This document shows, in pieces, positions 1-64,000 of a DNA stretch of 64,000 nt (position 1 is the first letter of the stretch; each line of letters starts with the position of its first letter). The DNA is from Halichondria panicea (taxonomy: Eukaryota; Porifera; Demospongiae; Suberitida; Halichondriidae), in contig NC_087381.1 of assembly GCF_963675165.1 (NCBI RefSeq), positions 2,604,001 through 2,668,000 on the forward strand, given 5' to 3'. Both the position numbers and the translations under genes were made by a program. Below the pieces are notes generated by a model. The model was not told the origin of the DNA. It made no database searches and saw nothing but the letters and a program-made list of their open reading frames with translations.

Positions 1-3000
1 CTTTGGCAGTGAGTGGTCCCTGCAGCTTCTGACCATCGAGCATTTCAGCTTCCAGCACCTCGAATGACTGTAAACAGTGTATTATAGCACTGTACGTGTA
101 TAGTATATAATTTATGAGTACATGCTGGTATGATATGATACTGTAGTGCAGGGCAACATGTATTTTAAATGACAGTGATACTCAATGTACAATGTACAAA
201 CTCTATACTACTATATATATCCTCTAACCATTTAACTCAAGTATTGCAGAAGTACACACATACAGTATACATCATACGTACACACACAGGTACAGTATAA
301 TTTACGCTATAAAGGCAATTAACGCACTCAAGTAACAAACGAACAGAAAAGATCAATGCAGAGCTGTATGATTCATACCTTCCCACTTGTGACAAAAGCT
401 TCAGACACTCGTCTATTCCTACCTCCGAAACAAGTAGCAATGAGGTCAGCCACTCCACAGCTCTCCAAGAGGGAAATGGAGTCCTGGCCACCAAATATCT
501 TAATGAATTGCCACATCTCACCGAGGCCAATACGTAGCACTGCTGCCTTTGTGCTAGTGCCGTACCTGATGAGAGTACATGCTTGATGTAAGATAATTAC
601 ATAGATATCAGGTATGTGCCCTGACCTGCCCACACTGGTTAGTGGTGGTTGGTACTAACCACCTATACACAAAATAACCATGCACTTCTTAGGTCTTTAC
701 CACATGATAGGCTATAAAAGAAATTTGTGAGATTGCGTGAGGATTGAAAATATTCACTACTTCAAGCATTCTAGCTGGGCACATTACTTAATTGTCAAGA
801 GGAAAGCATAGTAATATCTATATCACTGTCGTGCATGTATCATACAGCAAGTGCTTGAAGTACTTACTGCAGGCCGTCACAAAATCCAGCTGCAACTGCA
901 ACAATATTCTGCGGGAAAGAAGATCGAAACCATGCATCAAACAGTGTGACATCTCACCGGTACAAAGAAACCTTCTTGAGCCTCTAACGCACTTAATTAT
1001 AGTGGAACCCTTTACCTATATAAGGGCAAAACGAGGGCTTCTTTCACCATGAGGAGGTGACCTTATAAATATTTAGGTACCTGTTTACAGTAGTGCCCAC
1101 AAAAAGGGATTCCATAATTATTATGTGTACACACTAACATAATAATGCTTAAATATTAATTAATTTTTGCCTGCATACATTTTACCTTGAGTGCTCCACA
1201 CAGCTCCACGGTAATCAGATCTGGTATGATTCTGATTTGAAAAGTTGGCGAGTGGAACAACTTCTTCAGCAAATCACCTTGCTCAGTCGAGCGGCACCCT
1301 ATGGGAAGTGATATCACACACGTTAAACACTGTAGACTGTAATGTCCATTGCGAATGCTTGAAAGAGATTTATTGATGAATACAATTTTCCCAGTACAAT
1401 ACATTATAGCAATAGAACGTACGGGGCGGGCATGAGGAGAGAAGAAGAACGTATGCATGACTAATGCAGATGCCTATAGGAGAAGCAACTACATGTACAC
1501 TGTAAACGGGACATCATTAAAATTGAGCTGGGATTAGGGTTTGTAACTTTTCAAGTGAGAGTTACAAGAACATAATTATGTGCTAGCTCACCTATGGTAG
1601 ATTCACAGAAATCTTCCTGGGCCACGTCTTTGGCTACATTGGCCCCCATTAGGACAGACATATCGATGCTCAGTGCGTTACTGATGACCTCAGATATCAG
1701 GCGAATGTTACCATCCTTCACGTCCATTCCCTGAGCAGAAAATATATAATGGTAAAGTGAATGAACTGGAGTGGGTAAGTACTGCACTGTGCATTGAATA
1801 AAGGAACAAAACGTACCCTCAGAGAGAGAAGCTAAAAACATACAGTTATGGTGCCATGCAATATGGAGAAGAAAATTAATGCATCGTGTATAGGAGGTTC
1901 CACTAGTCTAACCCTAACCCTAACCCTAAGCCATGCATATACAACTAAGAGTACAAGCTAGTATACAATTAGGACATTATTTATTACATGCATGTACATG
2001 TACATGTACACAGGCAGTGAGAGTCCACTGTGCTAATGAACTGTATAATTACGTGTATGGAACTCATTGCCATGTACATGTACATGTACATGCATGTATT
2101 ATTAGTGATTACTGGTCAAGGGTCATTCTGCATAATTATAGCCTGGCCTACATGTACAGGACCTCACCTTTATCAGCGAGATACCAAAAACACCAGGTTT
2201 GATATGGTCTTTAATTTGTTCACATATCCGTGCGATGAACTGCAATTAATGAGGGACACAATTATAATTATGGTAAGAGGCACAGTCATGGTCATCTTCT
2301 CTGTGAGGGTTTTCTGTGCAATCTAATCGCAATCGAGTGATTACATGTGCCCAGTATGGTATATAATATACAGTACATGTAACAAGGTAACTGCAATGAG
2401 GGACACATAATATTATGGTAACTCAGAAAGGCCTCACAGAGAAGATGGCTATGACTGTCCCATCTTATGGTAAAATGGTGCAGTCGTAGCCATCTTCTCT
2501 GTGAGGGTTTTCTGTGCAATCTAATCGCGATCGAGTGATTACATGTGCCCAGTATGGTATATAATATACAGTACATGTAACAAGGTACAGAGGAGACCAA
2601 GTGTTGTATTGAATTCTCATACTATATGAGGTTGGTTATATATCGCGAGGACCTTACCAAATTATACCTCGAGGCTACATTATACGTGCCAATAATTATG
2701 ATAATTAACACGGATAGGACTCAGTATGGATTTTTATTACATAATTGTTACCTTGACAATGTGATGACATAATGATATACCTCAAAAATTTATTACAGAG
2801 CAATTAATGAGGTACCTACAGCAGCTGGTAACATGTTCATAGCACATGTTGTGTGGGAATAACCGTATAGCGGGTAATTTTTGTGGGGGTAAAAAATTGG
2901 AAAACGGTGGTTTTCGTGAGTCGTTTAGTCTCGTTGCCTGCACTGCATTCATACGTTCCGGTAAGCCACGCCTACGTTAAAATTTTGTGGAGGTCAGCTT

Positions 3001-4097
3001 GCCCACGAAAATAATGAATTTTTTACCCCACGAAAATTACCCGCTATACGGCACTACTTAAACCAGGAGTGCATGAATTCAGTCCTTTAAACACACAGAG
3101 CTAGTCTAAGAGAGTGGTTGGTCACCTGATGTGGCACTACAAAGATGAGAATGTCTGCACCCTTGATTGTTTCAATCACATCAGGACAGGCAACCTGCAT
3201 ATGTCAGAGACAACAAAGGACACACACTACACATGACCAGCAATAAATGCAACAATACTGACTGGGAGGGGAGGAAAACAAAACAGAATTTGCTTTTTTG
3301 CTCGCTTATAGTTATCAGATGCAACCAGGAGCGTGTAATAATTATTGTACATGCATGTATGCAATACATTCCACCATAAAATATGTACGTGCAATATTCA
3401 AGCACTCCTGCCACTAGAGCTTCCTCTAAACGAACTCACTTACTCACAACGTTCTTATACATGTACACACACAGTAGGGTTGATGCTTCATATATATACC
3501 CCTCAAAAATAATATGCTGAGTTAGCAGTCCTACTACAGTGTATAACTGTACGTGTATGTGCATATTGTTCCTACTGTTCCAAGCGTTCCATGGTTCCTA
3601 CTGTCCCATATAGTGTACCATAACAGAATCCGTGTATGTGCAATGCTTATAGCAGCCTGCCACTATACAGAGCTTCTACTAAAATATTAAACCAACTCAC
3701 GACGTTCTCAGGGATTTTAAAGCCAGGCAGATACTTGACATTCTCATGTTCGGTATTAATGATATCCCCGAGATCTCTCCCGTTCACCTTCTCAGGAAAC
3801 ACCCACATCTTGACCTCGGACTGGAAATCAGGAAGGTCCCTAGTGGTCGCACCAACTATACGAGCTATAGCCGAGCCCCTGAGGGATACAAATACGGGTG
3901 AATCAAAACGTATTTATGTCGTGCTTAGTAGTCAGTAAATAGCTGTAGTCGTAGTTGGCTGTACAGTGTTATTATTAAAACCATGTACTGCATAATTATA
4001 ATTATAAACATTGATTTTGTAATCAAGTTTCAGGCAACGAATACACTCACCAGTTTCCAGACCCTATGAGAGCTGCTTTCTTCCCAGCTTGAGCCAT
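1..4097 (-). CDS. GPD1: Cytosolic glycerol-3-phosphate dehydrogenase [NAD+], 3' partial
   Basis: Interconverts dihydroxyacetone phosphate and sn-glycerol 3-phosphate with NADH, linking glycolysis to lipid synthesis. Nine coding exons: 4097-4051, 3878-3701, 3194-3126, 2239-2168, 1730-1592, 1298-1186, 908-868, 565-379 and 67-1. All junctions are GT-AG and the phases join into one frame of about 304 residues; the last exon runs off the window. The N-terminus starts [19 protein letters not shown] with the Rossmann GxGxxG loop. Family active-site elements are present: SLIK (Lys122), ALKN (Lys206, Asn207), and [15 protein letters not shown] carrying the Asp, Thr and Arg-Asn residues. The start is the first ATG and leaves the usual short leader before the nucleotide-binding loop. 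Introns hold a tandem duplication, a MITE and a telomere-like stretch. The C-terminal substrate domain beyond QGPLTAK is not visible. Confidence 0.93.
1908..1929. repeat. Short telomere-like repeat in GPD1 intron
   Basis: About three and a half copies of CCCTAA, the complement of the metazoan telomere repeat TTAGGG. It lies inside an intron, so it is interstitial and not a chromosome end. Confidence 0.7.
2240..2587. repeat. Tandem duplication in GPD1 intron
   Basis: A block of about 97 bp at 2293-2389 recurs at 2491-2587, a period of 198 bp, with only a few mismatches. A shorter shared segment (CTGCAAT..GAGGGACACA..) occurs near 2240 and 2390. The left part touches the acceptor side of exon 4, so the duplication probably copied intron sequence right next to an exon. 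Confidence 0.75.
2863..3051. mobile_element. MITE-like element, CCGTATAGCGGG family
   Basis: A 189-bp segment in a GPD1 intron begins CCGTATAGCGGGTAATTTT and ends with its reverse complement, giving inverted repeats of about 30 bp that include GTGGG and GGTAAAA. No open reading frame. Related ends occur at 45520, 46405 and 49394, so this is a dispersed non-autonomous DNA element family. Confidence 0.75.
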
Positions 4098-4684
4098 TCT
4101 TGAAGACAGGTAGCCTACAGTGTACAGAGAAGGTGGCTACTTTTTATAGTTGGTCGGCTAGGAATTACTTTAATATTGCAACTGTGTTTCAATGTCTCTT
4201 TGGTTACTCCCACGGTCATATGCAATTTAATACATGTAGGTCTACATGTACTGTACTAGATATCCATTTTATCTTTACCTTAAAATTCACATAATTTATA
4301 TCGTAGTCTACTGGTGGCAGTGTGTGTGTGTGTGTATGTATATGTGTGTGTGTTGAATATATCTCATGCCCATTTACATAATAGTTGCATAAAATCTCTC
4401 ACAACCAATTGAATCTACCAGCAAGGAGAGTAAGCAGGAGAGTAAGCACTCACAAATTTGAAGAGCTTTGCAATGATCAGAGAAAGGTGCAATCAGCCTC
4501 AATGGTCTTGAGAATACTAAATTTATGGTGTGTGCAGAAACTCCCCATGTAAAATTGTGCTTCATCTAGAGGCCTCACGTGACAGCCTCCTTGCTCAACA
4601 TGGTGAAGATCCAAGATGTCTACTAGATCGTCTCTTCTAGCTAGTATAGAAGTGTAGGCTACTGCTAGAGGTCCCGTCTCTAAG
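4098..4684. promoter_or_regulatory. Candidate bidirectional promoter between GPD1 and Mask
   Basis: The 587 bp between the divergent start codons of GPD1 (minus) and the ANKHD1-like gene (plus) hold no recognisable gene. A GT-rich microsatellite lies at about 4319-4353. No TATA box was picked out with confidence. That both promoters lie here is inferred from gene orientation; noncoding first exons elsewhere cannot be excluded. Confidence 0.5.
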
Positions 4685-7600
4685 ATGGAGAGCCCGAAGA
4701 AAGCTGAGACAAGACGGCCTGTTCATACAAGTCATAGAAAAGATAGTCAAAATGACAGTGAAGACGAACTCCTACCACCGAGCCCTATAGACATCGCTAC
4801 GGAGCCAGCATTGTCACCGGATTTCAACTTCCCCGATGCCCAAGAGCTAAGAAGGATTGAGTCAGATACTCACAACCGTCTCAAAGCTATCCTAGAGGTA
4901 GCTGGAGTCACTGGACTCTCCCAGATAGATGCTAGGACCTTCCAAGATCCGGAAATTCTCAGGAAATTGACTAATAGGTTAGTAAATTTCTCTTCTTCCA
5001 CTGGTCCCCTCAGGCATAATCTCCCCAAGCACTTAGTTACCTTGCCCTCACACCTGAGCATTCAAAACTAAGCACAAAGGCCAAAAGCTACTAAAGAGCC
5101 AGCTTATTGCTACCTTTGTACATATGGGAAACAAGATAAGAAAGCCTAAATCAAAGCATGACAGCTCCGATGATGATCCTGATATTGAGAGCTATAGTGG
5201 GTCATTGTCTGATTCTGCATCTAGTGACCTCTCTGGGTACGGTTTGTATCATTAGTTGGCATAATACCACAGTATACATGCATGTCTTTATGTTTCTAGG
5301 TCTGTATAGAACTGAGTCATTTTGAGCCCATTGTAGTCCATTTGTTAGTACATACGGGTATTTTGATTGCTTTGTGTAGTGGTTTTTAGGTGTGTTACAT
5401 GAACAATTGACCTCCTTGTACTTGTAGGCATTGATAGTCTGAATTCCAACAGTGAATCAGTGTGTTGCAGATTGGAGCTTTAGACTATTGTATACAGTAT
5501 ACTATAGTATTGATATAGATCTATACATGCAGTCATGCTCTTTTATCCTTACAGTGTTAGCACTGCCTTGGACGAAGCTGCAACTGCTCTGACTCGTATG
5601 AAATCAGAGAAGCAATCGTACGAGGCATTCCTAAGAGGAGCAAATCAAGCTCCCTCCCCGAGTCAGCAGGAACCTACCAGCAATGCTCAAACTAGGTACA
5701 AAACCAACAGTGCCCCCTCAACCAAACAACCTAAACCTCCACAGTCTTCAGTCGATCCAAGAGCTGAAACACCGCCATTATCAATGCAGGCTGTTCCGAC
5801 AAGACAATCTTCAAAATTGGTACCTCAAAATCAACCCAAACCTGGTTCTCAGATATTTGCGGATCCTAGAGCTGAAACGCCACCCTTATCACCTGGTCTT
5901 GCTAAGACGACTGGTTCTGCACGACAGACATCAAAGCCTCAACCACACCCTGTAGCAGTGGAGAGCGGTGATGACACGCCGCCATTGGTGTCCCCTTCAC
6001 ACCAGACGCAGAGTCTACAACAACAAGCCTCTGACAGTATGCAGAGCCTACAGAGACTGCTCACTCAAGGTGTGTGTGGGTACATGCATGGGGTGTTATA
6101 AGGACATTGTGGGGCCACTATTCTAATGTGAGCACTGCCTTGTTGGAAGCTATATTAAGACCGTGTGTTGAATTATTACATTTAGGTACTCCGATGCTTT
6201 ACTGTGTGTTGTGTATATACAGGGCTTGTTAGACAAACAGTGAGGGTAGGAAATACATGTACTGCTTGGTTCACATGTACTGACACAAAGCTTGGTTCCT
6301 CGATGAGTACAAGCTGCTGTGGTTGTAGGTTATCAGGTGTGGTTCTTATCAGTATCAATGTTATGCAACACAGCTGATGAGGTGGTTATCAATGTGTTCT
6401 CTACTGATGAAAAATAAGCTTCCTTTCCTCATATCTTCTGCATGACACTCGATTACCTATACACGTATATGTTTGAGTATATATAAATAAACAGTGACCT
6501 ATAATTGTAGACTGCCTCTGCATTTATTTATTAGCCGAGGGATGATCTACGTGTACAGTAGCTGTGAGATATAACACTACTAATTAAACCCACCTTCAAA
6601 AACAATTAAAAAGCTGCATACTTTCACACTACTCTGACTGCACCCCACACTTGATGGTGTAGTACACCTGTACAATGAGTTATAGTTGCCCTTTACATGA
6701 ATGTGTATACAGCCAGATCAACGGTCGTCCCCACAGCATGTACTGTAAACCTTGTAGGAAAGGGTACATTTTATCATTTAAGGGAGCCGAATGATCAATA
6801 ATTTCCAAAAATAAATCCCTAGCACGACCAGATTTCCTGCATCTTTCGGTGTAAGAGAGGCTCGCTGGCTTAGTCAGTGTAGCGCTACATGTAGCCCGGA
6901 CATATAAGGGCATCACAGACCTGTTAATTAAGAGGGGCTCCATTAGTTGTGATACTATGGTCAACTGGGTTAATTTTCTGAACTGCTCAGTCTATTGCTT
7001 AACTCCCCCAGGCCACACTATCCAAGATGCCACAGAGGATGGTGAGAGCCTCCTGTCTCTGGCCTGCTCTGCTGGCTACTATGAGCTCGCCGAGGTCTTG
7101 CTCAGAATGAGAGCCAGTGTAGAGGATAGAGGTGTCAAAGGTCAGTGCACTGTGTTGAGGAAGTTGTTTCCTTTCCAATAGTTTTTGCATAACTGATGCC
7201 AAGACGTTTCTGAACTTAGAACTACATAACGAGGGCACATGTACTACTGTACACATGCAATTTAGTCATGGCGTCCTTATAGAGCAGTTTTCATGCATTT
7301 TCGTGCTCTCTTTGTCATTCCTAGCAACTGTACCATGTCCTGTAGTCTAGTGTACCGTGTTTTGCTGTATGCACAAGGGTCAGAGGTTATTTCTGTAAAA
7401 CACTACAGTTACTACATGCATGGGTGTAAAGGTCAATCCTATAGAGGTTTAATACGGTTGTGCACATTACAGAAACGGTCAGATACACTCGTTACTGAAC
7501 CACAAAATTGTTCTGTAAATTACCTACCCTAACCCCCACGTTTGTTCCATATGTTCCATCTCTCCAGGTGACTCCACTCCACTCATGGAGGCTGCCTCCG

Positions 7601-10600
7601 GAGGCTACTCAGATATTGTCAAGCTCCTGATCGATCATGGAGCCAATGTCAACGCCAAATCCAGTGTGGGTAACACGGCTCTCACGTATGCCTGTTGTGG
7701 AGGCTATGAGGAGGTGGTGAGGATACTACTAGAGGCTGGGGCTGACGTGGAACATCAGAATGAGAATGGACACACACCGCTCATGGAGGCTGCATCTTGT
7801 GGGCATGTCGGTAAGTGCTTGTATATATAATATTGTATAAGTAATCAATGAGAAGCATTTCTATGTAGTTTTTTTAGAAATGCATCCTTTGGGGGTGCAG
7901 ATACAATTTTGGAAGTTTATGCTGAACTGCACTATTATACTGCTTGCATTGTCATGTATTGTCACCGTGGTAAATATTAATTACTGAGTCTATTGTACCC
8001 ATACATGTGCTTAACACCACTGCCAGTGGGTACCATGTGACTTTTGAATTCATGATGAGGTTGCCCTGCACTGTATGTACGTATGTGTACATGTACTGTA
8101 GATTTAGAGCATTGATTGACTGGCATGAATACACACTGTACATGTAAACAAGAGCTCACAGCTAGCTACAGGAAAACCTTAATTCCCTTCGTCAGTACTG
8201 TGTGGTCATTGCTGGATTTCCTGTTTATCACGTATATGTCAATATTAGGTAAATAAATCATTATCCACTCAAACACACACATGCTTACAGGAGTTGCCAA
8301 GCAGTTATTAGATCATGGAGCCAACATCAATACTCATTCCAACGAGTTCAAAGAGAGTGCCCTCACCCTGGCCTGCTACAAAGGCCACCTAGAGATGGTC
8401 AAGTTCCTGCTCAGTGCTGGTGAGAGCTAGGTCTTGATTGTGTTAGCTTGATCAAATACACACTAGTACATGTATAATTATGCTCCCTTCATACATGTAT
8501 GCATGTATAAAGAGGGGCCACTAATGGAGACTGATTTGTACAATGTGACATACAGTCTGTACTTTAGCTACATGTACTGTACATGTATATCAGTATTGCT
8601 GTAACTGATCGAAGCATAGGCATTCCCCAAAGCTACTATTCCTAGCCCTAACTAATAGTGGCTCTTTAATTGGCTTGTTTGTAGGCTTGTAGGCTTGGTT
8701 ATGCTTGAACAGATGTACTTGTAGGTAGATAGTTCTATAGTGATACAATAAGTACACTGTTACAGTAATACAATTATGCAATTGATTTGTTCCTTGCTGT
8801 ACATTTATAGTACATGACCCCACCTCTCTCCCCACCCCTCTAGGAGCTGACCAGGAGCACAAGACTGATGAGATGCACACCGCACTCATGGAGGCTTCCA
8901 TGGACGGCCATGTCGATGTGGCCAGACTCCTGCTAGATCACGGAGCACAGGTAGAAACACACAATATTACTAAGCTGCACAATATGCATCCTTGCTGTAC
9001 ATTTATAGTACATGACCCCACCCCTCTCCCCACCTTGTTCCAACAAACTTGGTCGTCGTACATGCATGTAGTACGCATTTCACCACCTACTGACACCACT
9101 ACATGTATCCTTCGTGTGGGGCCAGGTTTTGCTTACTGCTATAGACAGGAGCACATGAAGACATCTCCTCATGTACTCCTGTCTATAGATGATAAGAACT
9201 GTCTAGTAATTGTGCCATTCACTACTCTATGAACACCACAATCTTCACACTTCTATAAGCTACAATACCCTATCTTATTGATAAGATAGAACACATTGTC
9301 CTCTGTATAGTCACTATCCCATAATCCCCGTCCCTCCCTGTGCAGGTCAACATGCCAGTGGACAGTTTTGAGTCTCCCCTCACCCTGGCTGCTTGTGGCG
9401 GCCATTATGAGCTGGCTGCATTGCTTATATCAAGGGGCGCTGATCTGGAGGAGGTCAACGATGAAGGGTGAGCACTACACTGCTGTATAGTTCTACAATG
9501 CTGTTATTAAGGCCCTTGGTGATGGGTGCATGACTGAGGTGTAAGGTTGTTGCAGAATGAACTAGATTTGTTTGCTCTGCATTGTTATTGTGAGTGATAG
9601 TAAACTGATATGGTAGGCGGAGAAATGTTCTTGTGACATGTTCTCGTAGCCTTGGTGATTTCCCGATTGAGTATGCTATAACTTTATGCCTTCCAGTATG
9701 TAGTTTTATATTTTTCCGTATTTCATACTGTACGTACAGCATAATGAACTGCTTCGTTAGCTAAATCCATCACTCAGGCATGCAGTTAGCATACACCTAA
9801 TCAGAGTTCTGTCTGTAATCATAGTGTGTGGGTGGGCATGCCTTGAGTTACTACCCCTTCTCTCTGTACAGTTACACTCCGCTAATGGAGGCAGCTCGTG
9901 AGGGTCATGAGGACGTGGTACAGCTACTAGTGGAGCACGGGGCCAATGTCAATGCCCAGACTGAGGAGACTCAGGAGACAGCTCTCACTCTGGCAGCATG
10001 TGGGGGCTTCATAGAGGTGGCACAATACCTCATCGAGCATGGTGAGTATGGACTAATAGTACATACATGTACATCTATACATGTGTATCTGTCTTCCTGT
10101 ATGTATACTGTCGTGTTAATGCCCATGTTGTGGTAGGCCGGTTACAGTATGTTTTTAAACAATATTGTGTTTTTTAGTACTGCAATGTACACTGCACTTG
10201 TGTTTAGGCTCGTTGCTGTATTACTGTTCTTGTGTATAGTCTGTGACAGTCCTTTCTGTTTTCACATACTGTATGCACAGTGTAGCTTACTGCTAACTAC
10301 TGTATGCACAGTGTAGCTTACTGCTAACTACTGTATGCACAGTGTAGCTTACTGCTAACTACTGTACGCACAGTGTAGCTTACTGCTAACTACTGTATGT
10401 GTCTTGATAATTATTGTTTCGTTTGTTGAAAGTAAACCTTGACTATATTATGTCTCGTGTGCTATGTACTGTATGGCTTTTTCGACCTCCAACATACAAT
10501 ATAATGGTGTGTACTTCAATGAATCATGATTACATCAAGTTTTCAATCCTCCCCCCTTCTAGGAGCTGACATAGAGCTGGGAGCGTCCACTCCTTTAATG

Positions 10601-13600
10601 GAGGCCTCTCAAGAGGGCCATGTGAACATTGTCAAGTTCCTCGTGGATAAGGGTGCCCTCATCAATGCTGAGACCAACACTGGGGACACTGCCCTCACCT
10701 ACGCCTGTGCCAATGGACACACACACATTGCTGACATCCTACTCCAGTGCGGTGCTGAATTGGTGAGTGTTGTCTACAATGTAGCTTTGAGTATTAGTGT
10801 GTTTTGAGAGGTGTCCTGTAGGTGTAGGTGTACATGTACATGTACTTGTTCTGCTTACATTGTGTGTGAGTCCACAATGGTGTCCTAACTTTGTTTGTCG
10901 ATTGTCATGATTGTGTTTGTGGACTGTGTGTATGTGTACAAGATGCTGTCACCTTTAGACCAATGGAGGAAGGTTGTCCTGGTTAATTTGTATGTTGTTT
11001 AGTGTGTACATAATCTATATCAGCTGTATTTTGAGTCCACAATGACATTCAGATTGTAATAAAAAGGTGGCCTATTAACACGTGTGTACACACATGTATA
11101 TGCGTTAGTAGGGTCGTTAACCTGGCTGTTACACAGGGTGACTACTGGTATTAAACAGTACATGCTTTGCCTCCAATTATACAATGTGTACCGTACACTG
11201 TATGTACCTTATTAATAATTATCTCTGTATAGAGACCTCACTGCATTGAACTTGTCTCCCCCCACAGGAGCATGAGAGTGAGGGTGGGCGTACTCCACTC
11301 ATGAAGGCAGCTCGGGCTGGTCACCTCCAGACAGTGCAGTTCCTGGTCTCAAAGGGAGCAGAAGTCAATCGCCACACATCCAACAATGACCACACTGTGC
11401 TCTCCCTGGCCAGTGCAGGCGGGCATATCAGCGTGGTGCAGTACCTCTTGATTAAAGGGGCTCTCCCTTCACACATGCTCAGAGTAAGTAGATGTAGTAC
11501 ATGTACAGTATTTGTTTTCATGTACAAAATGTGTGTGTATGAAAACCTTTACCATAAATTATCTGTACTGTATGGTAATTCATGTAATTACAGCACCACT
11601 CTAACTTGAATACGTTGGCCATGTTCAGTAGCACCAAGCATTTTTTGTACATACATGTACATGTAGACTTGCCCCCAAAATTAGCACTGTAATTACCAAT
11701 TACAGTGCCAGTGATGCAACCTCACTGTAGGCTACAGTATGTCATATGCATGTACTGAGTTTTCTTCTCCAAATAGCGTTTACCTTCAATAGTTCTAATG
11801 TACAAGTACATGCAATCATTATTTTTGTCCCCTCCAGGACAACTCTACGATGCTCATAGAGGCATCTCGTGGTGGCCATGCCAACGTAGCCAACCTCCTG
11901 CTGAGACAACCTCGGCACATGCCTCGTAAACTACCGTCCCCTGAGCCAGCACCACAGGTCACCTCCACCAGTCGAGAGTATGGGCCTGGCGAGAGGAAGG
12001 GGCTGATAAGAAAGGCTGAAGTCAACCGGCCAGCCACTAAAGATCAGGTAGGGAAATTTGGTAGTGTGCATTAAATTGTGTTGATCTGCTTTATACATGT
12101 ACATGTAGATGAGAAGTCTTGTACATATATACATGTATGTATCTGTGGTACATTGATTGCACACTGTATGTGTTCTTTGTCATTTCTGACGGTGTATGTG
12201 CATGTAGATGGTTTTGTGTGTGCTGTATTATGCATTTCTGTGTGCTCCTTGCCATAAGCATACTACTGTGACCACAGTCTTGTCTCTGTCTCCAGGTGGT
12301 ACCCAAGAGTGGGATCAAGAGTCTAGCCAGGGACAGCGGGAATGCTGGTCTGGGCGTCAAGCGATTGAAAATGGCCGAACCCGAGTCTTCTGTACGACAG
12401 CAAGCAACCTCTCTACCGAATACAGGTGTTTCTAAAAGTGTTTCAAAACCTAGCACACCTCCTGTGCCTGTACCTGAACGAGGATCAAGTGTCGATTTGC
12501 CAATATCACAACCACCGTTAATCCAAGGCTTACCCACTCAGCTCCTCAGTCATCTACCGCCTCCGTCACAAGTGACACACCCACCTGGTTGTCACATGAC
12601 AGGAAGTGATGTCATCAATGAGCACCCCACTGCTGATACAATCATCGAAGAGTATTGGAAACAGAGAAAAATCTTGGAACCTGGCTCGCAAAAACCACCA
12701 ACCTCCATAATGCCCGTTGGTTTTGATAACGCAGATAGTGTTTTCTCAGCCGGTAACTTCAGTTCTTTACCTATCCCAAGTGGTACAGGGCCAGGCAGAG
12801 GGGACCCAATAGCACCAAGCTCTGTTGACGAACAACATTCACTTGCCAATGTTAATCTGAGTCGAATCATTCCCACCCTCGAGGCTCTAGCGGGTTCGTT
12901 ACAAGACCCTAACTCACTGGAAAGCCGATACTTGGCTGCACTAGCCACACACACTCAACTGGGCGCGACCTCTGACCCTGCTTTAGGGGAAACCCCTCCC
13001 TTGCTCTCAAATGGGCTTGATGCTCTACCACACATGATGGAAGGTGGTCCTATACCCATGGCTGGATTAGACACACCTGCCCTGCTTTCGAGTGCAGATA
13101 TCGCTTCACTACTGCCAAGTTTGGCAAATTTCGATCCTTCAGCTACTGATTTTCTCTCGCGGCAACTCGATGAGGGGAGTCTGACTGACACACAGCAACC
13201 AATCTATCCTTCTAGTTATTTTCAGACCATGAAGCAGCTGTCTGATCGGATGCATTTGATAGCAGCGTCTGTGGGTCGAGGTGATGTGGAGGAACCACTC
13301 GGAGTCAAGTCAGGTCAACAGCCATCGTCATCACTGCTCCTGGATAGCAACTTCTCCATGGATGATATTCCACCTCCTGACAACTTCATCCCAGCTGAAC
13401 ACGTGAGTCTGTGTGTTTGTTACTCATGTAGGTAGTGTACATGTACCTCCATCTAGACAAGGATATCATACATGTACTGTAAATGTGTAGTAGCACAGCG
13501 GGAGCTTGCAACATTCGTTTATGTTGGTGTACAAGACCCAACAATCTACACATGTATATGCAACCCCATACATGCATGTACAGTGTTTATTGTCTAAACT

Positions 13601-16600
13601 TGTGTAATTTGCTCGTTCAAAGAATATGATCTGTTTAGTACTGTATATTCCTATCCTGGGAAGTGTTGTAGCATATCGAATTGACTGTTTTATACTTATA
13701 ATAAAGATGTACATGTATTTCTATGGAAGGTTAGCTACTCTTGCTTCCTGTATCTCGGCTCACTCACATCTTTTACTTTCAAGGTTTAAGGAATATTAGT
13801 CTTCTCAAAATTCTTGATTATTTTCCTCTGGAATAGTTATTTTCATCAAAGCAGGTAGCTTACACTGTATATGTATGTTTTTATGTATAGCCTTTTTTCT
13901 GAATGAAGTACAGGTTGGAAAGCTTCCTTTCATTGTTGGTCAAAATAGGATCCTAGTCAGTATCACATATAGTTTGTGAGAATTTAGAAAACTGTGTTTC
14001 GTACACAGAGGCTCAGAGTATAAATAGCATGGCCTGTGTGCCTTAGAGTCAGTCAACCTTTCTCCTTACAACACTACAAGAGAACCTTCTGAATCGATCA
14101 CTCTCGACTGTCAAAGATGAACAAATTGATTCTTATCTCAGCCCTACTGGTGGCCACATTGAGTGCAGTGTATGCTTCCCCCTATAGCAGTCAAGAGAGG
14201 CTTCTATCCCTCTTGGAAAATGCCCGTCAAGAGCAAGCTGATGAACAGGACGAAATCGCTCGCATAGTTCTGAAAAACAAGGGAAAAAAGCAGCTTAAGA
14301 AAATAAGAAGGCAGCAAATTGAGCGTATTTGCGCTCATGCCACTCTTGTGTACAATATTTGCTCTGATGATGTGGAAGAAGCCCCAGAAGAAGTACCAGA
14401 GGAGCCAGTCATGGTTCAAGGTCGTTGCAAGAAGCATTGTAATCTGAAACAAAAGATTCGTGAGGGAGAAATTATGGAAGCTGCTCTTAATATGTTTGTA
14501 AATGACGCAGAACCAACCCTTTGTGTGTACCATGAGGCTATACAACAGCTGTGTGGAGTCCCAGAGCCTGTGTAAGAGGATGAGGATTATAGTTACTAGA
14601 ATCATGGAACATTTATTAATGAGAATTGCTTGTAGATCTGTAGTAAATCAGTAGTTGGTAGTTTTGCATGTACATGTAGATAGCCGTAGGATAGAGCTCT
14701 GAGACTAACACTGTACATGTATGTACTGTATGAATTGATGATCAGTTATGTTGACAAGTTTGCCCTAGTTGAACACCCGAGTCTTTGTTACGTACTGTAT
14801 TTATCTTGCAGTGACTGTGTGAATGTTGTACCTGTGTACTTCTCTCAAGGCCATATGTATACGTAGGTGCCCTAAAGTTTTAAGCCTGAGCAGGCAGCCA
14901 AGTAAGAATCTTCCTATTAATATAGCTAAAGATACTTTCTTTAAAGTTTATTCAACTGATATACAACATCTAAGCTAAATTGCAATAGAGTGTTTTCACG
15001 AGCAAGTCATGTTACAGTATTTTGATACATGTGCTGTATCGTTGTAGTGAGTAATTTTCAAGGCACGAAAGTTTATAAGACACGGGTGTTCAATATTTTA
15101 TCATAAAGATGCTCTCGGCAAAACTAACAAAATACCAATTTACATGTACACATGTTACATGTATAGTTGTCGAAAATACACGCTACATGTATATGGTTAT
15201 AGTCTCGGGGCCAGATCTAATCAGCTCAGGGGAAAGATCAAGTAGAGCTAGGATTAGGTCTGGGGGCTCTTGCAGCATTTTCGTGTGCTCTAGCAGAATG
15301 TGGCCAGAGCCAATGAAATGCTATGTCATGTGATTTTTAACCCAATGAAATGAATATCGTATGTCATGTGATTTTGAAATATGCGAGTGTTGCCTCTGTA
15401 AAATTTAAATAGAGCCATTGAAATGAGAGTATTGCTGCATCTACTCCTTCTTTAAACCTCCAATGTGACAAGTCTCGTACTAATTGGAGCATAGTATACT
15501 GTATGATAGTGTATTAAAGGAATTTAGATTATCTTGGATCCCGTCAATAAAGTATACTATACAGTTTGCTTTATAGCTTTCAATTAAAACTGGAAGCCTG
15601 TTGTAGCCTTCTGGAACTATGTTGAAACCTTCCTTTCACGATGAGCATAATAGGATCTTATGCACCTTTCCCTCTATCAAGCCAGGGTGGCTATTTGTTG
15701 CCTATGCAGGAGGGTAATGACCTTAATTATGAAAGTGTAGTATGTAAGTTTTATATCAATGCTCGTTGTATATTTACTGTACATGAATTTGCTTTATGAA
15801 GTTGTTCAAAGAATATTCTACGTACATGTAGATTAGTACTGTCTGTGCCTATCCTTGAAAGTGTTGTCTCATATCGAATTGACTGTTTTATACTTAATGT
15901 ATCGATTGAAGGTTAGCTACTCTTGCTTCCCGTATCTCGGCTCTCTCACATCTTTTACTTTCAAAGTTTAAGGAATATTAGTCTTCTCAGAATTCTTGAA
16001 ATACATGTACTGTCTGTTAGAAACCATTTTGTCATCGAATCAGGCAGCTTTTCTTTTCTGAATATAAAGTACAGGTTATTATGTTGGAAAGCTTCCTTTC
16101 ATTGTTGGTCAAAATAGGATCCTAGTCAGTATCACGTATAGTTCGTGAGAATTTAGAAAAGTGTGTTTCGTACACAGAGGCTCAGAGTATAAATAGCATG
16201 GCCTTGTGTGTCTTAGAGTCAGTCAACCTTTCTCCTTACAACACTACAAAAGAAAACTTTCTGAATCGATCACTCTCGACTGTCAAAGATGAACAAATTG
16301 ATTCTTATCTCAGCCCTACTGGTGGCCACATTGAGTGCAGTGTATGCTTCGCCCTATAGCAGTCAAGAGAGGCTTCTATCCCTCTTGGAAAATGCCCGTC
16401 AAGAACAAGCTGATAAACAGGAGGAAATCGGTGCTCTAGCTCGCACAGCATGGTGGGGAAATAAAACTACTCCAAAGGAAAAGGACTGTAAATCAGTTAG
16501 GATAAGGCTGGAGAAAGAAAAAGACCAACTGAAAGTACAGATTTGTACTCATTCCACTTTTGTGTACCATATTTGCTCTGGTTATGTGGAGGAAGTACCA

Positions 16601-19600
16601 GAGGAGCCAGTCACTGTTCAACGTCGTCGTTGCAAGGGGCTTGCTAGTTTAAGAGACACGATTCGTGGACATAAGGATATCAACTCTGCCCTCGAGATGT
16701 TTGTGTCTGACTCGCAACCGTCCATTTGTGCATACCTCGAGACTGTACAACAGCTATGTGGAGTCCCAGAGCCCGTGGAGGGAGACGAGGACCAGGATTA
16801 TTAGAATCATGGAAATTGACTTTTGAACTCAAAGAGAATTGCCTGTAGATCAGTTAGTTGGTTAGTTAGTCTGTGCATGGTCTTAGTAGATAGCCCTAGG
16901 AGCTGTGAGACGAATTAATGATCAATGTACATTAATTTTGGTGTTGGCATTTGATGATTTGTGGATAATTATTAGTTTCATTTCTATGTTACTACAGTGT
17001 AACGTCCGAATAAAGGACAGTTTGGGAACAGAGCTTTTGTCCTCTGGTGGGGGAGGTTCAAATTACACATGTATTATGTATAGCCATGTACAGTAGCAGC
17101 CAATAATTTTTTATAAAGTACTCGTTTCGCTTACGTAGTTCGTCTGTAGTACGCTGGTACGTTTCAAAATAAACGCTAAAAGTACGCTCAAGATACGCTA
17201 CGTACCGTTGTGTTTTTTTTTTAGAATCAACCGTTGTTAAAATTTACCTTCCGCCCCACCCATGCAGCTCTGCATGCAGCTAGCTAGCTAGAACTTTTGC
17301 AGCTGTTAGATATTATACATGTAGCTAGCATTTTCTAACCTTGTAGAACGGAGATAGAACTCATATACACTGCAGACATCCTGAGAAAGTTCAAGAACCT
17401 GTGCATGGTTCGTTTTATGTCTTCGTTGTAGATCTAAAGCTAAGCTTACAGCTAGACATAGCCATAGCATAGGTAAGTAACTAGTCTAGCTACAATACTT
17501 GAGATGACTAGGATTGTCTCTTCGTTTGTTTTCTAAAACTTTTCTGCAAAACGTACTTGCAATGTGCAATGGTACGGTAAATTCAACGCTTTTAATACGG
17601 TGTCAAAACGGAAATGTTACGGACATACTACGTAAACGGAACGGGTACTTATATTAACCGCTACTGTATCAAAGTATCAAAGACTTCTACATGTACATGT
17701 ATATACACGTGTATATGATCCTATTTCTTGTTCAAGAAGCTAAGGAATTTTCTAAATCAAAGATATGCATACAGAATGCAGTACATTACAAACGACCTCT
17801 ACCATACATGTATTAGACATAACATGTGGGTGTTGTTTCCTGTTGTTCGTAATAAGAGGCAGTTTTGTGTACGAATTTAGTCAGTTGGGAGTACGAAGCT
17901 TGTCCTCTGTCCGGAATCAAGAAGGTCCGCTTGTGGGAGGTTGTTTCTGTGTACTTGATATTGATTTCAATCCGTGCCATAGCCCTTTATAGAGAGATTG
18001 TAGGAGGTTCCACTGTATATATATGTTTTCAGTAAGTCTGTTGTAGCCTTCTGGAATTATGTTGAAACCTTCCTTTGCACCTTTCCCTCTATCAAGCCAG
18101 GGTGGCTATTTGTTGCCTATGCAGGAGGGTAATGATGATTACAACCATTATTTTGCAATGTCAGTATACAAACCATGTCATGTACAGTGTTCGCTGTATG
18201 TTTACTGTACATGGATTTGCTTTACAAAGGTGTTCAAAGAATATTCTGGATTAGTACTGTCTTTTCCTATACTGGAAAAGTGTTGTCTCATATCGAATTG
18301 ACTGTTTTATACTTAAAGATGTATCTATGGAAGGTTAGCTACTCTTGCTTCCTGTACCTAAGCTCACTCACATCTTTTACTTTCAAAGTTAAGGAATATT
18401 ATAGTTTTCTCAGAATTCTTGAAATACTCTCTGTTTATTTTTATCGAGAAAGCATTTTGTCATCGAATCAGGCACCTTACTGTTTTTATATTGTAGCTTT
18501 TCTTTTCTGAATACATGTACAGAAAGGCTTCCTTTCATTGAGCAAAATACAAAATAGGATCCTAGTCAGTATCACGTATAGTTCACGAGAATTTAGAAAA
18601 GTATGTGTTTCGTACACAGATGCTCAGAGTATAAATAGCATGGCCTGTGTGCCTTAGAGTCACAACCTTTCTCCTACAACACTACAAGAGAACCTTCTGA
18701 ATCGATCACTCTCGACTGTCAAAGATGAACAAATTGATTCTTATCTCAGCCCTACTGGTGGCCACATTGAGTGCAGTGTATGCTTCCCCCTATAGCAGTC
18801 AAGAGAGGCTTCTATCCCTCCTGGAAAATGCCCGTCAAGAACAAGCTGATGAACAGGAGGAAATCGGTGCCGTAGCTCGCACAGCATGGTGGAAACCGAA
18901 ACCGAAACCTCCTCCAACGAAAAACTGTAAATCAGTTAGGAGAGGGCTGGAGAAAGAAAAAGACCAACTGAAAGTACAGATTTGCACTTATTCCACTTTT
19001 GTGTACGATATTTGCTCTGGTTATGTGGAGGAAGTACCAGAGGAGCCAGTCACTGTTCAAGGTCATTGCAAGAATTATGCTGGTTTAAGAAACACGATTC
19101 TTGAATATAAGGGTATCAACTCTGCCCTCGAGATGTTTGTGTCTGACTCGCAACCGTCCATTTGTGCACACCTCGAGGCTGTACAACAGCTATGTGGAGT
19201 CCCAGAGCTCATGGAGGGAGACGAGGACCAGGATTATTAGAATCATGGAAATTGACTTTTGAACTCAAAGAGAATTGCCTGTAGATCAGTTAGTTGGTTA
19301 GTTAGTCTGTGCATGGTCTTAGTAGATAGCCCTAGGAGCTGTGAGACTAGTAGTATGAATTAATGATCAATGTAATGTTGGTACATTAATTTTGGTGTTG
19401 GCAATTTATAATGTTTATGGACAATCATTGGTTTTATTTCTAATAGAAGGTGTACATGTTACTACAGTGGAACCTCCATAAAGGACTGTTTGGGAGCAGG
19501 GCTTTTGTCCTCTTTCCAGAGGTAGTCCTCTTGTGGGCAATTCATTCAAATAGTCATATCATGTATCTACTGTATATAAGTAATATATTATGTAACATCT

Positions 19601-22600
19601 GCATGGACCCGATTTCTAATTCAAGAAGCTAAAGAACTAGTATGATTGGCAATAACATTACAAACGACCTCTACCATAATCTTATTAGACATAAAAGGTG
19701 GGTGTGGAGGTGGGTGTGGTCTCCTGTTTTTCCGTAATAAGAGGCAGTTTTACACAGATTTAGTCCAGAGGAGGGAGGACACGATTAACCTTAGCTAATA
19801 ATTAGCTAATTATCGCGACCTTTTCTTTGAACGATTCATCTTTTTCTTCTTATAACCTCTACATATTGGACACAAGAGCTCATGGATATGTCATGGAGCT
19901 AGAGCAAAGTAAGCGTATATCGTAGAAGTTCTCCTACTGGAGGTACCCCTATGGCCAAGTTGTCAGGACCTGAGGGTAATAGGACCCCTGTAAGAAGCAC
20001 CTCAAGTACTCCTATCTCTAAGATCTCTGTGAGAGGCACTCTAATCTTGAAGCACTCTTGATCCTGTCTCCAGGATCCTTATTAGGAGCACTCCTGTCTC
20101 CAAGATCCTTGTGAGAAGCACCCCAGCCTGGGGTGCTTCCCAGGTATACTCCTGTCTCTGTGATAAAGCTGCAACATGGAATTGTATTATAGTTCAGAGC
20201 GTCTCCAACATGAAGAACATCAATAAGACTGTTAGTCTCAGCTTCTAGCACTCCTTTATTTTTGTAGTTTGCTCTGTGCCTGCAAGAATTGCCTGTCACT
20301 CATACTACAGTACTGTTCTGTGTGTCCCAATATGTAGAGGTTATAAAGAGAGAAAAGACGAATCGTTCAAAGAATTTCATTAAAAGGTCGTAATAATTAG
20401 CTAATTATTAGCTAAGGTTAGTCGTGTCCTCCCTCCTCTGGATTTAGTCAGTTGGGAGCACAAAGCTTGTCTGCTGTCCGGAATCAAGAAGGTTCGCTCG
20501 TTGGAGGTTGCTTTTGTGTACTTACAATACATATAATTATCAATCCGTGTCATAGCTAGTGTCCTTTATAGAGAGGTTGTCCTCTAGTGGGTGGGCCGTT
20601 ATGGGAGGTTCCACTGTAATTATTGTCACACACACATTTGCACACACACAGCTATCTGGCTACGATGGCTCTGGTTACGAGGAGTCTCTCGACAATGAGA
20701 CATGTGCCTATCCTACCTCAGACGAGGAGGCAGGAAATGACGAAGATGACGATGGCTTGGATGGTGATGAGTCGGGTAAAACTTAAATATGTGCTCTTAT
20801 ACATGTAGTTACCCTCTCTCTATACAGTCGCATAAAAGTGCAATTAGCATTGTTTGGATATGTGTTGGCAGACCATGCACCTCTGTATTACAGCCACTAT
20901 AACTAGTCCACTGTGTCACAAGCATTCTGTACCTGTGTGTACACTGTCCTTGGTAGTCTACCTTTACGCTCTTAATTTGGCATCTCTAATCAAGTGCAGG
21001 AACACATGTTCCTATTATGTATACTGTATGTACAACCTTAGCCGCATGTACTCATAAAGACCTTTATTGCAGACACGAGCTATATTGTGCCCGACCTCAG
21101 TGTTCTGCCACCGGGCACCTTTGACCCTGCCATAGACATTGAGCAGGAGACAGAGTCCAATCATGACACTGCACTCACACTCGCTGCAGCAGGTACATTG
21201 TGTATCTTAAAGATAGTGTACCTTCGTGTAGTTCTCTTACTATACATGTACATGTATTGCAGCTTGTTGTTGCAATGGTATGTACAAATGTACATGTAGG
21301 TGTAATGACCCTTTACCTAACACCCAATGATAGCCAGTTATATGTAAATGTATGTACATGTTGTAATGCATTGAATTGCAGACCAACTACAATGTACAGT
21401 ATGCGACTTTATTTTTGAGGTTTAAAAACACCTTTACCAAATCAACACATCCTAAAGTTTCATGTCATTGAACACACAGCCATGCACAGCCACTGACTGA
21501 CTACATGTGCCCCATGCAGGTGGTCATGATGAGCTGGTAGAGCTACTGCTGGCTCACGGGGCCAACATAGAGCATCGGGACAAGAAGGGCTGTACATCTC
21601 TTATCCTAGCTGCCAGTGCTGGTCATGCACTCACTGTGGCAATACTACTCGACCACAGTGCCAATATTGAGGCCCAGTCTGATCGTACCAAGGACACTGC
21701 TCTATCACTGGCCTGTACTGGGGGAAGGCAGGAGGTAATGTATGTGTCACAAATAATTATAAGAGAGTGTACATGTACATTAGTTTTCTTCGCCAGCGTT
21801 GAAAGCCAGTATACATGGCTTGAATTTGGAGCATCCACTTTTAATAAGAAAGTTGTATTTTTAGCTCTGTGTGCTTTGGTTAAATTTCTGTGATGAGCTA
21901 AAATGCATGAGAAGTACCCTCGTTTAGGTAGTCACTGTTGATAGTGCATTAGCTTCAGCATCCAATGAATGTCAAAAAGAAACAGCGAGTTTGTAGTGTT
22001 CTACAGTATTGTACATACATTGTACATGGATCAAAATGTACATGGATTAAAACTTCCACTGACAGGTTGTGGAGCTGTTATTGGCCAAGGGGGCCAACTT
22101 TGAGCACCGCAATGTCTCAGACTACACCCCTCTCTCCCTGGCAGCCTCGGGAGGCTATGTCAACATCATCAAACTGCTGCTACGTGCTGGAGCAGACATC
22201 AACTCAAGGTGATTTATATTGTGCATTACCGTAAGCGTTCTAATTATAGAATCAGCCTCGGTGAGGACGCCCTCTTTTATAACGCCCATAATTATACTAC
22301 CATATAAAATCAATTTTTTTTGTACATTGTTTCTAGAAAAATAATTATTTTTTACTGGTTCTATAATTAGAACGATTACGGTACCTGAAGTTACTACATG
22401 TATTCTTGCAGTAACTTTTAAGGGCTTAATTGCTCATACTATTGGCTGTGTGATTAATACATGTACATATAGCTCAATTGAAGGCTTACTTTTTAGCTCA
22501 ATTGTTGAGCCTTCATCTGAAGCTTGTCCCCTTTGCTAACTGTTGTGTGATGCTCCCCCAGGACTGGTAGTAAGCTGGGCATCTCTCCTCTGATGCTGGC

Positions 22601-25600
22601 TGCTATGAATGGCCACACCTCCACTGTCAAGCTGCTACTGGATATGGGCAGTGATATCAACGCTCAGGTGAGCACAGTGGTCCCTGTAGCATGCTTAGTG
22701 TCTTGTAATACTATGAAGCTGATTAGGTAAAGAGTGTTAACTAAACATTTGCCTATCTTACAATCTGGACAAGGGTTGTCTCACCACGGGGTCTTACTAC
22801 TGGTTGACTTATGTTTTCTCCAGTAAGGTTTGCATTTGGTAAGCTACATGTAGGTGAGAAGGATTTCTATTGACCATTGTACACTACATGTACATGTACA
22901 TGTACAGTGTACGCAGGATATATTGTGTTAAAATATTGTCTGACTAGGAATGTGTATTTATCCTTTAATGCCTGCACTGTACAATATACATTTTTCAGTA
23001 TGTGAGCATCAGCAGTACTGGTGATATTTTCAGAGTATTTTCCCCCAATTATGAATAGTACTATTATACTCCCTCCTCAGATTGAGACCAATCGTAACAC
23101 AGCTCTAACGCTCGCCTGTTTCCAAGGCCGTCACGAGGTGGTCACTCTGCTAGTTGAACGACAAGCCAACGTTGAGCATCGAGCTAAGACTGGTCTCACC
23201 CCTCTCATGGAGGCAGCCTCTGGGGGATATCACGAGGTCGGCAAAGTCCTAATCTCAAAGGGTGCAGATGTGAATGCCTCCCCAGTGCCTAGCTCTAAGG
23301 ATACGGCTCTGACTATTTCTGCTGACAAAGGTCACTTCAAGTTTGTGGAGCTCATTTTGAGACACGGGTCTTTCGTAGATGTCAAGAACAAGAAGGGAAA
23401 CTCCCCTCTGTGGCTCACTTGCAATGGTACGAGTGTGTTTGTACTGTGATACATGCACGTGTGTGTGGGGCCTGTGTGCGCAGTTAATAAATGTTTAGCG
23501 TTAGACCTGTGATATTCATACTGTACATGTAGCTATACCACATGTATGTGTGTACATGTAGTTCCCCAGCTGCCTCTCATGTTGACTATTCTGTCACTGT
23601 AGGTGGTCATCTTGATGTGGTTCGCCTACTGGTTCAGTACGGGGCAGATGTGGACAGTCAGGACAACAGAAAGATCACCAGCCTTATGATTGCTTTCAAA
23701 CGGGTAAGCTTTAGGAGTATATATGTAGCCAAAATTTATCGTTAAACAGCCACCACCAACCTACGCCTTGTTTGCGTCCTGTTTAGTGTCAAAGTCGATC
23801 CTACTTTTCCACAGTTTTTGTTTTGCTTGTACAGTGTACATTGTGTGCAGTTACATGTAGTACTTTTTTTGTCCCTCTCTCTTGCACATTCTGAATGTGT
23901 GCTTTTCGCATTCCAGCTCTACATTTAGAGTATCTGAAGTACAGTGTAGCACTTGCAACTTTGCCTGTGTGTGATTGTGTGTTTCTCCTCATGTTTGTAG
24001 GGTCACCTGAAGGTGGTCAAGTACCTGGTGGAGCATGTGACTCAGTTCCCCTCTGATTCTGAGCTCACCAGATTCATCTCTAACATCACTGACAAGGTAC
24101 GTATATACAATCACTGGCATTGCTCATACATGTACTTGTACTTGAGAATCTTATTCTAGTCTTGGTATATTTATTGTTAGGTTGCTGCTAGAAAATTAAT
24201 TATTAGTACAGTATAGTAATCTGATGTGCAGTACAGTACAATCGTCATGTATGTGTAGTGTAATAGATGGTACCAAGGGCGTAAAAAGAGAAGAGGGCAT
24301 GCATTACACCAGCTGCATTACACACTTGTACACTGTAGTGTATTACTTGCTCCCTCACCCATAGGATCTGCTCAAGAAGTGTCAGCGTTGCATGGAGGTC
24401 ATCATCGATGCCAAGGAGAGACAGGCGGCAGAGGCTAACAAAAATGCCACCAGTCTACTAATGGAAATTGACCAGGAGAAGGTATACTGATTTGTGTGTA
24501 CTGTACCTCTCTAAGGGTTTATGTACTGTAGTTCTCTTAGTTTGATAATGTGCATAATTTTACATGTATGCTAAGCACTGTAAACCAGTGAAGATTTTAT
24601 ATTGTCTGCTGATCTCAGAGCTTCATGCTTTTTATGCTTTCCACACAGAAACACGAGGAGGATCGGAAGGCTGCAGCTGCTCGCAAGAGGGCTAAGAAGA
24701 AGAGGCAGAAGGAAAAGAAACAGGCTGCAATCAAGTGAGCAGACCCTTATACTTTATCATTTCTTTTCCATAAGTGAAGTTTATACACTTCAGCTGCATT
24801 TTATAAAGTACATGTACCGTGTGCAGTCTGTATTATGTGCTGTATATTGGGCTTGACATTTTGTCACTTGGTCTACAGGGCTCAGAAGGATACATCTGAT
24901 GACAAATGTGATGATGGTGGGAGTGGGGATTCCCCTCAGGAGAACGAGCCAGGTAAGGGAATTTCCCCTGGTGATTCTCTTCTCAATATCCTCTTACACT
25001 GACACAATATCATGTTCATGTACATTTGTACATGTAGCTTGAAAATGTGAAAAAAAAGTGCCAAAAGATTTACTGATAAATGCAATCCTGATAGTACGTA
25101 CCTACAATAATCCCTTACTCCCTCCAATAGGTGAACCTGATGATTTTGTAGAAGAGGATCTCCCTGAGCCGGTGGTGCCATCTCAGAACAGCAGACTGCC
25201 TCTCCAGGACACCCAAATCACACCTCCGTCTAAACCAGACACAACTGACACCTCCTATCGGCAAAACAAGAGAAATACGAGCGTCTCCAGTGATCCAGGA
25301 AACAACAAGAAGTCAGGAGGGCAGAATAAAACAATCGAAACCAACAAACCACTCCGTATTCAAGACATTTCAAAGGAGACTGAAAATCGAGTTATTCTCA
25401 GTAAATCTCCATCTCTCAAAAATATGGAACGGCCAGTCTCGATTCTGCCCCCCAAGAGAGAGCTGAGTGATCAGAGCTTGGGTGCCAGGTCGACCAATAG
25501 GAAGACTCGTACTACAGCGTTGAAACCTCAGGGGATGACCACACCCACTAGCAGCCCTCGTAAGGGGAGGAGGGAAGAGGGATGGAAGGAAGTAGGGAGA

Positions 25601-26666
25601 AGGTGCGTTGTGTGTGTGCTACTGTACATTCAGTGCTAATTGTCGTTTCAAGGTGACCCTTTACCAGATATAATTATGCAAAGGTTATTTGTTTAGGTGT
25701 GTTTTTTGTGCAGACCAATATGATACTGCTAAAAATGTTTTGCTTATTATAAACAAAAGCTTAAATTCAGGAACTTGATTTACTGCCAGTTATTTTATTC
25801 TAGCTGTCGTTTTTAATCTTTTATTGTGTCCTCTCTCCGTATATACAGGACCAAAAAGATCAGTATTCCTCTGAGTGTGTTTGGTCAGATTGTGGGCAAG
25901 AGCAGTGCCAACCTCAACGCCATCAAGCAGGGCACCAACACAGCCATTGAGATTGACAAGGTCTCCAAACAGTCTACCAACAGATCCCTCACCATCAGGT
26001 ATGCTAATTTGAAATTTGTCTTGAAACATGGATACTCAAGATGCACCCATTAATTCATAATTATTCCCAGTATCACATACATGTACATGTAGTGGGGATA
26101 TACCGTAAGCGTTCCAATTATAGAACCAGCCTCGGTTAGGACGCCCTCTTTTATAATGCCTATAATTATACCATATAAAATCATTTTTTTTGGTACATTG
26201 TTTCTAGAAAAATGAAAGCACTGCGGTGCTGATGCCTCGGTGGAGATGCCAAAGCAAGCTACTAATAGCTTTTATGCACATGATAAACAATTTAGTTTTG
26301 CATGCAAAAACTCAGAGAGTGGGTAATGATCGACCATGATTGTTGTTAAAAACGATCGATGCCAAAAGTTCAAGTATAAAATTTAATGGCTGCATTAGCA
26401 GAGCCTTGCAGCTCTCTTCTCACTCTTGCAGCTACCAATAGCTAGCGTTCTAGTACAGAGCTAACTACTAAGTAGAGTAGCAACACTCGGTATACAATTT
26501 TGACTACGTGCTCTTCTGAAAAGGCATTCCAAGTAAGCAAAACTAGGCATAACTCGAGAACGAAGCATTATTTTGCAAATCCACGAATTAAAATCCAAGA
26601 AAGCATGACTAGAAGCCTATAGAAACTCTTACTTGCACTTGATTCATCCTTGAGCAGCTGTACCAG

Positions 26667-26708
<42 letters not shown>

Positions 26709-29700
26709 GACACACAAACACACTACCGTATACCTCGCTTGCGCATGCGCACCGAGGCATAATAATTATTTTTACTGGTTCTATAATTAGAACGTTTACG
26801 GCACACTGTATACCGTAGCGTAACTGATGACATGTACAGTGTACAGTGTGATTTCTAACTGCTTATACTTTTGTATACCCCACTACTACGAGGCTCAGAC
26901 TGTTTATTGCTCAAACTGTGTTGTTGGATCACCTCTCATTGTACACATACATGTACATGTAGCACTACAGTACTGACTTGTGTTCTCCTCCTCATAGGGG
27001 CTCTACTGACGCTGTGAAGCTAGCACATCAGTGTATAACCTCCCTCACCAAAGACCCCAGCCAAGAGCTACCACAGCTCATCCGTAGGATCACTGGAACA
27101 CCACCTATTACCACAGCCGCTCAGAAACGCTATGTACCTCCGTCAAGCGATCCTAATCCAACTCTGTACCCCTACGATGAGTTACCGGGTGCTCCACCAG
27201 CTACTGGGAACGCTACAGCACATGCGTACACTTCTGTGTCTTCTCCCATCACTGTGACAGCAAGCATCAGCAACCCTGCTAGATCACTACAGAAGAAATC
27301 GAGTAGTTCTCAGATTGTGCCTAGTGGAGTCACACCCGTGGCTGGTAGCAATAAGAGTAAGGCTAATACTACAGTTATTATGGCCTCACACGAGAAGGCT
27401 GTCATTGACACAAAGCCCACGTTTGTTACGAACGTTGTACCAACATCTCGTGCCTCGGTTATCGGCACTACAATGTCTGCTCAAGGTCTACCCTCAGGTC
27501 CTGCTCCTGTACTAGCGAGGAGCTCTTCAGCTGGGAGTACCGTACAGCCAGCCACTTCTGGTGCTGTACGTAAGCTCTTTGTTACATCCACTCAACCTGT
27601 GAAGCCACCACCAGCATCGAGGGCTCCATTTTCAAACAGCTCCAAGACGATTCTATCTCGTTCAAATTCAAAACCTATCATAACTCAAGATACTAGTACT
27701 GTCGTGAAATCTAGCAGCACTGAGTCAAATTGTAAACCTACTAACAATACGTATCCTCAACAAGTCCCTGTTAGTACAGCTAGCAAGACCATGTCCTACT
27801 CTCGAATTATAGCCCCTCAAGAAAGCATCAGAGGTCAGCCTAATGAAGTGATTGAACAGCCAGTCCAACAGATCATGAAATCACCCACCTTCTTTCAAGA
27901 AGCTGCCACACAGATCTCAAAACCAAAGAAAATCTCGACGTATTCGGATGCAGTTGGAAAGAAGTACCAATCAGCCATGGCTAGTGGAGTGAGCTGCAAT
28001 AACTTTGGTAACGAGAACGCTCGCATGATGGGATCAACTGGAAGTGTGTATCCACCATCTTCTAGTGTTGGTGGAGTCTCTCCAGCTCAGACCCAGTCAA
28101 CTAAGATGAACCTAGCTCCTGGAACTAGGCCTGTGGGTGACAATGATAAGGTGAGTGGTGATTGTCTTGTTTACAAGAGCCAGAATTCATGTACATACTG
28201 TACTTAAGAGCTGTATGTGCACATGATATGATTTCAGAAGTGTTACGTTATTGCTTCACTGCAGCTTACTTCTTGCATTCTTATTAAAGCATACTTCATT
28301 ATACATACATGTATGTAAGCCTCCTTTCATTAACAAAAGTACATCACTCACATTTATACATTGTATATCAGTTTTTCCTTTTAAGACCCTTTACCAATCT
28401 GTCTGGTAAGGGGTCATTAAGATAGGAAATCAAATATTACATGTACCTGTCACATTACTTTTATTAATTTTTCCTCTCCTGTTTTGTAGCCTGTAACCTC
28501 CCTTGCTGACAAGCGTAATGGCAGTAACACTCGTAGTGTCCCCTGGGGTGATCTGGTGGACAAGACCTCACCAGACTATCACCAACAAGGCTTTGAGGAT
28601 GAGAACAAAGACAAGCTCTCTCCACCTTCCTCTGGCCTTGGACCTATAGGACCACCCAGCAAGTGAGTTGTACTAGTGATTTTGAATCACCATAATCCAA
28701 TATTAATTGCACGGGTTGGTCCCACAAAAATCCAATCTCTCTTGTTGTACCTGTAAATCATAATAATTATACGTGCATGTTATGTACAGTGTATCTCTAC
28801 TCCCTTAGTCACATCAGTGCTTGTTGTACAGTAAAGTATTACATTGTTATGCTGGTGTAAAACTCTGCATTTAGTACACAGTGTTTGTATAGTGTTATTT
28901 GGTTTGTCCCTCTTCTAATTTAAGCATTCTCTCTATTTCCTCCAGGTCATGCAAGCCACTGAGCACTACCCCAGTATCAGCGGTCAAGAGTGGCCCTCGT
29001 AGCTACAGCCCCAGCTCTAGCAGACCCAGTCCAGCCGGTGTGAGCGCCTCTCCTCAAAGAGCTGAGTTATCCCCGGCAGCCAAGAGCCCTCTACTGGGAC
29101 CAGCCCCTCCAGGCCTACTACCGCCGCCTGATAAAGGTCAGTGTCATGAATTATCCAACAAATTCTGAGCCACACATGATAATGATAATAGGTGTGGGGA
29201 TAGATAGTATAGTTACACCTTCATAACTCCGTTAAAAGTTGAAACCCTGTGTGATCCATACCCTACCTGTGGTCAGGTCAAAGTGTTTTCCCTTCCGTTG
29301 TTTGTAGCTACAATGTAGCATTTACAATCATACTTAATGTATCCATTTCGTGAAGTTTTCACATGTACACTGTACATGTGAATAATTATACAGGCTGTAC
29401 TAAAAAGTCATTTTCCACAGTACCCTGTACATGATTTGTACATGTGCAGTGTGTATTGTGCCACAGTCTTAGTGTAGACTGTGTGTATTATTGATGATAT
29501 CTTACTGTACAGGCTATGGCAGCTCATTTCGACCTATCCATGGAGTGGAGTACTCGTCCCAGGCTGACACTCCTGGGTCCTCGAGTAATAACAGCTTTCA
29601 GACTCTTGTACCCACCCCTGTACGAAACCAACGCCCACCACTTCTAGCCACACCCCCTGGACTATCCATGTTACAGCAAGGTAAGCACAGGGGGGTTTTG

Positions 29701-32700
29701 TATGGACAGGAGTACCTTTAGTTCGATTTCTCATTCGTACTTTTCTTCAAGTTATACACGTTTTTTGACTTTTAAACAGATGTGGCCTTCTTTGTTAAGG
29801 GGTTGTTTGCACACAAACTGTTCATTTAGAATCGGTGCTGACAACCTTTGTGGTACAATATACAATATAGTTCGCCCTTCTTTAATGGTGACCATTGAGG
29901 AGTCTTCTACTCTATAGTGCTTGTCATAATAATTATTCCTAAAGAGAGTGTGTATTGCGATGTAGTCTGAGTACATTGTACATGTATTATTGAGGTCCCG
30001 CTAATCTAATAATCCAGTGTATCGTCCCTTCACAGGTGTTCGCCCTGGTTCAATCACACCCTTAGCATCACCAGACAAGATCTCTCCAAATAAGAGTCCT
30101 CCTCACCCATCCATGAACAAGGGCTTCAATCCAAATGCTCCTTCGTTTGTCCCCATGGCTCTTCAGCCAGGCCCAAGACCATCTGTGGTACGTTGGTTCT
30201 CTTCAGAGTGTATTATTTTGAATACACATACAGTGTACAATGTACATGTACATACATTTTTGTATCTCTAAATTGTTACATGTACACTCCGCATGTTGTT
30301 TAATTTTGAATATCCCCTTGGCAAACCTACATGTACATGTACCAGGAGCACATTAACAACTACATCTCATTTTGTGTGCTCTCTATTCACTTATACAGGT
30401 AACGACCAGTTCTATCCTAGGGGCTCCCCCTACTGTCAAGTACCATAGTTTTGGTCCACCCACTGCCGTTGCTGGGGGCAACTCGATCCTCGGTGCCCCT
30501 CAAATGCCTCCAATGTACGGTAACGCAAACACGCAGCCTAGAATGGTCTCACCCGTGCCGTCAATTTTCCCTAATCAACCCCCACCCCCTAATGTGATTC
30601 AAGCCCCTGGGCCCCCTCAAGGAACCCAACAACAACCACAGCCTGCTGGGGGGCAAACGTCAATTTTAGGACAGCCTCCCCCGATATTTGGGGGGACTAT
30701 GTTACCTCAAGGATTTTCACCAGCATTACAAAATCAGCCTCCAAGTGGTATTTTCGGTGGACCTCAAATTGAAAACAACCAAGCTCCACCCCAATCTCTA
30801 CAGCACCCTCCTCCTCCGTTTGGCATTAATTTGATACCATTTCAGGTCAATGGTCAACAACAACCATCTCAGAATTTCGTCGGAGTTCAGCCAACACAGG
30901 TTTTAGTTTCGACCCCTCTCGCTGACGGATTCCAAGTTCAATCTGACGCACAGCAAGTTGGTCATGCAGTGATTGTATCAGCCAACAACATGGACTTCTC
31001 TGCCAAAATGGTAGGCTCTGCGATGTATCCGAATAAATCTGGCGAAGCAGTCATCGATCTTCGTCAAATGTCAGCCAACACTGGACTCAGTATTGGTGTT
31101 CCCGGGCCTGTGTTGTTTTCGGCCACCACACACTCTCCCAATCTCCCCATTACGTCCCCTGGTGTGTCAGGAGTGAGAACCAACGATTCTCTGTTCAACT
31201 TGAGCATGGACAGTTTCTCTGGCCTCTACCCAAACACTCAGACAGTGTCTGTGGTAAAGGACCCCAAAGCAGCAGTGGACGCTCTCTACGCCAAGGGCTC
31301 TAAAAGTAAGTGAATATTTCTGTTTCTTTGTAGATACCCAAATTCATTATTGTATGGCTGCATGTCTCTTGTACGTGTACAGCTAGTGCATGTAACACAC
31401 ATTTACGGTACTCAGTGTTAAAAAATGTTTGTTCTTCCTACCCAAACAAGTTGTGAGTAATGTTACACATGTATAAGCTGTACTGGTAGAAATCATCGGG
31501 AGTTGTTCAGGCGTATTTTCACTTTTCATTGTGTTCCTGCAGTGGCCATGTCAGGGGAGGGTGTGATGGCTGATGGTCTGCTACCCATTGGTACTGAGCG
31601 TGCCCAGAAGAGCTCTGCCATGCCCTCATTCACTGTGCTAACTCCAGGTGTGTACACTGCGATATTTTTTTGTAGTACAGTGCACACACACCAGCCCATG
31701 CATGTACGTATTATACATGTAGATTAGTGCTGTGTAAAGTTGACTAGTACATATATGTACAATGTATGTACTTTAGTCTTGGTGTTATGCTCTAACACCA
31801 CCGTCTATATGATTATAGAATAGTGCTGGGTAAATATTGTGTTGAACTTTTGTCCTTTGTTGATTGTACAGGTATTCTGCCATCCAATGTTTGGAGTTAC
31901 TCAGGAAGTACTGGTACGTTAGCTACATGTGTCATCAGTATACGTGTACTGTACATACGATTATACATACATGTACGTGCCCATGCACATACTAATGTAG
32001 CATTTTGTGTAGCCTACGTACAGAGAGTAACTGTACAAGGCAATTTTCTTCCAAATTTTGTTTTTACCCCCAATGTCTCCTTCTCTCTACCCCCAGAAGA
32101 CAGTGACTGGTCCAAGGTGGGGCCGGTGGAGACCAGTTGGCCTAGCCTGCCTGACTCCACACTCAGCCCTCATGACACCCTCGAGTCTGTGCTGGGCAGA
32201 CTGGGCCTGCTTGACTACTATCATCTGTTACAGGTGATTAGACACAGTACTTGAATGAGCACTTCACAGTACAGTACAGTACAGTACAGTACAGTACAGT
32301 ACAGACATGTAATTGTATGATGTGCTATTAGTGACTGAAGCAATTAATCCCATATACATCCGGTCCAGTAATTGCACGTTGTCATTGCACTCGTGCTATT
32401 AATCCCATATTAACCAATTGTTCACATGTATGCTTATAGCTATTAATCATGTACAGTTTATAAAATCTTAGCTAGCTCACAGTTTTATATTTTACAGCGT
32501 AATGAAATTGATCTGAACGCCCTCATGCTAATGAGTGAACAGGACTTTGCTGAAATTGGACTACCTCCTGTAAGTTCCTAAAATTGCATATAGTGTGCAT
32601 AATTATACATGTACATGTACATGGATGTGTACGTAGTTTACAACGTTGTAAACGTCATGTAATTCCCTTGTGTGTAGAAGCTGTGTTATTAGAGTCTATT

Positions 32701-32879
32701 CCTTGCAGGGCCCGAGACAAACCCTTCTCCTCGGTATAGGTCGTGTCCCTACCCTCAACAGCCTGGACAGGCCAGTGTCTAAAGGCAACTCTGATGGTGG
32801 TGGTGTAGGCTCACCTCCCATCACTCACGACCAAGGCCCACCCTCCAACACACTCGGGCCTGCCTCTGCTTCTCAATAA
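4685..32879 (+). CDS. ANKHD1: Mask / ANKHD1-ANKRD17 orthologue (multiple ankyrin repeats, single KH domain)
   Basis: Large scaffold protein; in flies and vertebrates Mask proteins act as cofactors of Yorkie/YAP and in receptor tyrosine kinase signalling. I place 36 coding exons, all GT-AG and in phase, summing to 8862 nt (2953 aa). Exons 1-12: 4685-4977, 5555-6069, 7012-7140, 7568-7810, 8291-8419, 8844-8950, 9346-9467, 9872-10041, 10563-10762, 11268-11483, 11838-12047, 12296-13402. Exons 13-24: 20652-20775, 21073-21192, 21520-21734, 22066-22208, 22562-22667, 23081-23426, 23603-23703, 24001-24096, 24365-24481, 24649-24734, 24879-24952, 25131-25602. Exons 25-36: 25849-25998, 26998-28150, 28490-28662, 28946-29136, 29513-29680, 30036-30187, 30399-31305, 31543-31647, 31872-31913, 32097-32233, 32498-32569, 32709-32879. 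Residue-level match to human ANKHD1 is strong across both ankyrin blocks, for example SPLMLAAMNGHT and SDYTPLSLAASGGYVNI. Exon 2 and the C-terminal third are Pro/Ser/Gln-rich and poorly conserved. Intron 12 contains three other genes. Confidence 0.93.
5099..5236 (+). other. Possible in-frame cassette exon in Mask intron 1
   Basis: An open stretch of exactly 138 nt (46 codons) lies between a weak AG at 5097-5098 and a GT at 5237. Inserted between exons 1 and 2 it keeps the frame and would add a Ser/Asp-rich segment containing DSSDDDPDIESYSGSLSDSA. The composition looks protein-like, but the acceptor has almost no pyrimidine tract. It could be an alternative exon or a chance open frame. Confidence 0.35.
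7012..12047 (+). other. Mask ankyrin block 1 (exons 3-11)
   Basis: Residues about 270-778. Successive 33-residue ankyrin units with the TPLMEAA..GH..VV..LL..GA signature, for example GHTPLMEAASCGHV, ETALTLAACGGFIEV and DHTVLSLASAGGHISV. Block length matches the roughly 15-repeat first block of vertebrate ANKHD1. The unit before GESLLSLACSAGYYELAEVLL is only partly kept: exon 2 ends MQSLQRLLTQG where vertebrates have a fuller repeat. Confidence 0.9.
10267..10399. repeat. 31-bp tandem repeat, about 4 copies
   Basis: In the Mask intron between exons 8 and 9. The unit starts TACTGTATGCACAGTGTAG and repeats at 10267, 10298, 10329 and 10360, with a partial fifth start at 10391. Copies are nearly identical, so the expansion is recent. 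Confidence 0.9.
14019..14026 (+). promoter_or_regulatory. TATA box of nested gene 1
   Basis: TATAAATA, 98 bp before the ATG at 14117, inside a block that is conserved upstream of all three nested genes (GAGGCTCAGAG..AGCATGGCC). The retained position in three duplicated units supports a working promoter. Confidence 0.7.
14117..14575 (+). CDS. Small secreted cysteine-containing protein, nested copy 1
   Basis: An intronless 152-residue protein lying in Mask intron 12 on the same strand. It begins MNKLILISALLVATLSAVYA, a clear signal peptide. The 41 residues up to QEQAD are identical to the two downstream copies. The remainder has diverged: a basic segment (KNKGKKQLKKIRRQQ), then six cysteines (ICAHA, ICSDD, RCKKHC, LCVYH, LCGVP), an acidic EEAPEEVPEEP stretch, and the end GVPEPV. 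Relative to copies 2 and 3 it stops early at TAA; the acidic tail survives as untranslated GAGGATGAGGATTAT. I do not recognise the family. An even number of cysteines suggests a disulfide-bonded extracellular domain. Confidence 0.8.
   Translation: MNKLILISALLVATLSAVYASPYSSQERLLSLLENARQEQADEQDEIARIVLKNKGKKQLKKIRRQQIERICAHATLVYNICSDDVEEAPEEVPEEPVMVQGRCKKHCNLKQKIREGEIMEAALNMFVNDAEPTLCVYHEAIQQLCGVPEPV
16188..16195 (+). promoter_or_regulatory. TATA box of nested gene 2
   Basis: TATAAATA in the conserved upstream block, 101 bp before the ATG at 16289. Confidence 0.7.
16289..16804 (+). CDS. Small secreted cysteine-containing protein, nested copy 2
   Basis: Intronless, 171 residues, with the same signal peptide and SPYSSQERLLSLLENARQEQ segment as copy 1, followed by EEIGALARTAWWGNK and a charged helix-like stretch (RIRLEKEKDQLKVQ). 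Six cysteines: DCKSV, ICTHS, ICSGY, RCKGL, ICAYL and LCGVP. It ends with an acidic tail, EGDEDQDY. Much closer to copy 3 than to copy 1. Function unknown; probably secreted. Confidence 0.8.
   Translation: MNKLILISALLVATLSAVYASPYSSQERLLSLLENARQEQADKQEEIGALARTAWWGNKTTPKEKDCKSVRIRLEKEKDQLKVQICTHSTFVYHICSGYVEEVPEEPVTVQRRRCKGLASLRDTIRGHKDINSALEMFVSDSQPSICAYLETVQQLCGVPEPVEGDEDQDY
17116..17650. mobile_element. Non-autonomous DNA element downstream of nested copy 2
   Basis: About 535 bp, starting AAGTACTCGTTTCGCTTACG and ending in the approximate reverse complement (AAGTACCCGTTCCGTTTACG on the other strand), so terminal inverted repeats of at least 24 bp. It sits in the 3' flank of nested copy 2 but is missing from the matching place after copy 3. 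ATA flanks both ends and may be a target duplication. No transposase frame. Confidence 0.65.
18630..18637 (+). promoter_or_regulatory. TATA box of nested gene 3
   Basis: TATAAATA in the conserved upstream block, 95 bp before the ATG at 18725. Confidence 0.7.
18725..19240 (+). CDS. Small secreted cysteine-containing protein, nested copy 3
   Basis: Intronless, 171 residues, near-identical to copy 2 except for a proline-rich insert (WWKPKPKPPPTKN) and scattered changes. Six cysteines (NCKSV, ICTYS, ICSGY, HCKNY, ICAHL, LCGVP) and the acidic tail EGDEDQDY. Upstream sequence, TATA box and 3' flank also match copy 2, so the whole transcription unit was duplicated. Function unknown; secretion is inferred from the signal peptide. 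Confidence 0.8.
   Translation: MNKLILISALLVATLSAVYASPYSSQERLLSLLENARQEQADEQEEIGAVARTAWWKPKPKPPPTKNCKSVRRGLEKEKDQLKVQICTYSTFVYDICSGYVEEVPEEPVTVQGHCKNYAGLRNTILEYKGINSALEMFVSDSQPSICAHLEAVQQLCGVPELMEGDEDQDY
19766..20440. mobile_element. MULE-like non-autonomous transposon with 9-bp target duplication
   Basis: A 675-bp element in Mask intron 12. Its ends are CAGAGGAGGGAGGACACGA and the exact reverse complement. The inverted repeats extend about 110 bp per side (to about 19876 and from about 20325) with indels. Flanking copies of GATTTAGTC at 19757-19765 and 20441-20449 form a 9-bp target site duplication. The matching place after nested copy 2 (about 17875) reads AATTTAGTCAGTTGGG uninterrupted, an empty site. 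A 9-bp duplication with long inverted repeats fits Mutator-like elements. No transposase is encoded. Confidence 0.85.
20652..20775 (+). other. Acidic linker exon of Mask (exon 13)
   Basis: First exon after the 7.2 kb intron that hosts the nested genes; residues 1148-1188. Rich in Asp and Glu (TSDEEAGNDEDDDGLDGDES). It joins the disordered exon-12 region to ankyrin block 2. Confidence 0.8.
21073..24096 (+). other. Mask ankyrin block 2 (exons 14-20)
   Basis: Residues about 1189-1564. Near-human conservation: ESNHDTALTLAAAGGHDELV, IEHRDKKGCTSLILAA, RTKDTALSLACTGG, ETNRNTALTLACFQGRHEV and NRKITSLMIAFKRGHLKVV. About ten repeats, as in vertebrate ANKHD1. Followed by the conserved cap FPSDSELTRFI and a basic segment, KRAKKKRQKEKKQ, in exon 22. 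Confidence 0.9.
22228..22382. mobile_element. Small MITE, CCGTAAGCGTTCTAATTATAG family
   Basis: About 155 bp in the Mask intron between exons 16 and 17. Ends ACCGTAAGCGTTCTAATTAT and its approximate reverse complement, AT-rich centre. A second copy of the same family at 26102-26803 is split by another insertion. Confidence 0.8.
25849..27093 (+). other. Mask KH domain (exons 25 and start of 26)
   Basis: Residues about 1810-1885. Preceded by the family's EEGWKEVGRR segment. The fold follows vertebrate ANKHD1: KKISIPLSVFGQIVGKSSAN..AIEIDK..RSLTIRGSTDAV. The GxxG nucleic-acid-binding loop, GRGG in human as I recall it, reads GKSS here (25895-25906), so the second glycine is gone. KH identity is secure from context; RNA binding is doubtful. 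Confidence 0.85.
26102..26803. mobile_element. Nested insertion: a MITE split by a second element
   Basis: Outer element: the same family as 22228-22382, with its left half at 26102-26213 and right half at about 26761-26803. Between them lies a 547-bp insert (about 26214-26760) that ends GCGCACCGAGGCAT and begins GCGGTGCTGATGCCTCGG, with a CA microsatellite near 26671-26702. The insert is related, in reverse orientation, to 38266-38750 and partly to 52440-52560. It lies between the two exons that encode the KH domain. Confidence 0.75.
30125..30154 (+). other. PAM2-like motif in Mask
   Basis: Exon 30 encodes FNPNAPSFVP (residues about 2456-2465), close to the PAM2 consensus LNPNAxxFxP that binds the MLLE domain of cytoplasmic poly(A)-binding protein. 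It sits in an otherwise disordered Pro-rich region, as PAM2 motifs usually do. Binding itself is inferred. Confidence 0.65.
32097..32879 (+). other. C-terminal SAM-like domain of Mask (exons 34-36)
   Basis: Residues about 2853-2910, split by two introns. LESVLGRLGLLDYYHLLQ is followed by RNEIDLNALMLMSEQDF and AEIGLPPGPRQTLLLGI, giving the helix pattern of SAM domains (LGL..Y, EID...L..L.E.D...IGL..G.R..LL). The last 40 residues are low complexity. I do not recall a SAM domain in vertebrate or fly Mask, so the ANK-KH-SAM order looks unusual. Confidence 0.75.
32269..32304. repeat. ACAGT pentanucleotide microsatellite
   Basis: Seven or so perfect ACAGT units in the Mask intron that divides the SAM-coding exons. 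Confidence 0.85.
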
Positions 32880-33753
32880 CAGGTGAGAAAATTCAAACAT
32901 AGATGTGAGGTGCGGTCATGTGACATCGTACAGCAGTCCCTATGTACACAGGATTGCATGACCATGCATGATAACTTTTGTGTAGATGTCCTCTAATATG
33001 ATAGTTGTCAGTCAGCTGCATGTTCAATGTACAGTGCAGTACGTCTTGAATTGTCTGGTATAGCGTGTACTATTCTCGTACGCCACTGTAACATGTTATG
33101 TAAAGGCCAGGTTCACACCATAGACACGTGCATGGATTGTAGGAGAGTTGAAAAATTCCGCATGTACATGTTGGTTTTTACCACTTTTCTTTGTATGGGT
33201 TTGTTTTCAAACTGTCAGTGTACGCAATGATTGACTGTGGTCTTGTTCTTGTCTTGCAGGATGTATGGATTGGACGTACGTACAGTACTGTATACCAATA
33301 GAAACTTAATGCTGAACGGAATTGATTGTCGATTGTGTACAACTGAATCGATCCAACTTCTGAACAATCCATTATTGAGATTGCTATGTTTATTATTGAT
33401 TAGTGTATAGTCTATGCATCACTATTTGAGGTGTACGATTCATGCTGTGTGTCCTTATGGCTTGTGAATGTAGCACTTTACCTCTATTGTTATTGTATTG
33501 TATTGTGAATACTTTCTTCTCTTGAAACTTCTGATAATTATATGACTTAATCAACTGTGTGCATGAACCGTATAGCACTTAATTTTTACCCGCTGTTTTA
33601 ATTAGGTATAGCAATTCTCCACGTAAATTAAGTCCATGAAATACTTAGCTAACGGAAAAGACGCAATGTCATTTGACCAAAAATGAATATAGCATGCATG
33701 TCAACAGAATGTTTTTAGAGGCACTTCCACGAAAAGTTTGCACTATATAATAG

Positions 33754-33890
33754 TTAGACACTGTTTTGGAGGTGTCCATGTGATTTAGAAGCCCTCAGCC
33801 ACTTTAGTACCCTCGCTATGCTCGGAATACTAATCAGTGCCTTTGGGCTTCTAAATCCCATGCATAGACACCTCCAAAACAGTGTCTAGA
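33754..33890. mobile_element. Foldback MITE, TTAGACACTG family, copy 1
   Basis: A palindromic element of about 135 bp. TTAGACACTGTTTTGGAGG at one end and its near reverse complement at the other enclose GATTTAGAAGCCC / GGGCTTCTAAATC. Lies in the 3' flank of Mask. Related copies occur at 52861-52993 and 53819-53954. The rest of 32880-34497 holds no gene that I can see. Confidence 0.8.
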
Positions 33891-34235
33891 TATTAGTGCA
33901 CATGCGCAAATCGCTTGACTACAATACAATTACTTGACAACGGAATACTAGGTTAGACACTATTATGTAGCTGACTTTGATCACATCTCTGTATGACAAT
34001 ATAATTATTACGCATGCATGTACAATTAATGTAGCTACGTAGGTAAACAAACAGACATACAATTGCAAATTATAAACCAACTTTAATTGGTTTGCTATAA
34101 GGATTAATTTTATGGCAATGTAAACCACTGCGCCCATGCCATTGGATAAATCCCTAGAACCAGTATTACACAATGTTGTATAACTATAACTTGATTCTTT
34201 CAGACTCATAAAAATTTTATCGTTAATGCATTTTG

Positions 34236-34470
34236 GAGTCTCGTGGTGTTCCAACAGTGAAAAAATAATAATGAAAAGTGGTACATGTATAAGACAAACG
34301 ATAAATGAGGATAAGAATCAAGTACTATATATATATATACATGACATTGTATACATGCATGACTTATTTAGCGTTCCAACAGACTCAGTGAAAATAATAA
34401 TGAAAAGTGGTAACGCAAACGATAAATATGAGAATCAAGTACACTACATGACATTGCATAATACTTGTAC
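34236..34470. repeat. Diverged tandem duplication, about 120-bp unit
   Basis: GTTCCAACAG..GTGAAAA and AATAATAATGAAAAGTGGTA, followed by ACGATAAAT..GA..GAATCAAGTAC and CATGACATTG, appear twice in the same order. AT-rich and noncoding. Confidence 0.65.
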
Positions 34471-34497
34471 TGGGTGGCATAATTATAAGGTTTTTGA

Positions 34498-37400
34498 TCA
34501 ATAACAGCTAGGTAAGTCACCTTTTTGTTTTTTTGTTGGTGGTCCATTCTCCTCACTCTCTTCAGTCACAGCAGCTGTATATAGCGAGAGTATAGCTGTA
34601 TTGAACCACACTGTATATTTATGATCGTAGTGAGCTTACGTTGTTGTGGCAGAGGCTTTAGGAAGTCAGTAATTTCAGTGTAACCCCGCTGTGTAGCAAT
34701 GTCACGAGGAGTATCGCCATTTTTGTCAGTTGCACCTGAACAAGAATGGTGGTGTAAAGCAAAAGTATAACACTGGGAGCTAGTACTCACTGATATCACA
34801 GTTGGCCTTTTCCACTAAGTACTGCACCACATCTTTGTGTCCCCGAGCGCATGCATTGTGGAGTGGGGTCCTGTTGATATTATCCCTCACATCTGCACAT
34901 ATATATAACACACCATGGTACTATTAGTAAAACCAGTAGGTTTTACATAGGATTGGCAGTGGGTTTGCCCGTGTTTAGCAATATTTCAATTATTTTGACT
35001 CGTGTTCAAACTGTTCTATCTCTGCAGGGAAAGGCCACATCAAGAAACTGGCTGAACAGATAGTTTATTTAGCCTTTTCTCTCTTTGTATCTCTCATTTC
35101 ATAATCCATGAACATTTTAATGAATGAATATTTTCATTTTAAAAATTGCACTATTTCGACGTTTCACCGCTCTTTGTCTGACTGACTAAGTAAGTAAGTG
35201 AGTAAGTAAGTAAGTTTCTTGCCCAGCATTTACTCCAAGTACAGCCATCTCCAGGACATTCTGCACAGGGTTTCCAAACGACTACAACCTGGATTACAAA
35301 GCGCTTCTTCAGATTTGCGATTGCTTCCACGAGGCAGATGACCTCTCAGTCTCTATTTCTCTTACCTAGACAATTCCGCCATCTTTAATGACTCAGCAAT
35401 TGCGTTGTGGCCAATAATAATAGATAGGCGTGGCTAATAAACCGTGTGCCTAAAATCAGTGCAGCAGTGCTTTTCCAGAGCCTGAGGTGTTCCTTTTCTT
35501 CACACTGTTCAGCTCTAGCTCCCTTTCTCTGACAGGCATGCTATATGCACTGGCTAGATATCATGCTCTTAAAATGGCTGTCATTTAATACTGATTCGCA
35601 AATTCAACATAATTATCAAGCAATAAATTATTACTCATTATACTATAATTATTAGTCCAGAGATATTCTAGAAGATATCTGATTAGTCCTGTCTTCTCTT
35701 CTTGTACTGCCTCTTGACGTTCCACTTATGCATGTCATGATACGTAAACTGTACTGAAAAAGAAAGGGAATCCGACTAGAAAAACATTTGCAATGTGAAA
35801 AATTGCTAGGATTGGCCAGGGGAACCACAAAAAAGCGTGGGAACAAGAAATCAGACGAGAGCATAACTCCAATCCGTTACAACGTCATGAACATGTACAA
35901 TACATAGTATATTAAATAATAGACTGTGTTCCAGATCCACCTATCAGCTTCCATCCACCACATCATTCCATGCAGTCACCAGTACGGTCCGTGCATGTTA
36001 CTACGCATGGATGGACTGTGTGTACCTGTGCTCAACACTGCATGTATTAGGAACATCAATTCATCACAAATCATCATGATTATGTGCCCCACATTCTAAA
36101 ATGGATGTATAATAAATATATATAGGGATTGGTCATCACTCCACCAGTAAAAATTGCGTGGCATATTGGCTGGGAAAACATGGGAAAACTACCAGTATAT
36201 ACATGTGATTGACGTTGTAACGGATTGGAGTTATGCTCTCGTCTGATTTCTTGTTCCCACGCTTTTTTGTGGTTCCCCTGGCCAATCCTAGCAATTTTTC
36301 ACATTGCAAATGTTTTTCTAGTCGGATATACATAAGGATTGACAGTGCAAGTGTGTGTTTTCAATTATTGCACACATTTTGACTCGTGTTTAGACTGCTC
36401 TATTCTGCAGGGAAAGGCCACACCAAGAAACACACTGGACTGATAGCTTAGTTAGCCTTTTATCTGTCTAAATGTGTTAAGCATGCATAATAGATTATCA
36501 AACTCACTCTTGGGGTCAACCTTGTCTTGCTCAACCAGTTGTTTCACCACACCCAGCTTGCCCCACCAACATGCTGCACACAGTAACTTGACCTTGTGCT
36601 CATCACCACCACAGCCACGGCTCATTAGGTAGAGAGCAACATCCATGCAACCATCATCCAGACAGCCATACAGGTAGTCAGAATTCAGAGCTATGTTCAG
36701 TGGTGATTGTTCCCAATCATCCGTTACATCTGCAAGACAGTAAATTAGCATGGTTATGAGTGCGACAAACAGTCACAGGGTATACTATAGCCAGTCAGTC
36801 TGTCTGTCGTTCTGTGTATTCTGAGTCTGCTCATCTGGATGCGATAGCACTGTGTTTGTACTATGGATAGCCTCAACACAACAAGGTAGTATAGTTTTAA
36901 ATTTGGCATATTTTGATGTTAAAGCTTCGTTGTCGAATAAAAGCGAACAAAAGCTAAGAAGCTCTAACCTGCACGTTGGTCTAGATGTTTACATGCGGCC
37001 AAATTATAACGCCGAGGTTTGCACTTCAGTGCTCCAGTTGGCACAGTAGTAATTAACTAGTGCCAATAATTATAATTTTAATTTCTAGAAACCATGCAGA
37101 CAGGTTGAGCTTGGACATATAATTATAAAGTCTGTATTGCCACCATAATCAAATACTGGCATTCCTTTTAAAAGCACAGTAGCTAGGTCATCATACTCAC
37201 TCTTGGGGTCAACTTTGTGTTGCTCTATCAGTTCCTTCACCACACCCAGCTTGCCACATCGACTTGCTGCACACAGTAACTTTTCCTCGTGCATACTCCA
37301 TCCACAGCCACGGTTGATCAGGTAGAGGGCAACATCCACACGGCCTTCTTCATTATCGCACTCATGATAATCAGGGCCTAGAGCTTTGTCCAGTGGTAAC

Positions 37401-40400
37401 TGTAACTCATCCTCATCCTCATCTTCTTCATCAAAACCCTCCTCATCGCTCCACATATAGTCTCGTTTGTTCCATTCATTGACAGGCAGTTCTAAAACAC
37501 CCCAAATGTTATCAGACATAGTGTTACCAGAGCTTTATGAATACCATAATTATAGCGAGTAATTCAGGGAGAGGGGGGAGGGGTTAAAACATTCAGAGCA
37601 CTACTTTTGTGGTTGCTACTTGCATCCAGAGCCCAAGGTCAATAGGGTCACTTTTTAACGAAAACAATAATATCTTGTCCTGGATTATTGACCTGGATTA
37701 TTGACCTTAGCTTGGATATAACAGCTATATATACTGCTTCTGTTGTTTTTGATCGTTTATTTGCCTATCCAGCGCATGCAGCAAACCAGTACATCAAAAT
37801 TTATACCATAGCTAAAGAAGGCATATCTTGTAATCTCTTTTCTCTAGCTGGTTCGTCTGGGGCTCAACTGATTTCTGTTGTGATGAAGCTAGTAGTGGTG
37901 AGGGTGAGCTCAGTTATATATGTAAACGTCTGCATAAGGCTACGTGGTGTAAACTATTGACATTGGCGTACCCCTCTGGCTTGGACCCAGATAAAGGTGG
38001 TCAATGATTATAGGCCTTGCCCAATTATGCTCAAAATGTTGCCTATTAACTCATGTTTTTACCTATAATATTATAGTCTTCGATTTTTACAACATTACGG
38101 AATCTTCTACCATAATCTTTTGAGGTACTATTGTTGGTGTTCGGCTGCCTGTAATCGGTGTACTGGAACACTGGACTGGACTGGACTTTGACGCAACACC
38201 ATGCATGCAATTACATTCCTTTTCCTCATCAGTAACAAGACCACAATGACAATACTATAGTAAACATGAAAGCAGCGCGGGTGCTGATGCCTTGGTGTAC
38301 GCATGCAGTATACTAGCACTTCAGTCTATTATTATGCATCGGTGCACATGCGCAAGCAATGTATACGGTGTGTTTTTGAGTCTGTCTGTCTGTCTGTGTG
38401 TGTATAGACTGCTACAGCTGCTCAAGGATCAATGAAGTGCAAGTAAGAGTTTCATAGGCTTTTATAGTCATAGATTCTAATTTGTGGATTTGCAAAATAA
38501 TGCTTCGTTCTCGAGATATGCCTTACTTGGAATGCCATTGCAGCCTTTTTAGAAGAGTGCGTAACAAAACTTGTTCACCGAGTGTTGCTACTCTACTTAG
38601 TAGTTAGCTCTGCACTAGAACGCTAGCTATTGGTAGCTGCAACAGTGAGAAGAGAGCTGCAAGGCTCTGCTGATGGAGCTAGACTTGAACTTTTGGCATA
38701 GATCGTTTTTAACAACAATCGTGGTTGATCATTACCCACTCTTTAATAATAATACAAAAAATATTCATCATGTAGTTTAATGGAGTTAAATAAACGTAGT
38801 TAACGAAGTAATACACTAACCGCGGCCTTACCTCGAATCACACAGTCGTAGGTGTGGCTTCCAGTCACATGCATGCCTATCGCACATGCGCATCCATGGT
38901 TCCACGTGCTAAAGTACAGCCGCTGTCAGCGAGCCACAGACAAATTGGCTGCTCAAATCTTATGCCTCCCACCCTCCCATTCACGGAGGTTAAGACCTAC
39001 TTTCCATCCGACGATGTTGATATACTGGTTGGGGGGCTGAATAAGGGCCCCCAACACTTACGTGCTTAATGCTAATCGCAGGGGCTCCTCTCTCAGTACT
39101 CCCCCAAAACATTACCGCAGTCACGTGACCCCTAACCTCTAGCGTGACAGGGCACGTGACATCTGCTTAGACCGGTACTTCCAAAAGATAGTAATATCCT
39201 CACCTAGGATATGACGCATTCCTAGATCGCAGTCATTTACTACAATCTGTATGACCATAGTTAAATGATATTATGTGTGTAGCTTTATATTATCATTGTT
39301 ATGTAGCTTTGCACCTCCACCGGGCTAGAAGCTTGTGCGTACAAGTTGCTCACTAGATTACCGTTCTATCTACTTCCTTCAATCTACTTCTTTCTGTCTT
39401 GACGTCATTGTTTTACAGAACATTTACGCTGTTATTTGTAGCCTCCAGATACTGGGGTAAGATTGGGGCATGCGCAGGCAGTCGTTACCAAGTAGTGAAC
39501 AGTATATGATACTACAGAGAACATTCAAAGGCACAATAGAATTAACACTCACTTTCGGGGTCAACTTTGTGTTGCTCAACCAGTTCTTTCACTATATCCA
39601 GCTTGCCCCACCAACATGCTGCATGCAGTAAGTTGTCTTTGTCCTTATCACTACCACAGCCACGGCATATCAGGTAGAGGGCAACATCCAAACAGCCTTC
39701 CTTCTCTCGCAGAGTGTCAGGATCCATAGCTATATCCAGTGGGGACTGTCTCTCATCATCCCTCACATCTGTAATTTAACATAATTATAGATAGTCAGTT
39801 ACACGAAATCTGATTTAACACTAGAGCACTAAAGTGCAAACCCTCGGCTGGTGACATGACATGATTATAAAGAAACCATATAATGCAGTGCATGTAGTGA
39901 TGAATATCATGTATGACTTATTAAACTGTCTAGGCAAGCAACTCAGGAAGCTAACCAGACTGGAGGCATGCTGAAACATTTGAGAACAGAGTTTTATATA
40001 CACTGTGGACTAGGATCACAGCAAAGAAGCCTGGAGTCTCATGCATAGAAGTGAAGTAGGATCCCAGAGTCTAGTCTCGAATACCCGCCTCAACCTAAAA
40101 GCTTTTAGGTTGAGGCGGGTATTCAAGACTACCCAGAGTCAGCTAACAGAACTGAACCAGACACAACTGTGATTGAATTCTAAATACTTATCTCACAGAC
40201 TACTGCTTTGAAGGGTTTGCTCCCACTGTTAGGATTGACTGTGGACACCCCTTTCTTGTGAAACAATCAAAGCACATTGCAAATTATTTACCTCTTCAGT
40301 AACACTCTAATACTTTTGAGCGAAAGCAAAAACATGGTGAGAGGCACAAATAGTAACGACTGCTTACCAGTGCTGCAGTTGACCTCCTTGATCAAGTACT

Positions 40401-40782
40401 GCACCACCTCGATATGACCTCCCGAGCATGCCCAGTGAAGTGGAGCTCTGTTAGCCTCCCCACCACCGTCATCAGTAAAACAGGTACAAGCTCCATGGCC
40501 GGATAAATGGGTAACAAGCATCTTTACAATCTCAAGGTGGCCGTCACAACAAGCTCTGTGTAATGGAGGCAACCTTGTTCCCCACTCCTTACTCCAGTAG
40601 AGCTGGTGGTTGGGGCATGCCCCGCATGCCAACAGAGATTTCACTTTCGTGACATATTTGTTACGAACAGCCTGTATTAAGCTCTTGGCTAGCTTTTTCT
40701 TCAGCGTGGCTAGCTTCTCTACCTTGGCTAACTCATAGTTAGAAGAGGAATGCTTACGAGCTGTCTGCTTAGTACGGGCCAT
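34498..40782 (-). CDS. Ankyrin-repeat protein with histone H3 tail-like N-terminus
   Basis: Seven coding exons: 40782-40368, 39768-39553, 37491-37201, 36729-36508, 34892-34791, 34735-34640 and 34574-34498. All six introns are GT-AG and phase 1; the exons sum to 1419 nt, 472 aa. The N-terminus MARTKQTARK equals the start of histone H3, followed by an unrelated lysine-rich stretch (HSSSNYELAKVEKL). Then come ankyrin units (LPPLHRACCDGHLEIVKMLV, APLHWACSGGHIEVVQYL), three diverged copies of a module with DVALYL..RGCG and KLL.AA..WGKL..VK.LVEQ.KVDP, two more ankyrin units, and the C-terminus PPTKKQKGDLPSCY. KKQK could be a nuclear signal. An in-frame ATG at 40815 would add MILLLGAAGTC; I chose the inner one because its second codon is GCC and the H3 match starts there. 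The 3' end assumes read-through of GGTGAC at 34520; a further exon is possible. Function unknown. Confidence 0.7.
35772..36325. repeat. Long inverted repeat in ankyrin-gene intron
   Basis: Arms of 116 bp at 35772-35887 and 36210-36325 are near-perfect reverse complements across a 322-bp loop. They include TGGTTCCCCTGGCCAATCC and TTGTTCCCACGCTTTTTTG. Direct repeats of about 140 bp (34951-35100 and 36333-36475, sharing CTGCAGGGAAAGGCCACA) also occur in this intron. Either an element remnant or local duplication. Confidence 0.8.
38266..38750. mobile_element. Dispersed repeat related to the 26.2-26.8 kb insert
   Basis: Reads GCGGGTGCTGATGCCTTGG at the start. Continues with CTGCTCAAGGATCAATGAAG, AATGCTTCGTTCTCGAGATA and TAGTTAGCTCTGC, which match the reverse complement of the insert at 26214-26760. 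Lies in the 2 kb intron between exons 2 and 3 of the ankyrin gene. No coding capacity. Confidence 0.75.
40073..40132. repeat. Near-perfect 60-bp palindrome
   Basis: Two arms of about 30 bp meet at AAAGCTTTT: AATACCCGCCTCAACCT and its reverse complement AGGTTGAGGCGGGTATT, extended by TAGTCTCG / CAAGACTA. In the first intron of the ankyrin gene. Likely a small foldback element. Confidence 0.85.
40753..40782 (-). other. Histone H3 residues 1-9 identity
   Basis: ATG plus nine codons give M-A-R-T-K-Q-T-A-R-K, identical to the H3 N-terminus through Lys9. The next residue is His instead of Ser10. Removal of the initiator Met is expected before Ala, which would expose the same free Ala1 as in H3 and the Lys4 and Lys9 positions that chromatin readers and writers recognise. 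Confidence 0.85.
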
Positions 40783-40837
40783 GCATGTGCCTGCCGCGCC
40801 AAGCAAGAGGATCATGAGAGATGGATCATGAGGAAGA

Positions 40838-40918
40838 GACTAGCCTCGAATCCAAAGCAGCCAAAAGCTTAGCCTCCATTCTAGGCCGATTAAATGCGGC
40901 CATGAATCGAGGCTACCA
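40838..40918. mobile_element. Small foldback repeat beginning AGCCTCGAATCC
   Basis: TAGCCTCGAATCC at one end and GAATCGAGGCTA at the other form a hairpin of about 75 bp just upstream of the ankyrin gene. Related fragments occur near 42264-42292 and 54247-54275. Confidence 0.6.
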
Positions 40919-41109
40919 AAACAAAAGAGTGCCATTAATGGGTGTGGCTTTGCAACGACCCGGCGCGCGCCGAGGTTGGACACGTCACGTGCAACAAAAT
41001 TACTTTACGCTTCCAGATGCCGTAGAGGGATAGTTTTAGTTGCTGTAGTGAGCTAGCTCAGGTTAAAATAATTGTCTCGCTGGTGGATGCAATGAATGAT
41101 ACAAGCCCT

Positions 41110-41228
41110 ACACTTTAAAAAATAGTGTGTGGTTTGCATGCTTAATTTTGGCAAATATCAGGTAAAAACGCACATTTGTACAAGTTACGCAGCTTGCATT
41201 AAAACCACACATCATGTTTTTACAGTGT
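41110..41228. mobile_element. MITE-like element of about 118 bp
   Basis: ACACTTTAAAAAATAGTGTG at the left pairs with ACATCATGTTTTTACAGTGT at the right, and the repeats continue through GTGGTTTGCATGC. In the intergenic stretch 40783-42378, which otherwise shows only a short AGC/AGT-rich microsatellite (about 41478-41540) and no gene. Confidence 0.65.
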
Positions 41229-42378
41229 ATAAACAGAAGATGGTGTATATCCCTTTCCTTGGCAATCTGTTGTAGAAATTACAACAATGGGTAAGGAATC
41301 GTTATGATGAATTAGATGAAGTTTTATGTGAGCTCCTCCCTGACAAACAAAGTGTAGTCTAGGTAACGGCCTTATCAGTCAAGTAGGCTAAAAATCTGTG
41401 TCCTTTGATGTAAGCTTTGATGTCTCTTTGTGCATATGTATATGTAGTTATAAAAAAAAAGAAACCTTTGACTAGCTAGGAAGAGTAGCAGCAGTAGTAG
41501 TAGGAAGAGTAGCAGTAGTAGTAGAAGCAGTGCAAGCAGGACTAGACTAGATTAAAAAGTTGGTGGAACGAATAACTGACCGTTTGGACGTCACCTGGCT
41601 GCCAGACTTTCATCTGGACTCTTCCCCCTGAGTAGCTGGCCTTTCTCTAAGCCACAAAACTGAGCAAGAAGCTGAAGAAGCAGCTAGACAGAGACATGTA
41701 CCTAGCCTTGAGAATTGGGAGGAGTGGCTCAACTAGTTAGCCCAGCCCAGAGGAATTGTTACCGTGGGTACTGAACAACCGTAGAAGTAGGGCTACCCCT
41801 GGCTTTACTGAATTAACTAGCTGTGTCTGCTGTCTAGTTGGACCAGATTTAGCTAGATAATGGGGTAGAGAATAGTTGAGCGGTGCTGTGTGTAGCTTGA
41901 ACTGTACTGGCTGGCAAGAATCTAGTAAGCACCCTATGCACTGATAACTCGTCAGAATGGAGGGTATGTTCTAGGGATCTGAACAGCTGTACATCCAAAG
42001 GAGCCAGGGAGTGCCAATCATCTTCTCCCAGTCTCTGACACGCTAAACAAAAGGAGCTAGAACTGGGAGTCCCAGCTAGAATTGCTAGCCTGATCTAGAA
42101 TGACATGGAGGCGTGGTGAGGTGGGATCCATACTAATTGATCGACCTAAAGACGCTCCTGTTCCAGATTTCACGAATGGCAAGGAAAGGGTTATACACCA
42201 TTCTCACACTGCTATTATTCAAATTGTAAAAAAGATTGATATTCTGGAATATTTGGCACAGGCGTAGCCTCGAATCCATGCCGATTAATCGAGGATGAGG
42301 GGAGCCCCATATCGCTTCTATACACTGTATTCCTCCTGCGGCTACACCTTGGGGCATAATTAATATAGGGTATATAAA

Positions 42379-43850
42379 TTATTCATGTGGCACACCGAGT
42401 TCATTTGATATGTTGAGAATTCTCTTGTGACTGTCTCCTTCTTCTGGGAAAAGATGGTAGTAAAAGTCTATGTCTTGTGATAGCTTTTGGAGTACGCAAA
42501 CTTTTTGCTTTTTTGTTAGTTGAGCATAGACTTCTTTTTGGAATGTTGCTGTGTCCGTACCATTTTTTCCTTCATAATACCCTCGTAGTAGTAGGCTCGA
42601 GTTTCCATGGATCTTGTCCAAAAGCACCTTTGCATCTCGGTTAAATGACTTGAAGTTACCATAATAGTCATATCTTATTGCACAAGGTGAACAGAGGTCA
42701 AATATTGGCAAAAAATGTTTATCTTCTCTTGCACCCGTGTCTAACCAGTATGTAACAAAATCAAAAAATGATATAGCAACTTCTTTTTGTCCTCCTGCTG
42801 CATACCATTGCTTGTACTCTTGTGGATGTGTGTGTTGGTAAATTTCTTTCTTGATCCAGTTGTAGTGAGGTGTGTTTCGTTTAAATCCTTTCAGTGGATA
42901 CTTGTGAACTTTGTCTCTGTAAGCGCTGACAAGCCTTTCCAATGGATTTCGATACATGATAAATTTGTAATAATCGTTCAACGCTTTGTTGCGCTCTTTA
43001 AAACTGAGAGCCTTAAGTGCTGTACTGAAAACTGTTGAGATAAACACAGGGTCAGTTCTTGTCTGCTGATACACATTTGGTGACCAATTTTTTAGCAAGC
43101 CTTGACTTTGAAGGAACGCAATCTTGAGGTGTGTACAGCCCACCTTCAGGTGAATAGAAAGTATAGTTATTTTTGGCTAATATAGGGTTTATTCTATCAC
43201 GCTCAATCTACAATGGAACCTGTAACGAATTGGGGAACAGAGTGTTGGCAATTGTACAGATTGAGGTGACCTTTGTTGAGTTGTATATATACATGCACAC
43301 ACACTGTTCATTTGTGATCTGAGTGCCTGGCCTTCATATCGTATAGTTGGCCTTTCTACTGTATACACGTACGTAGATGAAAGCAATTGCATATTGTACA
43401 CTAGTTCTCTTTAGGTATTAGTTAGTATGGTGGCACAAATGTACTATCTACAGCATTTGATTACAGACCCCCTTACTTTTGGAGCAAAACAGTACAGTAC
43501 TTTGGAATCTTGGTTAACAAGTATCTGGCGAAGAAACCTTTCTTCTGGTGCCCTATGACCATAGTTCGATTCTTTTGTTAAGTTGTACTTCTGACAAAAC
43601 CTTTCCACTTGTATCTGTATCATAATATCTCTGATTCTGCCATGTGTCAGGACAAAGTGTATATATTCAATTTCACATGTTTAATTGTAGAAACTATAGA
43701 GACATATATATAACTATAACAAAATTAAACAGTAACTTACTGTACATTGTCTTGTAAAAGAGTTCCTCTCTGTAGATGTAGATAGTTAGTCACAGCTAGT
43801 ATCAGTAAAATAAGTATGACTAGAATCTTAAGTTTTGTCCTTGGGCACAT
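42379..43850 (-). CDS. Carbohydrate sulfotransferase (CHST, Sulfotransfer_2 family)
   Basis: A type II Golgi membrane enzyme expected to transfer sulfate from PAPS to a glycan. Three coding exons (43850-43741, 43636-43477, 43143-42379), in phase, 344 aa. A short cytosolic end MCPRTKLK is followed by one membrane segment (ILVILILLILAVTNYLHL). The 5'-phosphosulfate-binding loop is VLYCFAPKVGCTHLK (family pattern PKVxCTxxK) and the 3'-phosphate-binding element is IMYRNPLERLVSAYRDK. Length matches CHST8-14-type enzymes. The acceptor sugar cannot be told from sequence. The start is the first ATG and gives a normal type II anchor. Confidence 0.88.
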
Positions 43851-45519
43851 TGTGTTGATCTGTGTTGATCCATATGTACAAAGCTATAATTCTGTAGCAC
43901 ATTATTCGGCTGTGTAAAACATGTTACCAGGTAGATCACTAATGCAATTTCCTTAGTGTTAATTGCCAATCTTGTAACTGCTGTTACACTCACTGTGCTT
44001 GCATTGTATAGATCTAGTTTCAGACACTTGAATTAAAAATTCTGTACATGATTCTAAACATGCAAGTATTCGAAGTATTTAGCAGTAGAATGTTCTGGTT
44101 AGAAATGAAATACATAAATCGTGTAAGTGATGAATACTAGGCATGCACATATTAGATCTATACACTTAACATCAAACAGGCGTCATTACTCCTTAATCAC
44201 ACTTTATTTAACAAATTTTCCTGTTCTTCCATGTTCAAAGTACGGTATCTAAAACTGTATACACGTAAAACTGTTTCCACTTCATTTCAGGTCAAGGTCC
44301 TGTCTTCACATCAGTTTTACGGCCTCAATGGCTCCGGTTTAGCAGACATTGGACACGTCGTAGTTACACCAACCAGTACAGCTTGCTTTATACATCTTCC
44401 CAGATATTTGTTAAGGCCAATTAAAACATCTTCAATCATATTCAGGCTGTGAGACTTATTTGAGTGTAATTTAAGTCTATACCAGCTAGCCCCACCTATA
44501 CCTACCCCACTCCACTAGACTACATGCTTGCACTAGATCCAGACCTCAAGAATCAGGTCTTTCCACAACATGGTGTAACAAGGATTTCAGCACAATAAAA
44601 AGCACAATACTATTTATAAGGTGAGAGAATATTTTATACTTAGCTAGATTCCAAGCGAACAAGCTATATTATTATGAACCAACCATGTTTTTATAGTATA
44701 TAAACCGATGATCACGAGCAGAAAAATGATTAAACTATATATGTTGTATTATTTTTATACATGGTAACAGGAGTTCTTTATGAACTCCTGATGCATGGTA
44801 ATCATTATAATAATATGCACATGGATCACTGTGAAGTTGTGGAGAGCTCGCATTGGGTTGTTCAGTGGTGAGAGGCCAGGGGATCGCGACAACAAAGAAG
44901 TAAAGCTCCCTCAGTGATATACTGACTATAGTGGGTATACTACTGCAAAAGTGGTTCAAGGTGGATTGCATGCATAATCTCAAGTTTCTGAGCTTTCAAG
45001 ATAAAACTGAACACACAAGGAATGTTAGTCTCCTGGTAATATCGATAGTTGTGTTACTCGATCCACTCTCTTGTCCATACACCTTTTGTTCTTAGCTGCA
45101 TGGAGACGTTGAGAGCAATCCTGAGCCTCGAATGAGTAAATTTACCTTTTGACCTCTGAGATCAAAGGAAATTAATGCAGTTGCCAATATATGCGCTGTG
45201 CATGGTGAGTGCCATTATTATGTCAATATAGAATATTGCACTGTGAGTAAAGTGACCTTTGAAGACCTGAGTCCACCCTCCAACCAAAATAGCAAAACAT
45301 ATTGCAACACTCTCTCTCAACTGTTTGTGCATGGTGTCTGAGGATCGAGTATACACCTCAACCAGACAACCAACAATTCAAAACCACTCCACATATTTGG
45401 TTACGTACCAACTGGAGTCTTCTGTGGGCTCATCATACGCTCGACTATAGTTTCCCAAGGCCCCACGGAATTCTAAGCCAATATCATCCCATGTGGCACT
45501 GTGGCTGTGTCACAATATA

Positions 45520-46405
45520 CCGTATAGCGGGAAATTTTCGTGGGTGCAAAATACTGTCTATTTGGCTCCAAAGCCCTCAGCAGAAATGTTTGTGGTTTCT
45601 AGTATTCGCTTTTAATGCCAGGAAATCACACCCACCAATAGCTTAGCTTTGTATGTGAAATACCGGTACGTGGGAGCTTATCCCAATTTTAATTTTCGCG
45701 TTAACTATACTCTGCCCTCACAAAACGTGAAATTTTGCATTTCCTATACTGTATTACATATTATACTATAGGCCTTCTTTTCTCGTAAGAACTCTCTCCC
45801 ACTTTCTTGTTTCCACGCGTTTCCCCATGCCAATTGATAATAGCACATTCTATGTTTCACTTGTTTGACATAGCTATACAAAACTAATGTGTCTATACGT
45901 ATAATTTTTATACATGCAGTGACATTGTGTACAGTGAAAATACAATTAGTCTACAAGCACATTAATAACAATTCTATACCGTATATATGGAGCAAAATTT
46001 TCGACGGGCTTAATTTTCGCTGTTTTCGTGGGTTAGCAATCCTACACGAAAATTAGTTGCACATTGTTCTTTAGAAATATTTGCTATAACATGCAAAGAT
46101 AGGCGTGGCTTCCGGTAAGCAGTCAACCCACGAAAATTATATTTTTAGAGGCCACTCCACAAAATTTAAGGTGCCTCGAAAAGTTCACCCTAACGGTACT
46201 ATAATAATTAATTATGATAGCTGCAAATACTGCATGTATGTATAGCATGTATATTTCTAGGGTGTAAATGTTCGCGGTTTTTCTGATCAAGCATGCATGT
46301 ACTGCGAACATTTATACTCACAAATTTCATATCGCATACATGCATGCTGCAGAAAGGCTGCTATTCCACGAAAGTTTATACCCTCGAAATATACCCGCTA
46401 TACGG
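45520..46405. mobile_element. CCGTATAGCGGG-family inverted-repeat element
   Basis: CCGTATAGCGGGAAATTTTC at the left and ACCCGCTATACGG at the right bracket 886 bp. A second, internal pair of similar ends lies at about 45978 (CCGTATATATGGAG) with repeated CCCACGAAAATTA stretches, suggesting a nested or rearranged copy. The intergenic stretch from 43851 to 45519 shows nothing I recognise. Confidence 0.6.
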
Positions 46406-46450
46406 TACTTTATAGCTAATAGGATATAGGTCAAGTCTGTAAAGCATGCA

Positions 46451-46605
46451 GTCTAGAAGTATTCCTTGTAAGTCTCTTAACACCAATCCACGTGCTTCTT
46501 GGTGTACTCACAAAGGTTGCCCATGCAGATCATTGCCGTTCATAATACAGCCAGCTTGAGAAGAAGTACAGGTCTTGCAGTTGGCATTTTTAGCAGTTTC
46601 CCTTA
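46451..46605 (-). pseudogene. 3' fragment of the metallopeptidase gene, copy A
   Basis: About 155 bp matching the last 40-50 codons and stop of the intact gene at 47129-48791 (H.WC end, Cys-rich CTSSQ..CIM region). No HExxH motif and no upstream exons. It breaks off at GCAGTTTCCCTTAAATT. A decayed partial duplicate. Confidence 0.8.
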
Positions 46606-46655
46606 AATTTCCATACAGTTAGAGAGTGGCTGCTGTTCCTGAGAGATTGCTTTAC

Positions 46656-46935
46656 ATTGGAGTCATTGTAGTTCAATCCGGACCTGAGCTATTGGCCGTT
46701 ATATAATGTGTGGTTGCTCTTTGGAGGTGGGTTCGTTAATGGGGTTCTACTGTGCATGTATGTATGTCGATCATCCAGATTTCGGGTGATTGAGTGCGTG
46801 TGCCAACAATGGATACCAGGCGTTATTTTCTCATAAGTGGTCTGGATTTGAGGCTAGGCTCTCTCACTTTCTTGTTAATACACTCTCTTTGGTGCTTCCC
46901 CAGGCCAATCGGATACTGTAGTATATTGTACCGTA
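46656..46935. repeat. Shared 3'-flank block X, copy 1
   Basis: The block contains GGAGTCATTG, TCCGGACCTGAGC, GTCGATCATCCAGAT, ACAATGGATACCAGGCGTT and CCAATCGGATACTGTAGT. It recurs at 54560-54800 and 57180-57375. Each copy lies between a metallopeptidase fragment and downstream sequence, so it travels with the gene family. Confidence 0.75.
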
Positions 46936-47128
46936 AACCAAAACTTATTATTAATAAGGTGTAATGTCAATCACATTAATAAGAATTCTATTATACATAT
47001 AGATCTAATTGCAGCTGCAAATAACTATACTCAACTGTTTATGTATTATAGCTAAACTTTAATACACAGCACACTATAATTATAGGGTCAAGTCCGTAAG
47101 CAGTTTACAAGTATTCCTTGTAAGTCTC

Positions 47129-48791
47129 TTAGCACCAACCCACGTGCTTCTTGGTGTACTCGCAAAGATGCTTCAGATCATTGCCGTCCATAATGCAGCC
47201 ACCTTGAGAAGAAGTGCAGGTCTTGCAGTTGGAATTTTTAGCAGTGCAGCTTCCCTTGCCATAATATTGGTAGCAATTACACTTTGTGTATTCGTCAGGA
47301 GCATTAAAAACATGTCCAACTTCATGAGCGAAAACCCTGTCAATCTGATCGGAACCCCAACCGTCATTGCTGTACTGCATGTATAGAGGTCCGCCACCAA
47401 AATAGGCATACGCAAAATGACTTTGCTTGTACTTAGAGAAGAAACCAATGAAAGCACCATCAGCACTAACGGCATTTTTGAAAGTTTGTGCTAATTTGTC
47501 CCTTCCAGTTTTACCAGTTGGGTAACCACAAGCTTGGAGTGTAGGATTAGCAAACACGTCATGGCAAGATGCATAATTATAGCTAGAGCAATAGGTTGGG
47601 TTGGAAGCAGAGATTATTGCCATCCCATAATACATCACAAACGACAACCTAACCCCATTTTTCTGAGCTTGGTTTGCCCAGAATTTAAGCCCTGCTAGAC
47701 ATTCGCTTATAATCTTCTGTTTCTCACTATTGCTTATTGCTAAGCTACCAGGACCGGAAGCAATAAGAATAAGAGCGACAATCTTTCCAGTCATGGTTTG
47801 GCGATATGGTGAATCTCCCTGAAAACCTTCGTCTGAATCTTCTCGTTTAAAGGCCATTGGAGCTGTTTTTTCGGTCCACTTTTGAACCGTTGGTTGTGGT
47901 CTCAGCTCATCTTCTCGTGCCATCCAGTAGGCATTAGCATGGTTCAAAGTTTCCGCCGATGCTGAGCTCGAAATATGGGCTGAAGCTTGACTGAAGCTAT
48001 TCTGCTTGGCTACATGAGAAGGGAATTTTGCAACCAAGAGGTTGTGACCAAGTTGGAGTAGAACATGGCCCCCAGCAGCTTCCACTTCAGCAGTTGCCTC
48101 GTCAATGTTCTCAGTGTGAAGCAACATCTCCTCCATGGCGGCAGGACTCCTGCATGTATATAGAGCAGATAACATCAAGTATAGCTATTATATAGATACT
48201 GTTGCATAATTATTACATGTATGATCATTTCTGGAATCTGGCAGCAATTTACCCTTCTGATTCTTGTTTGTGGGATGGCTTTGGTGAAATATCTCCCTCG
48301 ATCACTGCTCCACTCAAAACTGCCTGAGATTCACTATAATTACATGCAAGTAATAAAAAAAACTTTTTAAAAGACACATTGCATGCATGCATTGTATATG
48401 TGTGGCACATGGAGGTAATCACAATTTATAATGGGTCAGCATAAACTCTAATATTATACCGATCATTGATCATCGATTCAAGTTCTTGTATGTCTCCTAG
48501 TGGTTCGGGATGAGGCGAATCATCATCAGCTTTCAGGTCTTGCAATATCTCTTCAACTTCACTGATGAAACAAAGCAAAAAGGCATTCATGCATAAATAT
48601 ATAGTATAGGTGCATGTGGAAGCTGGTAATAAAAGGCTGCATGCATGCATGCTGGTATGAAACATAAAGGTATATAATCTCAGGTCATATATAACTCACT
48701 TGAGCACTGTTTCCAGTTTAGCCTCTTTGTCAATCAGACCAGCAAGTGATGCGGAAATCATACAGCAAATCACAAGCAGCAGCAACTTCAT
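47129..48791 (-). CDS. Secreted putative zinc metallopeptidase, copy 1
   Basis: Four coding exons (48791-48700, 48561-48460, 48333-48253, 48149-47129) give 431 aa in one frame. Signal peptide MKLLLLVICCMISASLAG, then an acidic pro-like region (EEILQDLKADDDSPHPEP), then the large last exon. The likely zinc site is HEVGHVFNAPDEY (His367, Glu368, His371, with Asp377 as possible third ligand). It is followed by a Cys-rich end (CNCYQYY, CTAKNSNCKTC, CIMDGNDLKHLCEYTKKHVGWC). Proteins with HExxHxFGAPDEY and a CIM..L..Y...IGW end are known to me mainly as uncharacterised bacterial proteins. Substrate unknown. Confidence 0.8.
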
Positions 48792-49393
48792 TTCGTTCTG
48801 TTGGTTGGCTTTTCTTATCCTTTGTTGTTGAAAATGTCTTGAGAGTAAAGTAAGCTCCAAAGAGTGTGCTTTTATACCATCCATGCATGACTTTATAGTT
48901 CAGGAAATTCATAGTGAGTTGCACACTCACCAATACTGTACTGTAGGCAAAATTCTTGACCACAGTGAACATAGTGTAGCCACTCCCTTTGCCAGAATGT
49001 GCTCACACCGGTCCGCGCGTGGGTATACCTATGTACTCAGCTAACATTCTTGAGCCATGACTTCCTCAAAACGTAACCTGGATTAAAGGAAAGCTTAAGA
49101 ATTTCACAGTTATTCACACTCCATCTATTGTGCTAACACTTCGTGAACACGACCACATGTATATAGTAACACGACCACATATATATATAGTGACAAGTAT
49201 AGGGTTAGACCCTATATAACCTTAACGCCCTCGTAGTCGGGAGGTTTACTGTCATAAACCCCTCTATACACTGTACATTAACTAATACTTAACCGACTGT
49301 GCAGAACACGACTGACAGTATAAGTTTGACCAAACTGTAATTAATAGTCCAACAACGTTCACATGCATGCAGAACATTTTATCTGCGTTATTA

Positions 49394-49577
49394 CCGTATA
49401 GCGGGTAATTTTCAGGGGTCAAAATATTCGTGGTTTAGCAATATTTAGCCTTTCGTGGTTTTTTTTCGTGGTTGCTACTTGCACTGTAGGTAAGGTCGCT
49501 TCATTCGTGGGTAAAATATTCATGGTCCAGTATTAAACCACGAAAACCACGAATATTTTGCCCCACGAAAATTCGTC
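49394..49577. mobile_element. CCGTATAGCGGG-family element, partial
   Basis: Starts CCGTATAGCGGGTAATTTTC. It has internal complementary stretches (CGTGGTTTAGCAATATT, AAACCACGAAAACCACG) and ends CCCCACGAAAATTCG without the final CCCGCTATACGG, so the right terminus is lost. It sits upstream of metallopeptidase copy 1 (48792-49820), where I see no gene. Confidence 0.65.
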
Positions 49578-49820
49578 ATGCAAAACATGCATGCATATAA
49601 TTATACAATAATTATAGGATACACAAATTAATTGTACTGTGAAGATATTAGTAAGTTAATGCTATTTTTTTTATTAAAAGGTTTAGCAATTAATGCAAGG
49701 ATACAACAAATAGCTATAAAGCTAGGGTGAAGAGTGTCCTATAATATAAAAGTTAAAACATTAAAACCCATACGTTTTAATAGCTACAACATGTCAACTA
49801 AGTGAGAATACAAATATGAC

Positions 49821-50486
49821 TTAAATGAACAGAATTATACTAGCACAGTCTACTAGAGGAAATTCCTTCTGGCTAACCAGCTTATTCCATACTGCGATTG
49901 CATGAGGAAAAAATGAGAATTTGTACAACGATGTTCTACATTTGTAGGGGACCAGAGAGAAACAGTTAACTGTTCTGCTGCTGTACATCATATTTCTTTT
50001 AGTTGTTGGATTGTTTGGGAAGTCAGTCAGATTGTGAAGTATTTTGAACAGGTGGCAGAGCACAGCAGCAAGGCGCCTCAGCTGCAGAGAAGGAAGCCTG
50101 GTCAAGGTGAGCAATTCTTCACTTCTTACTTTAAACAGACTCTCACAGCGAATCTCTGGACTTTTTCTAGATTGTTGATTTCCGACTTCTGAAATGGGTT
50201 CCACACAGAGGAAGCGTATTCAAGATGTGGTCTCACAAAGGATGTATACAACTTTAATAGTGTTGTTGGAGAAGAATTGCCTGAACCGGCGATGTAGTAG
50301 TCCTATTAACTTCCTTGTTTTATTGCAGATGGTATTGATGTGATTGTGCCAGCTCAAGTCAGCCGATATGGTAATTCCTAGGTACTTGTAGTCAAAAACC
50401 TGCTGCAGTACATAACCATTTAAAAGTAGAGTTGGAGCCTTCAATGAGCGTGATGTTGTCTCAGTATAATGATATAATAAACACAT
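49821..50486 (-). mobile_element. 5'-truncated CR1-like LINE reverse transcriptase relic
   Basis: The minus strand encodes the C-terminal part of a non-LTR retrotransposon polymerase. FDYKYLGITISADLSWHNHI and NKTRKLIGLLHRRF are followed, after a frame change near 50220, by FVRPHLEYASSVWNPFQ, then LQLRRLAAVLCHLFKILHN and FFPHAIAVWNKL. These are typical of CR1/L2-type elements. Frame changes and missing upstream domains show it is dead. Confidence 0.85.
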
Positions 50487-51044
50487 AATTATTTATACCA
50501 GAGCTAATTTTTATAATCATATATATATATATACATGCATGTATAGTTGATTACTATTAATAGGCCTTGGTAAATTATGCTTTTTACTTTGCCTATATAT
50601 TATTCTTTTTGACTATAATTATATATATTCTCAGAAAGTCAGCCCGCTATTATTCCAGTTTGGTGTACCCATTATATTCCAGTTTAAAGACATCAATGAA
50701 AAGATAATTATTTGTAGTTGTATTGATAGCACTACCTGAGGTAGCCTCGTTCCCAGCCTCGTTGTCTCTAGCTATAGTATTTTTCATCTTAAAAAAAAAA
50801 TCGGCCCAGGACCGAGGCTATACCAGAGGTATATATAGCATTACAGAAAGTGAAATAATTGTAATCCTCTGTGCTGAAAGAGAAAATACTCCTCCATGCC
50901 TGCCTATAATAGTGGCTATATAGTGCTTACAGTACAGTAATAGATGTCTATCTATATAGCTACATTATAAGATGTGAAATTAGCCCTATATATATCTCTT
51001 GCCCGACTGCATGTGCACGTTTCGTTTGTTCTATATACTTCTTG

Positions 51045-51660
51045 AACAATGATTCTTTTGCTTGCATGCTTGTTCTGGCTGCTTGCATGCACGGTGATTG
51101 TATCGCTTGCATGCTTGTTCAGACTACTTGTATGATGATTCTATCGCTTGCATGTTTGTTCTGACAGCTTGTACAATGATTCCGCTTGCATGCTTGTTCT
51201 GACTACTTGTATGATGATTCTATATCGCTTGCATGTTTGTTCTGACTACTTGTATGATGATTCTATATCGCTTGCATGTTTGTTCTGACAGCTTGTACAA
51301 TGATTCCGCTTGCATGCTTGTTCTGACTACTTGTATGATGATTCTATGTCGCTTGCATGTTTGTTCTGACAGCTTGTACAATGATTCCGCTTGCATGCTT
51401 GTTCTGACTACTTGTATGATGATTCTATGTCGCTTGCATGTTTGTTCTGACAGCTTGTACAATGATTCCGCTTGCATGCTTGTTCTGACTATACTTGCAT
51501 AATGATTCTATTGCTTGCATGTTTGTTTGATTGCTTGCACAATGATTCCGCTTGTATGCTTGTTCTGACTATAATAATTGTACAGCTATACTTGTATGAT
51601 GATTCTATTGCTTGCATGTTTGTTCTGATCGCATGCATGCATGATGATTCATTCATTTTG
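51045..51660. repeat. Higher-order tandem repeat, about 81-bp unit
   Basis: Two alternating submotifs make up the unit: GCTTGCATGCTTGTTCTGAC followed by TACTTGTATGATGATTCTAT, and GCATGTTTGTTCTGACAGC followed by TTGTACAATGATTCCG. The central copies are nearly identical and the edges degenerate. Both strands are open across it, which reflects a unit divisible by three in places and not a gene. The stretch 50490-51044 is AT-rich with nothing recognised. Confidence 0.88.
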
Positions 51661-52860
51661 GCACTCATATATATAGTTTAGCTACACCAGTATTTTGCTA
51701 TTCAATTGGTTTCCTCATTCGGAAACGCGAATATTAGAACCCACAAACATATTTTGGCTGAGGGCTCTGGAGCCAAATAGCGAAAATGTTCCGCTATATA
51801 CAGTAGTCTTATTGACCAATCTGCTAAGCCACTATTTGTATTCCATCGTACGGCCACAATGCCACATGCCACATGGTACTTGCAATTGCCTCGCTCATTT
51901 TCTGCTGTGAGACTGTATATAGTCTATACGCCCTTGCATGGGCTTTAGAACACTATATATATAACACATAACACATGCTGTATCATGATCATGTCACGTG
52001 ATATAATTACCCGAGGTGCCTGCTCACCTGGCTAGGCCCTGATAAATTATGCTCGGAATAATTTTAGCATAATAAGGTAAATGTTGGTATAATGAGTCAC
52101 CTAAATATATAAGGTAAATGTTGGTATAATGAGTCACCTAAATATAGGTTATAGGCTGAGTCCAAGGTCTCTATGGGGTTTTGAGAACCGAAGGCCCGAG
52201 GCTGTATATAGCATCTCGAGCGTAGCGAGGGTGCTACTAAGGGCCTAAGGGTCTCAAAACTCCATAGTGACCATTGGACGAGGCCTATAACTGATTTAGA
52301 ATAGTGCTAAGCAAGCTAAGCTATTATTAACACAAAGAAGACTCTGTTTCTAGCAACATTAAAGCTTTGCCTGGCTAGTCTACATAAAAAAAACTCACAT
52401 TGAAGGCAGTTTCCGTCTCTTGCATAGTAAAAACGGTTAATAGAAAGTTGTTATTCTACTTAGTAGTTAGCTCTGCACTAGAGCACTAGCTATTGGTAAC
52501 TGCAAGAGGGAGATAAAAGCTACAAAGCGGCACTGCAGAACACAAAGACTTTTAAAAATTAGTTTTTAATGATGCACTGCATCATGGTTACTATGACTTC
52601 GGTGTACTTGTGCATGTATAAAATAGATGTTGCTAAGCATTCCATGTATGATTGTGTAAAAAATGTTAAATGCATTTAGATCATGTTTGCCATAAATACT
52701 GCAATCTGATTGGTTAGAGGAAATGTTCTATCCAATTTAGAAAATCATGTACTTCAATAGAAAATCATGTACTTCACTTAGAAAATCATGTAGCAAAGAT
52801 TAGATAAGAACATTCAAATCTGATTGGCTAAATACTCATGGTTGCTATGATCTAAAATGC

Positions 52861-52993
52861 TTAGACACTGTTTAGGAAGTTTCCACATGATTTAGAAGTC
52901 CTCAGGGCTAGTAGAACCCTCACTGCGTTCGGGATACTACAACCAGCCCTTTGGGCTTCTAAATCATGTAGAAACTTCCTAAACAGTGTCTAA
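52861..52993. mobile_element. Foldback MITE, TTAGACACTG family, copy 2
   Basis: TTAGACACTGTTTAGGAAG and its reverse complement enclose ATGATTTAGAAG / CTTCTAAATCATG. It is the inner end of the left arm of the composite element. Confidence 0.85.
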
Positions 52994-53818
52994 CTATTAT
53001 GTAGTGAACATATAATGGACCTCCATAGAAGACCTCTGAATGACTGAGAGGTATCTATGAGAAATAAAGGACCTCCAAGTAACCAATCAGATTGCACCAT
53101 TTGTGACAAGCATTTTCTAAGCTTAATTATAAATTTCTCTGGAGATAATCGTTGGAAAAATGTAAAATTTACGCTATAATACAATTATGGTGATTATGAA
53201 AATCAGGTTATCTTTTAATTATGTCACTTAAATCGTAATTTAATTGTAACGATGTACTAAATGCAAATTTTGGGAAATGATGGTATTATGGGTCACTAAA
53301 AAAAAAGGTGTAGAGGCTTGTACTACAAAAGCATGAACTACCGTAGAAAGTATAAATGAATACTCAAATTAACCACTAATTGACCACAACCATGCATTCT
53401 CAACAACTTAAGGTAAATGTTGGTATAATGAGTCACCTAAGCTTAATTATAAATTCTCTGGAGATAATCGTTGAAATTTACGTTATAAAAATCAGGTTAT
53501 CTTTTAAAAATTTAAAGAATATACTGAAACTTTGGAAGCATTTTATCAAAGAGACCCATATACCCCCTGACTAATAATACAGGTATCTACCTTAGGTGTC
53601 TAAAGAATAATTGTCCATTTTTGGTAAAGATCCTCACATTAAGTTTTACATAACCACGTTTTCATGACAAAAAATTAATGCTGAAGTTGAGGATCAGTTC
53701 AAGTCAGCAAGATAACACTAAGAATCATGATTATATTAATTATGTCGTGTGTCAGTTGCATGTGTGCATGTGCTGTGTTTATAATTATGTCTACGTTTTA
53801 ATTTTGTCTATATAATAG

Positions 53819-53954
53819 TTAGACACTGTAGGAAGTTTCTACATGATTTAGAAGCCCGGCCAAAGGGCTTTTTATAGTATCCCGAACGCAGTGAGAGTTC
53901 TACTAGGCCTGAGGGGCTTCTAAATCATGTGGAAACTTCCTAAACAGTGTCTAA
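53819..53954. mobile_element. Foldback MITE, TTAGACACTG family, copy 3
   Basis: Same palindrome as copies 1 and 2, lying at the inner end of the right arm of the composite element. The left terminus has lost about five bases (TTAGACACTGTAGGAAG). Confidence 0.85.
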
Positions 53955-54331
53955 GCATTTTAGATCATAGCAACTATGAGTATTTAGCCAATCAGATTTG
54001 AATGTTCTTATCGCTACATGATTTTCTAAGTACATGATTTTCTAAATAAGTACATGATTTTCTAAGTTGGATAGAACACTTCCTTTAGCCAATCAAATTG
54101 CAGTATTTATGGCAAACATGATCTAATATGTCGCATTTTTTTGCACTTTTATGAAGCACATTTTTCAAGAATAATAATTATAGAATAATGGGTGGGAAAA
54201 AAGGATGACTTATCAGGGCCTATTTGTATACCCCCTCCCCTATAGGGTACTTATCAGCCTCGAATCCAGCGAGGCTAGGTACTTATACACATAATTATAG
54301 CTAACAATAATTTATTATAGGTGTGATATAG

Positions 54332-54500
54332 TAAAGCAGTCAAGAAGTATTCTTTGTAAGTCTCTTAGCACCAACCCAATGTGCTTCTTGGTGTACTCAC
54401 AAAGATTTCTCAGATTATTGCCGGCCATAATAATTCAGCCAGTTGAGAAGAAGTGTAGGTCTTGCAGTTGGCATTTTTAGCAGTGCAGCTTCCCTTGCCA
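54332..54500 (-). pseudogene. 3' fragment of the metallopeptidase gene, copy B
   Basis: Matches the 3' end of the last exon (stop context CTTAGCACCAACCCA, Cys-rich end) with small indels; broken before the HExxH site. Followed by block X at 54560. Confidence 0.8.
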
Positions 54501-54559
54501 TGCATATACAGATATATAGAGTGGTGCATCGCCGTTCCTGGGAGGCTGCTTTACATATT

Positions 54560-54800
54560 GGAGTCATTGTTATTTCATCCGGACCTGAGCCTTGGCCGTT
54601 ATATAACGTGTGGTTGCTAGAGGTGATCATTAATGGAGGTTCTATATATACTGTACATGTATATGTCGATCATCCAGATACCAGGCGTTCTTTTCTCATA
54701 AAAAGTATATGGATTCTAGGCTAAGCTCTCTCACTTTCTTGTTTACACGCTCTTTGATTCCCCCGCCCAATCGGATACTGTAGTCGGTATAACTGTAAAA
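54560..54800. repeat. Shared 3'-flank block X, copy 2
   Basis: Same order of landmarks as 46656-46935: GGAGTCATTG, TCCGGACCTGAGC, GTCGATCATCCAGAT and CCAATCGGATACTGTAGT. Beyond it, 54800-56940 has no gene I recognise; an open frame at 55733-56083 is unassigned. Confidence 0.75.
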
Positions 54801-56940
54801 AAACCTTAAAGTGTAATGTCAATCATAATTATCTATTTATACAAGTGTCTGTAATTAATTTATACCAAGTATAGCTATATTGTATATGCAGGTTCAGTCT
54901 CCTCATTTTTATATTGCAAATGTTCATTGTTTATACGTCCTTTGACATAATTATAGCTACAAGTGTAATGTTAATATTTATATAGCTGCAAATTATTTAT
55001 TAACCACAGCACACTATAAGCCCCGTTTACACGAGGATTATTAGGTTTATGCCCCAAAAGAGAAATGTAGCTTTACAGGTTTTTTTCTGCCTTCGTGATA
55101 AAATTAAACTATAATGTACAATTATAGACCCATGCATGCATGCATATGCATGTCATACTGTTTTGTAAAGTTCAACAGACATGCAGTGCTTACTTCCAGT
55201 GTACAAATGTGTTTTGCTAGTATTATAATTATGTAAAGGAGATCAGTATATATATATACTTGTTGTGAGACTGCATGCATGTATGTTATTCCTAATAGTG
55301 ACACTGCATGGAAGTGAAACAAAAGCCTATGATCCTGTGTATATAATTATAGGCTATAGCCAGGATTTTGTTTGAATTTTATTGAACAATGTTATCCAAA
55401 AGGAATTGTACTTATAGGTATAGTCACGTAGCTATATAATCCTATAAATGTACTTCTCAATAATTATATAAAAGTATAAGAGTATTGAGCTAAAACGTGA
55501 GGTTGTGAGCTAGCTGTGTTTCACAATAATTATAATTATGCATGGGAATTAAAACAGCACGTTTAAAAAAATTTAAATTTAAAGTTGTATGATGCACTAT
55601 ATACAGCATATACTGAGAGAGGCAGATTGTGTTCCACAAGAAATTTAGGTATTCTAATAAGAAAGAGTGCCTATTATTATATGTATGAATTTATTCTAGA
55701 ACTCTTGCACGGTGCTGCTATGGTTATTGTATCTACCATGCAGTCAGATTGTTTCGTGTTCTTTTTGCTTTTAGGTAAGCCCTGCAGGGTGCTTGCCCTT
55801 GTGTCTGATCATCATCATCACTCGTACCGTTTCTTGGGCTAACCCGGTATATATACTTGTTTGTGAGAGTGAGCTTATAGGGATGCATTATATAGTCCGC
55901 TGACATCAGCAGCAGGTATTTGAACTTCATCCAGGCATCGCTCGGAAATAAACCATATATTTCATGGAATATAATTCTCAGCATTCCTTGGAATTTGACA
56001 AAGTCCCCTCTCGAAGTAAAACACATAGGAATGTTGGGTCTTGTGGATTTTAGGACAAGATACAGCTTCGTGATCACTCCCATGGATTCTTTCAGTTACC
56101 ATAACTTGAAATGTTGCCGTTGAGCACTAAGTCGAGTATGTTTTTTTGTCTTGTCGGAGCTGTTACAATTTGGTGGAGGGAGTATAAATATGCACTGACC
56201 GGAGTTGTCATTCACTATACAGTGCATCCAATCTAAAGAGTTAGAATATACCACAAATTAATGTGTGAGTATAGTGGTACTTAAGTATAAATATGGAATA
56301 TTTCTGAGAAAGTCGACTGATCCCATTGTGTAGGTAAATGAATAAACTGTGGTGATTTAGTAAGACGAATGCCTTACAACAAGATCAACTTTCATAAGAC
56401 CAACTCCCACGAAATTCTTTTTCTTACAAGAGCAACTTTGTATGACGTTAACTACATGTCAGTAGATCAACTCTCATAGAATCAACTCGTAACAGTACAC
56501 TTATAAAGAGTGTGATGGTAAATGTACCTTACTATAATGACAATGTGACATTTGAGAAGCAGGAAACTTGTTACATAATTATGGTCACAGTCAGTTAATA
56601 CAAAATGCAGTGCAAATAGTTGTTGAGCAACACACGAGATAAACTTTCCTAAGATCATTTCAACTGCATGTCAGTAGATCAACTCGGATACTGTAGTCAG
56701 TATAATTAGTAAAAAACCTTGAAGTGTAATGTCAATCACTATACAAGTGTCTGTAATTAATTTGTACTGTGCATATGCAGGTTCAGTCTCCTCAATTGCA
56801 TTGTTTATACGTCCTTTGACATAGCTACAAAACCAAAATGTATAATGTCAATATTTATAGCTGCAAGTTATTTATTAACTGTATATAATTTATATCTCTA
56901 ACTGACTATACACAGCACACTATAATTATAGGATAGGTTG

Positions 56941-57058
56941 AGTCTGTAAAACATTCCAAAGGTATTCTAAGTCTCTTATAGCACCAATCCGCGTGCTTCT
57001 TGCTGCTCTGGCAAAGGTTGCCCAGATCATTCTTGTCCATAATGCAGCTATACCTTCG
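56941..57058 (-). pseudogene. 3' fragment of the metallopeptidase gene, copy C
   Basis: About 110 bp of the last exon end (GCACCAATCCGCGTGCTTC, ..CAGATCATTCTTGTCCATAA) including the stop region. It then changes abruptly into a run with repeated GCGCATAGCACAT-type units at 57083-57150. Confidence 0.75.
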
Positions 57059-57179
57059 GCGGAGTCCAACCAACACATTGTCGCATAGCGCATAGCACAT
57101 CGCGTATGACGCATAGGAAATTGTCGCATAGCACATAGCACATAGCGTGACCTTCAGGGCCACCGTAGTTTGCACTGTA

Positions 57180-57375
57180 CATGTAGAATCTATGTCGATC
57201 ATCCAGATTTTCGGGTGATTGAGCGCGTGTGCTAACAATGGATACCAGGCGTTCTTTTCTCATAAAAGGTTTGGATTCAAGGCTCTCAGGCTTACTTACA
57301 CTTGCTCTTTTACACGCTTTTTGGTGCTTCCCCCGGCCAATCGGATACTGTAGTCGGTATAATTGTACTGTAAAC
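57180..57375. repeat. Shared 3'-flank block X, copy 3
   Basis: Carries GTCGATCATCCAGATTT, ACAATGGATACCAGGCGTTC and CCAATCGGATACTGTAGTCG, as in the other two copies. Lies between fragment C and the 3' flank of intact copy 2. Confidence 0.75.
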
Positions 57376-57644
57376 CTTAAAGTATAATGTCAATCACAAT
57401 TCTATTATACAAGTGTAGATCTAATTTGTACCGTGTACAAGTTTAGACTTCTCATTTCACATTGCAAATGTTCATGTTTATACGTCATTGACATAATAGC
57501 TACAAAATAAACATTTCTATAATACTACAAGAGTCTATATTTATAGCTGCAAAATATTTATTAACTGTTTATAGCTCTAAAAACTATACACAGCACACTA
57601 TAAAGGTCAAGTCCGTAAAGCAGTCCAAAAGTATTATAAGTCTC

Positions 57645-59457
57645 TTAGCACCAACCCACGTGCTTCTTGGTGCTCTGGCAAAGGTTGCCCAGATCATTCT
57701 TGTCCATAATGCAGCTACCTTGAGAATAAGTGCAATCCTTGCAGTTGGAATTTTTAGCAGTGCAGCTTCCCTTGCCGTAATTTGTGTAGCACTTACATTT
57801 TGTGTATTCGTCAGGAGCGTTAAAAACATGTCCAACTTCATGAGCGAAAACCCTGTCAATCTGATCGGAGCCCCAACCGTCATTGCTGTACTGCATGTAT
57901 AGAGGTCCGCCACCAAAATAGGCATACGCGAAATGACTTTGTCTGTACTTGGAGAAGAAAGCAAGGAAAGCACCATCAGCCTTAGCACCGTCTTTCATAT
58001 ATTGTGCTACTTGGTCTTTTCCAGCTTGACCAGTCGAGAATTTAAAAGCTTGGAGTGTAGCATCAGCAAACACGTTGTGGCAAGATGCATAGCTAGAGCA
58101 ATAGGTTGGGTTGGGAGCACTGATTGTTGCCTTCCCATAATACATCACAAACGACAAACTAACCCCGTTTTTCTGAGCTTGTTCTGACCAGAATTTAAGC
58201 CCTGTTATGCATTCACTTTTAATCTTCTGAAACTCACTATCGCTTATTGCTAAGTTACCAGGACCGGAAGCAGCAAGAATAGCATACGCAATCTTCCCAG
58301 TCATGGTTTGGCGGTATGGTGAATCTCCCTGAAAACTTTCGTCTGAATCTTCTCGTTTAAAGGCCATTGGAGCCGTTCTTTCTGTCCACTTTTGAATTAT
58401 CGGTTGTGGTTTCAGCTCATCTTCTCGTGCCATCCAGTAGGCATTAGCATGGCTCAAAGTTTCCACTGATGCTGAGCTCGAAATATGGACTGAAGCATGA
58501 CTGAAGCTATTCTGCTTGGCTACACGAGATGGGACTTTTGCAACCAAGAGGTTGTGACCAAGTTGAAGTAGAACGTAGCCCCCAGCAGCTTCCACTTCAG
58601 CAGTTGCCTCGTCAATGTTCTCAGTGTGAAGCAACATCTCCTCCATGGCAGCAGGACTCCTGTAGAGCAAATAACATGAAGTACTAAACAATTTTTAAAT
58701 CTAGCAGCAATTTACTCTTGTGAGTCTTGTTTGTGAGATGGCTTTGGTGAAATATCTCCCTCGATCACTGCTCCATTCTGAAGTTCACTATACAGTAGTT
58801 CAACATAAGACACAATGCATTGTCAGTGGCATATTGTGTTGGTAAATAATCATACCTTAATGTTCTATTTAACGAATTTTAGTGAATTTGTAGTTAACTC
58901 TAAATTATGTCCGTGATAAAATAATCAATGAAAATGTACTTGCGAGAGTGCTAAGCAAAATAGCCCTATTTTCATCTGACTCCAAACTTTCTGTTCAACC
59001 TCCTTCTTAGACAATTATTGTGCTAATGAATTTGCTGCAAATCCACCAAAATGAGTATACCCTAAAAGCAGCTAGAGAAAAATCTGAAAACATCAGCATG
59101 CTCGTTTAAGGTAATTATAATGTCAGCATAAATCATACCGATCATTGATCAGCGACTCAAGTTTTTGAATGTCTCCAATTGGTTCGGGATGAGGCTTATC
59201 ATCATCAGCTTTCAGGTCTTGCAATATCTCTTCAACTTCACTGATATGAAACAAAGCATTCATGCATCATTATGGTATCAGTAAGTATAGGTAAATGCAT
59301 GCATGCTAATGAGAATTATAAGAAAAGGTATAATCTCAGGTCATAACTGTATGCATGAGTCTCACTTGAGCACAGTTTCCAGTTTAGCCTCTTTGTCAAT
59401 CAGACCAGCTAGTGATGTGGAAATCATACAGCAAACCACAAGCAGCAGCAACTTCAT
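57645..59457 (-). CDS. Secreted putative zinc metallopeptidase, copy 2
   Basis: Four coding exons (59457-59366, 59240-59139, 58787-58716, 58659-57645), 426 aa, with the same intron positions and phases as copy 1. Signal peptide MKLLLLVVCCMISTSLAG, acidic pro-like region, and zinc motif HEVGHVFNAPDEY at residues 362-374, all intact. The Cys-rich C-terminus ends CIMDKNDLGNLCQSTKKHVGWC. Main differences from copy 1 are three codons fewer in exon 3, YASCHNVFAD in place of YNYASCHDVFAN, and scattered substitutions. Introns and flanks are also similar, so the duplication is fairly recent. Confidence 0.8.
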
Positions 59458-59765
59458 TTCGTTCTGTTGGCTTTTCTTGTCCTTTGTTGTTGAAGATATC
59501 TTGAAATCTCTGAGAGTGAAGAAAGCTCCAAAGAGCGTACTTTATATAGTCAGGTACAGCAGAGAAGTCTCATGAATCAGCCGCCTTTCCTCACATCGCT
59601 ATAGGACGGAATTCCGATCTGACCAATCAGATCAAAAGATTGACCAATAAAGAAAGACAAGAAGTAAATACATTCTGCACTGGGATGCATTTTTATAGCT
59701 AGCCTAACTGTATGACTGTTATAGTCAGTCTATATTAAAGCAAGTTGCATTCTTCTGGTTTATGA

Positions 59766-59935
59766 CACTAATGCATGCAATGAACAATTGACATACCATT
59801 GTGCAATGACCTTCATACTTAAGTGCTCCTCCAGGAAAGGTGGCTCACAGGCTAATTCATGAGATGACAATTGACATTCCATTGTGCAGTGATCAGGAAA
59901 GGTGGCTGACAGGCTAATTTATGAGACTCATGCAT
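59766..59935. repeat. Tandem duplication of about 85 bp
   Basis: GACAATTGACATTCCATTGTG followed by CAGGAAAGGTGGCT.ACAGGCTAATT.ATGAGA occurs twice with small differences. It is the only structure noticed in 59458-61320 apart from a GC-rich hairpin near 60235-60268 (CCAGGCCGC..GCGGCCTGG). Confidence 0.7.
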
Positions 59936-61319
59936 ATTCATACATCATGATCTACTTGACTATATAGTGCGTAAAAGATCGAGTCTTATAAGTTATACTT
60001 GCATTTCAATTAATGTGTATTTGCTCAGTAGAATGTCAAATGGATGGATATATTCCAACTTACAATATGGAATAGCCAAGTGAGATTTACTATAAATTAT
60101 GTTATAGTGGTTGACTGGTAATTATGGCTTATAAACAACCAATGCCGAGGGCGTAGCCTGAGGCTGAAGCTTCTCAAAATAATGTCTCATTGTCATTAAT
60201 GAGCAAAGTACATTTACTATCACACTCTCGATTCCAGGCCGCTTGAACAAGGCGGCCTGGTATACCTTGTATGCGCATGTGTGTACATTACCCCAAAAAG
60301 GGGGTAATCCGTGTATTTGTGGATACTGTCAGTAAAATAAACCGTATACTATTTGTATTCTGATTTTACAGTCGGTTACATAGAAGTATTGTGCAACTTT
60401 AGATGACTGAGTTCTTATGCCCTTTATTGTATCAAGCCAAGTCTCTACTTAACGACACCCTACACTGTAAGGCTACAGATGTTATAGGAAAGGCATGATG
60501 TGTTCCTGTGGGTCCCCTGATGAGGCTGTGGTAATATAGACCAGGCAAGTGTTCTGCTACTAAATCTTGCCTTTATGTTCGACAAGAAGTCATTGCTGAA
60601 GATAAAGAAGCTAATGATTACTCCTGAAAGCTTTTAATAAGCTTTAATAACTCGACACTCAGGAAGTTATTTACTCAAGATCTACTGATGTATTAAAGAG
60701 TCCACCACTGTTCCTAGCTGGCATGTCTGGGAGGCTTTCTTAAACTGTCTCTTTGATAAACAGAGCTAGAAGAAGCAACACTGCTGCAGCATAATTATTC
60801 TACTTTGATCAGTGATTAGTGTCTCTGAAAGCTGCCATTGTGGTCACATTGTCATACGTATTATTCCCTTTTGTAACTTTGTCCGTTTTTTACAATTTGT
60901 ATGATGAAATTGTTGTCAATTATTTCGCGCATGCGCATGTAGGACCAGAAAGCCAGAAATCGGAAAAAGCGGAAGTGAAGAGTAAATGAGTGGGCGTAGC
61001 AGGGCAATGCATTCCAAGGTTAACCCTTGACTTTGTGCAGATGTAATGAGATGCTCTTGCCTGATCACTCTACTAGTATCAGTGTAAGTAAGTAGAAAGC
61101 TGGCCAGCCTAGTTTTAAGAGTCAGGTAAGTAGACTCTTCATTCTCTTCATTGTCTGCAGTATAGACTCGATAATATGGCTAGCTACTTGTACATGTCTG
61201 CAGTAGACTCTAGCTAGCTACATGCACAATGACTGAATGAATTATGTCTGTACACAGAGCTAGATTTTGTGTGAATTTAACATTATCATTTTTTAAGGTG
61301 TGTTAATTCAGCCAGTCAC

Positions 61320-62560
61320 CTAACTCCTACTTATACTCCCCAATTTATTGTCCTGAGGTTATTTGGCTCTACTGAAACACGCCGAGCCACTTTTCTGACT
61401 TTCTGAGAGCCATGATTCGAGAACGGGAACTGGAATAATTATGTTCAGTCCTGATATAATATAGACAAGCACGTATCAGCCAATAAGTTATGTTGAAATA
61501 CTCAAGTTACTTTAATCGACTGGAACTTGCTAAGAAGCTTTTCTGACTTTCCGAGAGCACTGATTCGTTAACAGGAACCCTGAAAATAATATATTCAGTG
61601 CTGGACTAGACATGCATGCAGATATCAGCCAGTATTTGATATAAATTATACTCAATTCTGAGGTTACTTTAATCGACTGGAACTTGCTGAGCAACTTTTC
61701 TGACTTTCTGAGAGCAGTGGTTCATTAACGGGAACCCTGAAAAATAATATATTCAGTGCTGGTCTAGACATGCATGCATGCAGATATCAGCCAGTATGTT
61801 GATATATACTCTTCTGAGGTTACTTTAATCGACTGGAAGTTGCTGAGAAACTTTTCTGACTTTCCGAGAGCAGTGCTTAGTAAACGGAAACCTAGAAAAT
61901 ATATTTAATGCTGGTCTTAGACAAGCAGGTAGCAGCCAATACGTTGATACACTCTTCTGAGGTTACGTTGATACACTCAATTCTGAGGTTACTTTAATCG
62001 ACTGGGAACTTGCTGAGCAACTTTTCTGACTTTCCGAGAGCTATGGTTTGTTAACGGGAACCCTGAAAAATAACATATTCAGTGCAGGTCTAGACATGCA
62101 TGCAGATATCATACAGCCAGTATTTGATATAATTATACTCAAGTTTACAATTCTGAGGTTACTTTAATCGACTGGAACTTGCTGAGCAAGAACTAGCTGA
62201 GAAACTTTTCAGACTTTCCGAGAGCAGTGCTTCGTAAACGGAAACCCAGAAAGTATATTTAGTGCTGGTTTTAGACCAGCAGGTATCAACCAATACGTTG
62301 ATACACTCTTCTCGGGTTAATTTAATCGACTGGGAACTTACTGAGCAACTTTTTAGACTTTCCAAGAGCATGCAGTGATTCGTAAACGGAACTTGACCCT
62401 GACAATGTTCAGTATACTGTTCTTAGACAAGCATGTATCAACTAATACCTATAATTATAATTATACCAAGTTTACAATTCTGAGGTTACTTTAATTGACT
62501 AGAACTTATTGACTTTCCAAGAGCAGTGATTCGTAAACAGAAACCCTGAAAATTAATTTT
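61320..62560. repeat. Satellite-like tandem array, about 155-bp unit, 8 copies
   Basis: The core TTTTCTGACTTTCCGAGAGC, followed by GTAAACGGAAACCCTGAAAA and CAGATATCAGCCAGTA and preceded by GAGGTTACTTTAATCGACTGG, recurs near 61395, 61545, 61700, 61855, 62030, 62212, 62355 and 62512. Spacing is 145-180 bp because of indels. No coding potential. The remaining 62560-64000 shows nothing but a short direct repeat (GAGGTCAGTTGGTATCTGTA at 63632 and 63680). Confidence 0.88.
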
Positions 62561-64000
62561 GGAAACACCCCTTAATAATAAAATTATAAGGTAAATTCTA
62601 TACCAGGATCCAACACAGTATAATGATACACAAACAGTCTACAGCTATACAATATAGATGTAGGTATATGGATAAGCAGGACGATATCATGAAGTAGGCA
62701 GATGATGCTGCAATACTAGAGATTGAAGAAGATATGAGAGTGAGCGAGGAATACTCATAATGTGCTGAATCAGAGGTATACAGGCATATATAGTTACAAC
62801 ATAAACTGTCGATGTGTACAATGTGTTAATTACGTAATGGTTATGCAATGTTTACTACGTTTATAGTTTTAGTTTTGTGGTAATACGTGCCAGGCCAGTT
62901 TTCTTAAAATAATCGTCCCCATATTGGAAGGCAAGCATATCCCTACCAACGATCGGAGCGCCCCAATGATAAAGGCTTACTACCATACACATATACCGTG
63001 ACAATCTGTCAGTGGGTGAAATTGAAACCCATTAACCAACCAGAAAGAAAAGCGCATGTGTTACGTACAGAAGAAAAAGGATGCCATCGAAGGGAGATTA
63101 AAAAGAAATTCGAGCATTAGAGGTGCAAAAATAATTATATCAATAGTTCCTGACTCAACCAGAAAATCAAATTAAAGGAAGATTTGAGAAAACCATGCTT
63201 TAAAAATTACGTCCAGTGCAATCCTTAGCGTCAAGTTCTAATGAGCATGATAGACTATCCTGCATGTAGACATTATAATTTAGGTACAATTGCAAGTGGA
63301 TAATGTCTTGCGCATTGATGTCTTTTCGGAGTATCTTATTTTGCACAAAGCAACAAAGCAATCAGCAGTTGCGTCTCCAGATTTTTTTTGCTGATTTTCA
63401 ATTTTTGTTGATTTTGGATTTCTGGTTCGGCTTGAGTGTGAAAGACGTTCTGAGTTGTGTATGTCACTATGACGCTGAAAGTGAAAATTATTCGAAGCAG
63501 TGCTATATAATTATACTGAGACATCTCAATCCCAGCTAGGGCAAGGTAACTGCATGCATAAATTGTTTTATGCTGTAATAATTAACAATGTGCATTCTAT
63601 ATATATAATTATATAGATCTGCTATAACTGCGAGGTCAGTTGGTATCTGTACACATTTTAATTTAGGAACCAATAGATTCTGTGAGGTCAGTTGGTATCT
63701 GTACACATTGATGGTGTCCTGCATGCATGTGTCCTATGAGCATTATTTATAGAAGAATAGAGTTTGATAATGTCTTCGTTCTTAATGTAATCTGCTGAAG
63801 ATGTCATGATCAGGTCATTTATGCATATTATATGGGAACATGCAGATAAAAAATTTCAGTAGTTTTAAGCATCTAATAGTGTCATACAATTTGTCTCACT
63901 TTTTTCAAAACTCAGCTAGTGTATTTAAATAATTATATAGGGCTTACTCTTTCAAACTGGAAAAGCTCTGTTACCTGTACTGTGTGTATGCATGTGAATA

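Follow-up and report, generated by a model that had tools for sequence, protein, structure and literature searches.

A candidate endogenous mimic of the histone H3 tail at the predicted N-terminus of a sponge ankyrin-repeat protein

Introduction

Can a protein that is not a histone begin with an exact copy of the histone H3 tail, and does such a start reflect mimicry of H3 or a coincidence? The question is raised by a locus on the minus strand of the 64,000-nucleotide stretch of Halichondria panicea DNA analysed here (the window), in which positions 40782-40753 read ATG GCC CGT ACT AAG CAG ACA GCT CGT AAG, that is, M-A-R-T-K-Q-T-A-R-K. These ten codons (40753..40782) are identical to histone H3 residues 1-9 after the methionine, just as the original prediction had read them. 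We describe the window gene as a candidate for an endogenous mimic of the H3 tail, carried on an ankyrin scaffold; that it functionally mimics the H3 N-terminus is a reading that we advance tentatively, with a little less than even confidence. The genome searched comprises 131 Mb in 39 contigs.

Results and discussion

The minus-strand sequence from 40782, ATGGCCCGTACTAAGCAGACAGCTCGTAAG, encodes M-ARTKQTARK and continues in frame through HSSSNYELAKVEKLATLKKKLAKSLIQAV and ankyrin repeats. The protein would start M-ARTKQTARK-HSSSNYELAK and run on into the ankyrin domain, with a predicted N-terminal peptide ARTKQTARKHSSS (comparison peptide VRTKQTVRRHSSS). Identity to H3 ends at residue 9; position 10 is His, where H3 has Ser, and it is this residue of the predicted peptide ARTKQTARKHSSSNYELAK that distinguishes the window protein from H3.

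Seven exons can be joined with AG/GT borders, all six junctions being in phase 1, to give an open frame of 472 residues; the model is a predicted structure derived from splice borders and the open frame. Exon 1 (40368..40782; 415 bases) holds a new N-terminal module and the first ankyrin repeats and ends at the donor CACTG/gtaagc, with 40368 as its last base. It is followed on the same strand by exon 2 (39553..39768; DVRDDERQSPLDIA...), placed by splice borders and open frame only, by exon 3 (37201..37491), which contains an acidic stretch (SDEEGFDEEDEDEDEL) and has the least certain acceptor, by three ankyrin exons (exon 4, 36508..36729; exon 5, 34791..34892; exon 6, 34640..34735) and by exon 7 (34498..34574), which supplies the C-terminus TEESEENGPPTKKQKGDLPSCY and the stop codon and has a possible further donor (AAAAG/gtgact). 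In the joined frame Ank_2 scores 162.6 bits against a Pfam cut-off of 27.3, in five stretches, and exon 1 alone also gives ankyrin families (maximum E of 0.01). No histone fold was found after the tail in either search, ankyrin families being the only Pfam matches (maximum E of 0.01 for exon 1 and 0.001 for the full frame), which agrees with the proposal that a non-histone ankyrin gene lies behind the H3-like start. Rfam and tRNA scans of the window gave no hits.

The protein ends in EENGPPTKKQKGDLPSCY, where the KKQK noted earlier as a possible nuclear signal is present as PPTKKQK. A search of the genome with the C-terminus (E up to 10) gave six matches including the window gene; of the five others, three have an E of 9e-4 and a single in-frame TAG apiece, and two are weak (0.05-0.06).

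The ankyrin exon belongs to a large family: with 150 of 1143 candidates scored, at least 152 places in the genome match it at E up to 0.01. Many of the listed matches sit on contig C1 between 0.06 and 2.65 Mb; most of the best members there are 63-71% identical to the window exon, with a common donor site and a related C-terminal motif. An acceptor-like stretch, mostly TATTTTGTACAG/TGCTCAAAAGAAGCTAGCC, precedes the ankyrin exon in 16 aligned family loci. About 250 bases further upstream lies a putative tiny first exon, ATGGCTGAACAAGATTCAGG/GTGAGT, whose columns are conserved at 0.77-0.87 across 11 aligned loci. In the two of these 11 loci in which it was read, it encodes M-A-E-Q-D-S or M-A-T-E-Q-D-D-S, with no H3-like residues. 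Typical members thus seem, from these alignments, to start from a separate tiny exon. The window gene, in contrast, is without the family's first intron: a module of 28 codons (40699..40782, minus strand, delimited by alignment with the family) runs continuously into the ankyrin exon, up to the family segment KKLAKSL, and appears to stand in place of the very short first exon and the intron that typical members have. The original prediction had also pointed to a weak later echo of H3 (KLATLKKKLAKS). The family explains it better, since KKLAKSL aligns with the family's KKLAEDL.

In a set of 5.8 billion proteins the exon query found 14 proteins among 83 candidates, itself included, and the module was absent from the 13 others. 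Residues 1-48 matched only themselves among nine candidates in the same set, in which animals are poorly covered; it yielded no orthologue. The ankyrin exon seems to be hypervariable at a few positions. Among ten copies (loci L005-L010, L013, L014, L017 and L020 of the genome, nine on C1 and one on C15), pN exceeds pS in 29 of 45 pairs; in 13 columns with at least four residues mean pN is 0.49 against a pS of 0.18, a figure inflated by the choice of these columns for their variability, and in the remaining columns the values are 0.033 and 0.065. An immune or conflict role for the family is a guess; a literature search on sponge ankyrin expansions, judged by title, found no sponge-genome work.

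How rare is the H3-like start? With assumed residue frequencies, an exact ARTKQTARK start has a probability of ~9e-12 per protein start, or 2e-7 for an assumed 25,000 genes, in line with the original judgement that chance is an unlikely source. A looser pattern, ATGGNNMGNACNAARCARACN (M-[A/V/G/D/E]-RTKQT, admitting only second codons that begin with G), occurs eight times in the genome, in three H3 genes, the window gene and four decayed copies discussed below; the reversed pattern does not occur in it. The back-translated ten-codon pattern was found in nine contigs of a prokaryote collection of about 257 Gb and in no viral contig. Seven of the nine encode H3, one across an apparent intron and one cut by the contig end; all seven (L065, L066 and L068-L072) are filed as bacterial and presumably represent eukaryote DNA in the bins. 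The other two carry short MARTKQTARK frames (28 and 19 residues) that do not continue as H3; these, in a Bacillota MAG (L064) and an Alphaproteobacteria MAG (L067), are probably chance frames. Two non-H3 matches in about 257 Gb correspond to roughly 0.001 for this genome, counting any ATG. At the sequence level the H3-like start is real, and chance would yield it only very rarely.

Other copies of the module were sought by a DNA search with 40960-40640, which gave at least 62 matches (40 of 58 candidates scored). Six places carry the module: the window, four near-identical copies (C2:4746476, C2:4640823, C2:2677791 and C1:8218534) and C1:4174016. The four copies read MVRTKQTVRRHSSSSMS, that is, MVRTKQTVRR and then a stop, and the fifth lacks ~11 bases after the ATG, followed by QTVRRHSSSNYE and a stop; each of the five has stops, frameshifts or deletions. 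A protein search for the module (E up to 10) found only the window and C1:4174033 and missed the four frameshifted copies. The remaining DNA matches are either a 41-base piece of the ankyrin exon or a short palindromic repeat just upstream of the gene (40864..40923) that occurs at many other places in the genome; a repeat of the same type, TAGCCTCGAATCC...GGATTCGAGGCTA, lies at 40072-40131 in intron 1. The four near-identical copies are embedded in a longer repeat, 98.5-99.7% alike. This repeat, of about 2 kb (L029-L032 and L063), carries a decayed 5' piece of the window's ankyrin gene, with a second piece further on in two copies, joined in L031 to a piece of exon 4.

Three recent paralogues (C8:3778516, C2:4627537 and C2:2652261) are about 96% identical to the window from 40680, a match that extends down to at least 37164-38068, as far as sequence was fetched, and that continues in L023 at 93%. 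Their intron 1 differs from that of the window by 1.0-1.2% substitutions, and the module is absent from them within the fetched stretches. The module differs by about 12% from the four near-identical copies and is therefore older than the recent duplicates. All five broken copies, the four in the repeat and C1:4174016, have a T (AATCTAGCC) at a site that mostly reads AAGCTAGCC in the wider family and the window, which would place them in one lineage. Val at H3 position 7 and Arg at position 9 may have arisen in that lineage, or Ala and Lys on the window's line, no outgroup having the module. Exact H3 identity is found at one locus, and the broken state of the five paralogous copies, which read V-RTKQT-V-R-R or are partly deleted, weakens any case for long conservation; the exact match could be recent. 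This polarity is the main weakness of the mimic reading.

It is here that coincidence has to be weighed, in the sense of a new coding module that came to match H3 by chance and has no role in chromatin. Three single transitions (V to A twice and R to K) could have led there from an ancestor close to MVRTKQTVRR. The VRTKQTVRR of the decayed copies fits such a route, a match of at least six of nine residues to H3 1-9 has an expectation of 0.08 among 25,000 genes, the prokaryote collection supplied two chance ten-codon matches and the module bears no trace of H3 DNA. Against this, the expectation of the full nine-residue match is so low (2e-7 per genome) that, although the many genomes and motifs that might have been noticed raise it, it is still small, and coincidence becomes much less likely if the ancestor already read ARTKQTARK. 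We regard chance as a live possibility that falls short of the probable.

The original prediction had offered capture of an H3 5' coding end as one origin. In the genome we identified three H3 genes and a fourth, divergent one. The module matches the three genes at 24, 22 and 23 of 30 bases, whereas random synonymous codons give 23.0 (s.d. 1.6; P of 0.36, 0.83 and 0.61), and its alignment to the H3 gene L048 ends at codon 10, with nothing beyond aligning. Because DNA identity is at the level of random codons, even for the best gene (24/30), and stops at codon 10, recent capture from H3 DNA is unsupported and we reject it. Capture long ago, with selection on the protein and change at silent sites, concerns origin and may be compatible with mimicry. 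All six base differences from the nearest H3 gene are silent, and the module-H3 coding alignment is reached by only 0-15 of 500 shuffles, as the protein identity itself requires. The same random-codon level and the lack of alignment past codon 10 count against an old event as well, as do tests with H3 5'UTRs, five of six of which were unremarkable (reached by at least 73 of 500 shuffles; the sixth by 10 of 500). An old capture appears improbable.

An origin of the module in DNA upstream of family members was also tried and rejected: 13 of 14 local-alignment tests were unremarkable, and the remaining one (L019, one scoring) was equalled in 17 of 500 shuffles. A 10-base exact repeat (AAGCTAGCCA) is no more than suggestive of growth of the module from the KKLA unit, since 154 and 328 of 5000 codon shuffles, and 16 and 17 of 5000 base shuffles, do as well.

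Both exon 1 and the joined exons have an open frame, and an intact gene of this kind beside five broken siblings suggests that it is in use. When evolution without selection was simulated in 20,000 runs with one indel per ten substitutions, the frame of exon 1 survived in 4.8% at 6% divergence and in 0.6% at 10%; without indels it did so in 30% and 14%. The dN/dS of the ankyrin part is 0.50-0.85 against ten relatives (of 12 loci tried, L011 and L016 were left out because their start or donor motif could not be located). Taken at the level of the whole exon or ankyrin part, to which these tests refer, rather than of the nine H3-like codons, there is moderate evidence that the window gene works.

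A working gene might still never expose the H3-like peptide, if translation began upstream or if the module were untranslated and, as elsewhere in the family, an unseen exon further upstream were spliced to the ankyrin exon. The upstream in-frame ATG foreseen by the original prediction is indeed present (40813..40815, minus strand) and would give MILLLGAAGTC-MARTK.... Typical members have a small separate first exon with an acceptor before the ankyrin exon, the three recent paralogues have no module, and CTTAATACAG/GCTG within exon 1 could act as an acceptor. However, the phase of that acceptor in the window gene's frame is 0, as against 2 for the exon-1 donor of the family as we read the alignments; the ATG at 40782 has G at +4 and that at 40815 has A, neither context being strong; and non-coding DNA would by coincidence have to match nine H3 codons immediately behind an ATG. 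Non-exposure is, on balance, unlikely. In an AlphaFold2 model of exon 1 (138 residues, aligned with 13 relatives; mean pLDDT 81.6) helix pairs follow one N-terminal helix that spans residues 2-41, with a mean pLDDT of 59 over the first ten residues. The predicted fold argues, as weak evidence, against a plainly free tail, none of the 13 relatives covering the module.

Functional mimicry would proceed as follows. An ankyrin-family member would have gained a new first coding stretch in place of the usual family start, translated from the ATG at 40782. The initiator methionine is removed when alanine follows, so that the mature protein would begin with H3 residues 1-9. Nuclear entry might occur through PPTKKQK, and the free tail would most likely be bound by one or more readers of the H3 N-terminus, such as PHD-finger, WDR5-like, LSD1-like or BIR proteins (BIR domains give six matches in the genome, three of these in one frame). 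The partner of the ankyrin domain would thereby be brought to these readers, or the readers would be held off chromatin. Because residue 10 is His rather than the Ser of H3, readers of the H3K4 type are likelier than those of the H3K9 type, and ARKS-type recognition is probably less likely than recognition of ARTKQT.

In favour of mimicry stand a nine-residue match to H3 that is exact, lies right at the N-terminus and would seldom arise by chance, the open seven-exon frame beside broken module copies, and a C-terminal basic motif also present at related loci; against it stand the VRTKQTVRR of the other module copies, the helix predicted for the N-terminus and the competing ATG at 40815. The fullest form of the proposal, in which an ankyrin protein with a processed, exact H3 1-9 N-terminus and no detectable capture of H3 DNA serves in the nucleus as the animal's own decoy or bait for H3 N-terminus readers, within a fast-evolving and perhaps immune family, is conceivable but doubtful.

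Comparison with known H3 look-alikes

In the literature searched, from which most subscription papers fall outside, no H3-like start on an ankyrin protein was found; judging by abstracts, the string MARTKQTARK appears there in connection with antimicrobial histone peptides, extracellular histones and EZHIP. SNAG peptides have few residues in common with H3. The closest parallels are non-histone proteins that engage H3-tail machinery. According to PMC9253516, processing leaves Sgo1 with an N-terminal Ala, and the BIR domain of Survivin binds this end as it does the H3 tail. Sgo1 is thus like the window protein in being a non-histone protein for which a processed Ala N-terminus and H3-tail-like binding are in question, but it shares only the type of tetrapeptide (Ala-Lys-Glu-Arg), whereas the window protein has nine identical residues on an ankyrin scaffold and its binding is a prediction. 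EZHIP (CXORF67), described in PMC6513997 as a K27M-like inhibitor of PRC2, is an endogenous non-histone copy of an H3 stretch; it differs in that the copied region is that around K27, lies near the C-terminus and has a demonstrated target, the stretch in the window protein being N-terminal and its targets predicted. In the SNAG-domain repressors SNAI1 and GFI1 it is, as in the window protein, an N-terminal peptide that is concerned: it occupies the H3-tail site of LSD1, and PMC5896174 describes SNAG as a mimic of the H3 tail.

As far as these sources describe them, such look-alikes show that non-histone proteins can engage Survivin (Sgo1), PRC2 (EZHIP) and LSD1 (SNAG). All three copy short or internal stretches of H3, whereas the window protein has the exact 1-9 tail. 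If the mimicry reading is true, the window protein would compete naturally for readers and erasers of H3K4 and could be recognised by antibodies to the H3 N-terminus, and the gene would illustrate how an unrelated scaffold can acquire a chromatin peptide.
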